64,000 nt of DNA. It comes from Stanieria cyanosphaera PCC 7437. GTDB lineage: Bacteria; Cyanobacteriota; Cyanobacteriia; Cyanobacteriales; Xenococcaceae. Below are positions 1 through 64,000 of the stretch, in pieces. Both the position numbers and the translations under genes were made by a program. Where the stretch lies: assembly GCF_000317575.1 (NCBI RefSeq), contig NC_019748.1, forward strand, positions 2,124,001-2,188,000, in the 5' to 3' direction. Numbering within the stretch: the first letter of the stretch is position 1; the number at the start of each line of letters is the position of its first letter. The notes under the pieces were generated by a model, which saw only the letters and a program-made list of their open reading frames with translations, searched no databases and was not told the origin of the DNA.

Positions 1-259
1 CAGGTTGAAGTTTTACCGCATTGGCATCACCGAGGATTTCTTGAGCCAAACGATGCGCCAAATCTATTTCTAGACCAACTAAATTACCTTTTTGATCAAT
101 AAAACCAAGCGGACGAAGATTATCTTTAACTGCTACGATTAATTGACCACGACTTTTAATTTCTTCTAACTGAGCAGCTACGGTTAGAGAAGCTCTCATT
201 AAAGTCAAAGCTATCAGTGTGATAGCTAAAGTCAAGGCAAATAAAGGTCGTCCTTTCAT
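1..259 (-). CDS. Amino-acid-type ABC transporter substrate-binding protein, N-terminal part (partial)
   Basis: The reading frame opens at 259 on the minus strand and runs off the left edge, so only about 86 residues are visible. A hydrophobic signal sequence of about 28 residues is followed by LEEIKSRGQLIVAVKDN and then LGFIDQKGNLVGLEIDLAHR. That pattern is the start of the bacterial family 3 periplasmic solute-binding fold, which captures polar amino acids or similar small solutes for an ABC importer. The ligand cannot be judged because the binding-site residues lie outside the window. An in-frame TTG a few codons upstream is a possible alternative start. Confidence 0.75.
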   Translation of the reverse strand, partial: MKGRPLFALTLAITLIALTLMRASLTVAAQLEEIKSRGQLIVAVKDNLRPLGFIDQKGNLVGLEIDLAHRLAQEILGDANAVKLQP

Positions 260-300
260 GAGATTTAGGCGTAGCAAGATTTTGTTGTTCAAAAATGGTT

Positions 301-334
301 AAAACTCGGCTTATTTGTCAGAGAAACCGAGTTT
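301..334 (-). terminator. Hairpin terminator behind rplT
   Basis: An 8-bp perfect stem, AAACTCGG (302-309) with CCGAGTTT (327-334), lies 42 bases beyond the rplT stop. On the minus strand it is followed by a T-rich run. This fits an intrinsic terminator for the rpmI-rplT unit. Confidence 0.55.
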
Positions 335-375
335 CATTCATAAATAGTCGATTTTGTTGATTTAAGAACAAGTTT

Positions 376-726
376 TTATGCCTGTTTGGCTAAGTCTACT
401 ACTTTACTAAAAGCTTGAGGATCGACCATTGCTAATTGTGCTAGCATTTTGCGATTCAAACCAATATTTGCTTTTTTTAGGTTACCTGTTAGTTGACTGT
501 AACTCATGCCATGTTGACGCGCAGCAGCATTAATTCTAGTAATCCAAAGACGGCGGAAATCTCTTTTACGTTTGCGGCGGTCGCGATAAGCATTCCGCAA
601 TGCCTTCATTACCTGCTGATTAGCTGTGCGGAATAATCTTGAATGAGAACCGCGAAATCCTTTAGCTAGTTTAAGAATTTTTTTGCGACGTTTGCGGGCG
701 ACATTACCCCTTTTAACTCTGGTCAT
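376..726 (-). CDS. rplT: 50S ribosomal protein L20
   Basis: This is a 116-residue protein of the length and sequence expected for bacterial L20, which binds 23S rRNA early in large-subunit assembly. It starts [16 protein letters not shown], has the very basic N-terminal tail, and contains the family segment [16 protein letters not shown] and the later [13 protein letters not shown]. It lies 79 bases downstream of rpmI on the same strand and is probably co-transcribed with it. The infC gene that heads this operon in many bacteria is not next to it here. Confidence 0.97.
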
Positions 727-805
727 AGTTTCTCTTCTTTAGTGAATTTATTTTATTGACGACTATTTCTTTAACTATCAACGTTTGTGTTGGTTTAATA
801 GTTAA

Positions 806-1009
806 TTACATATAAGGCATCATCAAACGTACATTTTTTTCATCAGCCTCATCAACTAAAGCAATGTTAGAAAGACGGCGACGAGTACGTTCTTTGCTTT
901 TAGGTTGTAACAAGTGATTTTTAAAAGCTTTCCGTCTAAAAATTTTTTTACCGCTACCAGTAGGACGAAAACGCTTGGCAGCAGCCTTGCGAGTTTTTAA
1001 CTTAGGCAT
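806..1009 (-). CDS. rpmI: 50S ribosomal protein L35
   Basis: This is a 67-residue basic protein starting [14 protein letters not shown] with the internal segment [18 protein letters not shown], both typical of L35 of the large ribosomal subunit. The length is normal for cyanobacteria. It is the first gene of a two-gene rpmI-rplT unit on the minus strand. Upstream lies a repeat-containing gap shared with the 3' side of ftsH, so the unit must have its own promoter in 1010-1120 or inside the repeat element. Confidence 0.96.
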
Positions 1010-1121
1010 GAACGATTATTTATAATTCGACACAATTTACCATTATACCTTGATTTTGCTAGTCGTCAGCAATTTATTTTACTGATTATTTTTGATGAAC
1101 TAAATGAATTAGCTAGACTTT

Positions 1122-1335
1122 TATAGCAACCGAACTATAGCTTAAATAGGGGTAATTCATGAATTATCCCTACTGAACTCTCTGTGTCTGGTGTTCGGTC
1201 GGCGTTCCCTTGCGTCTTGCGGAGGGGCTGACTCTGGAACTTGATTCCAGAGCTTGTACGCCCCGTCCGACGCGGGTTCCGACCGCTGGCGCGCGAAACT
1301 ATTCTATCGTCCTAATCTTTAATTCAACTGCTATA
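1122..1335. repeat. Mosaic MITE-like element with a GC-rich foldback core
   Basis: This element fills the gap between rpmI and ftsH. It begins TATAGCAACCGAA and ends, read on the minus strand, with TATAGCAGTTGAATTAAAG and then ATTAGGAC. The right arm closely resembles the arm of the 106-bp element at 13748 and 17441. Inside are a palindromic segment around AATTCATGAATT (about 1156-1170) and a GC-rich block (1196-1302). That block contains the hairpin CTCTGGAA-cttga-TTCCAGAG and outer GGTCGG/CCGACC arms. No reading frame is apparent. Confidence 0.5.
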
Positions 1336-1348
1336 CCACAACTAAATT

Positions 1349-3298
1349 CTATGAAGAAGCAACTAATTTAGAGCTATCGGAGGCTGAAAATTTGGCTACT
1401 AACTGACGAAATTCGTCTCCAGTGATGGTTTCTTGCTCGATCAAAATATCAACAATGCGATCAACGGTAGAGCGATTTTGACGAATGATATTTTTGGCTT
1501 TTTCATAAGCATGAATCAGGATTGAGCGGATTTGATCATCGATTTGGTATTCTGTAACCTTAGAATATTCTGAGCGTTTCATCGAATCTCCTCCCAAAAA
1601 CACTGGTTGTTCTTGTCCTTCTAAAGCAAGAGGACCAAGATCCGACATTCCAAATTTAGTTACCATTTGCCTTGCTAAAGAAGTAACTTTTTCCAGGTCA
1701 TTACTTGCACCTGTGGTAATTTCGCTATCACCGAAAATAATTTCTTCTGCTGCTCTACCTCCCAAAGTAGAAGTTATCATTGCTAAAATTTGGTTTTTGG
1801 TGATTAAACCTTGTTCTTCATCAGGAGTAAACCAAGTCAAACCCTTTGCTTGTCCGCGAGGAATCAACGTAACTTTTTCTAAAGGATCGTGGTCGGGAAT
1901 GAGAGTAGCAACCAAAGCATGACCAACCTCATGATAAGCAATTAAACGTTTCGCTTTACTATCTACTAAAGATGCACCTTCCATACCTGCTACTACCCGA
2001 TCAATGGCATCATTGATTTCTAACATGGTAATGGCATCTTTGCGTCTTCTTGCCGTCAGAATAGCAGCTTCATTGAGGAGGTTGGCTAAATCTGCACCAG
2101 AGAAACCAGGAGTTCGACGAGCGATCGCATCTAAAGAAATTTCTGGAGCGACTTTTTTATTACGAGCGTGAACTTCTAAAATCCCTAATCTACCTTCAAA
2201 ATCGGGATAGTCTACCATTACTTGACGGTCAAAACGACCAGGACGAAGTAAGGCTGAATCTAGGACATCGGGACGGTTGGTAGCAGCAATGACAATAATA
2301 CCTGCATTGCCTTCAAAACCATCCATTTCAGTTAGTAATTGATTAAGAGTTTGTTCTCTCTCATCGTTACCACCACCAATGCCTGCACCTCTTTGACGAC
2401 CTACTGCATCAATTTCATCGATAAAAATTAAACAAGGTGCATTTTCCTTCGCTTTCCTAAACAAATCGCGGACACGAGATGCACCGACACCAACAAACAT
2501 TTCGACAAATTCCGAACCAGAGATGCTAAAGAAAGGAACTCCAGCTTCTCCTGCGATCGCTTTAGCTAACAAAGTCTTTCCTGTACCAGGAGGGCCTACT
2601 AATAACATTCCTCTTGGTATTTTTGCGCCTATGGCAGTAAATTTTTCTGGTTGTTTGAGAAAAGTAACAATTTCTTGCAATTCTTCTTTAGCTTCTTCAA
2701 TTCCAGCTACATCTCCAAATTGGATTCCTGTTTTCGCTTCCATTTGAAATCGAGCGCGAGATTTGCCAAAATTAAAAGCTTGACCAGAAGCAGAAGCAGA
2801 ACGACGAATAATCATCACTAATCCTGCTAGCAACAAAAAAACAATGAAGAGATTGAGAAGAATACCAACCGCAGCCGTGCGATCGGCAGAGTTATCAATT
2901 TCTAATTCTGCATTATTGGCTCGAATTTTAGGAATTAAGTTTTGGTCTTGATTTTGATTGAATAAAATTACAGTTTTGGCAGGTTCGTCTGCAGTTTGAC
3001 CTTTGAGAGTAACTTTTGCCCGATTCGTAGTTTCATCTAATTGAACTTTGTCAATTTGTCCTTGTTCAAGTTGTTGCAAAAACTGACTGTAGCTAAGGGT
3101 GTTTTTATTTTCTTGTCCCAAAGCTGGTGTTGTCAAAAGAACAGTTTGTAGAATCATCCAACCAGCAGCAAGTTTTTTCCAAGCAGCAGAACGATGTTTC
3201 GGTTGATTTACTACTACAGTAGATTGATTTGATTGATGGTTACAATCTACCTCGGCTGGATTATTTCTGTTCATCTGACAAGTTTTTTTCATATACAC
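1349..3298 (-). CDS. ftsH: ATP-dependent zinc metalloprotease FtsH
   Basis: This is a 649-residue membrane AAA+ protease that extracts and degrades membrane proteins. In cyanobacteria FtsH complexes act in photosystem II repair and iron responses. Visible elements are a hydrophobic segment near residues 38-60, a periplasmic/lumenal region, a second membrane segment (about 144-164), Walker A GPPGTGKT (235-242), Walker B IFIDEID (about 291-297), the arginine-finger region [10 protein letters not shown] and the zinc site HEVGH (456-460). The central region most resembles the FtsH3/FtsH1 type, from memory of cyanobacterial sequences. The first 35 or so residues are polar and unusual, so the true start could be an internal codon. 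It stands alone on the minus strand. Confidence 0.95.
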
Positions 3299-3697
3299 AG
3301 TGACACTAATTAGCTGAAGTATCTTAAGCCTAACTAAAAAATTCCTATTTCTGCCAGTAATGCTTTCTTAATACTTTTAAAAACAAAATATCTAGATTAT
3401 ATTTCTAGTTTGACACGTTGATCGTGATTTAGAAAAGCTTTAGTACAACTCAAAGCCAGAAGAATTCAAAAAGGCTAAGAGTCAGTCGAGGAGATTATCA
3501 GGCGCGAAGCGCTTCGCGCCTTGGCTGCGCCAAGATCGCGCGTGCATCGTGGGGTTAACAAAAATCAAAGAGAAAAAAGTGTTTCAGGTTAAAGAAATTG
3601 CTTAACCTATTTTAATTGATTGGATCGTGTTTTATTTTGCACGTATCTCCTATTTGGTTGATAATACTAAATCAAAAAAGCTAGGATTAGATGTAAT
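3299..3697. other. Intergenic gap between divergent ftsH and the xylanase gene, with a palindromic repeat
   Basis: There is no supported gene here. A perfect 20-base palindrome, GGCGCGAAGCGCTTCGCGCC (3501-3520), is followed at once by TTGGC-tgc-GCCAA. The same modules recur at 8424-8453. The rest is AT-rich and must hold the promoters of the two divergent genes. Confidence 0.5.
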
Positions 3698-4786
3698 ATG
3701 ATTACCCGACGTATTTTTCTAAATTATTCCACAATTGCTGCTATATCATACAGTTTGACAATTAATAGTTGTTCTAAAGTTTCTAACCCTCCCAATAATA
3801 CTCTTAGTAATATTGCAAAAATGAATCAGCGTCTTTATGGTTCAGCGATCAATAGCAGCTATATGAATGATGTAACGTATTTGCAACTAATAAAAGACAA
3901 CTGCAACATTATCACTCCAGAATGGGAAATGAAATGGGCAGAATTAGAACCAACTCCTGGTGAGTTTAATACATATAATCTTGATAAAATTATCGATTTT
4001 GCTGTTACCAATAACCTTAAAGTGCGCGGACACACTCTTTTTTGGGATACTTCTCATCCTAAACACCGCAGTTTTCCTCCCAGCGTACAAGAATTTAGCG
4101 ATATGTACGAGCAAGTGATGAGAAGATACGAACAAAAAAACGTTATCTTTTGCTGGGATGTGATTAACGAAGTTCTAATCGATCCACAAATGAATCCTAG
4201 CGATACTACAGATAATCCAGATTGGAGTTTATTGAAAGGTGTCACACCAGAATTACTTAGGGATATTGTCCAGGTTGTTAATCGCAGATCGCCGAATTTG
4301 GAAACTTATATTAATGATTTTAATATTGAACAAGCAGGTGACAAACAAGATAAATTTTTAAAATTAGGTCAATATTTGGCACAAAATACCAACTTAACAG
4401 GGTTAGGTATACAATCTCATCTCATTTTTTCTAAAGAGAATCCCTTTCAGATTGACGAATTTGAAGATTTATTAAAAAAAATCAAAGATATTGGACTAAA
4501 ACCAGTCATTACTGAACTTGACGTGATTATGTATCCACCATTTCCGAATTCTATTGAGGAAATTGACCATATAATAGGTGATTTGTATCAAAAATACTGT
4601 GAAACTGCTATCAATAATGGTGTAGATACAATTGTTACCTGGGGAATAACAGATAAATTTTCCTACATATATGATTTTACACAACAGCAACGAGAACAAA
4701 CGCGCCCACACCCATTTGATAGTCATATGAATCCCAAAAAAGCTCGAGATGCAATAGCAGAAGCTTTATCAATGCCAATCAAATGA
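3698..4786 (+). CDS. GH10 endo-1,4-beta-xylanase, Tat-type exported lipoprotein
   Basis: This is a 362-residue glycoside hydrolase of family 10, the retaining enzymes that cut the beta-1,4-xylan backbone. The acid/base glutamate lies in WDVINEV (E158) and the nucleophile in ITELDV (E273). Other family marks are ITPEWEMKW and VRGHTLFWD. The N-terminus ITRRIFLNYS matches a twin-arginine export motif and is followed by a hydrophobic stretch and a cysteine at 25, so the product may be a lipid-anchored surface enzyme. No carbohydrate-binding module is attached. No neighbour is related to polysaccharide use. Function is inferred from motifs; the real substrate could be another beta-glycan. Confidence 0.9.
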   Translation: MITRRIFLNYSTIAAISYSLTINSCSKVSNPPNNTLSNIAKMNQRLYGSAINSSYMNDVTYLQLIKDNCNIITPEWEMKWAELEPTPGEFNTYNLDKIIDFAVTNNLKVRGHTLFWDTSHPKHRSFPPSVQEFSDMYEQVMRRYEQKNVIFCWDVINEVLIDPQMNPSDTTDNPDWSLLKGVTPELLRDIVQVVNRRSPNLETYINDFNIEQAGDKQDKFLKLGQYLAQNTNLTGLGIQSHLIFSKENPFQIDEFEDLLKKIKDIGLKPVITELDVIMYPPFPNSIEEIDHIIGDLYQKYCETAINNGVDTIVTWGITDKFSYIYDFTQQQREQTRPHPFDSHMNPKKARDAIAEALSMPIK

Positions 4787-4976
4787 GAAAGGGCTACAAA
4801 AAATTAATGTTATATGAAATAGAAAAAAGAATGCTACACATCAATCTCCGCGTCGCCGAGTTTCCTTCTTCTCTCCTCAGCTATTCGTAGTAAACATTTA
4901 AGTATTTCATATTACTACCTTTTTCAAAAATGTTTCAAAAATGGGAGGAGAGCGATAACAGGGGAATTGCTAATAT

Positions 4977-6641
4977 TTAAAAACTAAAAGTAGTGCGAAT
5001 AGTACCAATAACTAGATCATCATTATCCTGATTATTATCAGGGGCAGAAACCCACACCACCCCAGGAGTAATCGCAATATGATCCGTCAGCATGTACTGA
5101 TAAAACGCTTCAACGTGTAAGGAAGTATCCGCATCATCTCCAATCCCTTCAATACTTGAATCAGTTACCCACGGTTCCATCCCTACAATGATTCCTGCTA
5201 AATTCCCTTCTTTACCTAAATCAGGCAATGCTAAAGTCGCTGCCCAATTCCACACATCCTGTGTACCTCGGTTCAATTGTTCTGCTAAAGAATCAAGAGT
5301 GGTAACTTTACTCAACGTACCCCAACCACCGACAATCAGGCGCGTGCTTATACTATAGGAAAATTGTAAGCTATAGGAATTACTCACTGTGGGTACAGCT
5401 TGCCCAAATAAATCTTCAGTTAAAGATTGGATGTTAGCTAGATTACTACCTGTTTCGGTATCGCTTTGGTTATAACCATGCACATAGGTAGCAGCAATGG
5501 TTAAACTTTCACTAGGAGTAAAAGTAATTTGTCCCAGGGCTGAAAAAGGGCCATTCAATAATCCATTTCCTTGAGTTGCCTCATTAGCAGGAGAAGCTAA
5601 ATAACCAGCACTTAGTTCTAATGTATCTGCTAAACGATGAATAATTCCCAACCCAGCATCTCCTGGAGGTAAATAAATCGGGTTGCGAGTGCCAAAAGCA
5701 GAAATTGCTCCAGAAGCAGCATCGCCATCGAGGACACTCACGGTATTGGCAATGTCATCGGCTGCGATTCCTGCTGGACCTAAAATTATATTAGTCTTGT
5801 CTCCCAGAGGAAAGTTATAAAAGAGTACTTCTAAACCCAAATCATTATCGGCGGGTTCGGCAAAGGCTAAGTCTCCTGCGAAGGTGCCAGTTTCTTCGGC
5901 AAAGGAGGGAAAGTTGCCTGTGGAAAGACGGGTAAAGAGTAAGTCTTTTCCTGTGAAGCTGGTTTCTAGTTCGAGGCGGGTACGATTGCCTAAGACGGCT
6001 ACTTGATCTGCCTCTCCTGCCAAGACGCTACCTAACCCAAAGATTACTTCTCCTGCTAGTTTGGTGGTGGTGGAGAATTGAGTCAATTCTAACTCGCCAA
6101 TTCTAGCTTGTATTCCATCAGTTCTTCCCTTTAAAATAGCTAATTCTTCTTGAAATTCTTGCATTAACCGTAAAATGGTGTTTAGCTCTTCTTGCGACAT
6201 AGTTTGGCTATCAGCAAGCAAACGTTCAATTTGATTTAAACAAGCATTTAATCCTGCTGCAAATTCGTAACGAGACAAAGCTTGATTGCCCCGATAAGTT
6301 TGATTGGGATAACCTACAATACAACCGTAACGGTCTACTAAACTTCTTAATGCTTCATAAGCCCAATCTGTAGAAGAAACATCTCGTAGTTGGTTGACAT
6401 TTGTAACTTGATCCATTGAATGCTCATCATTATAGTTTTCTATAATTCTTAAACTATCTTTCTCCGCATTTCTTTGATTTGCTCTTATAACATTTGAACT
6501 GAAGTCTTGATTAGCTGGTTGTTCAAAAGCTTTAGCTTCTGTAAATAAAGTAAAAGAAACAACAATTACAGTTAAAGTAATGGTTGGAATTTTGCATAAT
6601 ATATTTAACATTTTTTTCAATACCCACACCAAATTTGTCAA
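4977..6641 (-). CDS. SLH-domain outer-membrane porin (iron-uptake/OprB-like family)
   Basis: This is a 554-residue cyanobacterial porin. A signal peptide (about residues 12-38) is followed by one SLH domain (about 85-140, with DVSSTDWAYEALRSLVDRYG and the NQALSRYEFAAGLNACL region). A short coiled coil around residues 145-180 comes next. The C-terminal two thirds have alternating beta strands of an OprB-like barrel, ending TTFSF with a terminal phenylalanine as expected for outer-membrane assembly. Proteins of this family anchor to peptidoglycan through the SLH domain and let ions and small solutes cross the outer membrane. The gene stands alone. The solute cannot be told from sequence. Confidence 0.88.
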   Translation of the reverse strand: MTNLVWVLKKMLNILCKIPTITLTVIVVSFTLFTEAKAFEQPANQDFSSNVIRANQRNAEKDSLRIIENYNDEHSMDQVTNVNQLRDVSSTDWAYEALRSLVDRYGCIVGYPNQTYRGNQALSRYEFAAGLNACLNQIERLLADSQTMSQEELNTILRLMQEFQEELAILKGRTDGIQARIGELELTQFSTTTKLAGEVIFGLGSVLAGEADQVAVLGNRTRLELETSFTGKDLLFTRLSTGNFPSFAEETGTFAGDLAFAEPADNDLGLEVLFYNFPLGDKTNIILGPAGIAADDIANTVSVLDGDAASGAISAFGTRNPIYLPPGDAGLGIIHRLADTLELSAGYLASPANEATQGNGLLNGPFSALGQITFTPSESLTIAATYVHGYNQSDTETGSNLANIQSLTEDLFGQAVPTVSNSYSLQFSYSISTRLIVGGWGTLSKVTTLDSLAEQLNRGTQDVWNWAATLALPDLGKEGNLAGIIVGMEPWVTDSSIEGIGDDADTSLHVEAFYQYMLTDHIAITPGVVWVSAPDNNQDNDDLVIGTIRTTFSF

Positions 6642-7084
6642 GCAAGCTCAAAAGAATTGCTTTTGTACAGTAGTTTTCTACAGCGTGGTTGGATAGACCA
6701 AGATTGATTCTGTTAGGGAACAGAAAAAAATAAGCAATAGTTCAATTCAATGAATTTTGTAGTCTATTCAACAGCATTTATCGCAGTAAAATACAGATTC
6801 TATTTTGACATCTTCTCTCAAAAATAAAATTAAAAAATTTCAGAAAAATTAGTTTTGTTTCTAAATTGACTAAAACTTTTTGCTAAATTATTTTGATAAT
6901 TTTAAACTAAATACAGATTTAAATTTAATATACCTTTATTAGCTGTGTGCTGAATTTAGGAGGTCGCGTCTACGGAATTTATTTCCGCCGTTTAAAAAAC
7001 GACCGTTTCAGCACAATAACAACGCCCCATCCCTCCAGTAAACTGGGAGATTTCTTACGGAAGAAAGTTAAAAAGGTTGAGACA
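6642..7084. other. AT-rich gap upstream of the porin gene with a large foldback
   Basis: No gene is supported. The segment 6946-7015 can fold on itself: TGTGCTGAA pairs with TTCAGCACA, with inner arms GGTCG/CGACC and a small CGGAA/TTCCG hairpin. A second hairpin, CTCCAG-taaa-CTGGGAG, lies near 7030-7050. These could terminate the gene ending at 7085 or be the footprint of a lost insertion sequence. I cannot decide between these. Confidence 0.4.
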
Positions 7085-8323
7085 TTAATTTTGTTCGAGT
7101 TGATGACCACAAACACGACAAAAATTAGTTAATTTATAAGTTTTTTGGTTGCAATTAGGACAATTGGTATACTGATTGAAACCGCAATAGTGACAAAAGC
7201 GATCATTTAGACGTAGTTGAGAATTACAATTAATACAACGAATTTTTTCGATTCTTTTTTTAGCTTGAATTCGTTGATTAAAAACAAATCGTTGCAAAAA
7301 TTTAATTAAGCCAAAACCCAACAAAGGGATAATTAAAATTAATACATAGTTAGAAACAAATAATAATCCACCCAACAGGGTAACAATCGATTCAATCGCT
7401 ATCCTAATAAGATTGCCAAACTGAATAAATTCAAAAACTTTAATTAATAAAGGAATGCAAAAAATTAAGAGTAAATGCCAACTCAGTAGTGCTTGTAAGC
7501 CTTGATTTTTTATAGTTGCATTTTTGTGCCAAAAGTAAGCCCCGATAATTAATGGTAAAAGAAATAAAGTTTGTAAAAGTAATTGTTTGTTAGGATACCA
7601 AAACTGAGCAGATTGATAAGCTTTTTTGATTTGTTTGTATTCTGAAGTATTATTGAGAAGTTTAAGATAAGCATCGGCAGCAGGAACTTGAATTAATCTT
7701 GTTTGCTTCTGTAAGATTTGTTGTTTCTTGTTGCTAATTTGATTTGTTTTAGTATCAATCTCAGATTTTATTTGGTCTGCGGTTGTTTGATTGATAGAGT
7801 TTTGAGGAGTTTGACCCGCTATTTTTTCAAGTAAGGTTGAATCGTACTGACTTTGTAGAGTTTGAATTTCTTGATTTAGATTAGAAATCTCTGTTCTAAT
7901 CTGCTCAATATCTGCTTTAATTTCGATGTTATCTGGAGTATTGATCTCTTTTTCTAAACGCAAATAATTGTCACATAATTTGGAAACTTTTCCCAATTTA
8001 TTTTGATTATTAAAATGAGAAAAATTATTATGGTTAATTAAATTTTCAATTGTTGCTGCTTTTAAAGCAAAACTTTCTTTGTTTGTTGCTGTGTAATAAT
8101 TTTCAATAGTCGAAAAACAAGGAATTTCTTCTGATGGATTAAATATCCATTGAGAAATATTATTCAAGCCACTAAAGACATTAAACAGAACAAAAATATC
8201 GATTAAGATGAGAATAACAAGACTAACTTTGTTAAGCGATTCATGATGAATATAAGTAGATTTACGAATTAACTTTCGGGCAATTTTTTTAATAAAAGAG
8301 AACATATATATTTTATAAAGCAT
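7085..8323 (-). CDS. Membrane protein with coiled coil and C-terminal double zinc ribbon
   Basis: This 412-residue protein has no function I recognise. It has a hydrophobic segment near residues 30-55 (VSLVILILIDIFVLFNVF). A glutamine-rich coiled-coil stretch follows (about 135-220), and then three or so membrane segments between about 245 and 345. The C-terminus (365-412) carries two CxxC pairs of the zinc-ribbon type: CINCNSQ with CHYCGFN, then CPNCNQK with CRVCGHQ. Such double zinc ribbons usually mediate protein or nucleic-acid contacts on the cytoplasmic side. A later start at MFSFIKK is equally possible. No neighbour hints at a role. Confidence 0.6.
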   Translation of the reverse strand: MLYKIYMFSFIKKIARKLIRKSTYIHHESLNKVSLVILILIDIFVLFNVFSGLNNISQWIFNPSEEIPCFSTIENYYTATNKESFALKAATIENLINHNNFSHFNNQNKLGKVSKLCDNYLRLEKEINTPDNIEIKADIEQIRTEISNLNQEIQTLQSQYDSTLLEKIAGQTPQNSINQTTADQIKSEIDTKTNQISNKKQQILQKQTRLIQVPAADAYLKLLNNTSEYKQIKKAYQSAQFWYPNKQLLLQTLFLLPLIIGAYFWHKNATIKNQGLQALLSWHLLLIFCIPLLIKVFEFIQFGNLIRIAIESIVTLLGGLLFVSNYVLILIIPLLGFGLIKFLQRFVFNQRIQAKKRIEKIRCINCNSQLRLNDRFCHYCGFNQYTNCPNCNQKTYKLTNFCRVCGHQLEQN

Positions 8324-8423
8324 CCCAAATTAATAAAATCAGCATACTTTGCTCATCCATTACATGGCTGCTGATGTTGCGAATTTGCAATCTTTAGCAA
8401 AAAACCTGAAAAATATTTGTGAT

Positions 8424-8453
8424 CTTGGCGTAGCCAAGGCGCGAAGCGATCGC
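8424..8453. repeat. Extragenic palindromic repeat ending in HIP1
   Basis: CTTGGC-gta-GCCAAG is followed by GCGCGAAGCGATCGC. It uses the same two modules as the repeat at 3501-3533 in the opposite order, and ends in the HIP1 octamer. Confidence 0.5.
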
Positions 8454-8570
8454 TACCAGAATGAGAGCTTATTCATTAGTTTTTAATAAGCTAAAAATAA
8501 GCCTCGCTCAAAAAGTGTTTTCTATCTAACCCAGCAAAATTATTTGTATATTTTCTTTTAGTTAGATAAT

Positions 8571-9347
8571 TTAAGAGGTTGTTGACAAAATAAGATTTAT
8601 TTGGGTAATTTCCTGGGATAAATCCAGAAATTCTAAACGCCCATTCATAGTTTCAACTAAAGTTTGAGATAATAATAATCTCATTCCTGGAGATAGATTA
8701 ATTTCTTGAATTAATTTCTTAATCTCATCTCTACTTAAATTATTGACTGCTGGATTTATCTCATTATTTTTTTGCCAAAGTTGAGCAGGACAATCAAAGT
8801 TTATTTCAAGCTTGATTTCATTAAATTTAGGCTCACAATTACTAACAACAGTAATTTTTCCTTCATTCATTAAAGAAATTCCACTGTCAATTAAATTAAC
8901 AAGTGCTTGAATTAAACGAGCGCGATCGGCAAGTACATAACAAGAAGAGTCACAGGGCTGGATTTCTAATTGCAGATTACGATTAGCAGCTTGTAAATGA
9001 GTTAAATTATATACACTATGAAAAACTTCGGCTAATTGAAGAGATTCCAAATGAAGTTGATTAGTGCCGTATTCTGTTTTAGCAACACTAACAATTTCAT
9101 CGATTAATTTCATAAGCTTTAAAGCAGATTTATATGCTTGAGAAATAAACTCTTTTTGCTCTTCTGGACTGTCACACAAATCCGACAAAATTAATTGATG
9201 AAGACCGATTAAACTACTCAAAGGAGAACGTAATTCATGAGAAGTCCGAGCTAAAAAACCCGCTTTAAACTGACTCATTTGTGCTGCCATTTGATAAGCT
9301 AGCTGAGTTTGTTTGAGTTCTTCTTTCAAGTCGTCAATTTCGTTCAT
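8571..9347 (-). CDS. Histidine kinase-like protein with degenerate ATP-binding domain
   Basis: From the ATG at 9347 the product has 258 residues. A short coiled coil (1-30) leads into a HisKA dimerisation/phosphoacceptor domain with TSHELRSPLSSL (H37). The following region aligns with a HATPase_c domain but its key boxes are eroded. The N-box reads NLIDSGISL where NLLxNAxKF is usual, and no DxGxG motif is present (the matching stretch reads NFDCPAQLW). It may therefore be a pseudokinase or a phosphotransfer/dimerisation partner of another kinase. No sensor domain and no response regulator are nearby. The longer frame from 9404 needs a TTG start and is less likely. Confidence 0.7.
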   Translation of the reverse strand: MNEIDDLKEELKQTQLAYQMAAQMSQFKAGFLARTSHELRSPLSSLIGLHQLILSDLCDSPEEQKEFISQAYKSALKLMKLIDEIVSVAKTEYGTNQLHLESLQLAEVFHSVYNLTHLQAANRNLQLEIQPCDSSCYVLADRARLIQALVNLIDSGISLMNEGKITVVSNCEPKFNEIKLEINFDCPAQLWQKNNEINPAVNNLSRDEIKKLIQEINLSPGMRLLLSQTLVETMNGRLEFLDLSQEITQINLILSTTS

Positions 9348-9404
9348 GGCTAAATTATAAAAATAGAGTAGATTTAGTTTGCTACTACCTAACTGCTGAA
9401 TCAA

Positions 9405-10086
9405 ACTTTATAAATATCAAGATTGTGCTAGTAATTATATATAGCGTTTCTTATAGTTGTGAAGTACAGTCAACATCTTGGTTGTTGTTGATGGTTGATA
9501 ATTGATTGGTAATTGCTATTTGCTACTTTATAACTGGTAACTTGTCACTGGTAACTGATAATGGTGTACCTCATGAATCTAAGAATTGTTATGGCTTCTT
9601 TAAAGAATTACAAATCAACAACTCATCATAGCTTAGGATTTTTGAGGTTACCACCATCAAAAGAATTAAAAATCGTGAGAGGCTGAATCTCTCTCTAAGG
9701 GCAAGTAGGGCTGTTTCAAACTGAGATAAGTTAAGGAATGAAAAATGCTCAGGAAGTGGTGGCACAGAAAAATCGGGCAATGAGACACAATTTGCTGAAA
9801 AACAAGCCTATTTTAGTGTTAACCAAAATGTCAGCCAGAATTCCCTATCCTTACTTTACAGCGGGGTAGTTCATAACTGACGAATTAGCTAAAAGCTAAA
9901 AAGGTATTGCTGTAATTAAAGCAATACAAAAACATTGATCAGACAGTAAACTTTTGAACTGGAATCAAGTCTCTTACGAATTCGATCCGTCCGTCGCATC
10001 CTCTTTGATAAGATGGGATGATAGAAAACAAAATTAATTGTTATAGAGAATCCCCTCTGTAAATTTAACAATTTGGATTAGGAGGA
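9405..10086. other. Long gap between the kinase-like gene and psbU
   Basis: The left part holds a MITE-like element (9440-9592). From 9593 to about 9900 there is a possible 63-codon minus-strand frame that I could not identify and do not call. The last 60 bases carry the psbU leader, with the ribosome-binding sequence AGGAGG at 10080-10085. Confidence 0.4.
9440..9592 (+). repeat. MITE-like element, family TATAGCG, copy C
   Basis: The left arm TATAGCGTTTCTTATAG is followed by heptamer-like repeats (variants of TTGATAA and TAACTGG). The right arm, read on the minus strand, is ATAACAATTCTTAG followed by ATGAGGTACA. Both arms match those of the copies at 13704-14069 and 30984-31181. Confidence 0.5.
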
Positions 10087-10512
10087 ATGAAGTTGATGAA
10101 GAGATTGATAGGCATTTTAGTTACTTTGTGTGTCATAGTAACTTCTTGGGGCGTGACAGGAGTTGCTCAAGCTCAGGCTTTAAATTTAAGCTCCGTTAAT
10201 TTGCAATCATCGTCTATTTTGGCAGTTCGTCGTAATATTGCTGACGATAAATTAAGCGAAATCCAAGGAAAATTAGACTTAAATAACAGTGATGTTCGGG
10301 ATTTTCGAGGACTACGTGGATTTTATCCTACCCTAGCTTCTAAAATTATTAAAAACGCCCCTTATGAAAAAGTAGAGGATGTTTTATCAATTCCTGGTTT
10401 AAGCGAAAGTCAAAAAGAAAGACTCCAAGCTAATTTAGATAACTTTGTTGTTACTAAAATGTCTGAGGCTTTCAATGAGGGAGATGATCGTTTCAATCCT
10501 GGAGTTTACTAA
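10087..10512 (+). CDS. psbU: Photosystem II 12-kDa extrinsic protein PsbU
   Basis: This is a 141-residue lumenal protein that caps the oxygen-evolving complex of photosystem II and stabilises the manganese cluster and chloride. The signal peptide ends near AQAQA. The mature part has the PsbU helix-hairpin-helix-like core: KLDLNNSDVRDFRGLRGFYP, then NAPYEKVEDVLSIPGLSE. The given ATG leaves only one base between GGAGG and the start. The in-frame ATG at 10096 (or TTG at 10093) has normal spacing and is probably the real start, giving MKRLIGILVTL. A terminator follows at 10540-10569. Confidence 0.95.
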   Translation: MKLMKRLIGILVTLCVIVTSWGVTGVAQAQALNLSSVNLQSSSILAVRRNIADDKLSEIQGKLDLNNSDVRDFRGLRGFYPTLASKIIKNAPYEKVEDVLSIPGLSESQKERLQANLDNFVVTKMSEAFNEGDDRFNPGVY

Positions 10513-10539
10513 ATAACGATAAAAAAAATCCTTTGTTTT

Positions 10540-10569
10540 ACCCTCACCTTCTGTTGGTGTGGGTTTTTT
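10540..10569 (+). terminator. psbU terminator
   Basis: The stem ACCCTCACC/GGTGTGGGT has one T-T mismatch and a 7-base loop, followed by TTTTTT. It lies 28 bases after the psbU stop and just before nadB. Confidence 0.75.
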
Positions 10570-10607
10570 GTTAATATTAGTAAAATTTGTTAAAAAATTG
10601 ATTCGAC

Positions 10608-12242
10608 TTGAAGGACTTTTTTTTTGATGTTGTTGTCATAGGTTCTGGTGCTGCTGGACTATACGCTGCCTTATGTTTGCCAGAAGAATATCGAGTGGCT
10701 TTGGTTACCAAAGATGAGCTTAAAACGGGAGCAAGTGATTGGGCGCAGGGAGGTATTGCAGCAGCAATTAATCCTGATGATTCTCCATTATTACATCTAG
10801 AAGATACTCTCAAAGCAGGAGCAGGTTTATGCGATCGCACTGCAGTACAATTTTTAGTAGAAAATGCTGCTAGTTCGATTCAATCTTTAGTAGCAATGGG
10901 AGTGGCTTTTGATCGCCACAACAATCATTTGGCAATGACTTTAGAAGCTGCTCATTCTCGTCCTCGTGTACTTCACGCTGCTGATACTACAGGAAGAGCG
11001 ATCGTTAGTACTTTAACTGAACAAGTTTTACAAAGAGCTAATATTGAAGTTTTTGCTCAAGCTTTTGCCCTCAGTTTATGGCTTCATCCCGATACTGGTG
11101 ATTGTCAAGGAATTAGTCTACTTCATCAAGGAGAAATTAACTGGTTACAAGCAGCAGCCGTAGTTCTTGCTACTGGTGGTGGGGGTCAAGTTTTTGCTCA
11201 TACAACTAATCCGACAGTTAGTACGGGAGATGGAGTTGCTTTAGCTTGGCGTAGTGGTGCAATTTTACGAGATTTGGAATTTGTGCAATTTCATCCTACT
11301 GCTTTAAGCAAACCAGGCGCACCGCGTTTTTTAATTAGTGAGGCAGTCAGAGGAGAAGGAGCGCATTTAATTGATTCGCAAGGAAAACGATTTGCTTTTG
11401 ATTATCATCCTGATGGTGAATTAGCACCTAGGGATGTAGTTAGTAGGGCAATTTTTACTCACTTGCAAAAGACTAATCAAACCAATGTTTATTTGGATTT
11501 AAGACCAATTCCCGTCGAAAGAATTCGCTATCGTTTTCCGAATATTATTCGTGTCTGTCAAAAATGGGGAGTTGATTTGTTTCAAGAACCAATTCCTGTA
11601 ACGCCTGCTGCTCATTATTGGATGGGTGGAATTGCTGTTGATACAATGAATCAAACTTCTATCCCTGGTTTATATGCGATCGGAGAAACAGCTAGTACGG
11701 GTGTACATGGTGCAAATCGTTTAGCGAGTAATTCATTACTAGAATGTCTTGTTTATGCAGCCCAATTGTCAAAACTGGTAATTAATCACACAACACCCTT
11801 ACCAAAAAGTGAGGTACTCAAAGTGATTGAAGAAGATTGGCAAGGGCAATGTAACGTAGTAGTTACTATTAGAGAAAAACTACCTGATTTAGTTTGGCAA
11901 AGTGCAGGCATCTGTCGCACACAGGAGATTATGACAAGTGCGATCGCTCTAATTGAATCATGGCGCACTCAATTAGCTTCTCTTTCTTTCAATCAATATG
12001 TTGAAAAATTATCTCCTTGCGATCGAGTTAAATTGATTTCTCCTAATGCCGAACAACAATTGCGTCTGTATACTGAAACCTTAAATTTGCTTGATATCGC
12101 TTATTTAATCTTGAAAAGTGCCATATTTCGGACTGAAAGCCGAGGTGGACATTATCGTGATGATTATCCTGAGCCTGACGCTCATTGGCAGGTACATACA
12201 ATGGTACAGCAAGATAGTTGGTACACTGCTTCACTCGATTAA
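10608..12242 (+). CDS. nadB: L-aspartate oxidase
   Basis: This is a 544-residue flavoprotein that oxidises L-aspartate to iminoaspartate, the first step of de novo NAD synthesis. The N-terminus has the FAD-binding VVVIGSGAAGLYAA, followed by TKDELKTGASDWAQGGIAAA. The catalytic region includes HPTAL and ISEAVRGEGAHLID, and the C-terminal helical domain has TESRGGHYRDDYP. Translation must start at a TTG (10608), because an in-frame TGA lies at 10599-10601. The gene begins 39 bases after the psbU terminator. Its stop codon overlaps, in opposite orientation, the stop of a DUF29 remnant. Confidence 0.95.
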   Translation: MKDFFFDVVVIGSGAAGLYAALCLPEEYRVALVTKDELKTGASDWAQGGIAAAINPDDSPLLHLEDTLKAGAGLCDRTAVQFLVENAASSIQSLVAMGVAFDRHNNHLAMTLEAAHSRPRVLHAADTTGRAIVSTLTEQVLQRANIEVFAQAFALSLWLHPDTGDCQGISLLHQGEINWLQAAAVVLATGGGGQVFAHTTNPTVSTGDGVALAWRSGAILRDLEFVQFHPTALSKPGAPRFLISEAVRGEGAHLIDSQGKRFAFDYHPDGELAPRDVVSRAIFTHLQKTNQTNVYLDLRPIPVERIRYRFPNIIRVCQKWGVDLFQEPIPVTPAAHYWMGGIAVDTMNQTSIPGLYAIGETASTGVHGANRLASNSLLECLVYAAQLSKLVINHTTPLPKSEVLKVIEEDWQGQCNVVVTIREKLPDLVWQSAGICRTQEIMTSAIALIESWRTQLASLSFNQYVEKLSPCDRVKLISPNAEQQLRLYTETLNLLDIAYLILKSAIFRTESRGGHYRDDYPEPDAHWQVHTMVQQDSWYTASLD

Positions 12243-12484
12243 TCAGCTAAAAAATATTCATCAAGACATTCCGCTATAGAAAAAGGACATTTTTCAGGAA
12301 AAGCCACTACAGACAATCCTGTTTCATCACTAGCTTGTTTTTTAGCAGCTAAATAACAAGTAGTAATTATTTCTGGTAAGTAATTTTTGAGACTAGGACT
12401 ATCAGAGAATAATCTTTCAATTCTGCGTCGATGTTCTCTAATACTAGATTTCCAAATAATGTTACTTTGGCAAAAGTCCTCATT
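12239..12484 (-). pseudogene. DUF29 protein, C-terminal remnant
   Basis: The minus strand is open for about 80 codons and reads SNIIWKSSIREHRRRIERLF, then SDSPSLKNYLPEI, then FPEKCPFSIAECLDEYF. This is the C-terminal half of the DUF29 family, which is abundant in cyanobacteria. The N-terminal half (about 60 residues) is missing, an in-frame TGA lies at 12485-12487, and no ATG opens the frame. Its stop overlaps the nadB stop on the other strand. DUF29 genes have no established function. I read this as a decayed copy. Confidence 0.7.
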
Positions 12485-12697
12485 TCAGGCTGAGGATTAT
12501 TGATTTAGTATTGACAATGTTTAGTTATATATCAGTTTTTGCAGTTAATGAGGTACAAAGTTTTTTGTAACAAAGGCAAGAGCTGTTTCAGTTATCTATT
12601 ATCAATTATTTTTTGTTTTCTGTTTTCTACTTTCAAGTGGCAGGCGCTGACTGCATCTGCACAGTTAACTGAGGAATTCTATAGCAGTTACTATCTC

Positions 12698-13699
12698 ATG
12701 AGAAAATTATACTTTCTTGTCCCAGGCACAACTAAAAAATTCGGTGGTGGCGGACTATGGGCAGAGCTAAAAATTTTGCAACTAGCTCAACAAATTTGCT
12801 CGGCAGAAATTGTTACTTATCGTCAACGAGAAGAATCATCTTTATTTTTGGAAGATTTACTCAAAAATGAGCATTTAAATGATTGTATTTTTGTAGTTAG
12901 TTGGGGTTTTGACGTACCAAAATTAATTAAAAAACTGAAACCATTACCTATTATTTATCATGCTCATAGTGCAGGTTATGGTTTTGATTTACCTTCAAAT
13001 ATTCCAATTATTGCCGTTAGTCGTAACACAATGGGTTATTGGGGACAAAAATCTCCTAATTCTTTAATTTATTATTTACCTAATCAAATCGATCCAGGTT
13101 TTACTAATTTTAATCAGCCTAGAGATATTGATGTTTTGGTGCAAACCCGCAAGTCTTCTCAATATTTACTTGAACAATTAATTCCTGCTTTACAACAACA
13201 TTTTCAGGTTAAAGTTTTAGATGGTTATGTTGAAGATTTAGTCGGATTATTTAATCGCACAAAAATTTATCTTTATGATTCGGCTGAATACTGGGTAGTA
13301 AATGGTGTAACTGAAGGTTTTGGTTTACCGCCTTTGGAAGCTTTGGTTTGTGGATGTCAGGTCTTTTCTAGTGTTAATAGTGCGTTAGCCGATTATCTCG
13401 ATCCCAGTTTTAATTGTTATAAAATTGCTGGTTATGCTTTAGAATTTGACCTTAATCGAATTATGTCAGTTTTAAATTCTTCAGAAAAATTTCAATTATC
13501 AGAATCATTTTTTGAACAATATAGAGCAGAAAATATTCTGAAAAGATTAGAGGTAATTTTGACAGAAGTTAATTACTTTTTTGATCATGAGCAAAAGTAT
13601 CAAACTCAGATTGCAGGATTAAGTTTGTGGCGAATTCAACAACGATGGAGTCAGAAAACTTTGCAGAAAATCGGTAAAAAATTGTCTTTTAAAAAATAA
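12698..13699 (+). CDS. Glycosyltransferase (GT4/GT1-like, GT-B fold)
   Basis: From the ATG at 12698 the product has 333 residues starting MRKLYFLVPGTTKKFGGGGLW. The glycine-rich loop and the later GVTEGFGLPPLEALVCGCQV are the donor-nucleotide-sugar signature of GT-B glycosyltransferases. VFSSVNSALADYL follows it. A middle segment, IIYHAHSAGYGF, fits the acceptor/donor cleft. The same frame is open a further 53 codons upstream (to 12539), but that part is of low quality and unlike the family, so I prefer the later start. The sugar and acceptor are unknown. The gene stands alone, flanked by a DUF29 remnant and a repeat cluster. Confidence 0.75.
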   Translation: MRKLYFLVPGTTKKFGGGGLWAELKILQLAQQICSAEIVTYRQREESSLFLEDLLKNEHLNDCIFVVSWGFDVPKLIKKLKPLPIIYHAHSAGYGFDLPSNIPIIAVSRNTMGYWGQKSPNSLIYYLPNQIDPGFTNFNQPRDIDVLVQTRKSSQYLLEQLIPALQQHFQVKVLDGYVEDLVGLFNRTKIYLYDSAEYWVVNGVTEGFGLPPLEALVCGCQVFSSVNSALADYLDPSFNCYKIAGYALEFDLNRIMSVLNSSEKFQLSESFFEQYRAENILKRLEVILTEVNYFFDHEQKYQTQIAGLSLWRIQQRWSQKTLQKIGKKLSFKK

Positions 13700-13703
13700 T
13701 AAA

Positions 13704-14069
13704 TATAGCGTTTCTCATCTTGGTAAGGTACGCCAGTTATCAGCAAGTATAGCAGTACAAAGAAAGATTAGGACATTATTGTAAATCGTAGGGGCGATTG
13801 GCCAATCGCCCTGACAAGATTTGCGTGTCCTAACCTAAATACGTAGTGTTATAAAAAGTAGAGACGTAACATGTTACGTCTGTACAAAAGCGCGAAGCTT
13901 CAGAAACGTGAAACGAAAGATCAAAAAGTTGATCTGCTATTGGCTGTGGACAAACAATTAACTCCGATGATGACGCGTCATCATCAGCCGAAGGCGCGCA
14001 GAGCGATCAACCATTAACGCTCAATCAGGAGCGAACGGATGTACCTTATAGAGCGTGAGAACTGCTATA
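13704..14069 (+). repeat. MITE-like element, family TATAGCG, copy A, with a nested second element
   Basis: The left arm is TATAGCGTTTCTCATC followed by TTGGTAAGGTAC. The right arm, read on the minus strand, is TATAGCAGTTCTCACGCTCT followed by ATAAGGTACA. The inside carries a complete 106-bp element (13748-13853). It also has a near-copy of the GTAGAGACGTAACA palindrome (13858-13885) and the perfect palindrome ATGATGACGCGTCATCAT. The element ends two bases from the dcd stop codon and fills the whole gap between the glycosyltransferase gene and dcd. Confidence 0.55.
13748..13853 (+). repeat. 106-bp MITE-like element, copy 1
   Basis: The element starts TATAGCAGTACAAAG and ends TACGTAGTGTTATA. 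Its arms form an imperfect inverted repeat with TTAGGACA/TGTCCTAA inside. The core is a perfect 20-base palindrome, GGGCGATTGGCCAATCGCCC (13792-13811). All 106 bases are identical to the copy at 17441-17546. The TA ends suggest mobilisation by an IS630/Tc1-like transposase. Confidence 0.7.
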
Positions 14070-14071
14070 AA

Positions 14072-14653
14072 TTAAACTTTGGAAAAAACTACTTGTTGTG
14101 GTTGGTCTTGATACTTACCTTGACGAGTATCATAACTTACATCACAGCGATCGCCTTCTAAAAATAATAATTGTACCACTCCTTCTGAAGCGTAGATGCG
14201 ACAATCAGCACTAGAAGAATTAGAAAATTCTAAAGTTAGATGTCCACGCCAACCAGCTTCAGCGGGAGTGAGATTGGCAATTAGTCCGACACGGGCATAA
14301 GTACTTTTTCCTATGCACAATACAGTAATATTGTCAGGCAAAGCAAGTTTTTCTAAAGCTACTCCCAAGCCGTAGGAATGAGCAGGCAAAATAAAATAAC
14401 TACCATTTTTATCTTGATGTAGAGATGTCGGTTCTAAGTTATCGGGATTAAAGTTTTTTGGATCGACAACTGTACCTGGAATATGACGGAAAATACGAAA
14501 TTCTGAGGGAGAAAGGCGAATATCGTAACCAAAACTGCCTAAACCATAGGAAATTACTGGTATATCTTTGATTTTGCGAATTAATTTTGGTTCAAAAGGA
14601 GTAATCATCCCTTTGTTTGCCATTTCAGTAATCCAGGTATCGTTTTTAATCAC
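14072..14653 (-). CDS. dcd: dCTP deaminase
   Basis: This 193-residue enzyme deaminates dCTP to dUTP, feeding dUMP and thymidylate synthesis. The length equals that of typical bacterial Dcd. The nucleotide-binding and catalytic regions are clear: HSYGLGVALEKLALPDN, then GKSTYARVGLIANLTPAEAG, then WRGHLTLEFSNSS with the conserved glutamate of the AEAGWRG block. The C-terminus CDVSYDTRQGKYQDQP also fits. It lies 82 bases downstream of the START-like gene on the same strand and could be read through from it. A repeat element begins two bases after its stop. Confidence 0.95.
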   Translation of the reverse strand: MIKNDTWITEMANKGMITPFEPKLIRKIKDIPVISYGLGSFGYDIRLSPSEFRIFRHIPGTVVDPKNFNPDNLEPTSLHQDKNGSYFILPAHSYGLGVALEKLALPDNITVLCIGKSTYARVGLIANLTPAEAGWRGHLTLEFSNSSSADCRIYASEGVVQLLFLEGDRCDVSYDTRQGKYQDQPQQVVFSKV

Positions 14654-14735
14654 GGTAATAATCAGCTTATGGTGAGAATCGATTTACTAGGATACCGAAT
14701 AACGTTCTTAGTAAGAATATTTTCACCATTATTTT

Positions 14736-15407
14736 CTAAGATTTGGCTTGAAGAAAACGTAATTCTGTTTCTTGTTTGATTGCTGCTAAAGTTTTTTGTA
14801 AGGTATCTTCGTAAATGCCATAGAATATACTACCACCAGCATTAGGTTGAACAGAGACTTGATGAGTAATTAAAACTTGATCGGCGGGTGCGCTAGGATA
14901 AGGAGAAACTGGTTCAATTGTCCACTTGCCATTAAGCGATTTGAGATCGCCATTAACTATTTGAAAACTAATTTGCTGAGGATAGACTTCAGTTACAGCA
15001 ATGCGGATGCGAGTTTTTTTGTTAATTACTAATACCTGAACGGAATTAATTTGTTCAAATACCTTTTTATTGCCATTAGCTTGGATTAATTGGCTACTAG
15101 CAACATTAGGTAAGAATTGCTCAAAATTATTGTAATCTGTTAAAACTTCCCAGACTTTAGCTGCGGGAGCTTTGATTAACACTCTAGCTGTATAGTTGCC
15201 TTCTTTTCCTGCTAAAGTTACTTTGCCATCTCTTAAAGCTGCTCTTTCTAAGGCAGGAAGTTGATCTACTGGGCCATCAAATAGTTTAGCTGAAACCGAA
15301 GGAACGTAAATCGTCAGCAGTAAAATAGCGATCGCTATTGAGCAATATTTTTTCAGGTAAGGAGTAATTGGCACTGGACAACACCGTGATAAATAAACTT
15401 TGCCCAT
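14736..15407 (-). CDS. START-like (SRPBCC, polyketide cyclase/dehydrase) exported protein
   Basis: This 223-residue protein has an N-terminal hydrophobic segment (about residues 18-40, YCSIAIAILLLTIYVPSVSA) that looks like a signal peptide. A SRPBCC fold follows: VLIKAPAAKVWEVLTDYNNF, then EQFLPNVASSQLI and the C-terminal helix GIYEDTLQKTLAAIKQETE. SRPBCC domains make a hydrophobic pocket for lipids, polyketides or cofactors. It lies 28 bases downstream of the ketosynthase gene on the same strand, so the two are probably co-transcribed. Whether it truly acts on the ketosynthase product is inference; an export signal would place it away from a cytoplasmic synthase. Confidence 0.75.
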   Translation of the reverse strand: MGKVYLSRCCPVPITPYLKKYCSIAIAILLLTIYVPSVSAKLFDGPVDQLPALERAALRDGKVTLAGKEGNYTARVLIKAPAAKVWEVLTDYNNFEQFLPNVASSQLIQANGNKKVFEQINSVQVLVINKKTRIRIAVTEVYPQQISFQIVNGDLKSLNGKWTIEPVSPYPSAPADQVLITHQVSVQPNAGGSIFYGIYEDTLQKTLAAIKQETELRFLQAKS

Positions 15408-15435
15408 TCTAACCTCAGTTTTAATCTTGGCTAGA

Positions 15436-17283
15436 CTATTGATACCAATAGGTTTGTCGCTGAAAAGGATAAGTTGGTAGTGCGACTTTGCTATAGTCAG
15501 AATTTTGATAAAAACTGAACCAATCGAGAGTTTTACCCGATACGTATAATTGAGCTATTTCTACTAGAGATGCTTCAGTAGTAAATTCAATTGGATTGAG
15601 TTTAATAACATTATTATCAACTTTTTTGGTAAATTTACCAGACCATACTCCCGATTGCAATTCTTCTCTTAAGAAAGCTGTTAATTTTCTCTCTAATTCT
15701 TGGATTGAAATAGCCATAACTGCCAAACGATGGTTAAAATGCGATCGCCCTACACTGGCAGTAAAGCACACATCTTCTAACGAAAGATCGTGATTACTCT
15801 TGAAAAATTCTAGATATCTTTGAACTAAATCTTTTAAAGCGCGATCGCTTTTAGCCGAAAGAACAAATAATTGACATAATGCCTTTTGACTTTCGCCTTT
15901 TGTAGAGACGTAACATGTTACGTCTCTACTTCTATTAACTGATTCCTGAATCACTACATGAGCATTAGTACCACTGAAACCAAAGGCACTCACTCCCGCC
16001 ATTCTAGGTTTGTTCGTATTTAACCAAGGCATCATTTCTGTAGCGACTTGAATAGGTAACTCATGCCAATTAATTTGGTGGTTGGGTTGCTGAAAATGAA
16101 GATTAGCAGGGATTTTTTGCTGTTGGAAAGATAATACTACTTTAATTAAACTGGCAATACCAGCAGCAGCTTCGGTATGACCGATATTAGTTTTAACTGA
16201 ACCCAGAATTAAAGGTTTTTCTCTCTTATTAAATACTTCCCCTAACGCATTAACTTCAATCGGATCGCCTAACGCCGTACCCGTACCGTGAGTCTCTAAA
16301 TAATCAATTTGACTCGGTTCGATCTGACTCTTTGCCAAAGCTTGACGAATCACTGCTTGTTGAGACAAACCATTAGGCGCAGTTAAACCGCTAGTACGTC
16401 CATCCTGATTGACTGCCGAACCAGAAATAACAGCTAAAATCTGATCGCCAGATGAAATTGCATCACTAAGACGTTTTAAAACAATTACCCCACAACCTTC
16501 CGAACGCACAAAACCATCCGCTTTCGCATCGAAACTGTGACAAAATCCCGTTGGTGAAAGCATTTTTGCTTGAGAAAAGTTGATACTAATTTCTGGAGAA
16601 ATTAACCGATTGACACCACCAGCTAAAGCTAAATCGCATTCGCGATTCCGCAAACTCTGACAAGCTAAATGAACTGCTACTAAAGAAGAGGAACAGGCCG
16701 TATCTACTGCGATCGCAGGGCCTGTTAAACCTAAAGTATAGGATAAACGACCTGCTGCCACACTATGAGTATTACCCGTAGTTAAGTAAGCATCTATTTC
16801 TGTATTATTCCTACTCAATAACTGATGCCAATAATCAATACTACAGATACCTATAAACACACCTGTAGCAGAACCACTCAAACTATCGGGTGCAATGGCA
16901 GCATTTTCTAAAGCTTCCCAACTTACTTCTAACAATAATCTCTGTTGCGGATCGAGACTAATTGCTTCCCTTGGTGCAATACGAAAAAATTGAGCATCAA
17001 ATTCTTTTAGATTAGGAACAAATCCTCCTTTGCGACTACAAATTTGCTTGGGATAATAAGAATCGATTTGCCAATGTTGAGGCGGAACTTCTGTAATCGC
17101 ATCAGTACCACTACAAAGTAACTGCCAAAAAGATTCTGGACTATTGACACCACCAGGAAAACGACAACCCATTCCGATAATTGCGATTTCTTCAGACTTA
17201 GCATTTTCTAAAGCTTCTAGTTTTGCCTGCATTTGTTTTAAGGCAAGTAAGGCGCGTTTGGTGGGAGATAAATTATCTGTCAT
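15436..17283 (-). CDS. Ketosynthase-only type I polyketide synthase lacking the acyltransferase domain
   Basis: This 615-residue protein starts with a short helical leader (KRALLALKQMQAKLEALENA) and a full ketosynthase domain (about 33-455). The active-site cysteine is in DTACSSSL and the histidines are in ETHGTGTALGDP and VKTNIGHTEAAAG. The KS-to-AT linker follows (FVLSAKS, HRLAVMA). The next recognisable piece is the motif that normally lies after the AT domain (YVSGKTLDWFSFY, ALPTYPFQRQTYWY), and the protein ends there. The roughly 300-residue acyltransferase is absent, as are reductase and carrier domains. A 28-base palindromic repeat lies in frame at 15902-15929. It could work with a trans-acting AT and carrier, or be a relic. 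Confidence 0.85.
   Translation of the reverse strand: MTDNLSPTKRALLALKQMQAKLEALENAKSEEIAIIGMGCRFPGGVNSPESFWQLLCSGTDAITEVPPQHWQIDSYYPKQICSRKGGFVPNLKEFDAQFFRIAPREAISLDPQQRLLLEVSWEALENAAIAPDSLSGSATGVFIGICSIDYWHQLLSRNNTEIDAYLTTGNTHSVAAGRLSYTLGLTGPAIAVDTACSSSLVAVHLACQSLRNRECDLALAGGVNRLISPEISINFSQAKMLSPTGFCHSFDAKADGFVRSEGCGVIVLKRLSDAISSGDQILAVISGSAVNQDGRTSGLTAPNGLSQQAVIRQALAKSQIEPSQIDYLETHGTGTALGDPIEVNALGEVFNKREKPLILGSVKTNIGHTEAAAGIASLIKVVLSFQQQKIPANLHFQQPNHQINWHELPIQVATEMMPWLNTNKPRMAGVSAFGFSGTNAHVVIQESVNRSRDVTCYVSTKGESQKALCQLFVLSAKSDRALKDLVQRYLEFFKSNHDLSLEDVCFTASVGRSHFNHRLAVMAISIQELERKLTAFLREELQSGVWSGKFTKKVDNNVIKLNPIEFTTEASLVEIAQLYVSGKTLDWFSFYQNSDYSKVALPTYPFQRQTYWYQ
15902..15929. repeat. 28-bp perfect palindrome inside the ketosynthase gene
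   Basis: The half-site GTAGAGACGTAACA is followed directly by its exact reverse complement. Read in the gene frame it encodes the stretch SRDVTCYVST between the ketosynthase domain and the FVLSAKS linker. A copy with one mismatch is intergenic at 13858-13885. Confidence 0.8.
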
Positions 17284-17440
17284 TGAAAATTGAAGAATAC
17301 TTAATAAAAAGCGATCAAGTTTAATTGATTTTTACTTGATTTATTGTTTAGTTCCAAAAATTGAATATAAGAATTTTAGTTCAAATTGCTCGTATACTTT
17401 CTCGTACAATATTTATGCCAAATTTAATCTGAATCTAAGT

Positions 17441-17546
17441 TATAGCAGTACAAAGAAAGATTAGGACATTATTGTAAATCGTAGGGGCGATTGGCCAATC
17501 GCCCTGACAAGATTTGCGTGTCCTAACCTAAATACGTAGTGTTATA
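17441..17546 (+). repeat. 106-bp MITE-like element, copy 2
   Basis: This copy is identical at all 106 positions to the element at 13748-13853, including the TATA ends and the central GGGCGATTGGCCAATCGCCC palindrome. Its right end abuts the truncated HipA-like kinase frame that opens at 17547. Confidence 0.75.
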
Positions 17547-18089
17547 GTTGCTAGATTAGGCTTACAAATTCAAGCTCCCATTGGAACTCCTCAAATTATT
17601 GAAATATCGCAAGAAATTATAGATATTGAACCAAATCTTGAAAGTTTTGTTGCTGGAACAGCACATGGTACAGAATTTATTCCTGGTTGTATCGATCAAT
17701 GGACTTTGATTGCAACTAGCGAGCCTGCAAATAGACCAAGATTAGTTTCTCTAGCTGTGTTGTTTGGTTGGACTCACGCAAATGATCGCCAATTTATTTT
17801 TCAAAACATTCCGCCACGCATAATTTACTCAGTAGATCACGGACATTTTTTTCCTAATCCCCCAGATTGGAAAATAAAAGACCATGAATGTAATTTTACT
17901 AATGCTGAATTAAAGCAGGTATACGATATATTAATAAATGTAACAGAAGAAATGATTGTAGAAGTAGTTGCTGTTCCACCAAAGGAATGGGGAATCAGTT
18001 TAAAAGAAAGATTGGGAATGATAATTTATCTAACCAAAAGAAAAAAAGAATTACAAAATCATTTAGAATCCCGTTTAAGCATTAGCTAA
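17547..18089 (+). pseudogene. HipA-like kinase, 5'-truncated at a MITE
   Basis: The frame starting right after the repeat reads VARLGLQIQAPIGTPQIIEI, then FVAGTAHGTEFIPGCIDQW, then LFGWTHANDRQFIFQNIPP and YSVDHGHFF. This resembles the cyanobacterial HipA-like kinase family (with NxDR-like and DHG metal/catalytic blocks), but the N-terminal 45-60 residues are missing. No ATG opens the frame; only a TTG at 17706 would give a 127-residue product. Upstream of the element I find no matching N-terminus. The DUF3037 gene that usually accompanies this family follows 16 bases downstream. I read the kinase as inactivated, with the element at the break point. Confidence 0.6.
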
Positions 18090-18105
18090 GACAAAAGTAA
18101 AATCA

Positions 18106-18942
18106 ATGGCTAGTAGATATAGCATAGTCCAATACGTTCCAAATCCTATCGCTGACGAAAGGATCAACATTGGCATTGTTGCTTTTAACGAACGGTTAGT
18201 ACGAACTCGTTTTTTGAAGTCTTGGAAGCGTGTACGTCACTTTGCCATTGAAGATAAAGATATTGATTTTTTACAAGAGTTTAAAACTCATCTTCAAAAA
18301 TCAACTTCTTTAGGATTATTATTTTCCGAAAATATAGAAGATAGAGAATCAAACTACGAGCGTTTAAATAAAATTGCTCAATCATGGGGTAATAGTATTC
18401 AATTCACTGAACCTAGAGGTTCTTTAGACGATCCCGATACGTTATTGGAAAATATTTTTGATATTTTATTAATAGAACCAATTACTTCAGAAACCCCATT
18501 TCGCGATCGCCAAGCTGCTGCAAAAATTGCGACAAGAAAAGTTAAAAAAGTTTTAGAAAAATTTGGAGAAGAAGCGAAAAATCTTTTAAAGAAAGATTAT
18601 AAATTAGCAGGTCATTACGCTAAACATAAATTTGATGTTGCAGTAGCTAATGGAAGACCTTTTTTTGCTGCTCAAGCAATTTCTTTTGAGATACAGACTA
18701 CCGAACAGTTAATAAATTCTACCTCTTGGATGATTGCTGATGTTAAAGAAATCCAACCTGCTACACCGTTAGCTGTAATCGTATTACCTCCAAAAGAAGA
18801 ATCTCCTCATTATAAGCAGTTGCAAGCTACTTATCAAGAAACAATGTCTACTTATGCTTCTTTAGGAGCAGAAATTGTTCAAGAAAATGAGATTGAAGCT
18901 TGGACATCTGAACGTTTAGATAAAGAATTGATAAGCCTTTGA
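18106..18942 (+). CDS. DUF3037 family protein
   Basis: This 278-residue protein starts MASRYSIVQYVPNPIADERI followed by NIGIVAFNE, which is the hallmark N-terminus of DUF3037. Genes of this family often lie directly behind a HipA-like kinase gene, and that order is seen here, although the kinase is truncated. No catalytic motif is evident and the biochemical role is unknown. The gene looks intact and has normal composition. Whether it is still expressed is doubtful, because its usual promoter would lie upstream of the damaged kinase. It converges on recQ with 35 bases between. Confidence 0.8.
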   Translation: MASRYSIVQYVPNPIADERINIGIVAFNERLVRTRFLKSWKRVRHFAIEDKDIDFLQEFKTHLQKSTSLGLLFSENIEDRESNYERLNKIAQSWGNSIQFTEPRGSLDDPDTLLENIFDILLIEPITSETPFRDRQAAAKIATRKVKKVLEKFGEEAKNLLKKDYKLAGHYAKHKFDVAVANGRPFFAAQAISFEIQTTEQLINSTSWMIADVKEIQPATPLAVIVLPPKEESPHYKQLQATYQETMSTYASLGAEIVQENEIEAWTSERLDKELISL

Positions 18943-18977
18943 GCTTAGATATTGGTTAGTTATTATTTAATCGCTTT

Positions 18978-20426
18978 CTAAACACGCAGACAATTATCAC
19001 AATGACCACAACTAAAACCTTTTGCTTCGCTACTAAACCCAAATGCTGCTAATAAAAATTGCCACCGGCATTGTTTAGTTTGTAAAAAAGCGTGTCTTTG
19101 TTTTTGCCAAGCTTGTTGTTGAAGATCGCTACGATTTAATTTGAGACTAGTAGATTGTTTTTGATAGGTAAAAGGATCTTGCCACCTTACTAAACCTTCA
19201 CTGTAAAGCAAACTAAGAGCAAGATCACCTCCAGAAAATTGACGCGCGATCGCATTTATCTCGCCTTGAGATGGTATTTGTTTAATTAATTGCTTTGCTT
19301 GAAGATACTGTTTTTCCAGTTTTTGTGTAAAAAATTGACTGCGTTGTTTGTCTTCTGGGTTAAACCATCCAGTTGGTTCACTAATTAAGGTTAAAGCATC
19401 TGCTGGTTTCCCATCTCTTCCTCCTCTTCCCACTTCTTGCATATATTCTGATAATAATTCTGGTGCATGAAAATGAACGATCCAACGAACATCACTTTTA
19501 TCAATTCCCATCCCGAAAGCTGAAGTACAAACAGTAAATTGAATTTTTCCCGTCAACCAATCCTGTTCGATAGTTCTTCTGGCTTGAGTAGGTAATCCTG
19601 CATGATAAGCTTGAACTGCATAGCCAATTGATCGCAACCATTGAGTTAACTCTTCACTATCTCGACGAGAACGAACATAAACTAACCCAGCTTGATTTTT
19701 TCTTGCCCCAATAAACTTTAATACTTGTTGTTTTCTTCCTCTCGGAGTCCAAATCGTTTTAACTTGCAAATTGAGATTAGCGCGATAAGGATTAATTAAA
19801 AAAACTTCTGGTCGATCTAACTGTAACTGTTGCGTAATAGTTTTTTGAGTAAGAGGATCGGCAGTTGCCGTAAACGCTGCGATCGCCATTTTAGTTCCTG
19901 GTGGTTTGTGTTTTAATAAACTAGGACGAACAATTCCTAAACGAGTATAAGCAGGACGAAATGTTGTTCCCCACTGGACTAAACAATGTGCTTCATCTAA
20001 TACCAAACCATTAATTTTAATTTGCGGTTGACTAATAATTTCCCAAATTGAAGGACTTAAAAGAGTTTCAGGGGAAAGATAAACTAATCGCAGTTTTTGT
20101 CTTGTTATAGCTTGTAAAGTTTGCTTTTTTTGTTCCCTTGATAATTCACTATGAATTAAAGCAGCAGGTAAATTTTTTTGTTGTAATTGATTGACTTGAT
20201 TTTCCATCAAAGCTACTAAGGGAGAAACAATTAAAGTCAAACCAGTTTGTAACAAAGCAGGTAGTTGAAAACAAATTGATTTTCCTCCGCCTGTAGGCAT
20301 TACGATTAAAACATCTTTGCCTGTTAAGAAACTATCGATTATTTCTGCTTGAGGATAACGAAAATCTTGATAACCCCAAATTTTTTGTAACTCAGTTTGA
20401 ATTAACTGGCGATTGAATAAAGACAT
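18978..20426 (-). CDS. recQ: RecQ-type ATP-dependent DNA helicase, short form
   Basis: This is a 482-residue superfamily 2 helicase of the RecQ group, acting 3' to 5' in DNA repair and recombination. Motifs seen are FRYPQAEIIDSFL (motif 0), MPTGGGKSICFQLP (Walker A), LDEAHCLVQWGTTFRPAY, FTATADP, and the C-terminal helicase lobe with GMGIDKSDVRWIVHF and QEVGRGGRDGKP. The zinc site CRWQF...CGHCDNC ends the protein. The winged-helix (RQC) and HRDC domains of full-length RecQ are missing. This is a recognised short type, so it is probably functional but with different DNA-substrate choice. Confidence 0.9.
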   Translation of the reverse strand: MSLFNRQLIQTELQKIWGYQDFRYPQAEIIDSFLTGKDVLIVMPTGGGKSICFQLPALLQTGLTLIVSPLVALMENQVNQLQQKNLPAALIHSELSREQKKQTLQAITRQKLRLVYLSPETLLSPSIWEIISQPQIKINGLVLDEAHCLVQWGTTFRPAYTRLGIVRPSLLKHKPPGTKMAIAAFTATADPLTQKTITQQLQLDRPEVFLINPYRANLNLQVKTIWTPRGRKQQVLKFIGARKNQAGLVYVRSRRDSEELTQWLRSIGYAVQAYHAGLPTQARRTIEQDWLTGKIQFTVCTSAFGMGIDKSDVRWIVHFHAPELLSEYMQEVGRGGRDGKPADALTLISEPTGWFNPEDKQRSQFFTQKLEKQYLQAKQLIKQIPSQGEINAIARQFSGGDLALSLLYSEGLVRWQDPFTYQKQSTSLKLNRSDLQQQAWQKQRHAFLQTKQCRWQFLLAAFGFSSEAKGFSCGHCDNCLRV

Positions 20427-20637
20427 GAACTATATAACGTAGAGCTTTCTGAATCAGTTATAACTCTTTGGTTTTTAATTAAATCTATTATTTGAAGTTT
20501 GATACGCTACCATTACTTCAAACCAAATGTTTATACGCCCAGTCCCCTACGATTCAATATCCTGTCTTAACTTATAGTAGGGATAGTTGAAAATCAAGAG
20601 AAAAATTGTCTGATTTTAGTTTCATTGTATTCTTATT

Positions 20638-21756
20638 TTAGAAGCGGAACTGTAAACCCAGCCACAACCCTTGCTGCTGCAAATCCAGACCTAATCTTTC
20701 AGTCCCTGTTCCATCTAAATACTCAAACTTGTTAAATTGATAAGCAAACTGAAGTGCGGTAAGGCGAGAAAATCGATATTGACCACCAATCAGTAATTTC
20801 CAGGCTAAGTTTTGATCGGCATTAATATCAAACCCAGAGATATCTCCTCGAAAACCCACAGCCCAACGTTCAGATAGTTCCAGTCCGATTTGAGTTCCAA
20901 TCATGGGTTCAACGAAGAAAGTAGAAAGCTCAACATCCTGGTTGGGAATATCTATGCCACCAATGTTAATTGCGTTGATTTGTGTATCTTGACCTAGCCA
21001 ATTCATTCGTAATCCTAAAATCGGATCAACAACAAGATGAGGATAAGAATTGGATGTAGTGTCATTTTTGCCTAAATACTCATCGACAACCCGATAAAAA
21101 ACTGCCAAATCCAATACACCCTGACGAGCATCCAAACTGACTTCTGCATTAACGTTGACATCGGTATTGATGCCATAAGCTTGAAGAAATGCTGCTGGTA
21201 TCGTTATATCAAGATTACCATCTTTGCCAATTGAGAGATAAGAGCCATCGATGATGAAACCTAAGCGGTTTTTTTGCGCCTCCAGTCTTAAAGATGTAGC
21301 AAAAATGCGATCAAGGTTAAAAATATCACTAAAGCCTGCTTCAACAAATGCGCTGCGTCCTCGAACTGTAATGTCGGCTTCAACATCAAAAGGAACAAAC
21401 AAGTATGGTTCTACTGAAAATTGCCAGCGATTATCTGATGGATTGTTAATAGTAGAAGCTTTTTTAGCAGACAGAAAAGGTTGGGATAAGTCTGACTTGA
21501 CTTCTGAAAGTTCGTCTAGTTGTAGAAACGCTTCTGTTGAAAAAGATAGAGGTGATTCTTGGGTAATAACCTCGATATCTTCTACCGTCATAGACGAAAC
21601 AAATATTGGTGTTGAAAACATCTCTAACTTTGTGCTTGGTAATGACTCACTTGCCCAAACAGGAAAGCTAGCAAATGCGATCGCTAATGAAAGAGTCTTG
21701 CTAGTAAAAGACAACCAACTAAAATTCTTTAAGCTTGGTTGAGTGGAGATTTGCAT
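20638..21756 (-). CDS. Outer-membrane beta-barrel protein of unknown function
   Basis: This 372-residue protein has an N-terminal signal sequence (about 18-36, ending FPVWASES), a linker to about residue 115, and then alternating amphipathic strands. Examples are WQFSVEPYLFVPFDVEADIT, RWAVGFRGDISGFDI and WKLLIGGQYRFS. It ends LWLGLQFRF with a terminal phenylalanine, as in outer-membrane barrels. It lies 8 bases downstream of the Ntn amidase gene on the same strand, so the two are almost certainly co-transcribed. A role linked to that amidase, such as an envelope channel or sensor for its substrate, is only inference. Confidence 0.7.
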   Translation of the reverse strand: MQISTQPSLKNFSWLSFTSKTLSLAIAFASFPVWASESLPSTKLEMFSTPIFVSSMTVEDIEVITQESPLSFSTEAFLQLDELSEVKSDLSQPFLSAKKASTINNPSDNRWQFSVEPYLFVPFDVEADITVRGRSAFVEAGFSDIFNLDRIFATSLRLEAQKNRLGFIIDGSYLSIGKDGNLDITIPAAFLQAYGINTDVNVNAEVSLDARQGVLDLAVFYRVVDEYLGKNDTTSNSYPHLVVDPILGLRMNWLGQDTQINAINIGGIDIPNQDVELSTFFVEPMIGTQIGLELSERWAVGFRGDISGFDINADQNLAWKLLIGGQYRFSRLTALQFAYQFNKFEYLDGTGTERLGLDLQQQGLWLGLQFRF

Positions 21757-21764
21757 GGCTGCCC

Positions 21765-22838
21765 CTAATTTTCATCTGAGGAAAGAAACTTAGAGGGAAG
21801 AAAAATAAAAGGTTCAGCAGGTTGGAATTGTTCTGCTACATTGCCTGAATAAAACACACCATCTTTGAGCGTTAGCTTCATGGTTGATGCTCCTTCTTCA
21901 AAATCAAGATCGGATAAATTGACCCAGAATACATTGGGGCTACGAGTTGATTCAAAGAAATAACGCTTGTTTTTCTGATCAGCCACAGTACGCCAGAGTG
22001 TAGAAGAAATATTAGGCTGTCCAGGAGTATTAATTCCTCTAGGAACGGAGACATTGCGAATCACTGAAAAAACACTAGCAGTAGCCTCATCAACGTCAGA
22101 TGTTTGTGGAATTGCATTAATATAAAATGAAGCGCGAACAAAACGATCAGCAGCACGATTCGTTCCTGGCAACATCGTTGTACCGCCAATCTGTTTCCAG
22201 TAATCATTGAGAGCAAGCTGCTGCTCATAGATAGGAGAGTTTGTCATCACCTGATATTGACGGTTATGGTGAATCTGAAGTTTTCCATCCACATATTCAA
22301 AAATGGCCGAGTCACCTGTGGCATCAGAAATAGACAAGTGCAACTGACCAGGTTTTCCGTCTGGAGTCATTGTCGTAACTATATAAAAGGGTTCTTGGCG
22401 CATCGCTTCCACTGCTTCTGCTACAGTGGCGTAGTTGTCGAGGAAATACTGCGCCCATAAAGAAATCGATAGGGGTTTACGGGAGTCATTTTCAGTCGGG
22501 GTAACATATTCAGACTCAACCAGATAAAGTAGGTTAGCTACTAAACCTTTTTCATTCATGCCGTCTGCTGTGCCAGCATCAAAACCCGATGCGATGACAC
22601 TACCGTATTTGGAAGTCCATTCAATTGAGTTTTCACCAGCAACACCATTACGTTCTACACCTCTTGGTAAAGCCCAAAGGTTTGTTAACATTTCGGTTTG
22701 CCAGTCCATAGTGCGTGCAGTAAAAATCGTGTCATCTGGCCCTAGATAAACGACACGAGTGCAAGCGATCGCAGCAGGTATTGGCAACGATCCAATCATC
22801 AATGCAGTTACTGCGCTGACTAGAGAGCGATGAGTCAT
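21765..22838 (-). CDS. Linear amide C-N hydrolase (choloylglycine hydrolase/penicillin V acylase family)
   Basis: From the ATG at 22838, preceded by AGAGGAATT, the product has 357 residues. The signal peptide ends so that the cysteine of IACTRVVYLG becomes the N-terminal nucleophile of an Ntn hydrolase. Other family marks are FTARTMDWQ, the GMNEKGLVANLLYL block, and the LWAQYFLDNYATVAEAVEA region. These periplasmic enzymes cut amide bonds in bile-salt conjugates, penicillin V or acyl-homoserine lactones; the substrate here is unknown. A 20-residue longer start at 22898 exists but would bury the signal peptide. It leads a two-gene unit with the outer-membrane barrel gene. Confidence 0.87.
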   Translation of the reverse strand: MTHRSLVSAVTALMIGSLPIPAAIACTRVVYLGPDDTIFTARTMDWQTEMLTNLWALPRGVERNGVAGENSIEWTSKYGSVIASGFDAGTADGMNEKGLVANLLYLVESEYVTPTENDSRKPLSISLWAQYFLDNYATVAEAVEAMRQEPFYIVTTMTPDGKPGQLHLSISDATGDSAIFEYVDGKLQIHHNRQYQVMTNSPIYEQQLALNDYWKQIGGTTMLPGTNRAADRFVRASFYINAIPQTSDVDEATASVFSVIRNVSVPRGINTPGQPNISSTLWRTVADQKNKRYFFESTRSPNVFWVNLSDLDFEEGASTMKLTLKDGVFYSGNVAEQFQPAEPFIFLPSKFLSSDEN

Positions 22839-22978
22839 AATTCCTCTTATGATGAATGAATCTCTGCTAAATGCATCTATGTTTAGTAGAGATCTCAATA
22901 AATTGGATTAAAATCTAGATTTTATTTGATAATAAGTGGTTCTTTAAAGAAATGATTGGAAGAGAAAGTGAAGAATAA

Positions 22979-24106
22979 TTATTCTTCCCATAATCGACGA
23001 CGAGGTGAACCATTAAGCCGTTGATGAGTATCTTGTAATAAAGTAGGTATATCCAAATTTTCTGGGCAACGAGGCAGACAATCACCGCAGCTTGTACAAC
23101 GATTGCCTTTTTTTCCTGGAAACCAATGACCAGCATTTTCAAACATTCGATAGCGGTATTGTCCGTAATCTGTCATGTCATAAGCTACAGCTAGGTTACG
23201 TAGGCGCAATACTTCAGGAATATTAATTTGTTCTGGACAAGGCAGACATTGATAGCATTGGCTACAGCGAGTATCAGTTAGGTTTTGGTTGAAATGCGCT
23301 TCTAAACGTCTAAATACTGTTTGTTCTTGTTCGTTTAAAGGCTCATCTCGGTCTGCTATTTGTAAAGGAGTGATTAATTCTTCAGGTTTAGCAGCACCCA
23401 CACTTAAAGTAGTAATTCTGCGATCGCTTAATAAAAACCGATAATTTAATTCTAAAGGTGAAAAGGGTCGACACAAATTTTGTAAGGTTTCTGAAGGAGT
23501 ATAGAGTTTTCCTCCTTTATCGGCTGGAGAAATAATAAAAACTCCCATGTCTTGTTGATGAGCTAAAGCGATCGCAGCTTGATTACGTTGCCAGAAATAG
23601 TAATAGTGGAGATTAACAAAGTCAAATAAATTAGTTTTAATCGCAGCTAAAATTAGTTCTAAGGAACCATGGGTAGAAAAACCAAGATACCTGACTTTAC
23701 CTTGACTGATTGCTTCTTGTATCGCTAACAAACAGCCTTCAGACTGAACCCAATCAAGATGTTCCCAAGTATTAATCCCATGAATTGCCAAACAATCAAG
23801 ATAATCTAGCTTTAATCTTGTCAAAGATTGATCGAGCCATTCTTGTATTTGCGCTTGTTTGGGAGTTGGCGGTAGCTTAGTAGTAAGATAAAACTGGTTT
23901 CTTGGTAAAGCTAAGGATTGTAAAGCTAGTCCCAAATATTCTTCACTTTTACCATAAGCTTTGGCGGTTTCTAAATGATTGATTCCAAGTTCAATTGCAG
24001 TTGCGATTGTCTTTTGTACAACTTCAGCAGACTCCAGACAACGCATGGTTCCAAGGGAAAAAACAGATAAATTGAGATTAGTTTTACCAAACCGCCGATA
24101 AAGCAT
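22979..24106 (-). CDS. Aldo/keto reductase with C-terminal 4Fe-4S ferredoxin domain
   Basis: This 375-residue protein is made of an aldo/keto reductase barrel and a ferredoxin-like tail. The barrel shows MLYRRFGKTNLNLSVFSLG, HLETAKAYGKSEEYLG (tyrosine of the tetrad; the usual aspartate is glutamate, as in this subfamily), TTKLPP (lysine) and CLAIHGINTW (histidine). The tail carries two cysteine clusters, CSQCYQCLPC and CTSCGDCLPRCPENLDIP. Together these suggest an NAD(P)H- or ferredoxin-linked redox enzyme in the cytoplasm. The substrate is not known. It stands between the amidase unit and the nuclease gene, on the same strand but with gaps of 70-140 bases. Confidence 0.88.
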   Translation of the reverse strand: MLYRRFGKTNLNLSVFSLGTMRCLESAEVVQKTIATAIELGINHLETAKAYGKSEEYLGLALQSLALPRNQFYLTTKLPPTPKQAQIQEWLDQSLTRLKLDYLDCLAIHGINTWEHLDWVQSEGCLLAIQEAISQGKVRYLGFSTHGSLELILAAIKTNLFDFVNLHYYYFWQRNQAAIALAHQQDMGVFIISPADKGGKLYTPSETLQNLCRPFSPLELNYRFLLSDRRITTLSVGAAKPEELITPLQIADRDEPLNEQEQTVFRRLEAHFNQNLTDTRCSQCYQCLPCPEQINIPEVLRLRNLAVAYDMTDYGQYRYRMFENAGHWFPGKKGNRCTSCGDCLPRCPENLDIPTLLQDTHQRLNGSPRRRLWEE

Positions 24107-24179
24107 GAAATTATTTTAAATTCAGAACTCAGTCTCAAGGAATTCAAAATTACTATTTCATACTAAGCTAATTAAGTCT

Positions 24180-24683
24180 TTATTGATCGCTACTACTATA
24201 ACCACCCCTTTTAATCAATTCTTCTGGACTCAAACCAGCGACAAAATCTTTAAAAGCTTTTCTTTCTTCTTCATCAGCATCTCGATCAACGGGAATAGAA
24301 GCATCTGCAACTACTTCTTCCATCACCCAAATTGGACTATCTGTTCGTAAAGCGATCGCGATCGCATCACTAGGACGACAATCAATTTCTTTGGTTACTC
24401 CTCCTAAATTTAGACATAGTACAGCATAAAAAGTATTATCTTGAAGAGAATGAATAATAATTCTCTCTAAATCGATTTCCCAAGCGTCAAAAATATTAGT
24501 AATCAGATCGTGGGTGAGAGGACGGGGTGATTGCTGTCTTTCTAACGCATTAATAATAGCTTTGGCTTGATCCTGTCCAATAAAAATAGGCAATGCTCTT
24601 CTTTCAGAACCATCCTTTAAGAGTATGATAGGACTACGAGTCATCGCATCGAAAGCAATCCCAGCAACTTTCATTTCAATCAT
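24180..24683 (-). CDS. Bifunctional nuclease family protein (DUF151)
   Basis: This 167-residue protein has the typical start MIEMKVAGIAFDAMTRSPI followed by ILLKDGSERRALPIFIG. Next come the family blocks QDQAKAIINALE, RPLTHDL and DCRPSDAIAIALRTDSPIWV. Plant and bacterial members have been described as nucleases with RNase and DNase activity, or as regulators; the cyanobacterial role is unclear. It is complete and stands alone, divergent from ribE across 294 bases in which I see no other gene. Confidence 0.85.
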   Translation of the reverse strand: MIEMKVAGIAFDAMTRSPIILLKDGSERRALPIFIGQDQAKAIINALERQQSPRPLTHDLITNIFDAWEIDLERIIIHSLQDNTFYAVLCLNLGGVTKEIDCRPSDAIAIALRTDSPIWVMEEVVADASIPVDRDADEEERKAFKDFVAGLSPEELIKRGGYSSSDQ

Positions 24684-24977
24684 TGATTTAGCCTCTCAGT
24701 TAACATCGGCAGTAGTAAAACCAGAACAAAAGGATAAACAAGACAAATTTAATTGAGCTTGAGATCCGAAACTGAATTTAACTTTTTTTAACAACCTTAT
24801 TAGGAGAAAATACTTAATCAGGTCGCTTAAAATGGTACTGTTTAACACAGTATGCCCTAATTTATAATTATTGCCTTGGCTGTTCAAGAAAAATTACAGC
24901 TATCGGCAGGCAAAAGCCATAGTAAATATTTAATTGTATTAATCAACGTTTAGTTATATTGTCTCAAATTTAAGAAT

Positions 24978-25667
24978 ATGTTTACAGGATTAGTTCAGAC
25001 TTTGGGAGTCATTAGTAGTCAGGGAAAAGATCTCTTTAAGATCGATATTAAGGGTAATTATTCTGACATAGTTTTAACAGATTTGGCTATTGGTGACAGT
25101 GTTGCAGTCGATGGAGTTTGTTTGACTGTAGAGACAATTTTATCTCAAGGTTTTGTTGCCACTGCTTCGCCAGAAACTTTAGCAAGAACAACTTTAGGAA
25201 TGCGTATTGAAGCAACAGATTATGTAAATATAGAAACCTCTTTGCGCGTTGGCAGCAAAATTGGCGGGCATTTTGTAACCGGTCACGTAGATGGAATTGG
25301 CTGTTTAATTGAATCAGTTTCTTGTCAAAAATCTTGGGAGATGATTTTTGGTCAACCTTCTAATTTAAACGATCAATGGCAGAGTAGAATTGCGCGTTAT
25401 CTGGTGACAAAAGGTAGTATTGCGGTGAATGGAATTAGTTTAACTGTAGCTGATTGTGCTACTGATGGAAGTTGGTTTAAAGTTGCTGTTATTCCCCATA
25501 CTTACACAGAAACTAATCTTTGTTATCTTCAACCAGGAGATTTAGTTAATCTTGAGGGTGATATTTTAGGTAAATACGTTGATAAACTGCTCGGTTTCGG
25601 TTTGCCAACTCAACATCAATCCGAAGATATTAGTTTAGCTTTTCTTGCGGAAAATGGTTATTTTTAG
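24978..25667 (+). CDS. ribE: Riboflavin synthase, alpha subunit
   Basis: This is a 229-residue enzyme that dismutates two 6,7-dimethyl-8-ribityllumazine molecules to riboflavin. It is made of two similar lumazine-binding barrels. The first shows MFTGLVQTLG, VDGVCLTVE, and KIGGHFVTGHVDGIG. The second shows KGSIAVNGISLTVAD and VIPHTYTETNL, then NLEGDILGKYV. The length is slightly longer than the common 210-220. I see no FMN riboswitch-like leader upstream. The gene stands alone on the plus strand. Confidence 0.95.
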   Translation: MFTGLVQTLGVISSQGKDLFKIDIKGNYSDIVLTDLAIGDSVAVDGVCLTVETILSQGFVATASPETLARTTLGMRIEATDYVNIETSLRVGSKIGGHFVTGHVDGIGCLIESVSCQKSWEMIFGQPSNLNDQWQSRIARYLVTKGSIAVNGISLTVADCATDGSWFKVAVIPHTYTETNLCYLQPGDLVNLEGDILGKYVDKLLGFGLPTQHQSEDISLAFLAENGYF

Positions 25668-26000
25668 TAAAAATTATTTGAATTAAAAACAATTTTATTT
25701 TTGTCTATTTTAGTTAGATATTTCAAAATTTTCAGTAGTTTTATCGATAATAATTATCTCGGCTTCTTAATTTCAGTTTATCTTCTTCAAAATTAGCTAT
25801 TTTTACTATTAATTAATTTAAATTTGCGGTTTAAAATAAGCGTAATCTCAGCTTATTAATATAAATTTATAGTAAATTTTACTGAATAATAGAGATAAAG
25901 TATAGCCGATTTTGTCAATCTATGTATATATAGAATAAGAGTTAAGCTTCAATTGATTTTCTCTAATTTAATTTTTATTAATAATTTAAACTTAAGAGCC
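25668..26000. other. AT-rich gap between ribE and the comFB-like gene
   Basis: The sequence is very AT-rich, with several TATA-like stretches near 25920-25935 that could be a promoter. I see no gene, repeat or clear terminator. Confidence 0.4.
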
Positions 26001-26510
26001 GTGAATAAAGAAAAGAAAGACCAAATTACTCGTAATGTTATGGAGTTACTTGTAGAAGAGGAAATTGAACGACAAATCAGTCGTCTTCCTGTTCCGATTA
26101 GTCAATATATTAATCGTGTTGAAGTAGCTACCTATGCCTTAAATAGATTACCTCCTTTATATGCTTCTTCCCACGAAGGTTTTAATAAACAAAAGTTAAA
26201 AGGTAAAGCAGAATTTAGTGCTGATGTTACTAAAGCAGTCCGACAAGGATTTGCTGCGGTACAAAAAGATTTATTGCGTAATTCTACGCCTTTAATTGCA
26301 GAAGAATATCGAGAATTAGAAGAAGCTAAAAAAGCTTTACAAGAGCTAATAGATTTTCTGCCTCATCGAGAGTTTTCTTGGTCAAATCTAGTTAAAGTAA
26401 TTAAACCTGTTCTGATTAAATTAAACCAACAACAAAAACTGAAGCAAGAATTAGTTAAATCTAAATCTACTTCTAGTCCTTTGTGGGATGATTCGGTTTA
26501 TCGAAAATAA
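26001..26510 (+). CDS. ComFB family protein
   Basis: From the GTG at 26001 the product has 169 residues starting MNKEKKDQITRNVMELLVEE. The core matches the late-competence ComFB family: QYINRVEVATYALNRLPPLY, then the short loop YASSHEGFNKQKL. Proteins with this domain have been reported as cyclic-di-GMP receptors in cyanobacteria, with effects on cell size, motility or competence. A basic C-terminal tail (LNQQQKLKQELVKSKS) follows. The frame is open 16 codons upstream, but with hydrophobic low-quality sequence and no better start. It stands alone. Confidence 0.82.
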   Translation: MNKEKKDQITRNVMELLVEEEIERQISRLPVPISQYINRVEVATYALNRLPPLYASSHEGFNKQKLKGKAEFSADVTKAVRQGFAAVQKDLLRNSTPLIAEEYRELEEAKKALQELIDFLPHREFSWSNLVKVIKPVLIKLNQQQKLKQELVKSKSTSSPLWDDSVYRK

Positions 26511-26841
26511 ATTTTCTTTAATTAAGATAGTTTTTATTGGTTTATTTGGTTGTTTCTGGTTTTACAGCTAAAGTGCGATCTCGCCTAGGCGCGAGGCGCG
26601 TAGCGAGAGGTTCGCTCTTGAGGAACGCGATCGCCTGTACAACGTCAAACAACCGCGAGACATTTGAACAAATCGCCCAAGAATATATATAAAAGATTAG
26701 AATTATTAAACAAGATACAGCAGTAACTGTCGGTTCTGATTTTGAATAATTAGACCAAACAAAAGATAGCATGATGAGGATTTTGTTTAAGACTACTCGA
26801 ATGTTATTTTACGAGTTAGTCAAGCAATTTTCTGAAACAGA
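26511..26841. other. Gap with GC-rich repeat between the comFB-like gene and the HpnB-like gene
   Basis: A GC-rich block (26571-26634) contains CGCCTAGGCG and a terminal HIP1 octamer, similar in style to the repeats at 3501 and 8424. The remaining sequence is AT-rich and I find no coding frame in it. Confidence 0.4.
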
Positions 26842-28002
26842 ATGATGATTTTACTGACAATATCTTTAATTTCTCTAGGAATTTGGCTTTATTTACTGGG
26901 TTTTTGGGGAAACTTTTGGCGAGCAAAGGAACGTTTAGAAACACAACATATTAAGCTTGAATCATATCCTTCCATCGCTGTTATTATTCCTGCCAGAAAC
27001 GAAGCGGAATTATTACCCCAAACCTTGCGATCGCTCTTAGTACAGGATTATCCAGGAGATTATTCTATTGTTTTAATTGATGATGGCAGTACCGATGGCA
27101 CGGCTCAAATCGCTCAAGAATTCTTCAAAACAAACAAATTAAAAATTATTGAAAGTCAAGTTTTACCTCAAGGATGGACAGGTAAACTATGGGCAATTCA
27201 ACAAGGAATTAGTTATGCTCAACAACAAAATCCCACACCAAAATACTTCTTACTAACCGATGCGGATATTGAACATAGTAAAAACAATTTACAACAGCTA
27301 GTAATCAAAGCTGAACTAGAACAAAAAAATCTTGTTTCTTTAATGGTTTTACTACGCTGTCAAAGTTTTTGGGAAAAACTATTAATTCCTGCTTTTGTCT
27401 TTTTCTTTCAAAAACTCTATCCTTTTGCTTGGGTTAATGATCCTCGTAAGCAGATTGCAGCAGCAGCAGGAGGATGTATTTTAATTAACGCTCAAGCTCT
27501 CAATGAAATTGGCGGTATTGAAGTAATTAAACAAGCTTTAATTGATGATTGTTCCTTGGCAAAAGTCATTAAACAGAGCAACTTTCAAAATAAATCGATT
27601 TGGCTTGGATTAACCAACTCTACCCATAGTTTACGTCCTTACAATCATTTAGAAACTATTTGGTCAATGGTAGCTCGAACTGCTTATACTCAATTAAATC
27701 ATTCTCCTGCCCTACTCATCGGAACAATGATCGCTATGAGTTTAGTTTATTTGATTGCTCCTGTGAGTTTGACTACTGGCATTGTCACAGCAAATTGGCT
27801 TTTAACTATTATCGGTTTATTAACTTGGCTTTTAATGTTAATTGCCTACTTACCAACCATCAGACTTTATCAAATCTCATTATTCTGGGCATTAAGCTTA
27901 CCCGCGATCGCTTTACTTTATACTTTAATGACAATTGATTCAGCAATTCAATTTTGGCAAGGCAAAGGCGGTAATTGGAAAGGAAGAGTTTATAAAAATT
28001 AA
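26842..28002 (+). CDS. hpnB: Family 2 glycosyltransferase, HpnB-like (hopanoid-associated)
   Basis: This 386-residue membrane-bound glycosyltransferase begins with a membrane segment (residues 1-25). A GT-A domain follows: PSIAVIIPARNEAELLPQTL, then VLIDDGSTDGTA, a DAD-like FLLTDADIEHS, and the acceptor block AAAGGCILINAQAL with IDDCSLAK. At the end are three to four membrane helices (about 285-380). The order and the QGWTGKLWA motif fit the hopene-associated HpnB group, which is linked to hopanoid lipid modification. No other hopanoid genes are in the window, so the assignment rests on family resemblance. Confidence 0.78.
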   Translation: MMILLTISLISLGIWLYLLGFWGNFWRAKERLETQHIKLESYPSIAVIIPARNEAELLPQTLRSLLVQDYPGDYSIVLIDDGSTDGTAQIAQEFFKTNKLKIIESQVLPQGWTGKLWAIQQGISYAQQQNPTPKYFLLTDADIEHSKNNLQQLVIKAELEQKNLVSLMVLLRCQSFWEKLLIPAFVFFFQKLYPFAWVNDPRKQIAAAAGGCILINAQALNEIGGIEVIKQALIDDCSLAKVIKQSNFQNKSIWLGLTNSTHSLRPYNHLETIWSMVARTAYTQLNHSPALLIGTMIAMSLVYLIAPVSLTTGIVTANWLLTIIGLLTWLLMLIAYLPTIRLYQISLFWALSLPAIALLYTLMTIDSAIQFWQGKGGNWKGRVYKN

Positions 28003-28112
28003 TCTATTTTGAGCTAAAGAATTAGGTTTTAATACTCAGATAATTCACAAGCTACGCTAGTATTTTAAAGAAAATATATAAAATAAAGTTTTATTAAGCG
28101 AGGATCTAAATT

Positions 28113-29585
28113 ATGTACATCGTGCAGATTGCCTCTGAATGCGCTCCTGTAATCAAAGCTGGTGGCTTAGGCGACGTAGTGTATGGACTCAGCAGAGAAC
28201 TAGAAGTTCGGGGTAATTGCGTTGAAATTATTCTGCCCATGTACGATTGTATGCGCTACGACCATATTTGGGGTCTGCACGAAGCCTATCTCGATCTGTG
28301 GGTACCTTGGTATGATGGTGCAATTAACTGTTCAGTGTATTGTGGTTGGGTACACGGACGATTATGTTTCTTTATTCAACCCAATTCTCAAGATAATTTC
28401 TTCAATCGGGGTAATTATTATGGTAGCTCAGACGATAACCTCCGTTTTGCTTTCTTTAGCAAGGCTGCTTTAGAGTTTTTATTAGTAAGTAATAAACGTC
28501 CCGATATTATTCATTGCCACGACTGGCAAACTGGTTTAGTTCCCGTCATGCTTTATGAAATCTATCAATATCATGGCATGAGTAACCAACGGGTATGTTA
28601 TACCATTCACAACTTTAAACATCAAGGGTTTGCAGGGAATGAGGTTTTACGAGCTACAGGTTTAAATCAAGAATCCTATTATTATGACTACGATCGCTTG
28701 AGAGATAATTTTAATCCTTTTGCCATTAATTTCATGAAGGGCGGGATTGTTTATTCTAATTATGTCAACACTGTTTCTCCCCATCACGCTTGGGAAGCTC
28801 ATTATGGTGAGGAAGGTTATGGTTTAGGGCATACTTTAGAACTTCATCAAAGCAAATTTAGCGGTATTCTGAATGGTGTCGATTATGATGTGTGGAATCC
28901 TGAAATTGATAAATATATTCCTCACCACTACAATATCGATCAGTTAGAAAATAAAGCCAAGAACAAAAAAGCTTTACGGGAAAAATTATTACTTCAAGAT
29001 GTAGATAAACCGATCATTGCCTACATTGGTCGTCTCGACCAACAAAAAGGTGTACATTTGGTTCACCATGCTATTTATTATGCGATCCATCATGGAGCGC
29101 AATTTGTTTTACTTGGTTCGGCAACAGAAAAAGCAATCAATGACTGGTTCTGTCATGAAAAAGCCTTTTTAAACGATCATCCCGATGTTCATCTAGAACT
29201 TGGTTTTAACGAAGAATTAGCTCACCTGATTTATGCAGGGTCTGATATGATTATTGTGCCTAGTAATTACGAACCATGCGGATTAACTCAAATTATTGGC
29301 ATGAAATACGGTACTGTTCCAATTGTCAGAGGAGTAGGGGGATTAGTCAGCACAGTCTTTGACCGTGACTATGATCAAAATCATGCTCCAGAAAAACGCA
29401 ATGGTTATGTTTTCTATCAAACCGATACTCCTGCTTTAGAATCGGCAATGGAACGGGCAATTAGTTTGTGGTATCAATATCCCAAAGAATTTGAACAACT
29501 GATCCAACAAGGAATGGAATATGATTTCTCGTGGAATAATCCAGGGGCGCAATATATGAATGTTTATGAATTTATCAAGGCGTAG
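28113..29585 (+). CDS. glgA: Glycogen/starch synthase, GlgA2 type
   Basis: This 490-residue GT5 enzyme adds glucose from ADP-glucose to alpha-1,4-glucan. The N-terminus MYIVQIASECAPVIKAGGLG followed by DVVYGL carries the KxGGL donor-binding motif (here KAGGL). The C-terminal lobe has IAYIGRLDQQKGVHL and VPSNYEPCGLTQIIGM with the catalytic glutamate of the EPCGL block, then VRGVGGLVSTV. The Tyr- and Trp-rich middle part resembles the second cyanobacterial isoform rather than the main one, judged from memory. Several cyanobacteria carry two GlgA genes, so another copy may lie elsewhere. It stands alone, convergent with ald. Confidence 0.92.
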   Translation: MYIVQIASECAPVIKAGGLGDVVYGLSRELEVRGNCVEIILPMYDCMRYDHIWGLHEAYLDLWVPWYDGAINCSVYCGWVHGRLCFFIQPNSQDNFFNRGNYYGSSDDNLRFAFFSKAALEFLLVSNKRPDIIHCHDWQTGLVPVMLYEIYQYHGMSNQRVCYTIHNFKHQGFAGNEVLRATGLNQESYYYDYDRLRDNFNPFAINFMKGGIVYSNYVNTVSPHHAWEAHYGEEGYGLGHTLELHQSKFSGILNGVDYDVWNPEIDKYIPHHYNIDQLENKAKNKKALREKLLLQDVDKPIIAYIGRLDQQKGVHLVHHAIYYAIHHGAQFVLLGSATEKAINDWFCHEKAFLNDHPDVHLELGFNEELAHLIYAGSDMIIVPSNYEPCGLTQIIGMKYGTVPIVRGVGGLVSTVFDRDYDQNHAPEKRNGYVFYQTDTPALESAMERAISLWYQYPKEFEQLIQQGMEYDFSWNNPGAQYMNVYEFIKA

Positions 29586-29609
29586 ATAAAAACAAAGAAA
29601 TCCTGGTAA

Positions 29610-29629
29610 GGGCGAATAACTACTCGCCC
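29610..29629. terminator. Hairpin between convergent glgA and ald
   Basis: The stem GGGCGA/TCGCCC has an 8-base loop and lies in the 47-base gap between the two stop codons. It may end both transcripts. It also has the GTAGGGGC style of the extragenic repeats in this window. Confidence 0.35.
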
Positions 29630-29632
29630 CTA

Positions 29633-30718
29633 CTAAGCTAAATCGGGAAAAACTTCTTGGACGGCAGGATGAATAATTTGATAATTTTTGATATTCAAAC
29701 CTTTAGCTAATGCAGCGTCTTTACTCAAAGCATTTAAGCCAAAATTAGCCAATTTCAACACATAGGGCAAAGTACTATTATTTAATGCTTGTGTAGAAGT
29801 CCAAGGTACAGCACCAGGCATATTGGGAACGGCAAAATGAACTACTTCTTCTTCAATATAAATAGGATTAGTATGAGAGGTAGGGCGTAAAGTTTCGACA
29901 CAACCACCTTGGTCTACTGCAACATCAACAATTACCGAACCTGGGTACATTTGTTTGACTAAATTACGATTAACTAAAATAGGTGCTTTTTTACCTACTA
30001 CCAATACCGCACCAATTAATAAATCTGCTTCAGGAACAACTGCTTCAATTTGAGCAGGACTACTATAAAGTAATTCTACGCGAGAACCAAACAGCGTTTC
30101 TAAATAAGCCAAACGCTCGACATTAATATCAATAATTTGAACTCGCGCTCCCATCCCCACCGCAATTTTAGCTGCTTCTGTGCCGACTACTCCACCACCC
30201 AGAATAACTACTCTACCAGGACGTACTCCAGGAATACCTCCTAATAAAACACCTCTTCCTCCCTGTTGTTTTTCTAAATATCTTGCACCAAACTGCACTG
30301 ATAAACGTCCTGCAATAATACTCATAGGAGTGAGTAAGGGTAATCTGCCATCATCAAATTCTACTGTTTCATAAGCGATCGCAGTTACTCCTGATTTGAC
30401 TAAACATTCAGTCAAAGCTCGATCTGCTGCTAAATGAAGATAGGTAAACAGTAATTGTCCTGCTTGAATATATTGGTATTCGTTTTTAAGAGGCTCTTTT
30501 ACTTTAACTACCAATTCTCGATCCCAAGCTATTGCAGCACTATCTACAATTTTTGCTCCTGCTGCTAGATAATCGCGATCGCTAAAACCAGCACCCATAC
30601 CTGCACCAGTTTCAACAAAAACGACATGATTGTTTTGAGTTAGTAATTTTACACTACTCGGAGTCAAGCCAACGCGAAATTCTTGGTCTTTAGTTTCTTT
30701 GGGAACGCCTATTTCCAT
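29633..30718 (-). CDS. ald: Alanine dehydrogenase
   Basis: This 361-residue NAD-dependent enzyme interconverts L-alanine with pyruvate and ammonium. The N-terminal domain starts MEIGVPKETKDQEFRVGLTP and has the substrate-binding lysine in VKVKEPLKNEY and the histidine in FTYLHLAAD. The Rossmann domain shows VVILGGGVVGTEAAKIAVGM. The signature LIGAVLVVGKKAPILV and the C-terminal VAVDQGGCVE block complete the family picture. It stands alone. Confidence 0.95.
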   Translation of the reverse strand: MEIGVPKETKDQEFRVGLTPSSVKLLTQNNHVVFVETGAGMGAGFSDRDYLAAGAKIVDSAAIAWDRELVVKVKEPLKNEYQYIQAGQLLFTYLHLAADRALTECLVKSGVTAIAYETVEFDDGRLPLLTPMSIIAGRLSVQFGARYLEKQQGGRGVLLGGIPGVRPGRVVILGGGVVGTEAAKIAVGMGARVQIIDINVERLAYLETLFGSRVELLYSSPAQIEAVVPEADLLIGAVLVVGKKAPILVNRNLVKQMYPGSVIVDVAVDQGGCVETLRPTSHTNPIYIEEEVVHFAVPNMPGAVPWTSTQALNNSTLPYVLKLANFGLNALSKDAALAKGLNIKNYQIIHPAVQEVFPDLA

Positions 30719-31418
30719 CTGTTATTTCTCCTCAATGCCTTTAATGGTGTCTTAGCAAAATTAAAATTGCTGTTGTTTGTATTACTTTAAACGTTTATTT
30801 TTAAAGGACTACCGAGCAGCTTGATTATTTTCTCCTTCAGTTTGATGCGATTTGCGCCTTGAGCTATCCAGTTGAATAAAGTTCAAGCTTAATTTAATTT
30901 ATGGCACAATCAAAGTTTGATGACATTGGAAGAAAGATAGATATTTTCTGCTTTTTTCCCAAATTGTCATGATTTTTTGTCGATATGAAACAGTTCTCAC
31001 GCTCTATGAGATACACCCTAAGATAGTGGTTTTTGTTGATAGTTGATTGCTGATTGCTGATTGTTGATTACTACTTTTGATCCTTGGTTTCACTCAGGAC
31101 GCCGAAGCGCTTTTTACTTCCTGCTCACTGATAACTGGTAACTGAAAAGAGGCTTACCTTACCAATATGAGCAACGCTATAATTTCTTTTTTCAAAAAAA
31201 CTTGATTAACAGAATTAACTTTACTATATTTTATAATTATATTAATTTAAATTTCAGGTTAATTGTATACTTTTTTGTACCTTAATTAAGGTTAAATGAA
31301 TTTACAATACATAAAGTTAATAAGCTATTATTTTCATAAATAACTCTCAGAAATGGTTAAACTAATTATTAAAATTTAAGTTAGTCAAAGTTTGTCATAG
31401 ATGAGAGAGGTAATAATT
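30719..31418. other. Gap between ald and a small membrane protein gene, with a MITE-like element
   Basis: A copy of the TATAGCG repeat family lies at 30984-31181. To its right is AT-rich sequence leading to a ribosome-binding site (GAGAGG at 31405-31410). I see no other gene. Confidence 0.4.
30984..31181 (-). repeat. MITE-like element, family TATAGCG, copy B
   Basis: The left arm CAGTTCTCACGCTCTATGAG matches the right arm of copy A, and the right arm, read on the minus strand, is TATAGCGTTGCTCATATTGG followed by TAAGGTA. It is thus in the opposite orientation. Heptamer-like repeats (TGATTGC, then TAACTGG) fill the inside, as in copy C. Confidence 0.55.
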
Positions 31419-31571
31419 ATGAGAAGCATGATTTGGCATCCTGAAGAAAAAGACCAACAAGTTAATCAATATTTAGACCAGACTAATCATGCTCCCTATG
31501 CAACCATCATGGCTTTGTTAGTAGTTGGAGTTTGTCTATTTACATTTGTAGTGTTGTTTGGCATTGTTTAA
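31419..31571 (+). CDS. Small single-span membrane protein, 50 residues
   Basis: This short frame opens at ATG 31419 behind a good ribosome-binding site (GAGAGG, 8 bases spacing). It encodes a charged N-terminus (MRSMIWHPEEKDQQVNQYLD) and one membrane span (about 29-50, MALLVVGVCLFTFVVLFGIV). The size and layout recall small subunits or accessory proteins of thylakoid complexes, but I do not recognise the sequence. An in-frame ATG at 31401 would add six residues. Its stop lies about 40 bases from the first hairpin of the IS200/IS605 element, so its 3' region may have been altered by insertion. Confidence 0.6.
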   Translation: MRSMIWHPEEKDQQVNQYLDQTNHAPYATIMALLVVGVCLFTFVVLFGIV

Positions 31572-31706
31572 AATTATTGCTCTGTAGTTGACCAATAAAA
31601 CCTGAAGTTCGCAAGCCCCTAAATTCATTGATGGGGACGGGGCTTTCAAGGTGGCGAACCAAGTTCGCCACACAGCCCCTCATAAGGACAAAAAGCAATT
31701 TATTGC

Positions 31707-32108
31707 TTACCTGCTTCTTTTCTGATTCCGAACATATTCTTTGATTTTCTCTAAAGGTGCGCCTCCAGTTGTACAAACAAAATAACTATTAGTCCACAAC
31801 GTAGGCAACCTTTGAGTTAAATGCGGGAATTCTTGTCTAAGATACCTCGAAGTTGCTCCTTTGAATCTTTTAACTGCTCGATGCACTCCATACTGTGGGT
31901 CTAGAGATATGGCTAGATGGACATGGTTCATTTCCCCTACTTCCATCTCTAGTATTTCGACTTTAATTTCTTTTGCTATTTGAGTTAAAAGTTCTTTTAG
32001 TGGTATTTGTATTTCCTCAGTTAGTACTGGACGGCGATATTTAGTAACCCAAACTACGTGGTAATTACAGCAAAATACTATATTTTTATTGGTTTTGTAC
32101 TCAACCAT
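31707..32108 (-). CDS. tnpA: TnpA, IS200/IS605-family Y1 HUH transposase
   Basis: This 133-residue single-strand transposase excises and inserts the element by relaxase-like chemistry. The HUH motif is MNHVHLAIS (H62, H64) and the catalytic tyrosine is Y125 in LEKIKEYVRNQ. The N-terminus HVVWVTKYRRPVL and the segment RFKGATSRYLRQEFP are typical. The length is normal, with no frameshift. It is transcribed away from tnpB from a 34-base region that contains a symmetric promoter-like inverted repeat. The -10-like box lies 4 bases from the start codon, so the message may be leaderless. Confidence 0.95.
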   Translation of the reverse strand: MVEYKTNKNIVFCCNYHVVWVTKYRRPVLTEEIQIPLKELLTQIAKEIKVEILEMEVGEMNHVHLAISLDPQYGVHRAVKRFKGATSRYLRQEFPHLTQRLPTLWTNSYFVCTTGGAPLEKIKEYVRNQKRSR

Positions 32109-32110
32109 TG

Positions 32111-32137
32111 TATTATACAGATGCTTGCTGTATAATC
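32111..32137. promoter_or_regulatory. Symmetric divergent promoter of tnpA and tnpB
   Basis: The arms ATTATACAG (32112-32120) and CTGTATAAT (32128-32136) are exact inverted repeats around 7 bases. Each arm contains a perfect TATAAT -10 box pointing to its own gene. TTGTAT at 32108-32113 lies 17 bases upstream of the rightward -10 box. The boxes sit 4 and 6 bases from the start codons, implying leaderless messages. The palindrome could also be an operator. Confidence 0.5.
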
Positions 32138-32142
32138 ATACC

Positions 32143-33345
32143 ATGCCTAATTACTTTGTTCGCAAACTAAAACTAGAAAAAACTCCACAACTAGATTCTT
32201 TGGCTCGTGCTGCTGGTGAATTATATTCTCGTACTTTAGTTTCCTTCTGGCGCACGGTACGTAAAAAAGATATCTGGTTGTCGGGTTACATCATGGAAAG
32301 ATGGCACACATCTTCTTCTCTCCATGCTCATAGTTCGGATGCAGTAACTCAATCTTTCTATGGTTCGCTCAAGTCATGGAGGACTAGAAGAAAGACCGAC
32401 CCTCATAGCAAACCCCCAAAGAGAAGGCGTTGGTACTTCAAGGTTACTTGGAAGAAGGCAGCTATTAAATTAAAAAACGGCAAGTTGTTTTTATCCAACG
32501 GTAGGGGTAATAAGTCTCTGGTAGTAGATTGGCGTTGGAAAAAACCTAAGACGGTTGAGTTGGGTTGGAATAAAGCATCGCAGTGCTATGAGCTTAGAGC
32601 TTGTTATTCCGACACAATACCCAATACTGGCGAAGCTAAAGGGGTTGCTGCTGCGGACTTAGGGGAAATTCACCCTATGGTAATCGCGGACGGAGTTAAC
32701 ACCGACATATTCAATGGGAGGTATTTACGCTCTGTTCGTCGCTATCAAAACAAAGTTAAAGGTAAATTAGCTAAATTAATCGATAAAAAGAAGCGAGGTA
32801 GCAAACGCAGGAAAAGACTGATTAGAAGTAAACAAAAACAACTAGCAAAATTCAACAATCAGATTAAAGATATCGAGCATAAACTAACTAGTCGTGCTGT
32901 TTCAATGCTGAAATTAAGGGGCATTCAAACACTAGTAATAGGAGATGTGCGAGATATAAGAGACGATTTGGACGATGGAAAAAAGAATAACCAGAAACTG
33001 CATCAATGGAGTTTCGGTTCTATCAGGCACAAGCTGGAATACAAGTGCGCGAGAGCAGGTATAAAGACGACTTTAATAACGGAAGAATACACAAGTCAAG
33101 AGTGCTTATGCTGTAGGACTAGAAACAAGCCCAAGAAACGTAACTACTTATGCAATAGCTGCCATGCAAAGTTTCACCGCGACCAAGTCGGCTCGAACAA
33201 TATACGTGCAAAGTACCTGGGGGAAGTCCCAGTAGTTGGAATTATGGCTGTTCCCTCTGGAGTGCGTTACCATTCGCATCTTCAGTGTAACCTAAGCGAA
33301 GCAATTCTGTTAGGGAATCCCCTAGCTTCTAGCTATGGGGAGTAG
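32143..33345 (+). CDS. tnpB: TnpB, RNA-guided nuclease (IS605 OrfB) with relocated RuvC glutamate
   Basis: From the ATG at 32143 the product has 400 residues. The basic N-terminal part precedes a RuvC nuclease: D172 in VAAADLGEIHP and D347 in KFHRDQVGSNNIRA. The zinc finger is CLCC...CNSC (321-340). At the usual RuvC-II site IxxEDL this protein reads LVIGDVRDI, with Gly267 in place of glutamate. A glutamate instead precedes the YTSQ motif (LITEEYTSQEC, E315), as in TnpB and Fanzor groups with a rearranged active site. TnpB proteins cut DNA guided by an RNA from the element end and help keep the element in place. The frame is intact. Confidence 0.92.
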   Translation: MPNYFVRKLKLEKTPQLDSLARAAGELYSRTLVSFWRTVRKKDIWLSGYIMERWHTSSSLHAHSSDAVTQSFYGSLKSWRTRRKTDPHSKPPKRRRWYFKVTWKKAAIKLKNGKLFLSNGRGNKSLVVDWRWKKPKTVELGWNKASQCYELRACYSDTIPNTGEAKGVAAADLGEIHPMVIADGVNTDIFNGRYLRSVRRYQNKVKGKLAKLIDKKKRGSKRRKRLIRSKQKQLAKFNNQIKDIEHKLTSRAVSMLKLRGIQTLVIGDVRDIRDDLDDGKKNNQKLHQWSFGSIRHKLEYKCARAGIKTTLITEEYTSQECLCCRTRNKPKKRNYLCNSCHAKFHRDQVGSNNIRAKYLGEVPVVGIMAVPSGVRYHSHLQCNLSEAILLGNPLASSYGE

Positions 33346-33360
33346 TCAAAGCACGATGTT
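33200..33360 (+). ncRNA. Possible omega/reRNA at the right end of the IS element
   Basis: TnpB guide RNAs are read from the 3' end of tnpB across the right end of the element. This segment overlaps the last 145 bases of tnpB and ends behind the CCCCTAGC/GCTA-t-GGGG hairpin. The boundaries and the guide are inferred from the family, not shown by the sequence alone. Confidence 0.3.
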
Positions 33361-33465
33361 TTATTTTAATGAAGCGTAAATTTTGCTTTTAGCTACAGGG
33401 ATTATCTTGCTTATAGCTACCAAAAGTTTTTAATCACTAAATATTTTTCGGAAATAAAAATAAAC

Positions 33466-33512
33466 TAAAATAAAATCCCCTAAGCTTTAAAAATGCCAGG
33501 GGGTTTTAAAAA
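33466..33512 (-). terminator. Hairpin downstream of the LEA-like gene
   Basis: On the minus strand, CCCCCT pairs with AGGGG across a short loop and is followed by ATTTTATTTT. It lies about 30-70 bases beyond the stop at 33540. Confidence 0.45.
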
Positions 33513-33539
33513 AGTAATCAAGAGAAACTGAATTTAATA

Positions 33540-33995
33540 CTAGTTATTAAAAACATCTTTGATGCTATCAACAGTACGTTCAACAATATTTTTAGTATCG
33601 TCTACAGCTTTCTGAGTTCTAGCTGCATCTTCTTCTGCTCTTTGTTCAATTCGAGATGCATCTCTCTTAGCCTTGCGCTCAACAAAGCTACCATTATCTG
33701 TTGCATCATCGACCTTAGCTGCATTTTTCTTAGCAGTTTGCTCTACTTTATCTGCTGTATCTCGGATAAAATTCTTGGCTCGTCCAGCATCTTCACTAGT
33801 CTTATCTTTGACTTGATCACCTGCATCTTTGGTGGCAATCAAATTGTCAATAGGATTAGCCATTGCTACTGGGTTTGAGTAAAATCCACCTTGCCAAACT
33901 AAAGCGATCGCTATTAAACAAAATAAAGTTGTAGCTATCCAGCGTTTTACAGTTGAAAGTCCTTTCATAAAATAATTTAGTGTCATAGAAGACAA
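33540..33995 (-). CDS. Exported LEA/apolipoprotein-like hydrophilic protein
   Basis: This 151-residue protein has an N-terminal hydrophobic signal or anchor (about 17-40, RWIATTLFCLIAIALVWQGG). The rest is an entirely hydrophilic, alanine-, lysine- and aspartate-rich helix with 11-residue-like periodicity (DKVEQTAKKNAAKVDDATD, RKAKRDASRIEQRAEEDAAR). It ends VERTVDSIKDVFNN. The composition resembles late-embryogenesis-abundant proteins that protect membranes or proteins during drying. I do not recognise a named family. The in-frame ATG at 33968 is an alternative start. A terminator-like hairpin follows the stop. Confidence 0.65.
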   Translation of the reverse strand: MSSMTLNYFMKGLSTVKRWIATTLFCLIAIALVWQGGFYSNPVAMANPIDNLIATKDAGDQVKDKTSEDAGRAKNFIRDTADKVEQTAKKNAAKVDDATDNGSFVERKAKRDASRIEQRAEEDAARTQKAVDDTKNIVERTVDSIKDVFNN

Positions 33996-34100
33996 TTTCT
34001 ATATGATTGAGTATTCTAATTTTTACTAGATTTCATGCATCAGCTAAATCGCTCCCTAGATAGAACTTCTTTTATTCTCAACAGAGTAAAAATAATGAAT

Positions 34101-35159
34101 TTAAATTTCTGGAGTTTCGTTGATTATTCCCCGAGACTGCAATAAACGCTTTCTTTTTTGACGAGCAATTTCTTGTAAATCGACACTGCGATCAGTTTCA
34201 TCGACAATTTCACCAGTCAATACTTCTAAAACATCTTCTAAAGTTACTACACCAGCAACACCGCCATATTCATCTAAAACTACAGCTAAATGTTCTCTAG
34301 TTTCTTGAAAAACTTTGAGTAACTTATCCGCTCTAATTGTTTCTGGAACAAAACGAACTTGACGTGATAAACTTGCGATCGCTTGTTCTTGGTTTCCTTC
34401 AATCATTGCAGTTAGTAATTCATCTTTTAATACCAAACCAATTACATTATCAATTGAACTTTCAATGACTAAAATACGAGTGTGTTGAGATTCAATAATG
34501 TCTTGTTTACATTCAGCTAAAGTTAAACCACCTTTTAAAAAGGTAATAATAATTCTCGGGGTCATTAAATCTGCTGCGGTTAAATCATTTAACTGAAAAA
34601 CTCGTTGAATCATCTCTGCTTCATCATCTTCGATAACTCCTTCTTGATAACCAATTCTAGTTAAAAATTTAATTTCTGCCTCATTAGTTGTAGGAAGAAC
34701 TCTTCCTTTGGTAAAAGGTGCGGTAATATGCTCAACTAACCAAACTAAAGGAGTAAATACAATTGTGATAAATTTAACAGGAATAGCAATCAATAAAGAA
34801 ATATTTGTCGAATAACGTTCCCCTACAGTTTTAGGAATAATTTCCCCAAAAATAATAATTAAAAAAGTTAAAATTCCAGAAAATAAACCTAACCAGGCAT
34901 CACCTAAAGCATCTGCTGCTAAAGAACCAATTAAAATACTACCAACAATATTAAAAATATTATTTAAGATAACAATTGTACCAATTGGTCGATTAATTCG
35001 ATTACGAATTCCGAGAAGAGCTAATGCTGCTGGTTTTTTTGACTGAGCAAGTTGCCGAACTCTAATTAAAGGAACAGACAAAATTGCAGCTTCTGAAGCG
35101 GAACAAATTGCCGAACCAGAAATAACTATCACAACCGCAATAATAAGAGTAATAAGCAT
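34101..35159 (-). CDS. CNNM/CorC-family transporter or hemolysin-like membrane protein (DUF21 + CBS pair)
   Basis: This 352-residue protein has an N-terminal CNNM/DUF21 membrane domain with about four helices (SGSAICSASEAAILSVPLIR; IGTIVILNNIFNIVGS; IIIFGEIIPKTVGERYS). Two CBS domains follow (about 205-330), with DLMTPRIIITFLKGGLTL and HLAVVLDEYGGVAGVVTLED. Members of this family are linked to magnesium or other divalent-cation homeostasis. The C-terminal CorC/HlyC domain is missing, so this is a short form. It lies 10 bases downstream of the fusion protein gene and is surely co-transcribed with it. Confidence 0.87.
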   Translation of the reverse strand: MLITLIIAVVIVISGSAICSASEAAILSVPLIRVRQLAQSKKPAALALLGIRNRINRPIGTIVILNNIFNIVGSILIGSLAADALGDAWLGLFSGILTFLIIIFGEIIPKTVGERYSTNISLLIAIPVKFITIVFTPLVWLVEHITAPFTKGRVLPTTNEAEIKFLTRIGYQEGVIEDDEAEMIQRVFQLNDLTAADLMTPRIIITFLKGGLTLAECKQDIIESQHTRILVIESSIDNVIGLVLKDELLTAMIEGNQEQAIASLSRQVRFVPETIRADKLLKVFQETREHLAVVLDEYGGVAGVVTLEDVLEVLTGEIVDETDRSVDLQEIARQKRKRLLQSRGIINETPEI

Positions 35160-35169
35160 ATAAATTGAT

Positions 35170-38121
35170 TTAACTTATAATTTCAACGATTCCTGTATAA
35201 CCATTGATTCTAACTCGCTGACCGGTTTGTAAAAGTTGAGTAGCATGAGGAATATCCATCACTGCGGGAATCTTATATTCACGAGCAATAATCGCACCGT
35301 GAGAAAGACGACCTCCAACTTCAGCAATTAACCCTCCTACACGAGCAAGTACTGGTGACCAACCAGCATCAGTATACGGTACTACCAAAATGGTTTGTTT
35401 ATCTACATCAATATTGCTATTGAGACTAGATAAAACTTTAATGTATCCTTCAATTTCTCCTCCACTACCACCAATTCCTTTAAATCTTGGTCGCTCAAGA
35501 GAAGAAAGGGAAAAATTATTCAAAACGGTAGAGTCTGGATAGCCGTAGACTAAATAAGGTATCTGGTTTAATTCTCGCTCTTGTTGCCATTTTTGTTGTC
35601 TTTGTTCAATCAATTTGAACAATTGTTGATGAGCATCTGAAGATGGTTCTTGAATAAAAGAAATAATTTCGTCAAATTTCAAAAAAAAGATGCTTTCTGG
35701 GGTTAAGAGTTTACCTTCTCTAAGCCAAATTTGTTCTAATGCTAAAAAACTCCAACGCAAATGAGCAAGTAATTTATTGTAAATTTCACTAGAGTGATTT
35801 TTGAGATTTAATCTTTTTTGAACTGATTTAGTTAACCAAGATTTGGATGTTTTGTGGTTTAAAGATTGAGCTTGTTTTCTTTTTTCAGCATCGAAGAAAA
35901 ATTGAGTAAAAATTTCTCGGATCGGACGAGGATTTTCTCGCCAACGAGGAACAGCAATATCAGTAGCAACTTCACTCAAGTAACCATATTTTTCTAACCA
36001 TTGCTCAAATCTAGTTAAGATGCTTTCTCCTTCAGGATTTTCTGCAATTTGAACAAACAGGGAAGCACAAGAATTTAAAGTGATTTTTTCAGCAGCTAAT
36101 AACTTACGAGTATCGGCAGCTAAACAAGCAAGAGTTCGCATCGACTCTAATTCTGGGGTTTGACGATGATTCAAACTAGTTTCTGAGATTTGGAAGGTTG
36201 CTTGTCTGATTGCAAAACTGAGGGGAGCAAGAATACTATAATAAGTAGCCTGGTCAAGGGCTGCTAGTATCTTGTTAATGCGTTCTAAAATGTCTTGAGC
36301 AGATAAATCTTTCGCTGGAGTTGTTTCTAACTCTCTGAGAGTAGGCAGAAAAATTTGTTTGCGATCGCGTTGAAAGTCTTTAGCTAAGTTTAATTCTCGT
36401 TGTAGTAATCGCCATAATCCAGGAATATTTTTAATAGTAGATTGTAGTGGTGGTTTGGTAAAAGATTCTCCTCTCGTCAAAAATTCTAAGCTTTCGGGTG
36501 GTAAACCCATGCGCAGAAAAATTGTTCCCAATAAAGTAACGTTAAAGTAAGCACGGGAAAAATGCAGGGTAGCAGTTTGATTGAAGTCTAAATCTCGAAC
36601 TGATTTTTGACCTAAAACTAAGGTAAATAATTTTCCCCACACGCCACAAGTAAGAGGTTGATTGATTGACCAAGTTAAAGGGCGAATTACTCCTGGAATT
36701 ACTTCTGCAGCAATTTTTCTCGTCCAAATCGGTTGAAGAGTTGTGATTGGACGTACTTGCAACAACCAAATTTTTTCGCCATCATAAGTCCATTCTAAGT
36801 CTTGAGGAATACCTTGAAACAATTCTTCCATTTCTTGAGCAAGTAAAGCTACCGATTCCAAAATTTCTGTGGGAATAGTTTGCTCTGTGGAACTAGTTGA
36901 ATTTTCGTGAATAATCTTAATTGAACTATGATTTCTATCTTTATCGATTACCGATAAAGATAAGTCTGGCATGATCACACGATATCTATAAGGAGTCACC
37001 TTACCCGAAACTACTTGAGTTGCATCTCCTGGTAAAACTTCGATCGCAACTCCCTCATTGACACTATCAACAGGATCGCGACTAAAAGCAACTCCTGAAT
37101 AAATACCTTCGATCTGTTTTTGAATTAATACCCCAAGCGAGCGCTCCTGCTGCTGACGAGTACGACGATACTCTCTAGCAGTCGACTCTAAATAAGATAC
37201 TTGACAATCAAGGATGGCAGTTTTGAGCATTTCTCTATTAGTAATATTCAGAATACTCAGATATTGCCCTGCTGCCGAATCGCTTTGAGTATCTTCTCCT
37301 ATGGCTGAAGATCTTACTACCAAAGGTTGTTGAACCGATGGCTCTAAATATTTAACAATTTGATTAGGATCATCTCCAGGAAAAAGTACCCAACCATCAG
37401 GAACAGAATAACCAAGTTTTTTCAGTAAAGCTAAATTAGCAGCTTTCTGTCCTATTTGAGTAGCATCGAGTTGAACATCTAAAGATTTAAGATTTTTATC
37501 ACCGCGAAAGAAACGGAACATGGTTTGTGAATTACTAGTTGCTTGAGTTGCAGATAAATCGAGATCATCAGGTATTTGCTGATAAATCCAGGCGAGTAAA
37601 GTAGATAAAGCCAAAGTTGTGATGCCATATTCTGGTTGTTCTGGATGACGCAGAGCAATAATGATAGTTAACAGAACTAAGACACTATATTTAGCCGTTG
37701 AGCGATTACGATTAATTGTAAAACTGACTCCAGAAATAAAGAAAATTAATCCTGCTGCGATCGCATCATGAACAACTATTCCCCACACTACATTAGTAGT
37801 TCCTGCTCCTTTACTTAACCAATAACGTCCCATCACTAAAGCAATTAAGGCAATTATTTCCCAAACTGAATTAACGGGAAAAAACATCCTTGAGAGTAAA
37901 ATCGCCACAATTCCTTTCGCTGCCTCGGATAAAACCGCCAGTATCCCTGCTAAAGTGCCACCGTGATAAAAGGCTGCTGACACTGACACATTTCCCGTTC
38001 CCAATTTTGTTAATTGACGACCGGTTAAAGCGTAAGTAAGCCAATCGATTAGGGGTAATCCTCCTAACAGAGGACAAATGATAAAAATGGCTAAAGAACC
38101 CCAAACTTGTACGAGCGTCAT
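35170..38121 (-). CDS. Fusion of a PlsY-like membrane domain with a PEP synthase-like protein
   Basis: This 983-residue protein joins two families. Residues 1-190 form a membrane domain like glycerol-3-phosphate acyltransferase PlsY, with KLGTGNVSVSAAFYHGG in place of the GSGNPGATN block. In the second block (MGRYWLSKGAGTTNVVWG) the usual histidine is lost. Residues 215-460 are a PEP/pyruvate-binding ATP-grasp domain (PLVVRSSAIGEDTQSDSAAG, ending DLEWTYDGEKIWLLQVRPIT). A long helical middle leads to the PEP-utilising swivelling domain (890-983) with the phosphohistidine in GGRLSHGAIIAREY (H941). The pyruvate-binding C-terminal barrel of true PEP synthase is absent. It leads a two-gene unit with the CNNM protein. 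Confidence 0.85.
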   Translation of the reverse strand: MTLVQVWGSLAIFIICPLLGGLPLIDWLTYALTGRQLTKLGTGNVSVSAAFYHGGTLAGILAVLSEAAKGIVAILLSRMFFPVNSVWEIIALIALVMGRYWLSKGAGTTNVVWGIVVHDAIAAGLIFFISGVSFTINRNRSTAKYSVLVLLTIIIALRHPEQPEYGITTLALSTLLAWIYQQIPDDLDLSATQATSNSQTMFRFFRGDKNLKSLDVQLDATQIGQKAANLALLKKLGYSVPDGWVLFPGDDPNQIVKYLEPSVQQPLVVRSSAIGEDTQSDSAAGQYLSILNITNREMLKTAILDCQVSYLESTAREYRRTRQQQERSLGVLIQKQIEGIYSGVAFSRDPVDSVNEGVAIEVLPGDATQVVSGKVTPYRYRVIMPDLSLSVIDKDRNHSSIKIIHENSTSSTEQTIPTEILESVALLAQEMEELFQGIPQDLEWTYDGEKIWLLQVRPITTLQPIWTRKIAAEVIPGVIRPLTWSINQPLTCGVWGKLFTLVLGQKSVRDLDFNQTATLHFSRAYFNVTLLGTIFLRMGLPPESLEFLTRGESFTKPPLQSTIKNIPGLWRLLQRELNLAKDFQRDRKQIFLPTLRELETTPAKDLSAQDILERINKILAALDQATYYSILAPLSFAIRQATFQISETSLNHRQTPELESMRTLACLAADTRKLLAAEKITLNSCASLFVQIAENPEGESILTRFEQWLEKYGYLSEVATDIAVPRWRENPRPIREIFTQFFFDAEKRKQAQSLNHKTSKSWLTKSVQKRLNLKNHSSEIYNKLLAHLRWSFLALEQIWLREGKLLTPESIFFLKFDEIISFIQEPSSDAHQQLFKLIEQRQQKWQQERELNQIPYLVYGYPDSTVLNNFSLSSLERPRFKGIGGSGGEIEGYIKVLSSLNSNIDVDKQTILVVPYTDAGWSPVLARVGGLIAEVGGRLSHGAIIAREYKIPAVMDIPHATQLLQTGQRVRINGYTGIVEIIS

Positions 38122-38655
38122 GTCAACAAATCAAAGCTCATCTTGCAATTGTAATCATTACTAAACTATGCTTCATTTTCCAAGGCAATATAAATAAAAA
38201 TTGATGCTTTTAATCACTATTATTGTTAGTGTTGACTCTAATTAGGCGTATTTTGATTATCTTTAGAATTAATTTGTAACGATTAAGTCAGCAGAGCAGG
38301 ACTAAATTTTGTTGCAATAAACTTATTTCTAACCTTCTTTGTCAAAAAGTTTTTTCTTTTTTTTTGGGATGGTTACTAGTATGTCAATCAAAACTTTTCT
38401 TTCCTCAATTCCTAATTTCAGACTAGATGATAAGCCTCAACTAAACTATCTATCAATCTCAATTTTGTTGGAGCTTGACTAAGGAATGAAATTCGTGGGA
38501 AGGCTGATCTTGAATATGATGATACCAGATTTTCCCACAGGATAAATGATTAATAAACTGATTAGCAAAACATTTTCGTAAAACGATGCAGGGATCGATG
38601 TCAGACTGATAAGCTAAGGATAAATATCAATCAAGCGAACAGTAGAAGGAAGAAA
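38122..38655. other. Gap between the divergent fusion protein gene and the YtxH gene
   Basis: I see no convincing gene or repeat in these 534 bases. A 33-codon frame near 38381 has no ribosome-binding site. A long T run lies near 38350-38366. Promoters of both divergent units must lie here. Confidence 0.4.
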
Positions 38656-39054
38656 ATGTCAAAGCAAAATCGAGCAAGCGTTTTCGTCAGTGGAATGATT
38701 GTCGGTAGTGCGATTGGAACGATTGTAGGATTGTTAATCGCACCTCGTACCGGTAAAGAAACCAGAAAAGTTTTAAAAAAATCTGTTGAAGCTCTACCAG
38801 ATCTGGCAGAAGATTTATCCTCTAGCTTACTATTACAAGCAGATCGACTGTCAGATTCAGCTTTAAGAAATTGGGATGAAACTTTAATTCGCTTAAAAGA
38901 TGCGATCGCAGCAGGACTGGAAGCAAGTCAGTCAGACATTAAACCAACTCAGAATACTACCGAACTTTCTCAAGAATCGAACTCTTCTTTAACGAAGTCG
39001 AAGCAGTCTCAGTCGTGGCAAGGCGGAGTACCTTCGACTGAGAATAATCCTTAA
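38656..39054 (+). CDS. YtxH domain protein
   Basis: This 132-residue protein starts with a glycine-rich membrane segment (residues 8-29, VFVSGMIVGSAIGTIVGLLI). The typical APRTGKETRKVLKKS turn of YtxH/gas-vesicle-protein-like families follows, and then a helical, partly acidic tail (AGLEASQSDIK) rich in serine and glutamine. It is probably a membrane-anchored coiled-coil protein. The role is unknown. It lies 23 bases upstream of the DUF948-like gene and both have the same architecture, so they are likely one unit. Confidence 0.78.
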   Translation: MSKQNRASVFVSGMIVGSAIGTIVGLLIAPRTGKETRKVLKKSVEALPDLAEDLSSSLLLQADRLSDSALRNWDETLIRLKDAIAAGLEASQSDIKPTQNTTELSQESNSSLTKSKQSQSWQGGVPSTENNP

Positions 39055-39077
39055 ATTTAACTTACCACGCGCAAGCG

Positions 39078-39527
39078 ATGACTGAACCTTTATTTTGGCT
39101 TGGACTATCTCTTTTTTTAGTAGCAGTCAGTCTTACTGCTGTTTTAATAGCTGCTTTACCCGCTCTCCAAGAATTAGCTCGTGCTGCCCGTAGTGCAGAA
39201 AAACTTTTTGATACTCTCAATCGAGAATTTCCCCCAACTTTAGAAGTTATTCGCCTCACAGGATTAGAAATTAATCAATTAACCGATGAACTAGATCGAG
39301 GAGTAGAAACAGCTTCAGCCGTAGTTAAACAAGTAGATCGAGGATTTAACACCACCAAACAACAAGTTCAACAAGTAACCACCAATACTCACCGTTTAGT
39401 TACAGGGGTTAAAGCTGCTTGGCAAGCTTGGAAAAATCCTCGTCGTTATTCTGTATCCTCATTGCAACAGTCAACCAACTCAAATCAACTTAACTCAAAA
39501 CCTTCTAGCCAAACTAAATCTGTTTAA
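39078..39527 (+). CDS. DUF948-like membrane-anchored protein
   Basis: This 149-residue protein has one N-terminal membrane segment (about 5-28, FWLGLSLFLVAVSLTAVLIA). A helical stretch follows with repeated LNREFPPTLEVIRLTG, LDRGVETASAVVKQVDRGF and QVQQVTTNTHRLV. This layout fits DUF948-type proteins that pair with YtxH proteins. The C-terminal tail is polar and of low complexity. It is the second gene of the pair beginning at 38656. The function is not known. Confidence 0.7.
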   Translation: MTEPLFWLGLSLFLVAVSLTAVLIAALPALQELARAARSAEKLFDTLNREFPPTLEVIRLTGLEINQLTDELDRGVETASAVVKQVDRGFNTTKQQVQQVTTNTHRLVTGVKAAWQAWKNPRRYSVSSLQQSTNSNQLNSKPSSQTKSV

Positions 39528-39613
39528 CAGAAAAATGTCTTTTTGACTCCGAATTATTAAAATTAAGTAAACAAGTGTTAAGAAATAATAGTATTAATTA
39601 AAACTAATTATTT

Positions 39614-40444
39614 ATGAAGGAGTTTATAAACAAACACATTATGCACAAAAGATTGTCACAGAAATTTTTGGTTGTTCTTGGCAGTTGCTTATTAATTTTT
39701 TCAACTTGGTTAATTGCTCCTGCTGCCTGGGCAGTTAATAACCCGGAATTATTACCAGATATTGAAACCCCTGTAGTAGATTTAGCCAATTACTTACCTA
39801 CTCGCCAAGAAGAATCTTTAGTTGAAGATTTAGCAAGTTTTGAGGCTCAAACTGGTTGGAAAATGAGAGTTTTAACTCAATATGACCGTTCGCCAGGACG
39901 CGCAGTCAAAAATTATTGGGGTTTAGACGATAAAAGTATTTTGTTAGTGGCAGATGGTAGAGGAGGGAATTTATTAGCTTTTAGTATTGGGGATGCTGTT
40001 TATGAGTTATTACCCCGTACTTTTTGGATCGAACTGCAAGCTCGCTTTGGTAATATGTATTTTGTCAGAGAACATGGAGAAAATAACGCGATCGTTGATG
40101 CCTTAGAAACCGTACAAGGTTGCTTGACACAAGGCGGTTGTAATGTTGTGCCTGGTTTACCAAGAGAACAATGGATTTTAACTTTAGTTAGTTCTATTTT
40201 AGGTGGAGTTATTTTAGGACTAGCAGCAATACCTCGTAAAGAAGGGCAGATGTTTGCTTGGCAATGGGCATTAATTATGTCTCCTCTGTGGGGAATTTTA
40301 TTTATTGCTTTTGGCATTGGGCCGGTTGTTACTCGTACTGCTGAGTGGTTACCTTTATTTCGGAATATGATGGGTTTTCTTTTAGGTGTGTTAGTTGCTT
40401 ATTTAACTCCTACCCTTGGCAGAACAACTACTCCAGAAGCTTAA
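39614..40444 (+). CDS. TPM domain protein (Psb32/TLP18.3-like)
   Basis: This 276-residue protein has a signal sequence (about 16-45, ending APAAWAV) and a TPM domain in the lumenal/periplasmic part (50-190). That domain shows PVVDLANYLPTRQEESLVED and the W-rich NYWGLDDKSILLVADGRGG, which is typical of TPM. Three membrane helices follow near the C-terminus (about 195-270). Related thylakoid proteins (Psb32, TLP18.3) protect or help repair photosystem II; the extra C-terminal helices here are not in those. Photosystem-repair function is inference. A start at the internal MHKRLSQ is also possible. Confidence 0.72.
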   Translation: MKEFINKHIMHKRLSQKFLVVLGSCLLIFSTWLIAPAAWAVNNPELLPDIETPVVDLANYLPTRQEESLVEDLASFEAQTGWKMRVLTQYDRSPGRAVKNYWGLDDKSILLVADGRGGNLLAFSIGDAVYELLPRTFWIELQARFGNMYFVREHGENNAIVDALETVQGCLTQGGCNVVPGLPREQWILTLVSSILGGVILGLAAIPRKEGQMFAWQWALIMSPLWGILFIAFGIGPVVTRTAEWLPLFRNMMGFLLGVLVAYLTPTLGRTTTPEA

Positions 40445-40564
40445 GTTTAATATTTGAGGGCAATCACTAATGATTGCCTAGATAGCGGGGTTCTCAATTT
40501 TTAGAGATACGGTCGAAGTATTGATAAAAAGTCAAAAGTAAAAAACTGATAACTGAATAAATTA

Positions 40565-41404
40565 ATGTCTGTTCGTCAGAGTCTTACTTTAAATGAGATT
40601 AAAATTTCTTATTTAGAATGGCATCAAGGCAAAGAACCTTTATTACTATTACATGGTCTAGCAGATCATGCCTTAGTTTGGTCAAGCCTAGGAAACGATT
40701 TAGCTGCTGATTATCATATTATTGCTCCTGATTTACGAGGTCATGGAGACAGTAGTAAACCAGCAACAGGTTATAGTTCTGAAACAATTATTGCCGATCT
40801 AGAAGCCTTGATGGATCATTTGGGTTGGCAAGATGCTCATATACTTGGTCATTCTTGGGGAGGTAAACTAGCAGCAATTTGGGCAACCAAATCACCGCAG
40901 AGATTTCGCAGTTTGATTTTGGTTGATCCTTTTTTTATTGATAAGTTACCTAGTTGGTTTAAATTAACCTTTCCTTTATTGTATCGAGTGCTTCCTTTTC
41001 TCAAAGGCATAGGCCCTTTTCCTTCTTATCAAGCAGCCGAACAAGTAGCTAAAAAATTAAAACAATATCGTGGTTGGAGTCCGCTACAGCAAGAAGTCTT
41101 TCAAGCAAGTGTAGAACAAAAAAGTGATGGTAGCTGGGGTAGTAAATTTACTGTGGCAGCACGCAATCAAATTTTTACGGATGTGATGGAAGTAGCGGGA
41201 TTAAGTAAAATCTTAGCTATTCCTACTTTATTGATTAGGCCTCAACAAGGATTAAATCGCACTGCTTGGCAGCTTAAACCATACTATAATTATTTATCTA
41301 ATTTAGAGGTTAAAACTATTGCGGGAAATCATTGGGTATTTTTAGTTAATCCTCAAAAATTTAATCAAACTATAGTTGAATTTCTAAATCAACAACAAAG
41401 TTAA
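40565..41404 (+). CDS. Alpha/beta hydrolase
   Basis: This 279-residue protein has the alpha/beta hydrolase fold. The oxyanion and nucleophile elements are LLLLHGLADHALVW and the serine in HILGHSWGGKLAA. A histidine in GNHWVFLVNP completes the triad. The acid is likely the aspartate in ILVDPFFID or one nearby. The N-terminus and DLRGHGDSSKP are typical of esterases, epoxide hydrolases and C-C bond hydrolases; the substrate cannot be told. It lies 54 bases upstream of ispF on the same strand. Confidence 0.85.
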   Translation: MSVRQSLTLNEIKISYLEWHQGKEPLLLLHGLADHALVWSSLGNDLAADYHIIAPDLRGHGDSSKPATGYSSETIIADLEALMDHLGWQDAHILGHSWGGKLAAIWATKSPQRFRSLILVDPFFIDKLPSWFKLTFPLLYRVLPFLKGIGPFPSYQAAEQVAKKLKQYRGWSPLQQEVFQASVEQKSDGSWGSKFTVAARNQIFTDVMEVAGLSKILAIPTLLIRPQQGLNRTAWQLKPYYNYLSNLEVKTIAGNHWVFLVNPQKFNQTIVEFLNQQQS

Positions 41405-41458
41405 CCGAGAAAATCATAATAAAATTCAGAACAGCTAAATTATTCTTACTGATTAATT

Positions 41459-41947
41459 ATGTTGAACATTCGGATTGGTAATGGTTACGATCTTCATCGT
41501 TTAGTAGCAGAACGACCATTAATTTTAGGTGGTATTGAAATTCCTCATCATCTGGGATTGTTGGGACATAGTGATGCTGATGTTCTTACCCATGCCATTA
41601 TGGATGCGATGCTAGGAGCATTAAGTTTAGGGGATATTGGTCATTATTTTCCTCCTACAGACCCAAAATGGGCAGGAGCAAATAGTTTAGTTTTATTAGA
41701 ACAAGTTCATCAATTAATTCAAGCTCAAGGTTGGCAGATTAATAATATTGATTCAGTAATTGTTGCCGAACGTCCCAAATTAAAACCTTATATCAAAGCG
41801 ATGCGCGATCGCTTGGCTCTTACTCTTCATCTTACTTCAGAACAAATTGGTATCAAAGCCACTACTAATGAAAAATTAGATGCAGTAGGACAAGAAGCTG
41901 CTATTTGTGCTTATGCAGTAATTTTACTGAGCAAAACTAATTCTTAA
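41459..41947 (+). CDS. ispF: 2-C-methyl-D-erythritol 2,4-cyclodiphosphate synthase
   Basis: This 162-residue enzyme of the MEP pathway makes the cyclic diphosphate precursor of isoprenoids, here for carotenoids, chlorophyll and quinones. The metal-binding residues lie in NGYDLHRL (Asp and His) and [20 protein letters not shown] (His). The substrate loop and the C-terminal [20 protein letters not shown] are conserved. The length is standard for the trimeric enzyme. It follows the alpha/beta hydrolase gene at 54 bases. Confidence 0.96.
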
Positions 41948-42116
41948 ACCAAAGCTAGAAAGAATTGAAGGTGTCATTCTTAATAAATTAAGTTAAGTTT
42001 GAATAGCAAAATTGAAATGCACTTAAAAATCGGCTTATGTCAATCTATCCAAAGCTATAATTATCGGCATTTAATTAAATAATTTTGCTTATTTATAATG
42101 GTAGCTTAAATTGAAT

Positions 42117-42866
42117 ATGCGTGTAGTTCTAGAAATAGGGGATCGTTCATTTACTGCTGAAGATTTAATTCCGCTAATGAAGCAGTATCAAATGTTGCCC
42201 AAGCTAGCACAAGAAATTATTATTGATCGGGCTATAGCTAAGATTGAATATTCTGAACAAGAAAAAACTCTAGCTCACAATAAATTTTGTCAACAAAATC
42301 AGTTACTGACGGAAGAACAACTGCAAGCTTGGTTAAAACAACAAGACATGACATCAGCCCAACTCGATCAACTGATTGAGAGAAGATTAAAGATAGAAAA
42401 ATTTAAACAAGACACTTGGGGTAATAAAGTCGAATCTTATTTTATTAAACGAAAATCTCAATTAGACCGAGTTGTTTATTCTTTGATTCGGACTGATAAG
42501 GCAGAAGTTGCTCAAGAATTATATTTTAGAATTACTGAAGGAGAAAATACTTTTAGTGAATTAGCAATGGAATTTTCTCTGGGTTCAGAAGCTCAAACTG
42601 GTGGTTTAATTGGACCAGTAGAAATTAATGCTCCTCATCCGCAGATTGCTCGCATTCTTTCAACGTCTAAACCTGGTCAGGTCATTCCTCCAACTCGGGT
42701 GGGAGAATGGTTAGTCATCATTCGATTAGAAAACTATATCTCTGCGAAACTCGATCAATCAATGAGACAAAGAATGTTGGACGAAATGTTTCGTGAATGG
42801 TTAAACGAAGAAATTAATCAAACAGTGTCTTTTCCAGATAACACGCCCAGTGCAGCAATCAGTTAG
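42117..42866 (+). CDS. Parvulin-type peptidyl-prolyl isomerase next to a type I exporter
   Basis: From the ATG at 42117 the product has 249 residues. The N-terminal helical part (1-115) resembles the SurA/PrsA chaperone region. The parvulin domain follows (about 120-225), with ELAMEFSLGSEAQTGGLIGP and the PGQVIPPTRVGEWLVIIRLE signature. It has no signal peptide, so it should act in the cytoplasm. The exporter gene begins 12 bases later. In cyanobacteria this pairing of an isomerase with a HlyB-like exporter is recurrent, and it may hold exported substrates in a suitable fold. An in-frame TTG at 42111 is a less likely start. Confidence 0.85.
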   Translation: MRVVLEIGDRSFTAEDLIPLMKQYQMLPKLAQEIIIDRAIAKIEYSEQEKTLAHNKFCQQNQLLTEEQLQAWLKQQDMTSAQLDQLIERRLKIEKFKQDTWGNKVESYFIKRKSQLDRVVYSLIRTDKAEVAQELYFRITEGENTFSELAMEFSLGSEAQTGGLIGPVEINAPHPQIARILSTSKPGQVIPPTRVGEWLVIIRLENYISAKLDQSMRQRMLDEMFREWLNEEINQTVSFPDNTPSAAIS

Positions 42867-42878
42867 GCTTTCGCAACT

Positions 42879-45800
42879 ATGAGCTATACCACCACAATTA
42901 TTGAACAGTTTTTATCGTTTGTTCCTCAATTTAATCAGCTTCCTCAAGAGGCGATCGCATCTTTAGCTAATAAGTTAAAACCGCTACGCTATCGTATGGG
43001 TCAAGTCATGATCATGCGAGAAAAAATGCAAGGGCAGGTATTAATTATTTCTGAAGGACAGGCTCGTTTGCTTGGTTATGATCCTCGTACCAAAATGCCG
43101 ACGACTTTGGAGTTGCTTAAGCCTGGACAAATGATTGGCTGGGTTAATTTGGCAAGAGGTATTCCTTGTGAAACAGCAATGGCATCAACAGAAGTTGTTT
43201 GCTTAACCCTAAGTAATCAAGATTTTGTCGAAATTTTAGAACAATATCCCCAACTTAAGCAAGAATTCAGGAATAAACCTGCTAAGGTAGAAGTATTTGA
43301 ATTATTAGGCAATCAATTAGAACAATACGCCCAAGGAGATTTGGATTTAAAATCCTTAGCTCAAGAAATGGCGCCTGAGACTAAAATTTATGAGCTTCCT
43401 CCTGGAGAACATCCTCTTAAAAGTGAAATTACCGCTCCCTTAGAAGACCCCGACTTAATTTGGTTGGTTAGTAGTGGTGCAATTGAAGATTTTCCTGTCG
43501 GTAAGCGTCTAGAATTTACCAAGGATCGACAAACTATTAAAATTACGGGAACAAAACCAGCCCGTTTATTAGCAATTCCTAAAGATAAATGGTTTACTAA
43601 TCAAAAGTCTCAATCAACAGGTTTATTATCTGTCAAATCTTCAACAGTAGCTGACGATGATGAATCGAACTTAGATGATACCAACAGAGAAGAAATTCCT
43701 TATGCAGAGGCAGAACTATTAGAAGACTCTGAAATTACAGACTACTATTCCAGTGAAGGCGATCGCACTACGGCAGCAAAAAACTATCCTTTCTATGGTG
43801 GTAAAACTCCTCTAGATGTAGGTGTAGCTTGCTTTCAAATGCTGAGTAGGTATTTTAAAATGCCTTTTCGTAAGGAAGTAATTCGCCGTGTCTTAGGAGA
43901 ACAAATTCAGCGTACGGGTGGCTTATCTCTACCTTTATCTGGGGCAATTGTCGAATTAATGGGTTTAAATGCTCAATTAGTTACAATTCCTGCTACTTCC
44001 TTTACTCGCTTGCAAGGTCCTTGTCTAGTTCGTTGGGACAATAGTTTAGCAGTTGTCTATGAAATTAGTGAAAAAGAATTAATCATTGCCGTTCCCGAAT
44101 TAGGATTACTACGGCGCAAACCAGAGGAATTTTTTGAAACCTGGGGTGATCGCGGTGAAGTTTTACTGCTACAAAAAACTAAAGAAACTCCCCAAGAACG
44201 TTTCGGATTAAATTGGTTTTTGCCAGCTTTAACCAAATATAAGCGCATTCTGATTGAAGTTTTTGTGGCTTCTTTCTTTATTCAGTTATTTGCTTTGGCT
44301 AATCCTTTGATGATCCAGATCATTATCGATAAAGTAATTAGTCAAAATACAGTAGAAACTCTTAAATATTTAATTTTCTTCTTAATTGTTCTCAATATTT
44401 TTGAAGCTGTACTCACTACACTGCGGACTTATTTATTTGTTGATACTACCAATCGAATTGATATGAGTTTGGGGTCAGAAATTATTGACCACCTACTCAG
44501 ACTACCTTTACGATATTTTGAAAAAAGACCAGTCGGGGAAATTTCCACCAGGATTAATGAGTTAGAAAGAATTCGTCAGTTTTTAACAGGTACAGCTTTG
44601 ACAGTAGTTTTAGATTCGGTTTTCTCTGTACTCTACGTTGTCGTTATGTTTTTGTACAGTCCGATTCTGACTTTTGTTACCTTAGCGATTATTCCAATTT
44701 TCGTTATTTTAACTTTAATTTTCTCGCCTACGATTAGACAACAATTACGAGCTAAAGCTGAACGTAATGCGGAAACACAATCTTATTTAGTAGAAGTCTT
44801 GACAGGGATTCAAACTGTTAAAGCACAAAATATTGAGTTACGTTCTCGTTGGCAATGGCAAGAACGTTATGCTCGTTATATCTCGACCGGTTTTAAAACT
44901 GTAATTACTTCTACATTAGCTAGTTCTGCTAGTAGCTTTTTAAACAATCTCTCTCGTGTATTGATTATTGGTGTAGGAGCTTATTTAGTTCTAGAGCAAA
45001 AGCTGACATTGGGACAGTTAATCGCCTTTCGGATTATTGCAGGTTACGTAACTTCACCGATTATGCGTTTAGCACAGCTATGGCAAAACTTCCAAGAAAC
45101 AGCCTTATCTTTAGAAAGATTAGCCGATATCGTCGATCATCCTGATGAAGCAGAACAAGACCGAACCAATATTCCTATGCCCGCAATCAAAGGAAAAGTC
45201 CGCTACGATAATGTTTCTTTTCGATTTAAAGCCAATGGTCCTTTACAACTCAGTAACGTTAGCTTAGAATTTCCCGCTGGTAAATTTATTGCTATTGTGG
45301 GAGAAAGTGGTGCTGGAAAAAGTACCCTAACCAAATTAATCTCTCGTCTTTATGAACCAGAGATGGGTAGAATTCTGATCGACGGCTATGATATTCATAA
45401 AGTAGAACTATACTCTCTGCGTCGTCAGATTGGTGTTGTACCTCAAGATACACTGTTGTTTGAAGGTTCAATTCAAGAAAATATTGCTTTAACTAATCCT
45501 GATGCTACTACCGAAGAAATAATTGCTGCTGCTCAAATTGCTGCTGCTCACGAATTCATTATGAGCTTACCCAATGGTTACAATACTAGAGTAGGGGAAA
45601 GAGGCTCATCACTATCAGGTGGACAAAGACAGCGTATTGCGATCGCACGTACCGTTCTGCAACAGCCAGCAATCTTGGTTTTAGATGAGGCTACCAGTGC
45701 CTTGGATTATTCTACTGAGCAAGAAGTATCGCGTAATTTAAAAGAATCTTTTCAAGGACGTAGCGTCTTTTTCATTACTCACCGTCTTGGAACAATCAAA

Positions 45801-45923
45801 AATGCTGACATTATAGTGATGATGGATTCTGGTTCTGTAGTAGAACAAGGTACTCATGAAGAATTAATGGCATTAAAAGGTCGTTATTGTTATCTTTATC
45901 AACAACAAGAATCCTCGGTGTAA
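42879..45923 (+). CDS. HlyB-like type I secretion ABC exporter with CNB and peptidase-dead C39 domains
   Basis: This 1014-residue exporter has an N-terminal cyclic-nucleotide-binding-like domain (about 15-150) and a second unusual stretch to about 290. A C39-like domain follows (about 302-430), then five to six membrane helices (450-740) and an ABC ATPase (775-1010). Walker A is GESGAGKST and the signature is SLSGGQRQR. The C39-like part reads DVGVACFQML where the peptidase motif is DCGAAC. The catalytic cysteine is valine and no matching histidine is seen, so it should bind rather than cut substrates. The architecture resembles Synechocystis Sll1180, which exports S-layer-type proteins with an HlyD partner. 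No HlyD gene is adjacent here. Confidence 0.9.
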   Translation: MSYTTTIIEQFLSFVPQFNQLPQEAIASLANKLKPLRYRMGQVMIMREKMQGQVLIISEGQARLLGYDPRTKMPTTLELLKPGQMIGWVNLARGIPCETAMASTEVVCLTLSNQDFVEILEQYPQLKQEFRNKPAKVEVFELLGNQLEQYAQGDLDLKSLAQEMAPETKIYELPPGEHPLKSEITAPLEDPDLIWLVSSGAIEDFPVGKRLEFTKDRQTIKITGTKPARLLAIPKDKWFTNQKSQSTGLLSVKSSTVADDDESNLDDTNREEIPYAEAELLEDSEITDYYSSEGDRTTAAKNYPFYGGKTPLDVGVACFQMLSRYFKMPFRKEVIRRVLGEQIQRTGGLSLPLSGAIVELMGLNAQLVTIPATSFTRLQGPCLVRWDNSLAVVYEISEKELIIAVPELGLLRRKPEEFFETWGDRGEVLLLQKTKETPQERFGLNWFLPALTKYKRILIEVFVASFFIQLFALANPLMIQIIIDKVISQNTVETLKYLIFFLIVLNIFEAVLTTLRTYLFVDTTNRIDMSLGSEIIDHLLRLPLRYFEKRPVGEISTRINELERIRQFLTGTALTVVLDSVFSVLYVVVMFLYSPILTFVTLAIIPIFVILTLIFSPTIRQQLRAKAERNAETQSYLVEVLTGIQTVKAQNIELRSRWQWQERYARYISTGFKTVITSTLASSASSFLNNLSRVLIIGVGAYLVLEQKLTLGQLIAFRIIAGYVTSPIMRLAQLWQNFQETALSLERLADIVDHPDEAEQDRTNIPMPAIKGKVRYDNVSFRFKANGPLQLSNVSLEFPAGKFIAIVGESGAGKSTLTKLISRLYEPEMGRILIDGYDIHKVELYSLRRQIGVVPQDTLLFEGSIQENIALTNPDATTEEIIAAAQIAAAHEFIMSLPNGYNTRVGERGSSLSGGQRQRIAIARTVLQQPAILVLDEATSALDYSTEQEVSRNLKESFQGRSVFFITHRLGTIKNADIIVMMDSGSVVEQGTHEELMALKGRYCYLYQQQESSV

Positions 45924-45940
45924 ACTACTTATCCCATAAA

Positions 45941-45984
45941 AAACGGAATAGTAGATTTTTTGCGTCCTTCTCTATTCCGTTTTG
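45941..45984 (+). terminator. Terminator behind the exporter gene
   Basis: A perfect 12-bp stem, AAAACGGAATAG (45941-45952) with CTATTCCGTTTT (45973-45984), lies 18 bases after the exporter stop. The T run is part of the stem, so it could work on both strands. Confidence 0.6.
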
Positions 45985-46087
45985 CCGTTTGGCGATAGAC
46001 TTGAGCCACTGTTCAACTACTCCACCCTACTTCTTTTTTAAGACTCTAGGTCGAGCAATTTAATAATAGCGATCGCAATGAGGTTAA

Positions 46088-46297
46088 TTATTGATGACTA
46101 ATCTTCCATTGAGATAAGAGGCGAAATGCCCAAATGCTCAATGTAGCTGCAATTAAAAGTCCTAACCATGAACCCCAAAGTGGAACTGCAACTGCACCAA
46201 TTTGAAATGACCAGTGATTAAACAGTCTAACGAAATGTAAGAGTGCAACTATAGCAAAAACAGTTGCCGAAATTAAAATGTAATTTTTTTCACTCAT
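46088..46297 (-). CDS. Small two-span membrane protein, 69 residues
   Basis: This 69-residue protein has two hydrophobic segments (about 8-26, ISATVFAIVALLHFVRLF, and 35-60, VAVPLWGSWLGLLIAATLSI) joined by a short loop with tryptophans. The end is basic (LLSQWKISHQ). It looks complete, with AGGAGG upstream of the start on the minus strand. I recognise it only as a conserved type of small membrane protein and assign no function. Confidence 0.65.
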   Translation of the reverse strand: MSEKNYILISATVFAIVALLHFVRLFNHWSFQIGAVAVPLWGSWLGLLIAATLSIWAFRLLSQWKISHQ

Positions 46298-46499
46298 TTT
46301 TAAATCCTCCTTGTTGTATCGATTGAGGATATTTTTTTTTGATTCCTATACTTCAATTTTGCACCAAACACAAAAAAGTTGTTGGTAAATTATCATAATC
46401 TGTAATAAATAGTTTTATATTTAAATTGAAGATTTTGCTCAATTCAGGCTTTTTATAATAACATTAAGCCATTAATAACAATTTGCTAATTAAAAGATT

Positions 46500-46571
46500 G
46501 GGTCACTAGCTCAATGGTAGAGCAGTGGACTCTTAATCCATTGGTTCAGGGTTCGAGTCCCTGGTGACCCA
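46500..46571 (+). tRNA. tRNA-Lys (anticodon CUU)
   Basis: This is a 72-base cloverleaf. The acceptor stem is GGGTCAC/GTGACCC with discriminator A, and the D arm is GCTC...GAGC. The anticodon stem is GTGGA/TCCAT around the loop CTCTTAA (anticodon CTT), and the T arm is CAGGG/CCCTG with TTCGAGT. No CCA is encoded. Confidence 0.93.
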
Positions 46572-46799
46572 CTGAATAAAAAAGTGTCTCTGGAAGTAGT
46601 CGCTGTTAACTCTAGATTTGACACTACCGTCGCCAGAGACGAGGGATTCTTGCTTCAGTAACTCTTAACTAGACTAACTAGGTTAGCCCCCGCTACTAAC
46701 GTCCTTAATTATAGAAACTTTCTGAATTAGTTTTGAATTTAGGTCACTATAAAAGTTACTCTGACAATATTGATGATATTTTGCTGAAAAAATAGTAAT

Positions 46800-47651
46800 A
46801 TGCCTAATTCTCTAAAATTAAAATCTCAACATCTTTGTTTTGGGGGGACAGTTGCCTATTATTCCCATCAATCCTCAACTTGTCATAGCGAAATGAATTT
46901 TGCTGTTTATCTACCTCCACAAGCACAAACTCAAGCTGTTCCTATTCTCTATTATCTTTCTGGCTTAACCTGTAGTGAGGAAAACTTTACTGTTAAAGCA
47001 GGAGCGCAGCGTTATGCAGCAGAATATGGCATCATGTTGGTTATTCCTGATACCTCTCCTCGTCAAACAGGAATTCCAGAGGAAGAAGCTAGTTGGGATT
47101 TGGGTAGTGGTGCTGGTTTTTATGTAGATGCCACAATTGCTCCCTGGCAACAGTATTATCAAATGTATAGTTACGTAACCAAGGAACTACCAGCTTTAAT
47201 CGCTGCTAATTTTACTGTCAATATTCATAAACAAGGAATTTTTGGTCATTCTATGGGAGGACATGGCGCATTAATTTGTGCTTTAAAAAATCCCACTCAA
47301 TATCTTTCTGTTTCAGCTTTTGCTCCCATTTGCGCGCCTCGGAGTTGTCCTTGGGGAGAAAAAGCATTTACCGCTTATTTGGGTACAGATAGAGAACAAT
47401 GGCGGGCTTATGATGCTAGTGAATTAATTAAAACACAACAACTTAATTATCCGATCTTAATCGACCAAGGTACAGCCGATCCTTTTCTTAAACAACAACA
47501 ACTACTACCAGAAGTTTTTGAATCAGCTTGTCAACAAGTAGGTCAACCTTTACAACTTAGATATCAAGAAGGATACGACCATAGCTATTTTACGATCGCT
47601 ACATTTATGGCGGATCATTTTCGTTATCATTCTACTTATCTATGTCAGTAA
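46800..47651 (+). CDS. fghA: S-formylglutathione hydrolase
   Basis: This 283-residue serine esterase of the esterase D family hydrolyses S-formylglutathione to formate and glutathione in formaldehyde detoxification. The nucleophile serine is in GIFGHSMGGHGALICAL, the acid in LIDQGTADPFL, and the histidine in GYDHSYFTI. The lid region YYLSGLTCSEENFTVKAGAQ is strongly conserved in the family. It stands alone, 228 bases from the tRNA. I did not see the partner glutathione-dependent formaldehyde dehydrogenase gene in the window. Confidence 0.93.
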   Translation: MPNSLKLKSQHLCFGGTVAYYSHQSSTCHSEMNFAVYLPPQAQTQAVPILYYLSGLTCSEENFTVKAGAQRYAAEYGIMLVIPDTSPRQTGIPEEEASWDLGSGAGFYVDATIAPWQQYYQMYSYVTKELPALIAANFTVNIHKQGIFGHSMGGHGALICALKNPTQYLSVSAFAPICAPRSCPWGEKAFTAYLGTDREQWRAYDASELIKTQQLNYPILIDQGTADPFLKQQQLLPEVFESACQQVGQPLQLRYQEGYDHSYFTIATFMADHFRYHSTYLCQ

Positions 47652-47693
47652 TAATCTTGATTAAGAATTTTAAAATTCTCTATTTGCCAAGCA

Positions 47694-48196
47694 ATGAAAG
47701 ACTATTACAAGGAAGATCTTGCTTATATTCATGATATTGGTTACAGCGATTATGCTCTTAAGTCCGCTCCTGAAATACTGAATCTATTGTCTCAAAACAA
47801 CATAAAAGAAGGTTTAATCGTGGATTTGGACTGTGGCAGTGGATTATCAGCTTTAGAATTCACCAAAGCTCATTATCGTGTTCTCGGAGTTGATATTTCT
47901 GAGTCACTGATTGCAATTACTCGAATTAGAGTTCCAGATGCTGAATTTCGAGTCGAGTCAATCTTTAAAGTAGACATTCCCTCTTGTAATGCTGTTATCT
48001 CAATCGGCGAATGTTTCAACTATCTGTTTGATGCCGATAACAATGTCAAGTTTTGGTTCAAACCTTTGAGCGCATCTACAATGCATTAACTCCTGGTGGT
48101 ATTTTCATTTTTGATATTGCAGAGACTGGGCAAATTATACAGGGAAATACAACTAAATTAAAAAGAGTATCACGCGATCGCTATTGCTCTTGCTAA
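47694..48196 (+). pseudogene. SAM-dependent methyltransferase, frameshifted and truncated
   Basis: The first 120 residues show a class I methyltransferase N-terminal half: the SAM-binding GLIVDLDCGSGLSALEFTKA, then VLGVDISESLIAITR. Near 48055-48062 the frame is lost. A shift of one frame continues with QTFERIYNALTPGGIFIFDI followed by AETG, which is the expected next block (PGG motif). That frame ends at 48196 at a HIP1 octamer, well short of a normal C-terminus. I read this as a broken gene. A single sequencing or natural base error at the shift would restore only the first 165 or so residues. Confidence 0.7.
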
Positions 48197-48471
48197 ACTG
48201 AAACAAACCTTAACTTACTGATAACCCTCCAACTCAACAGCGATATTTCGATTCTTGTTGTCCTACCAAAAAAACCGAGCGGGCATTATCTTTAACTAAA
48301 ACTGGGAGACAAAAGGTTGTCTAAAGCAGTCAAATATTTATTGAATATTTAAATTATTAAGCTAAAACTTTATTCAATCTTAAAGAACTCTTGCTTATAA
48401 ATAGATTAAGCAGTAAATAATTTTTATCATGATTGCTTTTCTAGTTAATTAATTATGTATTACTTGGTCTT

Positions 48472-49023
48472 ATGTCCAACACATTCGTTATTCATCCTTT
48501 AGGAACAATTTTACAAGAAGCTGATTTAATTTCTTCTCCCCAACTTCAATTAGCTTTACAAGACCAATCTTATTATCAAGAAATGCGGATTGGAGAAATT
48601 TTAGCTTTAAGAGGATGGTTAAAACAAGAAACTGCAGATTTTTTTGCCGAAGAATGGGTGAATTTAGTTACTGATAATCAAAGATATCCTCTAGGGTTTT
48701 ATCTTCAAAAAGCTGCCTTATTGAATCAAGAACAAATTCAAGAAATTATTTGCGAACAAAAACAATGTTTGCTGCGTTTCGGTGCCGTAGCCGTCTTAAA
48801 AGGCTGGGTTAAACAAAATACTATTCATTTTTTCTTACAAAATTTATTTCCTCAAGAAGTCAAAGCTACACACTTTATCAAAACAACTGACCATAATCAA
48901 AATAATCAAAGCGATCGCCCTTTAATTTTGATAGATGAAATAAACACTTTAGCTAAAGAAAGTGAATTATATTTTACTAACCCTATTCCCAAAAAAACTA
49001 AAAAGTTTTTCACTTTATTTTAA
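48472..49023 (+). CDS. Tandem MshEN-like domain protein (possible cyclic-di-GMP binder)
   Basis: This 183-residue protein holds two copies of the same unit. Unit 1 (9-58) reads PLGTILQEADLISSPQLQLA, then MRIGEILALRGWLKQETADF. Unit 2 (72-120) reads YPLGFYLQKAALLNQEQIQE, then RFGAVAVLKGWVKQNTIHFF. These fit the LGxxLxxxxLIxxxxLxxxLxxQ pattern of MshEN (GspE N-terminal) domains, some of which bind cyclic-di-GMP. It has no ATPase domain. The last 50 residues are polar and end with KKTKKFFTLF. A hairpin terminator follows. The ligand-binding claim is inference. Confidence 0.6.
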   Translation: MSNTFVIHPLGTILQEADLISSPQLQLALQDQSYYQEMRIGEILALRGWLKQETADFFAEEWVNLVTDNQRYPLGFYLQKAALLNQEQIQEIICEQKQCLLRFGAVAVLKGWVKQNTIHFFLQNLFPQEVKATHFIKTTDHNQNNQSDRPLILIDEINTLAKESELYFTNPIPKKTKKFFTLF

Positions 49024-49031
49024 AAAATAAG

Positions 49032-49062
49032 ACCACCTAGAACATTTGATTCTATGGTGGTT
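49032..49062 (+). terminator. Hairpin between convergent MshEN-like gene and glnA
   Basis: The stem is ACCACC-t-AGAA with TTCT-at-GGTGGT, with one bulge, followed by TTTA. It lies just after the stop at 49023. Confidence 0.5.
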
Positions 49063-49143
49063 TACTCTGTTGAATAAACGACTATTGTTGAGTAAATTAT
49101 GACTACAAACAACAGTGTTTTTTTTTAGCTAAATAATTAGCTA

Positions 49144-50565
49144 TTAGCAATCATAATACAAAGAAAATTCGTAAGGATGAGGACGTAAACGCATTGGGTT
49201 CACCTCATTGTCTAGCTTGTATTCAATCCAGTTTTGAATAAAATCTTCGGTAAAGACACCAGTATCAGTCAAGAAACTATGATCTTTTTCCAAAGCTTCT
49301 AATGCTTCTTCCAAAGAACCAGGAGTAGAAGGAATCTTACTCAACTCTTCAGGAGATAAATCGTAGATATCTACATCTAGTGGTTCACCTGGATCAATTT
49401 CATTCTTAATTCCATCTACCGCAGCACAAAGCATTGCAGCAAAAGAAAGGTAAGGGTTAGAAGTAGCATCAGGACAACGAAACTCAAAACGTTTTGCTTT
49501 CGGATTGCTACCAGAAAGAGGAATCCTAACCGATGCAGAACGATTACCTTGAGAATAAGCTAAGTTTACAGGTGCTTCAAATCCAGGAACAAGACGCTTG
49601 TATGAGTTGGTAGTAGGGTTAGTTATAGCTAGTAAAGCAGGTGCGTGCTTCAAAATCCCACCAATCGCATTGAGAGCCATTTTACTCAAATTAGCATAGC
49701 CATCACCCCAAAATAGAGGCTGTCCACTTTTCCAAATAGACATATGGGTATGCATTCCAGAACCATTGTCGTTAAACAAGGGTTTAGGCATAAAGGTCAC
49801 ACTTTTACCATATTTTTTAGCGACGTTTTTGATAACGTATTTGTAAATCATCAAATTGTCAGCAGCTTCGATAATTGGCGCAAAGCGAATACCAAGTTCG
49901 TTTTGTCCTCCTGTAGCTACTTCATGGTGGTGTTTTTCAATCGGTACATTGCAATCTGCCATAGTTAGCAGCATTTCTGTCCGCATATCCTGTAGAGTAT
50001 CGGTAGGCGCTACAGGAAAGTAACCTTCTTTGTAACGAGGTTTATAACCCAAATTACCACCCGCTTCCTCACGACCGCTATTCCATCGACCTTCTACACT
50101 ATCAACATAGTAATAGCTTTTGTTTTCAGCTTGATCGAAGCGAACATCATCAAAGACGAAAAATTCTGCTTCAGGCCCGAAAAATGCTACGTCGCCAATA
50201 CCAGTGTTGTTAAGAAAATCAAGAGCTTTTTTGGCGATTGAACGAGGATCGCGACTATACCATTCTCCAGTACGAGGTTCTTTAATACTACAGATCATGC
50301 TGAGAGTTGGTTCTGCGTAAAAAGGATCGATCCAAGCAGTTTTAGGATCGGGAACCATTGACATATCAGATTCGTTAATTGCTTTCCAGCCTCTAATACT
50401 AGAACCATCAAAAGCAACACCATCAACAAAGGAACTTTCTTCAATTTGGTCGTAGTAGAAAGAACAATGTTGCCAGATACCTGGCATATCAATAAATTTG
50501 AGGTCGATGATTTTGATGTTATTATCCTGAATCATTTTCAAGACTTCTTGGGGAGTCTCAGCCAT
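49144..50565 (-). CDS. glnA: Glutamine synthetase, type I
   Basis: This 473-residue enzyme makes glutamine from glutamate, ammonium and ATP and is the main entry of nitrogen into cyanobacterial metabolism. Typical blocks are [16 protein letters not shown], the metal-site [29 protein letters not shown], and the C-terminal SAMLCA-like [20 protein letters not shown]. The [11 protein letters not shown] segment carries the tyrosine that other bacteria adenylylate; cyanobacteria use small inactivating factors instead. The gene is divergent from apcF. A candidate NtcA-type promoter lies in the shared gap. Confidence 0.97.
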
Positions 50566-50904
50566 AGATAGCTCCTATTGATTAGTTTTTTCTCTTGCCT
50601 CGGAATCATCCTAGAGAATTGCGATGCCAAGATTTTGTTTTCATTGCTACAGAAATACCATGTCTGAATTGAATAATAATCTGTAGATTTACCAAAAATG
50701 TGTCTAATTTAACAAAATATTCAAGTATTTATAAATAGTCTTAAATTTATTTAAGATTTTGATGGTGTTTTTTGTTTTAAATCTTCAAAATACTGATGTA
50801 TTCAAGATTCCTGTCGCTTCTTGTGGGATTATAAATAAATAGAAAATAAAATTAGGCTATTGTTAAGCCAAGTAAGACAATCGCAGTTGGGAGAAATTAT
50901 TATA
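50566..50904. other. Divergent promoter region of glnA and apcF
   Basis: This gap of 339 bases separates glnA (minus) from apcF (plus). It holds the candidate NtcA-type promoter of glnA near its left end. On the right side a GGGAGAA ribosome-binding site lies 11 bases before the apcF ATG. No gene is seen. Confidence 0.5.
50608..50650 (-). promoter_or_regulatory. Candidate NtcA-type promoter of glnA
   Basis: On the minus strand GTAGCAATGAAAAC (50637-50650) fits GTA-N8-TAC except for the last triplet (AAC). A TAGGAT -10 box (50608-50613) follows after 23 bases, the usual spacing of nitrogen-controlled promoters. The half-site mismatch leaves the call open. Confidence 0.35.
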
Positions 50905-51414
50905 ATGCGAGACGCGGTTACCAAATTAATTAAAAATTATGATGTTACTGGTCGCTATCTTGACCGTAACGCAATGGATACTCTTAAAGCTTATTTTGAA
51001 TCTGGTACAGCTAGAGTAACGGTAGCTACTATGATTACTGCTAATGCAGCAGCTATTGTTAGACAAGCTGGTTCTAGCTTGTTTGAACAAGTACCAGAAT
51101 TAATTCGTCCAGGCGGAAATGCTTATACTACTCGCCGTTATTCTGCTTGTTTACGAGATATGGATTATTATCTGCGCTATGCTAGTTACGCTTTAGTTGC
51201 TGGTGATATGAATGTTCTCGATGAAAGAGTGCTACAAGGTTTAAGAGAAACCTATAATTCCTTGGGAGTACCTATTGGTTCTACCGTAATAGGAATTCAA
51301 ATAATGAATAATTTAGTTAAACAAATGGCTACTAATGCTGGAATCAGCGATACTAATTTTATTGATGAGCCTTTTGAACATCTAACTCGGGAATTAAGCG
51401 AAGTTTCAATTTAG
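50905..51414 (+). CDS. apcF: Allophycocyanin beta-like core subunit ApcF
   Basis: This 169-residue phycobilisome core protein has the exact length of ApcF. It starts MRDAVTKLIKNYDVTGRYLD and has the bilin-binding cysteine C82 in RRYSACLRDMDYYLRYASYA. The preceding PGGNAYTT holds the asparagine that is methylated in beta subunits. ApcF forms part of the terminal emitter trimer that passes energy to photosystem II and I. The sequence is nearer ApcF than ApcB, but separation of these two needs a tree. The frame is open 15 codons upstream, but the chosen ATG gives the family start. Confidence 0.9.
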   Translation: MRDAVTKLIKNYDVTGRYLDRNAMDTLKAYFESGTARVTVATMITANAAAIVRQAGSSLFEQVPELIRPGGNAYTTRRYSACLRDMDYYLRYASYALVAGDMNVLDERVLQGLRETYNSLGVPIGSTVIGIQIMNNLVKQMATNAGISDTNFIDEPFEHLTRELSEVSI

Positions 51415-51626
51415 TTGATACTTTGCTTTAAAGCTTTCTCAGCAAAGCTAAGGCGCTTATGTGATCAGCTTTGCGCTGCTGTGGAGCAGATTGCTATTTG
51501 CCTTGGTTTTGCTAAAACTTCATCTTGTTATTTGAATAATTAGTTTCATTATTAATCGATTAAAAAAATTACTCCTGTTCCTAAATAAAGGTCAGAAGTG
51601 ATTTTTAAGCTTAATTTGGTTAATAC

Positions 51627-51662
51627 TAAAAAACGCCCCCCATTTCTGGAGAGCGTTTTTAA
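51627..51662 (-). terminator. psbA terminator
   Basis: On the minus strand the stem AAAAACGCTCTCC/GGGGGGCGTTTTTT has a short loop, G-U pairs and a closing T run. It lies 20 bases after the psbA stop. Confidence 0.8.
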
Positions 51663-51681
51663 TTAAAGATTAACGTCGGTC

Positions 51682-52764
51682 TTAGCCATTGATAGCAGGA
51701 GCAGTTAACGCTACAGGAGCGATATCACCACTAGCTAAGTCTAAGGGGAAGTTGTGCGCATTACGTTCGTGCATTACTTCAAAACCGAGGTTAGCACGGT
51801 TGAGAATGTCTGCCCAAGTATTGACTACGTGTCCTTGAGAATCCATGATGGATTGGTTGAAGTTGAATCCATTGAGGTTGAATGCCATGGTGGAAATACC
51901 CATTGCAGTAAACCAGATTCCGATTACAGGCCATGCACCTAAGAAGAAGTGCAAGGAACGGCTGTTGTTGAAAGAAGCATATTGGAAAATTAATCTTCCA
52001 AAGTAACCGTGAGCAGCTACGATGTTGTATGTTTCTTCTTCTTGACCGAATTTGTAACCGTAGTTTTGAGATTCAGTTTCTGTTGTCTCACGAACCAAAG
52101 AAGAGGTTACTAAGCTTCCGTGCATGGCGGAGAATAAAGAACCACCGAATACACCTGCTACACCTAACATATGGAAGGGGTGCATTAAGATGTTGTGTTC
52201 TGCTTGGAACACGAACATGAAGTTGAATGTACCACTGATTCCTAAAGGCATTCCATCAGAGAAAGAACCTTGTCCTAATGGATAGATTAAGAATACTGCT
52301 GTGGCAGCAGATACTGGTGCGCTGTATGCTACACAAATCCAAGGACGCATTCCTAAGCGGTAGGATAGTTCCCACTGACGACCTAGGTAAGTAAATACTC
52401 CAATTAAGAAGTGGAATACTACTAACTGGTAAGGGCCACCGTTGTATAACCACTCATCTAAGGAAGCTGCTTCCCAGATGGGGTAGAAGTGAAGACCAAT
52501 TGCGTTCGAGGAAGGTACTACTGCACCAGAGATGATGTTGTTTCCGTAAAGTAATGAACCTGCTACAGGTTCACGGATGCCATCGATGTCTACTGGAGGC
52601 GCAGCGATGAAGGCGATGATGAAACAAGTAGTTGCGGTTAGGAGGGTTGGGATCATCAGGACACCGAACCAACCGATGTAGATACGGTTGTTGGTGCTGG
52701 TAATCCACTGACAAAAGCGTTCCCAAGCTCCTAAGCTTTCGCGCTGTTGTAATGTGGTAGTCAT
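51682..52764 (-). CDS. psbA: Photosystem II reaction-centre protein D1
   Basis: This is a 360-residue D1 protein, the core subunit that carries the primary donor, pheophytin, QB site and manganese ligands. Typical segments are [39 protein letters not shown], and the C-terminal NFPLDLASG before the processed tail (cleaved after Ala344). Residue 130 is glutamine, as in the standard-light (D1:1) type, rather than glutamate. Cyanobacteria usually hold several psbA copies. The gene has its own strong promoter and terminator. Confidence 0.99.
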
Positions 52765-52819
52765 GTTTGTATGATTCCTATTTATTTAGTTGTCAAGGTA
52801 CAAATGATTGACACTTTTT

Positions 52820-52848
52820 ATATTAAGCAAAATATTTTTTTTTGTAAA
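52820..52848 (-). promoter_or_regulatory. psbA sigma-70-type promoter
   Basis: On the minus strand a -35 box TTTACA (52843-52848) and a -10 box TAATAT (52820-52825) are separated by 17 bases, a classic psbA promoter. The transcript would have a leader of about 50 bases with AGGA before the ATG. Confidence 0.75.
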
Positions 52849-52903
52849 GCTTTTTTAATCAATATATTCTTATATAAAGTATAAATAAACATAATCATTA
52901 CTC

Positions 52904-53878
52904 ATGAACAAAACTGTAACTTATAGTCCTGCCTATACTTTGGTTCCTACTTACCAATGTTTTAACCGTTGTAGTTATTGTAATTTTAGGACTGATATAG
53001 GTCAAAGTGATTGGTTAAGTGTTAAAAAAGTAAGAGAGCAATTGCATCAGCTTAAATTAAAAAATGTATCAGAAATTTTGCTTCTTAGTGGAGAAGTTCA
53101 TCCTCTAGCTCACAATCGTCAATTTTGGTTTGAAAGAATATATCGACTATGTTTATTAGCATTAGAACTAAATTTTTTGCCTCACACTAATGCAGGGATT
53201 CTTAGTTGGCAAGAAATGGAACAACTTAAACAAGTTAATGTGTCAATGGGTTTAATGCTAGAGCAGTTGACACCAAAATTATTAAGTACTGTTCATAAAT
53301 ATGCGCCTAGTAAAGTTCCGCAATTAAGATTACAACAGTTGGAGTGGGCAGGAAAACTCAAAATTCCTTTTACTACTGGATTATTATTGGGAATTGGTGA
53401 AACAGAATCAGATTGGTGGGATAGTTTAAAAGCGATCGCAGATATTCAACAAGAATGGGGTCATATTCAAGAAGTAATTCTTCAACCTCATAGTTTGGGA
53501 AATCAACAAGTAATAAGTACAACTTCTTTTTCTCTGGAGCGATTACCAGAAGTTATTGCTAGAAGTAGAGAAATTTTACCCGATAGCATTAGGATTCAAA
53601 TCCCACCTAATTTAGTTGTAGAGCCAAATCTACTCTTAAAATGTTTGGATGCTGGTGCTAGAGACTTGGGAGGAATTAGTCCAAAAGACGAAGTTAATCC
53701 TGATTATCCTCATTTAACTGCCGAATATTTACAATCTGTTTTAGAAACTGCTGGTTGGCAATTAGTTCCTCGCTTACCTGTTTACCCACAATATTATTCT
53801 TGGTTGTCACCACCTTTACAAAAATTGGTTAAAGCTAAAGAAAAAGCTTTAAGATGCAATAAATTAATCAATCGATAG
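52904..53878 (+). CDS. cofG: 7,8-didemethyl-8-hydroxy-5-deazariboflavin synthase subunit CofG
   Basis: This 324-residue radical-SAM protein is one of two subunits that make the deazaflavin F0 from a diaminouracil and tyrosine. The Fe-S cluster motif is CFNRCSYCNF. Other family marks are LLLSGEVHPLAHNRQFW, HTNAGILSWQE, SMGLMLEQLT and the C-terminal GGISPKDEVNPDYPH. In cyanobacteria F0 serves as an antenna for DNA photolyases rather than for F420 metabolism. The partner CofH is not in the window. It follows the divergent psbA promoter region by 139 bases. Confidence 0.92.
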   Translation: MNKTVTYSPAYTLVPTYQCFNRCSYCNFRTDIGQSDWLSVKKVREQLHQLKLKNVSEILLLSGEVHPLAHNRQFWFERIYRLCLLALELNFLPHTNAGILSWQEMEQLKQVNVSMGLMLEQLTPKLLSTVHKYAPSKVPQLRLQQLEWAGKLKIPFTTGLLLGIGETESDWWDSLKAIADIQQEWGHIQEVILQPHSLGNQQVISTTSFSLERLPEVIARSREILPDSIRIQIPPNLVVEPNLLLKCLDAGARDLGGISPKDEVNPDYPHLTAEYLQSVLETAGWQLVPRLPVYPQYYSWLSPPLQKLVKAKEKALRCNKLINR

Positions 53879-53921
53879 TCACAATAAAGCCATCTATTCA
53901 GGTGATTGAGGTAATAAGACT

Positions 53922-54791
53922 GTGTTTGAGATTACTCAGAAACAAGAACAGTATCAAACCTATGTAATGACTGATGTACAAGCTCAGTCTCAAATTGAAG
54001 TAGTTCCAGAAAGAGGCGCAATTATTACCCGTTGGCGTGTTAAGGAAGAAGAAATTCTTTATTTAGATCAAGAAAGATTTACTCATCCTGAGCTTAGTAT
54101 TCGTGGTGGGATTCCCATTCTGTTTCCTATTTGTGGAAATTTACCCAATAATAGCTACACTTATCAAAATCAAACCTATCAACTCAAACAACATGGTTTT
54201 GCGAGAGATTTGCCTTGGAAGGTAATTGAGACTAACGATCATGATTGTGCCAGTATGACGTTAGCTTTACAAAGCGATGAGCAAACGTTGATGGTTTATC
54301 CATTTGAGTTTGAAATTACATTCACTTATCAACTCAAAAGAAATAGTTTAAGAATTTTACAAACCTATCATAATCAATCGGAAGCAATCATGCCTTTTGC
54401 GACTGGTTTACATCCTTATTTCCAAGTAGAAGCTAAAAATCAATTACAATTTGAAATTCCTGCTACTTTTTATCAAGACCAAGTTAGCAAAGAAACCTAT
54501 CCTTTTAAAGGGAAATTTGATTTTACCCAAGCAGAAATAGATGTTGCTTTTACTCAAATCGACAAACATCATACAGCGATCGCGGATTTAAACAAAAATC
54601 ATAAAATCAGTATTAATTACTCCGATTGTTATTCCACTTTGGTATTTTGGACAATCAAAGGTAAAGATTATGTTTGTTTAGAACCTTGGACTGCGCCTCG
54701 CAATGCTCTCAATACCCAAGAAAAATTAATTTGTCTCGAACCAGGAAATACTTTTGACTCTGTTGTAGAAATCAATTTAAGCTATTTTTGA
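53922..54791 (+). CDS. Aldose 1-epimerase-like protein
   Basis: This 289-residue protein of the galactose mutarotase superfamily starts at a GTG (53922). It shows the beta-sandwich pattern of the family: RGGIPILFPICGNLPNNSY and HGFARDLPWKVIE, with a candidate catalytic histidine in FATGLHPYFQVE. The acid candidate is a glutamate in the LEPGN end block. Such enzymes interconvert alpha and beta anomers of hexoses or hexose phosphates; the substrate is not certain. It is 43 bases downstream of cofG on the same strand. Confidence 0.82.
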   Translation: MFEITQKQEQYQTYVMTDVQAQSQIEVVPERGAIITRWRVKEEEILYLDQERFTHPELSIRGGIPILFPICGNLPNNSYTYQNQTYQLKQHGFARDLPWKVIETNDHDCASMTLALQSDEQTLMVYPFEFEITFTYQLKRNSLRILQTYHNQSEAIMPFATGLHPYFQVEAKNQLQFEIPATFYQDQVSKETYPFKGKFDFTQAEIDVAFTQIDKHHTAIADLNKNHKISINYSDCYSTLVFWTIKGKDYVCLEPWTAPRNALNTQEKLICLEPGNTFDSVVEINLSYF

Positions 54792-54863
54792 TTTTTTACT
54801 TGTGTTTGTCAAAAATCTCTGTTATATTGATAAACCGTGTGAACAAAAAGAAAATTTGTTCTT

Positions 54864-54935
54864 GGGTCGCTAGCTCAGCGGTAGAGCACTCGGCTTTTAA
54901 CCGATTGGTCCTGGGTTCAAATCCCAGGCGACCCA
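54864..54935 (+). tRNA. tRNA-Lys (anticodon UUU)
   Basis: This is a 72-base cloverleaf. The acceptor stem is GGGTCGC/GCGACCC with discriminator A. The anticodon stem is CTCGG/CCGAT (four pairs plus a C/T mismatch at its outer end) around CTTTTAA (anticodon TTT), and the T arm is CTGGG/CCCAG with TTCAAAT. No CCA is encoded. It is similar to the Lys-CUU gene at 46500. Confidence 0.94.
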
Positions 54936-55090
54936 TTTTATGTATTATGTTATGCGCCTGACCTTGAACCCACAACTAACCAATTTACATCCTCATCTCC
55001 CCTAAAAATACCCTTAAAAAAATGGAACTAAAAGATGATTAAAAACTCTTTTAAATCCCATTAATCATAGTTATTAAAATTAATTAAATT

Positions 55091-55636
55091 TTAGTTTTGT
55101 TTAATTAAAGCCAAATCAATAAATTGCTCTTCAGATTGAGTAATTTTTGCTTTAATATTAGGACCAAAAAACTTTTCAATTTTTTCTTGTTTATTTTGCC
55201 ATTGTTCTAAAGAAATAAACGGCGAAGCGAATTCTAATATTAAAGTATAAGCCCCATCAGTAGCAGTTTCTCGTAATCCAATTAATTCTGGTCTTTCTTC
55301 ATCAGTTGGACTTAAACCAATTTTTTCTAAAGATTCGTCCAAATGAGCTTCTTGTCCATAACGAAAACGAGTTACATCTTGTCGCAACTGATTTTGAGTG
55401 GAAGTTGCTTGCTGTTCCCTTAGTGAAATAATTTCTGGAGAAGTAGGAACACTATAGGGTGTGGGTTTTAATTCGGCAGCTTTGAGAGCAAGACCGCCTA
55501 ATAAAATAGGAACACCATAAAACAACCCAGCTAAATTTAAAGTAGCATTCCCAGTGGCATAAGCAATAAAACCAATTACAGTCAAAATACTGCCTACAGT
55601 TAAACCAAGAGAACCCAAAGATATCTTACGGAACAT
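55091..55636 (-). CDS. DUF2854 family membrane protein
   Basis: This 181-residue protein starts with two hydrophobic segments (about 8-28, LGSLGLTVGSILTVIGFIAY, and 35-54, LAGLFYGVPILLGGLALK). A soluble helical domain follows (RFGQEAHL-like RFRYGQEAHLDESLEKIGLS, then GAYTLILEFASPFISLEQW). This layout fits DUF2854, a family shared by cyanobacteria and plant chloroplasts with no settled function. It stands alone. Confidence 0.8.
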   Translation of the reverse strand: MFRKISLGSLGLTVGSILTVIGFIAYATGNATLNLAGLFYGVPILLGGLALKAAELKPTPYSVPTSPEIISLREQQATSTQNQLRQDVTRFRYGQEAHLDESLEKIGLSPTDEERPELIGLRETATDGAYTLILEFASPFISLEQWQNKQEKIEKFFGPNIKAKITQSEEQFIDLALIKQN

Positions 55637-55711
55637 TAGAATTGTACTTAATTACCTATTTTAGTCAATATTGTTTATTCTAGAGCTAGAAAAAGCTTTA
55701 TCAGCAAACCT

Positions 55712-55900
55712 ATGGATCAATCTACTTTAAAAGCACGAATCATTCAAATCGAAAGCAAAAGAGAAGTATTACTCAAGCTGTTAGAACAACCTAATTTAGG
55801 AACAATTCGAGTTGACGTTAATCAAGCTTTAGAAGAGCTAGATGAGTTAATTTTTGAATTTAGAGAGATTTTTCCCGAAAATAAGCCTGAATTTAGCTAA
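55712..55900 (+). CDS. Small conserved helical protein, 62 residues
   Basis: This 62-residue protein is almost entirely helical and acidic (MDQSTLKARIIQIESKREVL, then LEELDELIFEFREIFPENKP). It looks like a short coiled-coil partner protein of a type seen in many cyanobacteria. I assign no function. It is divergent from the DUF2854 gene with 75 bases between. Confidence 0.6.
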   Translation: MDQSTLKARIIQIESKREVLLKLLEQPNLGTIRVDVNQALEELDELIFEFREIFPENKPEFS

Positions 55901-55964
55901 TTTTCTTCTGTAATAGTTGTTAAGGTGGGTAAAATCACCCACCAATACTTATCAAAAAATAGCT

Positions 55965-56420
55965 CTAAAAATCAGAATTATCAGCAAAAATTGTTTGGGT
56001 TTTCCTGTTTACTTGCCAATCTTGATTTTCGCCACCAATAATTAATTTATTGATTTTGACGTATTCTTTACTAAGTTGATAAAGAGCATTGATTAAAATA
56101 TCGATCGCAATTAAATCACTAGTACCTAAATCGAACCAGCAACGTCCCCAAGTACCTAAATATTCAAATTCACTCATATTGTGCATTGGCGACATCAGCA
56201 TATTTTCTGCTTCTTCATTGTTATATTCCATGTAGCTGATTTCTATGCCAGTATCTTGTACTTGAAGATTTTCCGCATTAAAACCACCTAGTTTACCTAA
56301 ATAAAACCAAGAGTTAAACAATTCTTCTATATATTGTTGCTCCATCATTGAGGGAGCAGTTTCAAATTCTAACCAAATCCACAAATCGAAGGGATTAAAT
56401 TCACGAAACTGTACTTCCAT
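55965..56420 (-). CDS. DUF3531 family protein
   Basis: From the ATG at 56420 the product has 151 residues starting MEVQFREFNPFDLWIWLEFE. The family blocks LFNSWFYLGKLGGFNAENL, ISYMEYNNEEAENML and YLGTWGRCWFDLGTSDLIA identify DUF3531, which occurs in cyanobacteria and chloroplasts. The fold and function are unknown. The frame is open another eight codons (to 56444) but the family start is the later ATG. Confidence 0.8.
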   Translation of the reverse strand: MEVQFREFNPFDLWIWLEFETAPSMMEQQYIEELFNSWFYLGKLGGFNAENLQVQDTGIEISYMEYNNEEAENMLMSPMHNMSEFEYLGTWGRCWFDLGTSDLIAIDILINALYQLSKEYVKINKLIIGGENQDWQVNRKTQTIFADNSDF

Positions 56421-56456
56421 GTAGTTGTGTGAACAAGAGGACAATAGTTTTTTATT

Positions 56457-56841
56457 TTAATCTGGATTAATCGCTGAATAAATAGCTGAATAATCAGCTT
56501 CAGCTAAACCCATTTCCATCGCGTGTTGAATAATTTGTCTTATTCCTACCAAACCATCGGTATTTAGACCCAAATTGTGCGCCTGAGTTAAAAATAAATC
56601 GGTATCTTTCAATAAATGTTTAGTAGGAAAATTAGGATTATGATAATTGCGACATTAAAATAAGACAATCACAAGCTGCAATAGCTGCTTCTGGAGAGTT
56701 AACAATAGTTGCACCAGCTTGTTGGAGAGATTCTAGTTTAGAAGGATTACGATTATAAGCTATGACAGAAAGGTTAGCCTCTAACAAACGAAAAGCCATT
56801 GGCTGACCCATTAAACCTGTTCCTAATATACCTATTTTCAC
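56457..56841 (-). pseudogene. Beta-hydroxyacid dehydrogenase (6PGDH family) with internal deletion
   Basis: The first 65 residues are a normal Rossmann start (MKIGILGTGLMGQPMAFRLL, then VIAYNRNPSKLESLQQAGA) that breaks off at CDCLILMS. A few bases later, in another frame, the sequence continues YHNPNFPTKHLLKDTDLF, then LNTDGLVGIRQIIQHAMEMG and YSAIYSAINPD, the normal C-terminal end of the same family. About 150-170 residues in the middle, including the catalytic lysine, are missing. The junction is near 56635-56645. The gene is a clear internal-deletion relic, as the short first frame alone cannot be active. Confidence 0.75.
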
Positions 56842-56952
56842 AACTTAATAACGCGATCGCAATATATTTTTTAGCTTAACTTTAGCTTATTTTTCTAGTA
56901 AATCGCTGAAAATCCCGAAATATTGTCAAAAAAATGATCTCAGTCAATCGAA

Positions 56953-57180
56953 CTAATTCATTTTTTCCATAAACCAAGGATTTAAACGAATAAAAATCAA
57001 AGGAATTGTGGCTACAATCATTTTCAGCAGCCAAGGTGAACAAATCAAAGTAATCACAAAAAACAAGAGTGCAGTAGAATTCATAGCTACTTTAAATACA
57101 TCATCTTGAATTTTATAACTGATATAAATTGCTCCGGTGGCAATTCCTAAACTAACTAGAGACAGCGCAAGCATATTCAA
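56953..57180 (-). CDS. Small membrane protein, 75 residues
   Basis: This 75-residue protein has two or three hydrophobic segments (LALSLVSLGIATGAIYIS; ALLFFVITLICSPWLLKMIV; TIPLIFIRL) and ends PWFMEKMN. It looks intact, but I recognise no family. The short size leaves some chance that it is not a gene. It follows the deleted dehydrogenase on the same strand at a distance of over 100 bases. Confidence 0.55.
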   Translation of the reverse strand: MNMLALSLVSLGIATGAIYISYKIQDDVFKVAMNSTALLFFVITLICSPWLLKMIVATIPLIFIRLNPWFMEKMN

Positions 57181-57554
57181 TTTACCTTTTTATAAGCGAT
57201 GAATTAATTTCCTTCTGTGGATTTTACTGAGTTGTATCTCGCCACGAGCTTTCTGTTGAGAGATTATGGTGAGATAAACCACTGCTGAATACTAAACCCT
57301 GTTTATAATACCCAGTTTATTTTTTTCCAAATAGATTGGTTTAGCTTATAGGTTTTATTATTTTAGATGGGTTTTAATCACAGAATTTGGCATAAGACAG
57401 TATTAACATATAATAACCAAATATATCAGTGTCAAGCCTCAATCAAAATTAAATAGCTAAAAATACCAAAAAAGAGCTAGTTTGAAACCTAGATCAAGAT
57501 TAAAAAACCCATCTGTCTCAGATTTATTTATCTATCCCTATTTTTACTAAGCAA
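57181..57554. other. AT-rich gap before the cohesin/DUF5648 gene end
   Basis: I see no gene, repeat or clear hairpin here. Confidence 0.35.
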
Positions 57555-58556
57555 CTACATAGATGAATCAGGGATATATTCGTAAGCATAAAAAGCAACT
57601 CCACCAATTCCTTCCTGACGGTATTGAGGTAAATTGTCGATCACAAAATCCTTTTCTACTGCTGAGGGTGTAAAAAAATGAACATCTAGATTGGTATTGT
57701 AAAAGCGATAAATAGGAATTGTGCCATCGGTAGGATTATTATAGGCATAATAAGCTGTATTTTCAAACCGATATATTGCACCAAGTTCGTTTTGAATAAA
57801 GTCTTTCTCTGCTTCTGATGAGGTATAAAGATGAACGCCAGTGTTGTTGTTATAAAAACGATAAACTGATTTAGCACCTGTTAAAGGATCTGCGCCTGCA
57901 CTTGGTTCGGCTGCTGAAGTGTAAGAAGCTCCTTCAAATCGATACTGAGGTAGTTCATCAAGAACAAATTGTTTTTCTACTTCTGAAGTAGTGTAAAAAT
58001 GAACTCCTAAATTGGTGTTATAAAAGCGATAAACTGCAGAACCTTTAGATCTGGTAATTTTGCCATCATCCAAATCGCTATCACCTAAATTTATTTCTTG
58101 GTTATTAATACCTAATTTGGCTGTTTTTAAATCAATGATGCTACTTGAGTTAGCTACAGCATTAGAACTAATTGTAAAATCAATGGTTAAGATATTACCT
58201 GAACCTTTGGTTGGCACAGCACCAGGATTAATCAAACTAATGGTAACTTCGCCTGTGCCATCATTAACATTAACAATAGGATTAGGTAATTCTGTATTAG
58301 GATTAGTTCCTTCGCCACTAATTAATTTCCAATTGGCTGCAATTCCTGTTCTTTTTACTGCCTCATTATTATCTGTGTTGGGATTAGGATCGATAAGATC
58401 TAATAGGTTAGTATCATAATTTAAAGTAAGAGTTAAAGATTGTAGTCCTGTAACATCATTAATTGAAATGGGAACAGTAACTAGCTCTCCTAAACCACCT
58501 ATTAATGTATCGCTAATACTTAGTTGCAAGTTATTTGTATTGGCAGGGGTGTTCAT
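57555..58556 (-). CDS. Cohesin-like domain plus DUF5648 repeats, probably secreted
   Basis: This 333-residue protein has no signal peptide. Residues 8-165 look like a cohesin-type beta sandwich (LVTVPISINDVTGLQSLTLT, then NYDTNLLDLID and GEVTISLINPGAVP). The remainder (172-325) holds three DUF5648 repeats of about 45-50 residues, each starting VYRFYN or IYRFYN and containing VHFYT, VHLYT or VHFFT. DUF5648 repeats form beta-propeller-like or prism folds often found with secreted enzymes. The lack of a signal and the surface-type domains suggest type I secretion, possibly by an exporter like the one at 42879. That link is inference. Confidence 0.75.
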   Translation of the reverse strand: MNTPANTNNLQLSISDTLIGGLGELVTVPISINDVTGLQSLTLTLNYDTNLLDLIDPNPNTDNNEAVKRTGIAANWKLISGEGTNPNTELPNPIVNVNDGTGEVTISLINPGAVPTKGSGNILTIDFTISSNAVANSSSIIDLKTAKLGINNQEINLGDSDLDDGKITRSKGSAVYRFYNTNLGVHFYTTSEVEKQFVLDELPQYRFEGASYTSAAEPSAGADPLTGAKSVYRFYNNNTGVHLYTSSEAEKDFIQNELGAIYRFENTAYYAYNNPTDGTIPIYRFYNTNLDVHFFTPSAVEKDFVIDNLPQYRQEGIGGVAFYAYEYIPDSSM

Positions 58557-59163
58557 TTCGTCTTTCCTATAAATTTAATCAATTTAAATGTTTGGCAAAA
58601 TAGAATTAATTAACTAAGTTTTTGTGCCTAAAAGCAAAAGATTTTCCAAGTTAAATTTCCTTGCATACTATTTTCTTAATCGATTCTAATCTTAAATAAA
58701 AAAAATTTTATATTTAGAGGGAATGATGAATTACTGGTCTTGCTTTGTTTGTGTATTTTTGACTAAACACTAAATCTAATTTAAATGAATGTTAAGTGGC
58801 TTAGTTAAAAATTGAGTAATAAATTTCTTGATTTTTATAAAAAATTGATAAACATCAGAAAAACTTGTAGATACTTTCTCTTGAGAAAATATTTAGCACT
58901 ATTGATGAATGGGTTTTATTAAACTTTGACAACTGTGTTAAGTCTTTTTACTGAGACAATCATGAATTGGCTACTAAACTTCTTTGCCTGATTGTTCGTA
59001 ACAATCAGAAAATTAAAAAAAACTCTGCTAAACAAGTTAGAAAAAACTAAAAGCTAACAAAGGCTAGAGATAGCGTAAATTAAACTTACAGGAGGAAGAA
59101 ACTTCAGTGTTATTAGCAAAAGCTTCTTCCAGTTTGTAAACCTCGCGCTTAAATTAATAGATT
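58557..59163. other. Gap between the cohesin-like gene and pgi
   Basis: These 607 bases are AT-rich and contain no gene that I can support. The pgi promoter and leader must lie in the right half. An AGGAGGAAG at about 59090-59098 is too far upstream to serve the pgi start. Confidence 0.4.
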
Positions 59164-60756
59164 ATGAATACTGCTGAACTTTGGCAACGCTATCAAGACT
59201 GGCTTTACTATGACGAAAAATTAGGATTTTACCTTGATGTCAGCCGCATGAGCTTTGATGATGCTTTTGTTGAAACCATGAAGCCAAAGTTTGACAAAGC
59301 ATTTAAAGATATTACCGCAATTGAAGCAGGAGCGATCGCAAATCCTGATGAAGAAAGAATGGTTGGTCACTATTGGTTGCGTGACCCCGATTTAGCTCCT
59401 ACTGATGAATTAAAACAAGATATTATTGATACCAAACAAAGCATTATTGATTTCGCTCACAAGATACACAGTGGCGAAATTGCTCCTCCTAGTGGCGGTA
59501 AATTTACTCAGATTTTGTCGATTGGAATTGGTGGTTCTGCTTTGGGGCCTCAGTTTGTTGCTCAAGCTTTAGCAACTTTGGATGCACCCCTCAAAATCTA
59601 TTTTATTGATAATAGCGATCCCGAAGGAATAGATCAGATTTTAGCAACTATTAGCGATCGCTTGGATACTACCTTAGTTTCTGTGATTTCTAAATCAGGA
59701 GGAACACCAGAAACCCGTAATGGGATGTTGGAAGTCAAACAAGTTTATGAAGACCGAAATTTGAATTTTGCTGACCACGCTTTCGCGATTACAGGTAAAG
59801 GTTCTCAGCTAGAAAATCAAGCCAAGTCAGAAGGTTGGTTAGCTACTTTTCCGATGCGAGATTGGGTAGGAGGACGCACTTCAGAATTATCTGCCGTTGG
59901 TTTAGTTGCTGCTGCACTCCAAGGAATTAATATTCAGGCGATGTTGGATGGTGCTAAAGCAATGGACGCTTTAACGAGAAAACCTGACCTGAAAAATAAC
60001 CCCGCAGCTTTACTTGCCTTGTCTTGGTACTTTGCTGGTAATGGCAAAGGAGAAAAAGATATGGTAATCCTTCCCTACAAAGATAGTTTGTTGCTCTTTA
60101 GTCGTTATTTGCAGCAGCTAATTATGGAATCGTTAGGAAAAGAAAAGGATTTGGATGGCAACATCGTTAATCAGGGTATTGCCGTTTATGGCAACAAAGG
60201 TTCAACGGATCAACACGCTTATGTTCAACAACTGAGAGAAGGAGTTAACAATTTTTTCTTGACTTTTATTGAAGTGTTAAAAGACAGAAATGCCCCATCA
60301 GTAGAAATAGAACCAGGTATTACTTCAGGAGACTATTTAATTGGTTTCTTACTGGGAACTCGTCAAGCATTATACGAAAAACAACGAGATTCAATTACAA
60401 TCACGATTCCAGATGTCAACGAAACTACTGTTGGTGCTTTAATTGCCCTCTACGAACGAGCAGTTAGTTTGTATGCTTCTTTAATCAATATCAATGCTTA
60501 TCATCAGCCTGGTGTAGAAGCTGGCAAAAAAGCAGCAGCGTCAATCTTATCATTACAAGAGCGTGTGGTCGAAGTCCTCCAAAAATCCCAGCGCGCACTT
60601 TCTTTATCAGAATTAGCAACTCAAGCTGAAGCACCAGAACAAATTGAAACCGTTTACAAAATTGTTCGTCATCTTTATGCTAATCAGCGAGGAATCATTT
60701 TGACAGGGAATCTTGGTCAACCAAGTAGTTTGAAAATTGCTTGGCAAAGCCACTAA
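59164..60756 (+). CDS. pgi: Glucose-6-phosphate isomerase
   Basis: This 530-residue enzyme interconverts glucose-6-phosphate and fructose-6-phosphate. Clear blocks are [38 protein letters not shown], and the family signature region [35 protein letters not shown] and the C-terminal lysine block [11 protein letters not shown] complete it. The length is typical of cyanobacteria. It stands alone, convergent with the DUF62 gene. Confidence 0.96.
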
Positions 60757-60788
60757 ATTCTATACCAATACTAATAAAGCATTAGTAA

Positions 60789-60845
60789 CTGGTGTAGGGG
60801 CAAGGCAGTGCCTTGCCCAACTGATAACTGATAACTGATAACTGA
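60789..60845. repeat. Palindromic repeat and heptamer array between pgi and the DUF62 gene
   Basis: The hairpin GGGCAAGGCA-g-TGCCTTGCCC follows GTAGG. Just behind it is the heptamer TGATAAC repeated in tandem three times plus a partial unit. The same style of repeat occurs at 9440-9592 and 30984-31181. Confidence 0.55.
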
Positions 60846-60855
60846 AATGACCCCT

Positions 60856-61656
60856 CTACAAAGATGCTGAGATGGTATAGGTAACCATTTGATTAACCTT
60901 TGGTTTCCCAAAACGTTCCCAAGCGTTACCACCACGTAAAAATAACTCCATCCAGGTAACTTTTTTGCCGTCACTAGTTTGCCAACCAGAACTACCAGGT
61001 GCAAAAGCTAAAGTTCCTTCTGGGACTCTAAAACTTCCATCAGAATAAATGGCATCGCTGACTACATCACCTACTCGAACTATCACTTTAGCGGAGAGAG
61101 GTAGATTAAGACTACTTGCTGGTATGGTAGTTTTGATATTGCCATAGCCATCAATCCACACTACACGATCTAAAGGTGGATCCGAAATTTGGGTTGGTAA
61201 AATTGTTTCTCCTAGCAAACTATAATCACCAAGAGCGATCGCTGCTGCTGCTTGAGGAAAAACATCACGGGAACGAAATTGAGAACCTCCTCGCGACACT
61301 TGAATAGTATTAATTTGTAAAGCTTCTTCTTTAAGGAACGAAAGAGTATAACCCGCTAAAACCCCAACTACTTGAACTTCATTTTTGAGTTTAACGTAGG
61401 TGAGTCCTTCTCCTTCATTATCAAATCTGGCTTCGGGATTATCTTGTCGAGGAGCGCAGTTATGATAAATTAGACGTTGTGGCGCACCAGGATTAAGACC
61501 GAGTTGAGCATTCCAAAATCCTGTTGCCAAGGTACTAAAAGGAGGAACGCTTAAACATTGAATTTGTGCTGAGGGCAATTTTTGATTTAAGCGTTGGGTT
61601 ACTTCAGCAAAAGCAGGATCTCCAATTCCATAATCGGCAATTAAATTAATTAACAT
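60856..61656 (-). CDS. SAM hydroxide adenosyltransferase-like protein (DUF62)
   Basis: This 266-residue protein belongs to the SAM-chlorinase/fluorinase superfamily (DUF62). The N-terminal domain begins MLINLIADYGIGDPAFAEVT and has the substrate stretch SRGGSQFRSRDVFPQAAAAI followed by ALGDYSLLG. The C-terminal beta barrel has VWIDGYGNIKTTIP. Most members hydrolyse S-adenosylmethionine to adenosine and methionine with water rather than halide. The physiological purpose is unclear. The gene converges on pgi. Confidence 0.83.
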   Translation of the reverse strand: MLINLIADYGIGDPAFAEVTQRLNQKLPSAQIQCLSVPPFSTLATGFWNAQLGLNPGAPQRLIYHNCAPRQDNPEARFDNEGEGLTYVKLKNEVQVVGVLAGYTLSFLKEEALQINTIQVSRGGSQFRSRDVFPQAAAAIALGDYSLLGETILPTQISDPPLDRVVWIDGYGNIKTTIPASSLNLPLSAKVIVRVGDVVSDAIYSDGSFRVPEGTLAFAPGSSGWQTSDGKKVTWMELFLRGGNAWERFGKPKVNQMVTYTISASL

Positions 61657-61799
61657 AAATTAAGATATAGGATTTTTTCTGAGTGTATTCTTTTACTCAG
61701 ACTAGCCAATTTGTTTGGTTACCCAATCATAATCTTTGTTTTTTTTAAGCATGAAATTTATCTATAGTTCTAGATGATTAGTTTTTACTAATAATTGAA

Positions 61800-62339
61800 T
61801 TATTGCCATTCCGTATTAAGACTACGATAATCCAATTGTTTTGCACCTGGATGACAAATGAGACAACTTTTATGAGTGACTGGTTGGGGTAAATCTACTT
61901 GGGGATGAAGAGCTTTGAAATAACGAGAGTTAGTTACATACTCTGGTTGAGGTTCACCTGGTAGTAACGGACGAGAAAATGTCTTTAAATAATTCCACAT
62001 TAACCGAAGGGAAATACGGTCTATTGACGGTAAAGTTTGTCCATAATGTTGTTGTGGTTGTTGAAGAATTTTTTGCCAAGTTTCTGTTGGTAAAACCTCA
62101 GCAGGAATAGGGGTATGGCAGCTAGCACAATTTTTTAAATATACTTCTTGCTCGATTTGAGAATTATTATTTTGTACTATGAGCAAATTTTGAGCTTGAG
62201 AAATTTTATTTCCTAAACAAATACTTCCTACAATTACTACTATTGAAAACAGAAAGAAAAATAAACGTTTTAATATTTTTTTGAGGGAATAGTTCTGAGT
62301 TAATTTAAATTTAAGCTGAGATATTTTCAACTTTGACAT
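61800..62339 (-). CDS. Diheme c-type cytochrome, membrane-anchored
   Basis: This 179-residue protein has an N-terminal hydrophobic segment (about 24-45, LFFFLFSIVVIVGSICLG) and two haem-binding motifs, CASCH and CLICH. Other marks of the diheme cytochrome group are the tryptophan stretch TETWQKILQQPQQHY and NSRYFKALHPQVDLP. It should be an electron carrier on the periplasmic or lumenal face. No cytochrome-assembly or redox partner gene is adjacent, so its partner is unknown. Confidence 0.82.
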   Translation of the reverse strand: MSKLKISQLKFKLTQNYSLKKILKRLFFFLFSIVVIVGSICLGNKISQAQNLLIVQNNNSQIEQEVYLKNCASCHTPIPAEVLPTETWQKILQQPQQHYGQTLPSIDRISLRLMWNYLKTFSRPLLPGEPQPEYVTNSRYFKALHPQVDLPQPVTHKSCLICHPGAKQLDYRSLNTEWQ

Positions 62340-62448
62340 ATAGAATTGCTATAGTTTTAAGTACCAAGACAAAATTAAATATAAAATAAATATCTTATTG
62401 CTTTCCTCTGCATTTTTTCGTTTTATAACTATGAATTAGCTTACCTAT

Positions 62449-63117
62449 TTATTTTATTGACCATGTTTCTAATTGTTCAGAACTATGCCAAAACATCCAT
62501 TCAAATTGAGATGCTCGATAAAAAGCTTGTTCCATTAATTTTAGTTCTTGAACAGAAGCTATTTTAGCCTGTTGATCTACTACTTGAATAATATAATTAA
62601 CTGAAGCTTCAAAATCAGGATCAGCATAAGTCTCAATCCATTTTTGATAGGGATTATTGTCAATTTTAGCTGTTTGATAAATATGTTTACCCACTTCGGA
62701 ATAAATCCAAAAACAAGGTAAAACAGCAGCTACTGTAACGGCAAAGCTATCCCGATAAGCAGTTGCGATTAAAAAGTTAGTATAATTCAGGCAAGTAGGA
62801 GAAGGTTCTGTCGCCAAAGCATGATCAATTGTAATACCAAATTTTGCAAAAAAGTTTTCATGTAAACTACGTTCAACAATAATAGCTTCTCTAACATTAT
62901 TAGCGAATTGTAACTGTAGATCTGGTTCTGGTGCTTTGGCGGAAATAATTGCTAATACACGAGCAAATTCACCTAGATAAATAGCATCTTGAATCATGTA
63001 ATGTTGAAAAATTTCTCTTTTTAATAAACCTGACTTAAGCTCTTGAACAAATGGCATGATTAAAATGGAATTATAAATATTATCAATCTTGTTCCAGACT
63101 TGAGCAGAAAAATTCAT
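62449..63117 (-). CDS. tenA: TenA-family thiaminase II / aminopyrimidine aminohydrolase
   Basis: This 222-residue helical protein hydrolyses thiamin-degradation products to recover the pyrimidine part of thiamin. The catalytic cysteine is C135 in VAAVLPCFWIYSEVG, the same number as in the Bacillus subtilis enzyme. The C-terminal glutamate region SQFEWMFWHSS and the aromatic-rich HYMIQDAIYLGEFARVLA complete the pocket. It is complete and stands alone. It lies 151 bases from the partial ATP-grasp gene on the same strand. Confidence 0.9.
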   Translation of the reverse strand: MNFSAQVWNKIDNIYNSILIMPFVQELKSGLLKREIFQHYMIQDAIYLGEFARVLAIISAKAPEPDLQLQFANNVREAIIVERSLHENFFAKFGITIDHALATEPSPTCLNYTNFLIATAYRDSFAVTVAAVLPCFWIYSEVGKHIYQTAKIDNNPYQKWIETYADPDFEASVNYIIQVVDQQAKIASVQELKLMEQAFYRASQFEWMFWHSSEQLETWSIK

Positions 63118-63268
63118 ATTATATTTAGCTAAAAAATGTTAGTGAAGTTGATTAAAGATTATTAATGTTGTTTCTTGGATTGATTAGATGCAGTCAAGAG
63201 CTTGGTTTTTTGTTGATAGTTTATAGTTAATTGGGGTCTCGGAAATTTTTGTTTTTTGATGTTTGATT

Positions 63269-64000
63269 TTACCAATTAATAGGCAAAATAGAAGGTTTGG
63301 GTTGGGTTTCTGACATTGACTGAGTTTCTTGGTCTAAAACTTCTTCAACATGACGATAAATCATTTCTGCTTCTGCTAAAGAATTACCAATACTAGTTAA
63401 GCCTAATTTCCCAAATTCTGATAAAGCTCCCATCAAATGAAACACACTACCTGTACGATTACTACTATCAAAATGAAGTCGATGTTGGGCAATAATATCC
63501 ATTAAATCGTTAGGTAATAATCCTCGATATTGAGGCTTTTGTAAATTATCAGTAGCCAAATAATATTTGGGTTGATTTTGTTGCGTTAAAAATAATCCTG
63601 TTGAATAATCATAATAACCATTAGTAAGCAATTTTAAAGTCATAAAAGGATGAGTAGTCCCACCTTTACGAAGATTAATTTCGATCGCTTGAAGCTCCCA
63701 TTTTTTACTATCTTGATGATGTACAGCAATAAAATCTACGCCATATCTTTCCATCGCGCCTTTAGCAGCTAAAGCTTTGCCAATTTTTAGTCCTAACTCT
63801 TGTAATTCCATTCGATAAGCTTCGTCGGCAGGAAAATAACAACCCAAGTAAATTTGACCGTCAGGACCACCTAAAATTTGGTCATGGGTAGAAAGAATTT
63901 CTATTTCTCCTGATGGTTTAATATAGCCTTGTACGCTGGGAGAACGTTTTGTTTCTCCTTCAATAAAAGCTTCGACAATTGCACCTAATTCGGGAATGCG
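63269..64000 (-). CDS. PGM1-type ATP-grasp peptide ligase, C-terminal part (partial)
   Basis: The frame is open across the right edge of the window and covers the last 243 residues. The ATP-grasp core is visible as RIPELGAIVEAFIEG, then SVQGYIKPSGEIEILSTHDQ and the catalytic WELQAIEINLRKGGTTHPFM (Mg-binding Glu and Asn). The C-terminal domain (HFDSSNRTGSVFHLMGALSE, then FGKLGLTSIGNS) matches the PGM1 C-terminal domain of peptide ligases. Such enzymes join amino acids or peptides in an ATP-dependent way. The substrate is unknown. The N-terminal half lies outside the window. Confidence 0.8.
   Translation of the reverse strand, partial: RIPELGAIVEAFIEGETKRSPSVQGYIKPSGEIEILSTHDQILGGPDGQIYLGCYFPADEAYRMELQELGLKIGKALAAKGAMERYGVDFIAVHHQDSKKWELQAIEINLRKGGTTHPFMTLKLLTNGYYDYSTGLFLTQQNQPKYYLATDNLQKPQYRGLLPNDLMDIIAQHRLHFDSSNRTGSVFHLMGALSEFGKLGLTSIGNSLAEAEMIYRHVEEVLDQETQSMSETQPKPSILPINW

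Follow-up and report, generated by a model that had tools for sequence, protein, structure and literature searches.

Dikinase-type domains act on hydrophobic small molecules in the prodiginine ligases PigC and RedH. HpeHI likewise uses such domains on hydrophobic small molecules, and relatives of rifampin phosphotransferase (RPH) phosphorylate hydroxyphenylethanones (PMC12167813). RPH and the other small-molecule dikinases consist of an ATP-grasp domain, a helical central domain and a C-terminal swivel domain carrying the catalytic histidine, which is His825 in RPH (PMC4844700; PDB 5HV1, 5FBS). In that study, changing Lys22 or Arg117 abolished resistance. An Arg-Glu pair was described there as critical for the second phosphotransfer, and even clade Q, the most remote in the authors' tree, retained it. 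PEP synthase and pyruvate phosphate dikinase likewise possess ATP-grasp and phosphohistidine domains.

PlsY (PF02660; PDB 5XJ5-5XJ8) is the second known system of relevance here. According to the structural study, glycerol-3-phosphate is gripped at its phosphate by a clamp of Ser35, Arg45, Lys104 and Asn180 and at its 2-OH by Ser142 and His177, and the acyl-phosphate is held by the side chains of Thr41 and His92 (PMC5700162). The same source gives 17% remaining activity for S35T and under 10% for R45K.

The gene described below lies in the window, by which we mean the whole 64,000-nucleotide stretch of Stanieria cyanosphaera PCC 7437 DNA that was analysed. Its product shares the ATP-site residues and the catalytic histidine with RPH and the membrane fold with PlsY. 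Unlike RPH, it has an N-terminal membrane domain of 190 residues. Unlike PlsY, its PlsY domain is joined to a dikinase, and an ordinary PlsY is encoded separately in the same genome. It differs from PEP synthase and pyruvate phosphate dikinase in the C-terminal position of its histidine domain and in lacking their barrel, as judged by a Pfam scan, and from PigC, RedH and HpeHI in possessing a PlsY domain at all. The fusion thus brings two known enzyme kinds into a new combination that is apparently unstudied, and widespread in cyanobacteria. In a literature search, with most subscription journals outside its coverage, we recognised no report of a PlsY-dikinase fusion.

Domain make-up and predicted fold

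Table 1. Features of the fusion gene and its downstream neighbour (positions in the window).
Feature	Positions	Strand	Basis
Fusion gene, 983 aa, PlsY-fold membrane domain and RPH-type dikinase	35170..38121	-	ORF, Pfam, model
PlsY-fold membrane domain, residues 1-189	37555..38121	-	Pfam PF02660 15-179; domain model; structure comparison
Altered PlsY motif 1 GTGNVSVSA, residues 41-49	37975..38001	-	Sequence; profile alignment to stand-alone PlsY
Altered PlsY loop MGRYWLSKGAGTTN, residues 97-110, R99 at the place of PlsY His92	37792..37833	-	Sequence; alignment
ATP-grasp domain, residues 208-463	36733..37500	-	PPDK_N; structure alignment starting at 208
Central domain, residues about 464-889, counterpart of the RPH RIF-binding domain	35455..36732	-	Structure and profile alignments
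Phosphohistidine swivel domain, residues 907-977 (Pfam range)	35191..35403	-	Pfam; structure alignment
Codon of predicted phosphohistidine His941 (GGRLSH)	35299..35301	-	Sequence alignment, conservation
CNNM/CBS protein directly downstream of the fusion gene	34101..35159	-	ORF, Pfam

Three families were found in a Pfam scan of the fusion protein (E up to 1). These were G3P_acyltransf (PF02660) at residues 15-179, with 60.2 bits against a cut-off of 24.1, PPDK_N at residues 264-463 (141.8 bits) and PEP-utilizers at residues 907-977 (74.1 bits). The scan detected neither a PEP/pyruvate TIM barrel nor an output or receiver domain, and the protein terminates at the swivel domain. The best solved relatives among PDB sequence matches were rifampin phosphotransferases, covering fusion residues 263-737 and 796-982. 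The order of ATP-grasp domain, central domain and C-terminal His swivel places the protein with the RPH-type small-molecule dikinases in the broad sense. It is not a rifampin phosphotransferase proper, scoring 203 bits against a cut-off of 999 with the NCBIfam model RIF_Ptrans_rph, and the models for PigC (197.7 bits against 1300) and RedH (180.5 bits against 1350) gave similarly low scores.

The first-pass annotation had proposed a PlsY-type membrane domain joined to an ATP-grasp/phosphohistidine module, and Pfam and the fold comparisons agree with this. It gave no strand for the frame, which is the minus strand. The two altered PlsY motifs it named were located at residues 41-49 (GTGNVSVSA) and 97-107 (MGRYWLSKGAG). 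Its assignment of the second half to the PEP synthase family did not hold, as the module is an RPH-type small-molecule dikinase and not a truncated PEP synthase. The pyruvate barrel is indeed missing, but this is not unusual, since RPH-type dikinases, the best solved relatives, have no barrel either.

When modelled alone (residues 1-206, pLDDT 90.5), the membrane domain matched PlsY 5xj7 with a Z of 18.1 and an rmsd of 2.9 over 179 residues, the next unrelated chain having a Z of 4.5. The membrane domain is therefore predicted to have the fold of solved PlsY, and the claim of the first-pass annotation, which had been staked on structure prediction of the N-terminal residues, survives. A full-length AlphaFold2 model was built from an alignment of 20 sequences (mean pLDDT 71.3). 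Its N-terminal part matched 5xj7 with a TM of 0.73 by target length in Foldseek, and VIA-align 2 gave a Z of 16.7 for the full-length model against the same chain. Against RPH 5hv1, Foldseek returned an E of 1.7e-25 over 919 columns. VIA-align 2 returned a Z of 22.4 for this pair, a match that counts domain by domain only because the rmsd was 26.6 over 595. At the model's pTM of 0.44, relative domain positions, including that of His941 to the membrane pocket, are not to be read from it, and the model was poor (pLDDT below 50) over residues 461-531, where conservation of the central domain is highest. A PDB sequence search with the membrane domain alone gave one chance match (E 1.8); what ties this domain to PlsY is the Pfam match, the profile alignment and the structural comparisons.

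Occurrence and gene neighbourhood

The fusion was found in 85 of the 291 sampled genomes, by a hand count of the search table that includes the window's own genome. All 85 belong to the window's class in our reading of that table, and the fusion is retained across much of this class. Some match was present in 135 of the 291, many of these being just weak matches to other dikinases, and among the genomes listed, those of family f25 and the four of genus g6 gave a weak match at most. The sample spans this phylum only, and the scan of genome contigs used patterns from this protein alone. The catalytic histidine was lost in four of the 85 genomes and a few fusions were read in two pieces. A scan of named genomes recovered 21 loci, all with cyanobacterial titles and with 50-69% identity. 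One long frame was present in 18 of them; the others were L052 (a long frame without the first 50 residues), L056 (three frames) and L058 (cut by a contig end). Given this recurrence across 85 of the 291 genomes of the phylum, and one long frame in 18 of the 21 named loci, the fusion is not a product of chance or of assembly, and the assembly error that the first-pass annotation had named as a refuting condition is ruled out. A virus-borne gene was also considered and rejected, the scan of viral contigs having yielded one partial match, a weak one (34%, 119 residues). No plasmid record covered 80% of the protein in one place.

Conservation was counted in a table of 57 members, with ORFs of at least 880 aa, and in a table of 96 members, to which loci with ORFs of at least 850 aa had been added. 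The larger table excludes L191 (divided between contigs), L090 (read as two neighbouring frames, with the break at the linker), L087, L098, L056 and L058. Loci L010-L038 are not part of it, as most of the genomes behind them were re-fetched with longer flanks, and a few fusion genomes (e.g. G153 and G112) consequently fall outside the 96. L052 was scored as deviating at three sites because its first 50 residues are missing.

In the window, the CNNM gene starts 10 bases after the stop codon of the fusion gene. This adjacency had been noted in the first-pass annotation, but CNNM is not a general partner of the fusion. CNNM was directly downstream in six of 62 loci (the window, L040, L041, L042, L054 and L060), all within the clade of seven that holds the window. 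The seventh member, L039, is the nearest named full-length relative and had no CNNM in its 526 downstream bases. A distant CNNM relative lay several kb away in L070. Among the 62 loci, L058 ends inside the gene, and L087 and L098 are not full fusions. A CNNM operon as a functional unit was thus rejected outside the nearest clade. Besides CNNM, no conserved neighbour in the same transcript was found across the compared loci, and none names a pathway.

At seven loci a homologous gene was located divergently upstream, not in the transcript of the fusion. The one representative scanned, from L080, was GDSL-lipase-like.

Conserved sites and their joint loss

The separate PlsY of the same genome scored 174.3 bits, compared with 64.9 for the domain of the fusion. 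A profile of the fusions, with L096, L097, L052, L088 and L091 omitted, was aligned with 29 stand-alone PlsY sequences, these being the loci out of 32 that passed a motif filter (probability 96.6). Motif 1 aligned without gaps and the glycine-rich loop was recognisable, though shortened. PlsY residues Ser35, Thr41, Arg45, His92 and His177 corresponded to T42, S48, Y52, R99 and Y180 of the fusion. Lys104 corresponded to T108, with an uncertain register in the shortened loop. The IRHxxN stretch was replaced by WIYQQIPDD, with Asn180 outside the aligned range, and motif 3 was replaced as well. The glycerol-3-phosphate pocket of PlsY, that is, the clamp of Ser35, Arg45, Lys104 and Asn180 together with His177, was therefore not found in the fusion.

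Among the 96 members, R99 was invariant, E66 was kept in 94, F51, N110 and W113 in 93 each, G107 in 92, N44, G105 and T109 in 91, T42 in 90, H53 in 87 and K69 in 86. Position 48 was Ser in 74 members, Ala in 12 and Thr in five. K104 of the fusion was Lys in 36 of the 57 members of the smaller table, Arg in 15, Gln in four and Gly in two. On this sequence evidence, the PlsY half is rebuilt rather than decayed, its glycerol-3-phosphate pocket having largely given way to different residues that are themselves conserved.

G046 and G058, both near-complete genomes, contained the fusion and PlsX, and a stand-alone PlsY was not found in them. In G046, the two sequences that flank the plsY region in a genome of the same genus were separated by about 1 Mb, and the plsY segment itself was absent. 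Lineage loss, rearrangement or an assembly fault may explain both cases. The fusion of G046 (L099) also carries S48A in motif 1.

In the dikinase half, the ATP-site residues R270, E361, E443 and R457 were present in all 96 members and K226 in 93, and His941 was kept in 92. R270 aligns with Arg117 of RPH, and K226 with the Lys of VGGK. The central domain has a highly conserved block at residues 465-551 and a signature of its own, IWTRKIAAEVIPGxIxPLTWSINRPLTCGVWG. Unlike the catalytic Arg-Glu of RPH, it has Lys-Gly or Lys-Asn. Position 774, in the Arg column of RPH, was Lys in 92 of the 96 members. Position 775, in the Glu column, was Gly in 77, Asn in ten, Ala in four, Ser in three and Glu in two, so that 94 fusions lack the Glu required by RPH for its second phosphotransfer. 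Among 18 soluble relatives, the same columns held Arg-Glu in 16, Arg-Gly in L213 and a gap in L205. This register was given by a profile-profile alignment with the 18 relatives (749 columns, probability 100). A smaller alignment placed it two residues further on, and in the fusions displayed there, again, no Glu came after the basic residue. The combination of the Arg-Glu pair with the Lys of block 9 that marks the central domain of RPH was not found in the fusion. Because Arg-Glu is Lys-Gly/Asn, the second half-reaction could not be a plain copy of that of RPH, and with the acceptor Glu replaced, the acceptor chemistry is probably altered. One reading of the loss is that the acceptor would need no deprotonation, as would be the case for a carboxylate.

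Four of the 96 members (L096, L097, L195 and L184) have Gln in place of His941, and all four carry 5-12 deviations at 13 PlsY-motif sites. Only one of the 92 members with the histidine, L091, in which motif 1 has drifted, shows five or more. The tree places L184 and L091, which are sisters, within a clade of 36, the other 34 members of which keep the histidine, and L096, L097 and L195 form a separate long branch. The histidine was therefore lost twice independently. Like the domain make-up, the folds and the conservation, this joint loss was observed directly, in few members. It suggests that the membrane and dikinase sites serve one joint reaction, although the events are few. General decay could explain it instead of a specific coupling, since the members without the histidine are fast-evolving, on long branches, all four drift at central sites and three also deviate strongly at several ATP-grasp sites. 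L087, a second copy in one genome, retains the ATP-grasp and swivel domains and the swivel histidine, but has no central domain, and its motif 1 is altered. Its make-up can be read either way with regard to the coupling of the two sites.

Candidate reactions

We suggest that the fusion is a membrane-embedded small-molecule dikinase with a lipid-like acceptor, in which the PlsY-fold pocket would bind a lipid partner, and we give this proposal about an even chance of being correct. Since the membrane domain of a lipid enzyme, with a rebuilt site, is combined with ATP-driven phosphate transfer, the substrate that the fusion phosphorylates is probably a lipid of the membrane or a lipid-like compound. 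We infer its activity, direction and the lipid nature of its substrate as follows. The ATP-grasp domain would pass a phosphate of ATP to His941, with AMP and Pi as products, and the swivel domain would carry it to the acceptor site, where a hydrophobic, lipid-like acceptor would receive it. The PlsY-fold domain would be more than an anchor. It would bind the lipid partner, be this the acceptor or the phosphorylated lipid that results, where PlsY binds acyl-phosphate, other conserved residues having taken the place of the glycerol-3-phosphate pocket.

The evidence does not separate two concrete versions of this proposal. In one, the fusion is a lipid- or isoprenoid-alcohol kinase that phosphorylates the hydroxyl of a membrane lipid, e.g. 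polyprenol, phytol or diacylglycerol. We hold this version tentatively and regard it as rather unlikely by itself. A lipid alcohol would be well accommodated in a membrane pocket, and RPH relatives act on hydrophobic hydroxyls, those of rifampin (PMC4844700) and of hydroxyphenylethanones (PMC12167813). However, the fusion no longer has the Glu found at the RPH acceptor site. DgkA, considered as a complement to the fusion, was detected in each of the 65 cyanobacterial genomes tested, whether or not they carry the fusion; complementarity was thus rejected, and nothing points to DgkA being replaced by the fusion.

In the other version, which is distinctly unlikely, an acyl-phosphate synthase and an acyltransferase share one chain, a fatty acid being activated and its acyl group passed to an acceptor other than glycerol-3-phosphate. 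Both acyl-phosphate side chains of PlsY have similar counterparts in S48 and the invariant R99, while the glycerol-3-phosphate pocket is changed, and a carboxylate would need no general base, which would fit the loss of the RPH Glu. However, S48 is replaced by Ala in the 12 members counted above, and cyanobacteria recycle fatty acids via acyl-ACP synthetase. DegV/FakB, the fatty acid kinase subunit family, was absent from all 65 cyanobacterial genomes tested, in line with this version, but as it was absent with or without the fusion, the absence is no specific link. More doubtful again is its fullest form, in which free fatty acid and ATP would yield acyl-phosphate at the phosphohistidine dikinase, to be used at the PlsY-fold site with a new acceptor, as a cyanobacterial counterpart, in one chain, of FakAB plus PlsY.

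It is improbable that the PlsY-fold domain is a mere membrane anchor for a dikinase with a soluble substrate. An attached membrane domain may do no more than localise an enzyme, and the break of the L090 gene at the linker would be compatible with this, but the altered pocket motifs are strongly conserved and are broken where His941 is lost. The first-pass annotation had offered a membrane-bound phosphotransfer enzyme or sensor, of which the enzyme is the best reading. Signalling is conceivable for a phosphohistidine domain beside a membrane domain that binds a ligand, but a membrane sensor or signalling phosphotransfer protein is very improbable in view of the lack of an output or receiver domain in the Pfam scan, the lack of a conserved neighbour and the full small-molecule central domain that is kept. 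Least probable of all is that the fusion still works as a glycerol-3-phosphate acyltransferase and carries a kinase tail for its regulation, a reading that the gene content of G046 and G058 might favour, because the substrate pocket of PlsY is not kept, the changes S35T and R45K are costly in PlsY, L099 of G046 itself carries S48A, and rearrangement, lineage loss or an assembly fault could account for both genomes.

Automatic annotation with Pfam and NCBIfam would suggest the names "glycerol-3-phosphate acyltransferase" or "PEP synthase", and both are unsuitable for the fusion. If the one-chain acyl-phosphate reading is true, it would lead to an acylated lipid outside the standard pathway. With a membrane dikinase, phosphohistidine chemistry would come to include lipids, and a PlsY fold with a rebuilt, conserved pocket would be, to our knowledge, the first use of this fold for anything other than the acylation of glycerol-3-phosphate.

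Variant and apparent pseudoenzyme forms of the fusion

Departures from the usual gene layout were found among the fusion relatives. The shortened copy at L087 retained the membrane domain, the ATP-grasp and the swivel, and lacked the central domain. It is a second copy; the same genome (G164) also carries a normal fusion copy about 370 kb away. In the gene at L090, the boundary between the two frames fell in the linker after the membrane domain, and the sequence would fit either a true split or a frameshift. In four members (L096, L097, L195 and L184) Gln replaced the catalytic His and the PlsY motifs were broken. Long open frames were kept, and these members are apparent pseudoenzymes.

Features in the window and at the variant loci
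Feature	Location	Strand	Remarks
Frame pair	window 31707-33345		two divergent frames, small overlap
151-aa protein	window 33540-33995	-	downstream of CNNM, same strand
Shortened fusion second copy	L087:7329-9104	-	591 aa
Two-frame fusion gene	L090:7718-10710	+	adjacent frames, 186 + 809 aa

Genomes without a detected stand-alone PlsY

Stand-alone PlsY was not found in G046 and G058, both near-complete and both possessing the fusion and PlsX. These genomes are from the same order; the loci concerned are L136-L138. The plsY syntenic flanks in G046 lay in two separate places.

Neighbouring genes

A Pfam scan that allowed E values as high as 1 gave no hit for the 151-aa protein, which is charged and Ala-rich, with a hydrophobic stretch at the N-terminus. 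Judged by eye from its frames, the divergent pair looks like an IS200/IS605-type TnpA and TnpB. Upstream of the fusion, a homologous gene in divergent orientation was present in seven loci (L045, L046, L047, L076, L077, L078 and L080); that of L080, the single one scanned, matched Lipase_GDSL_2.
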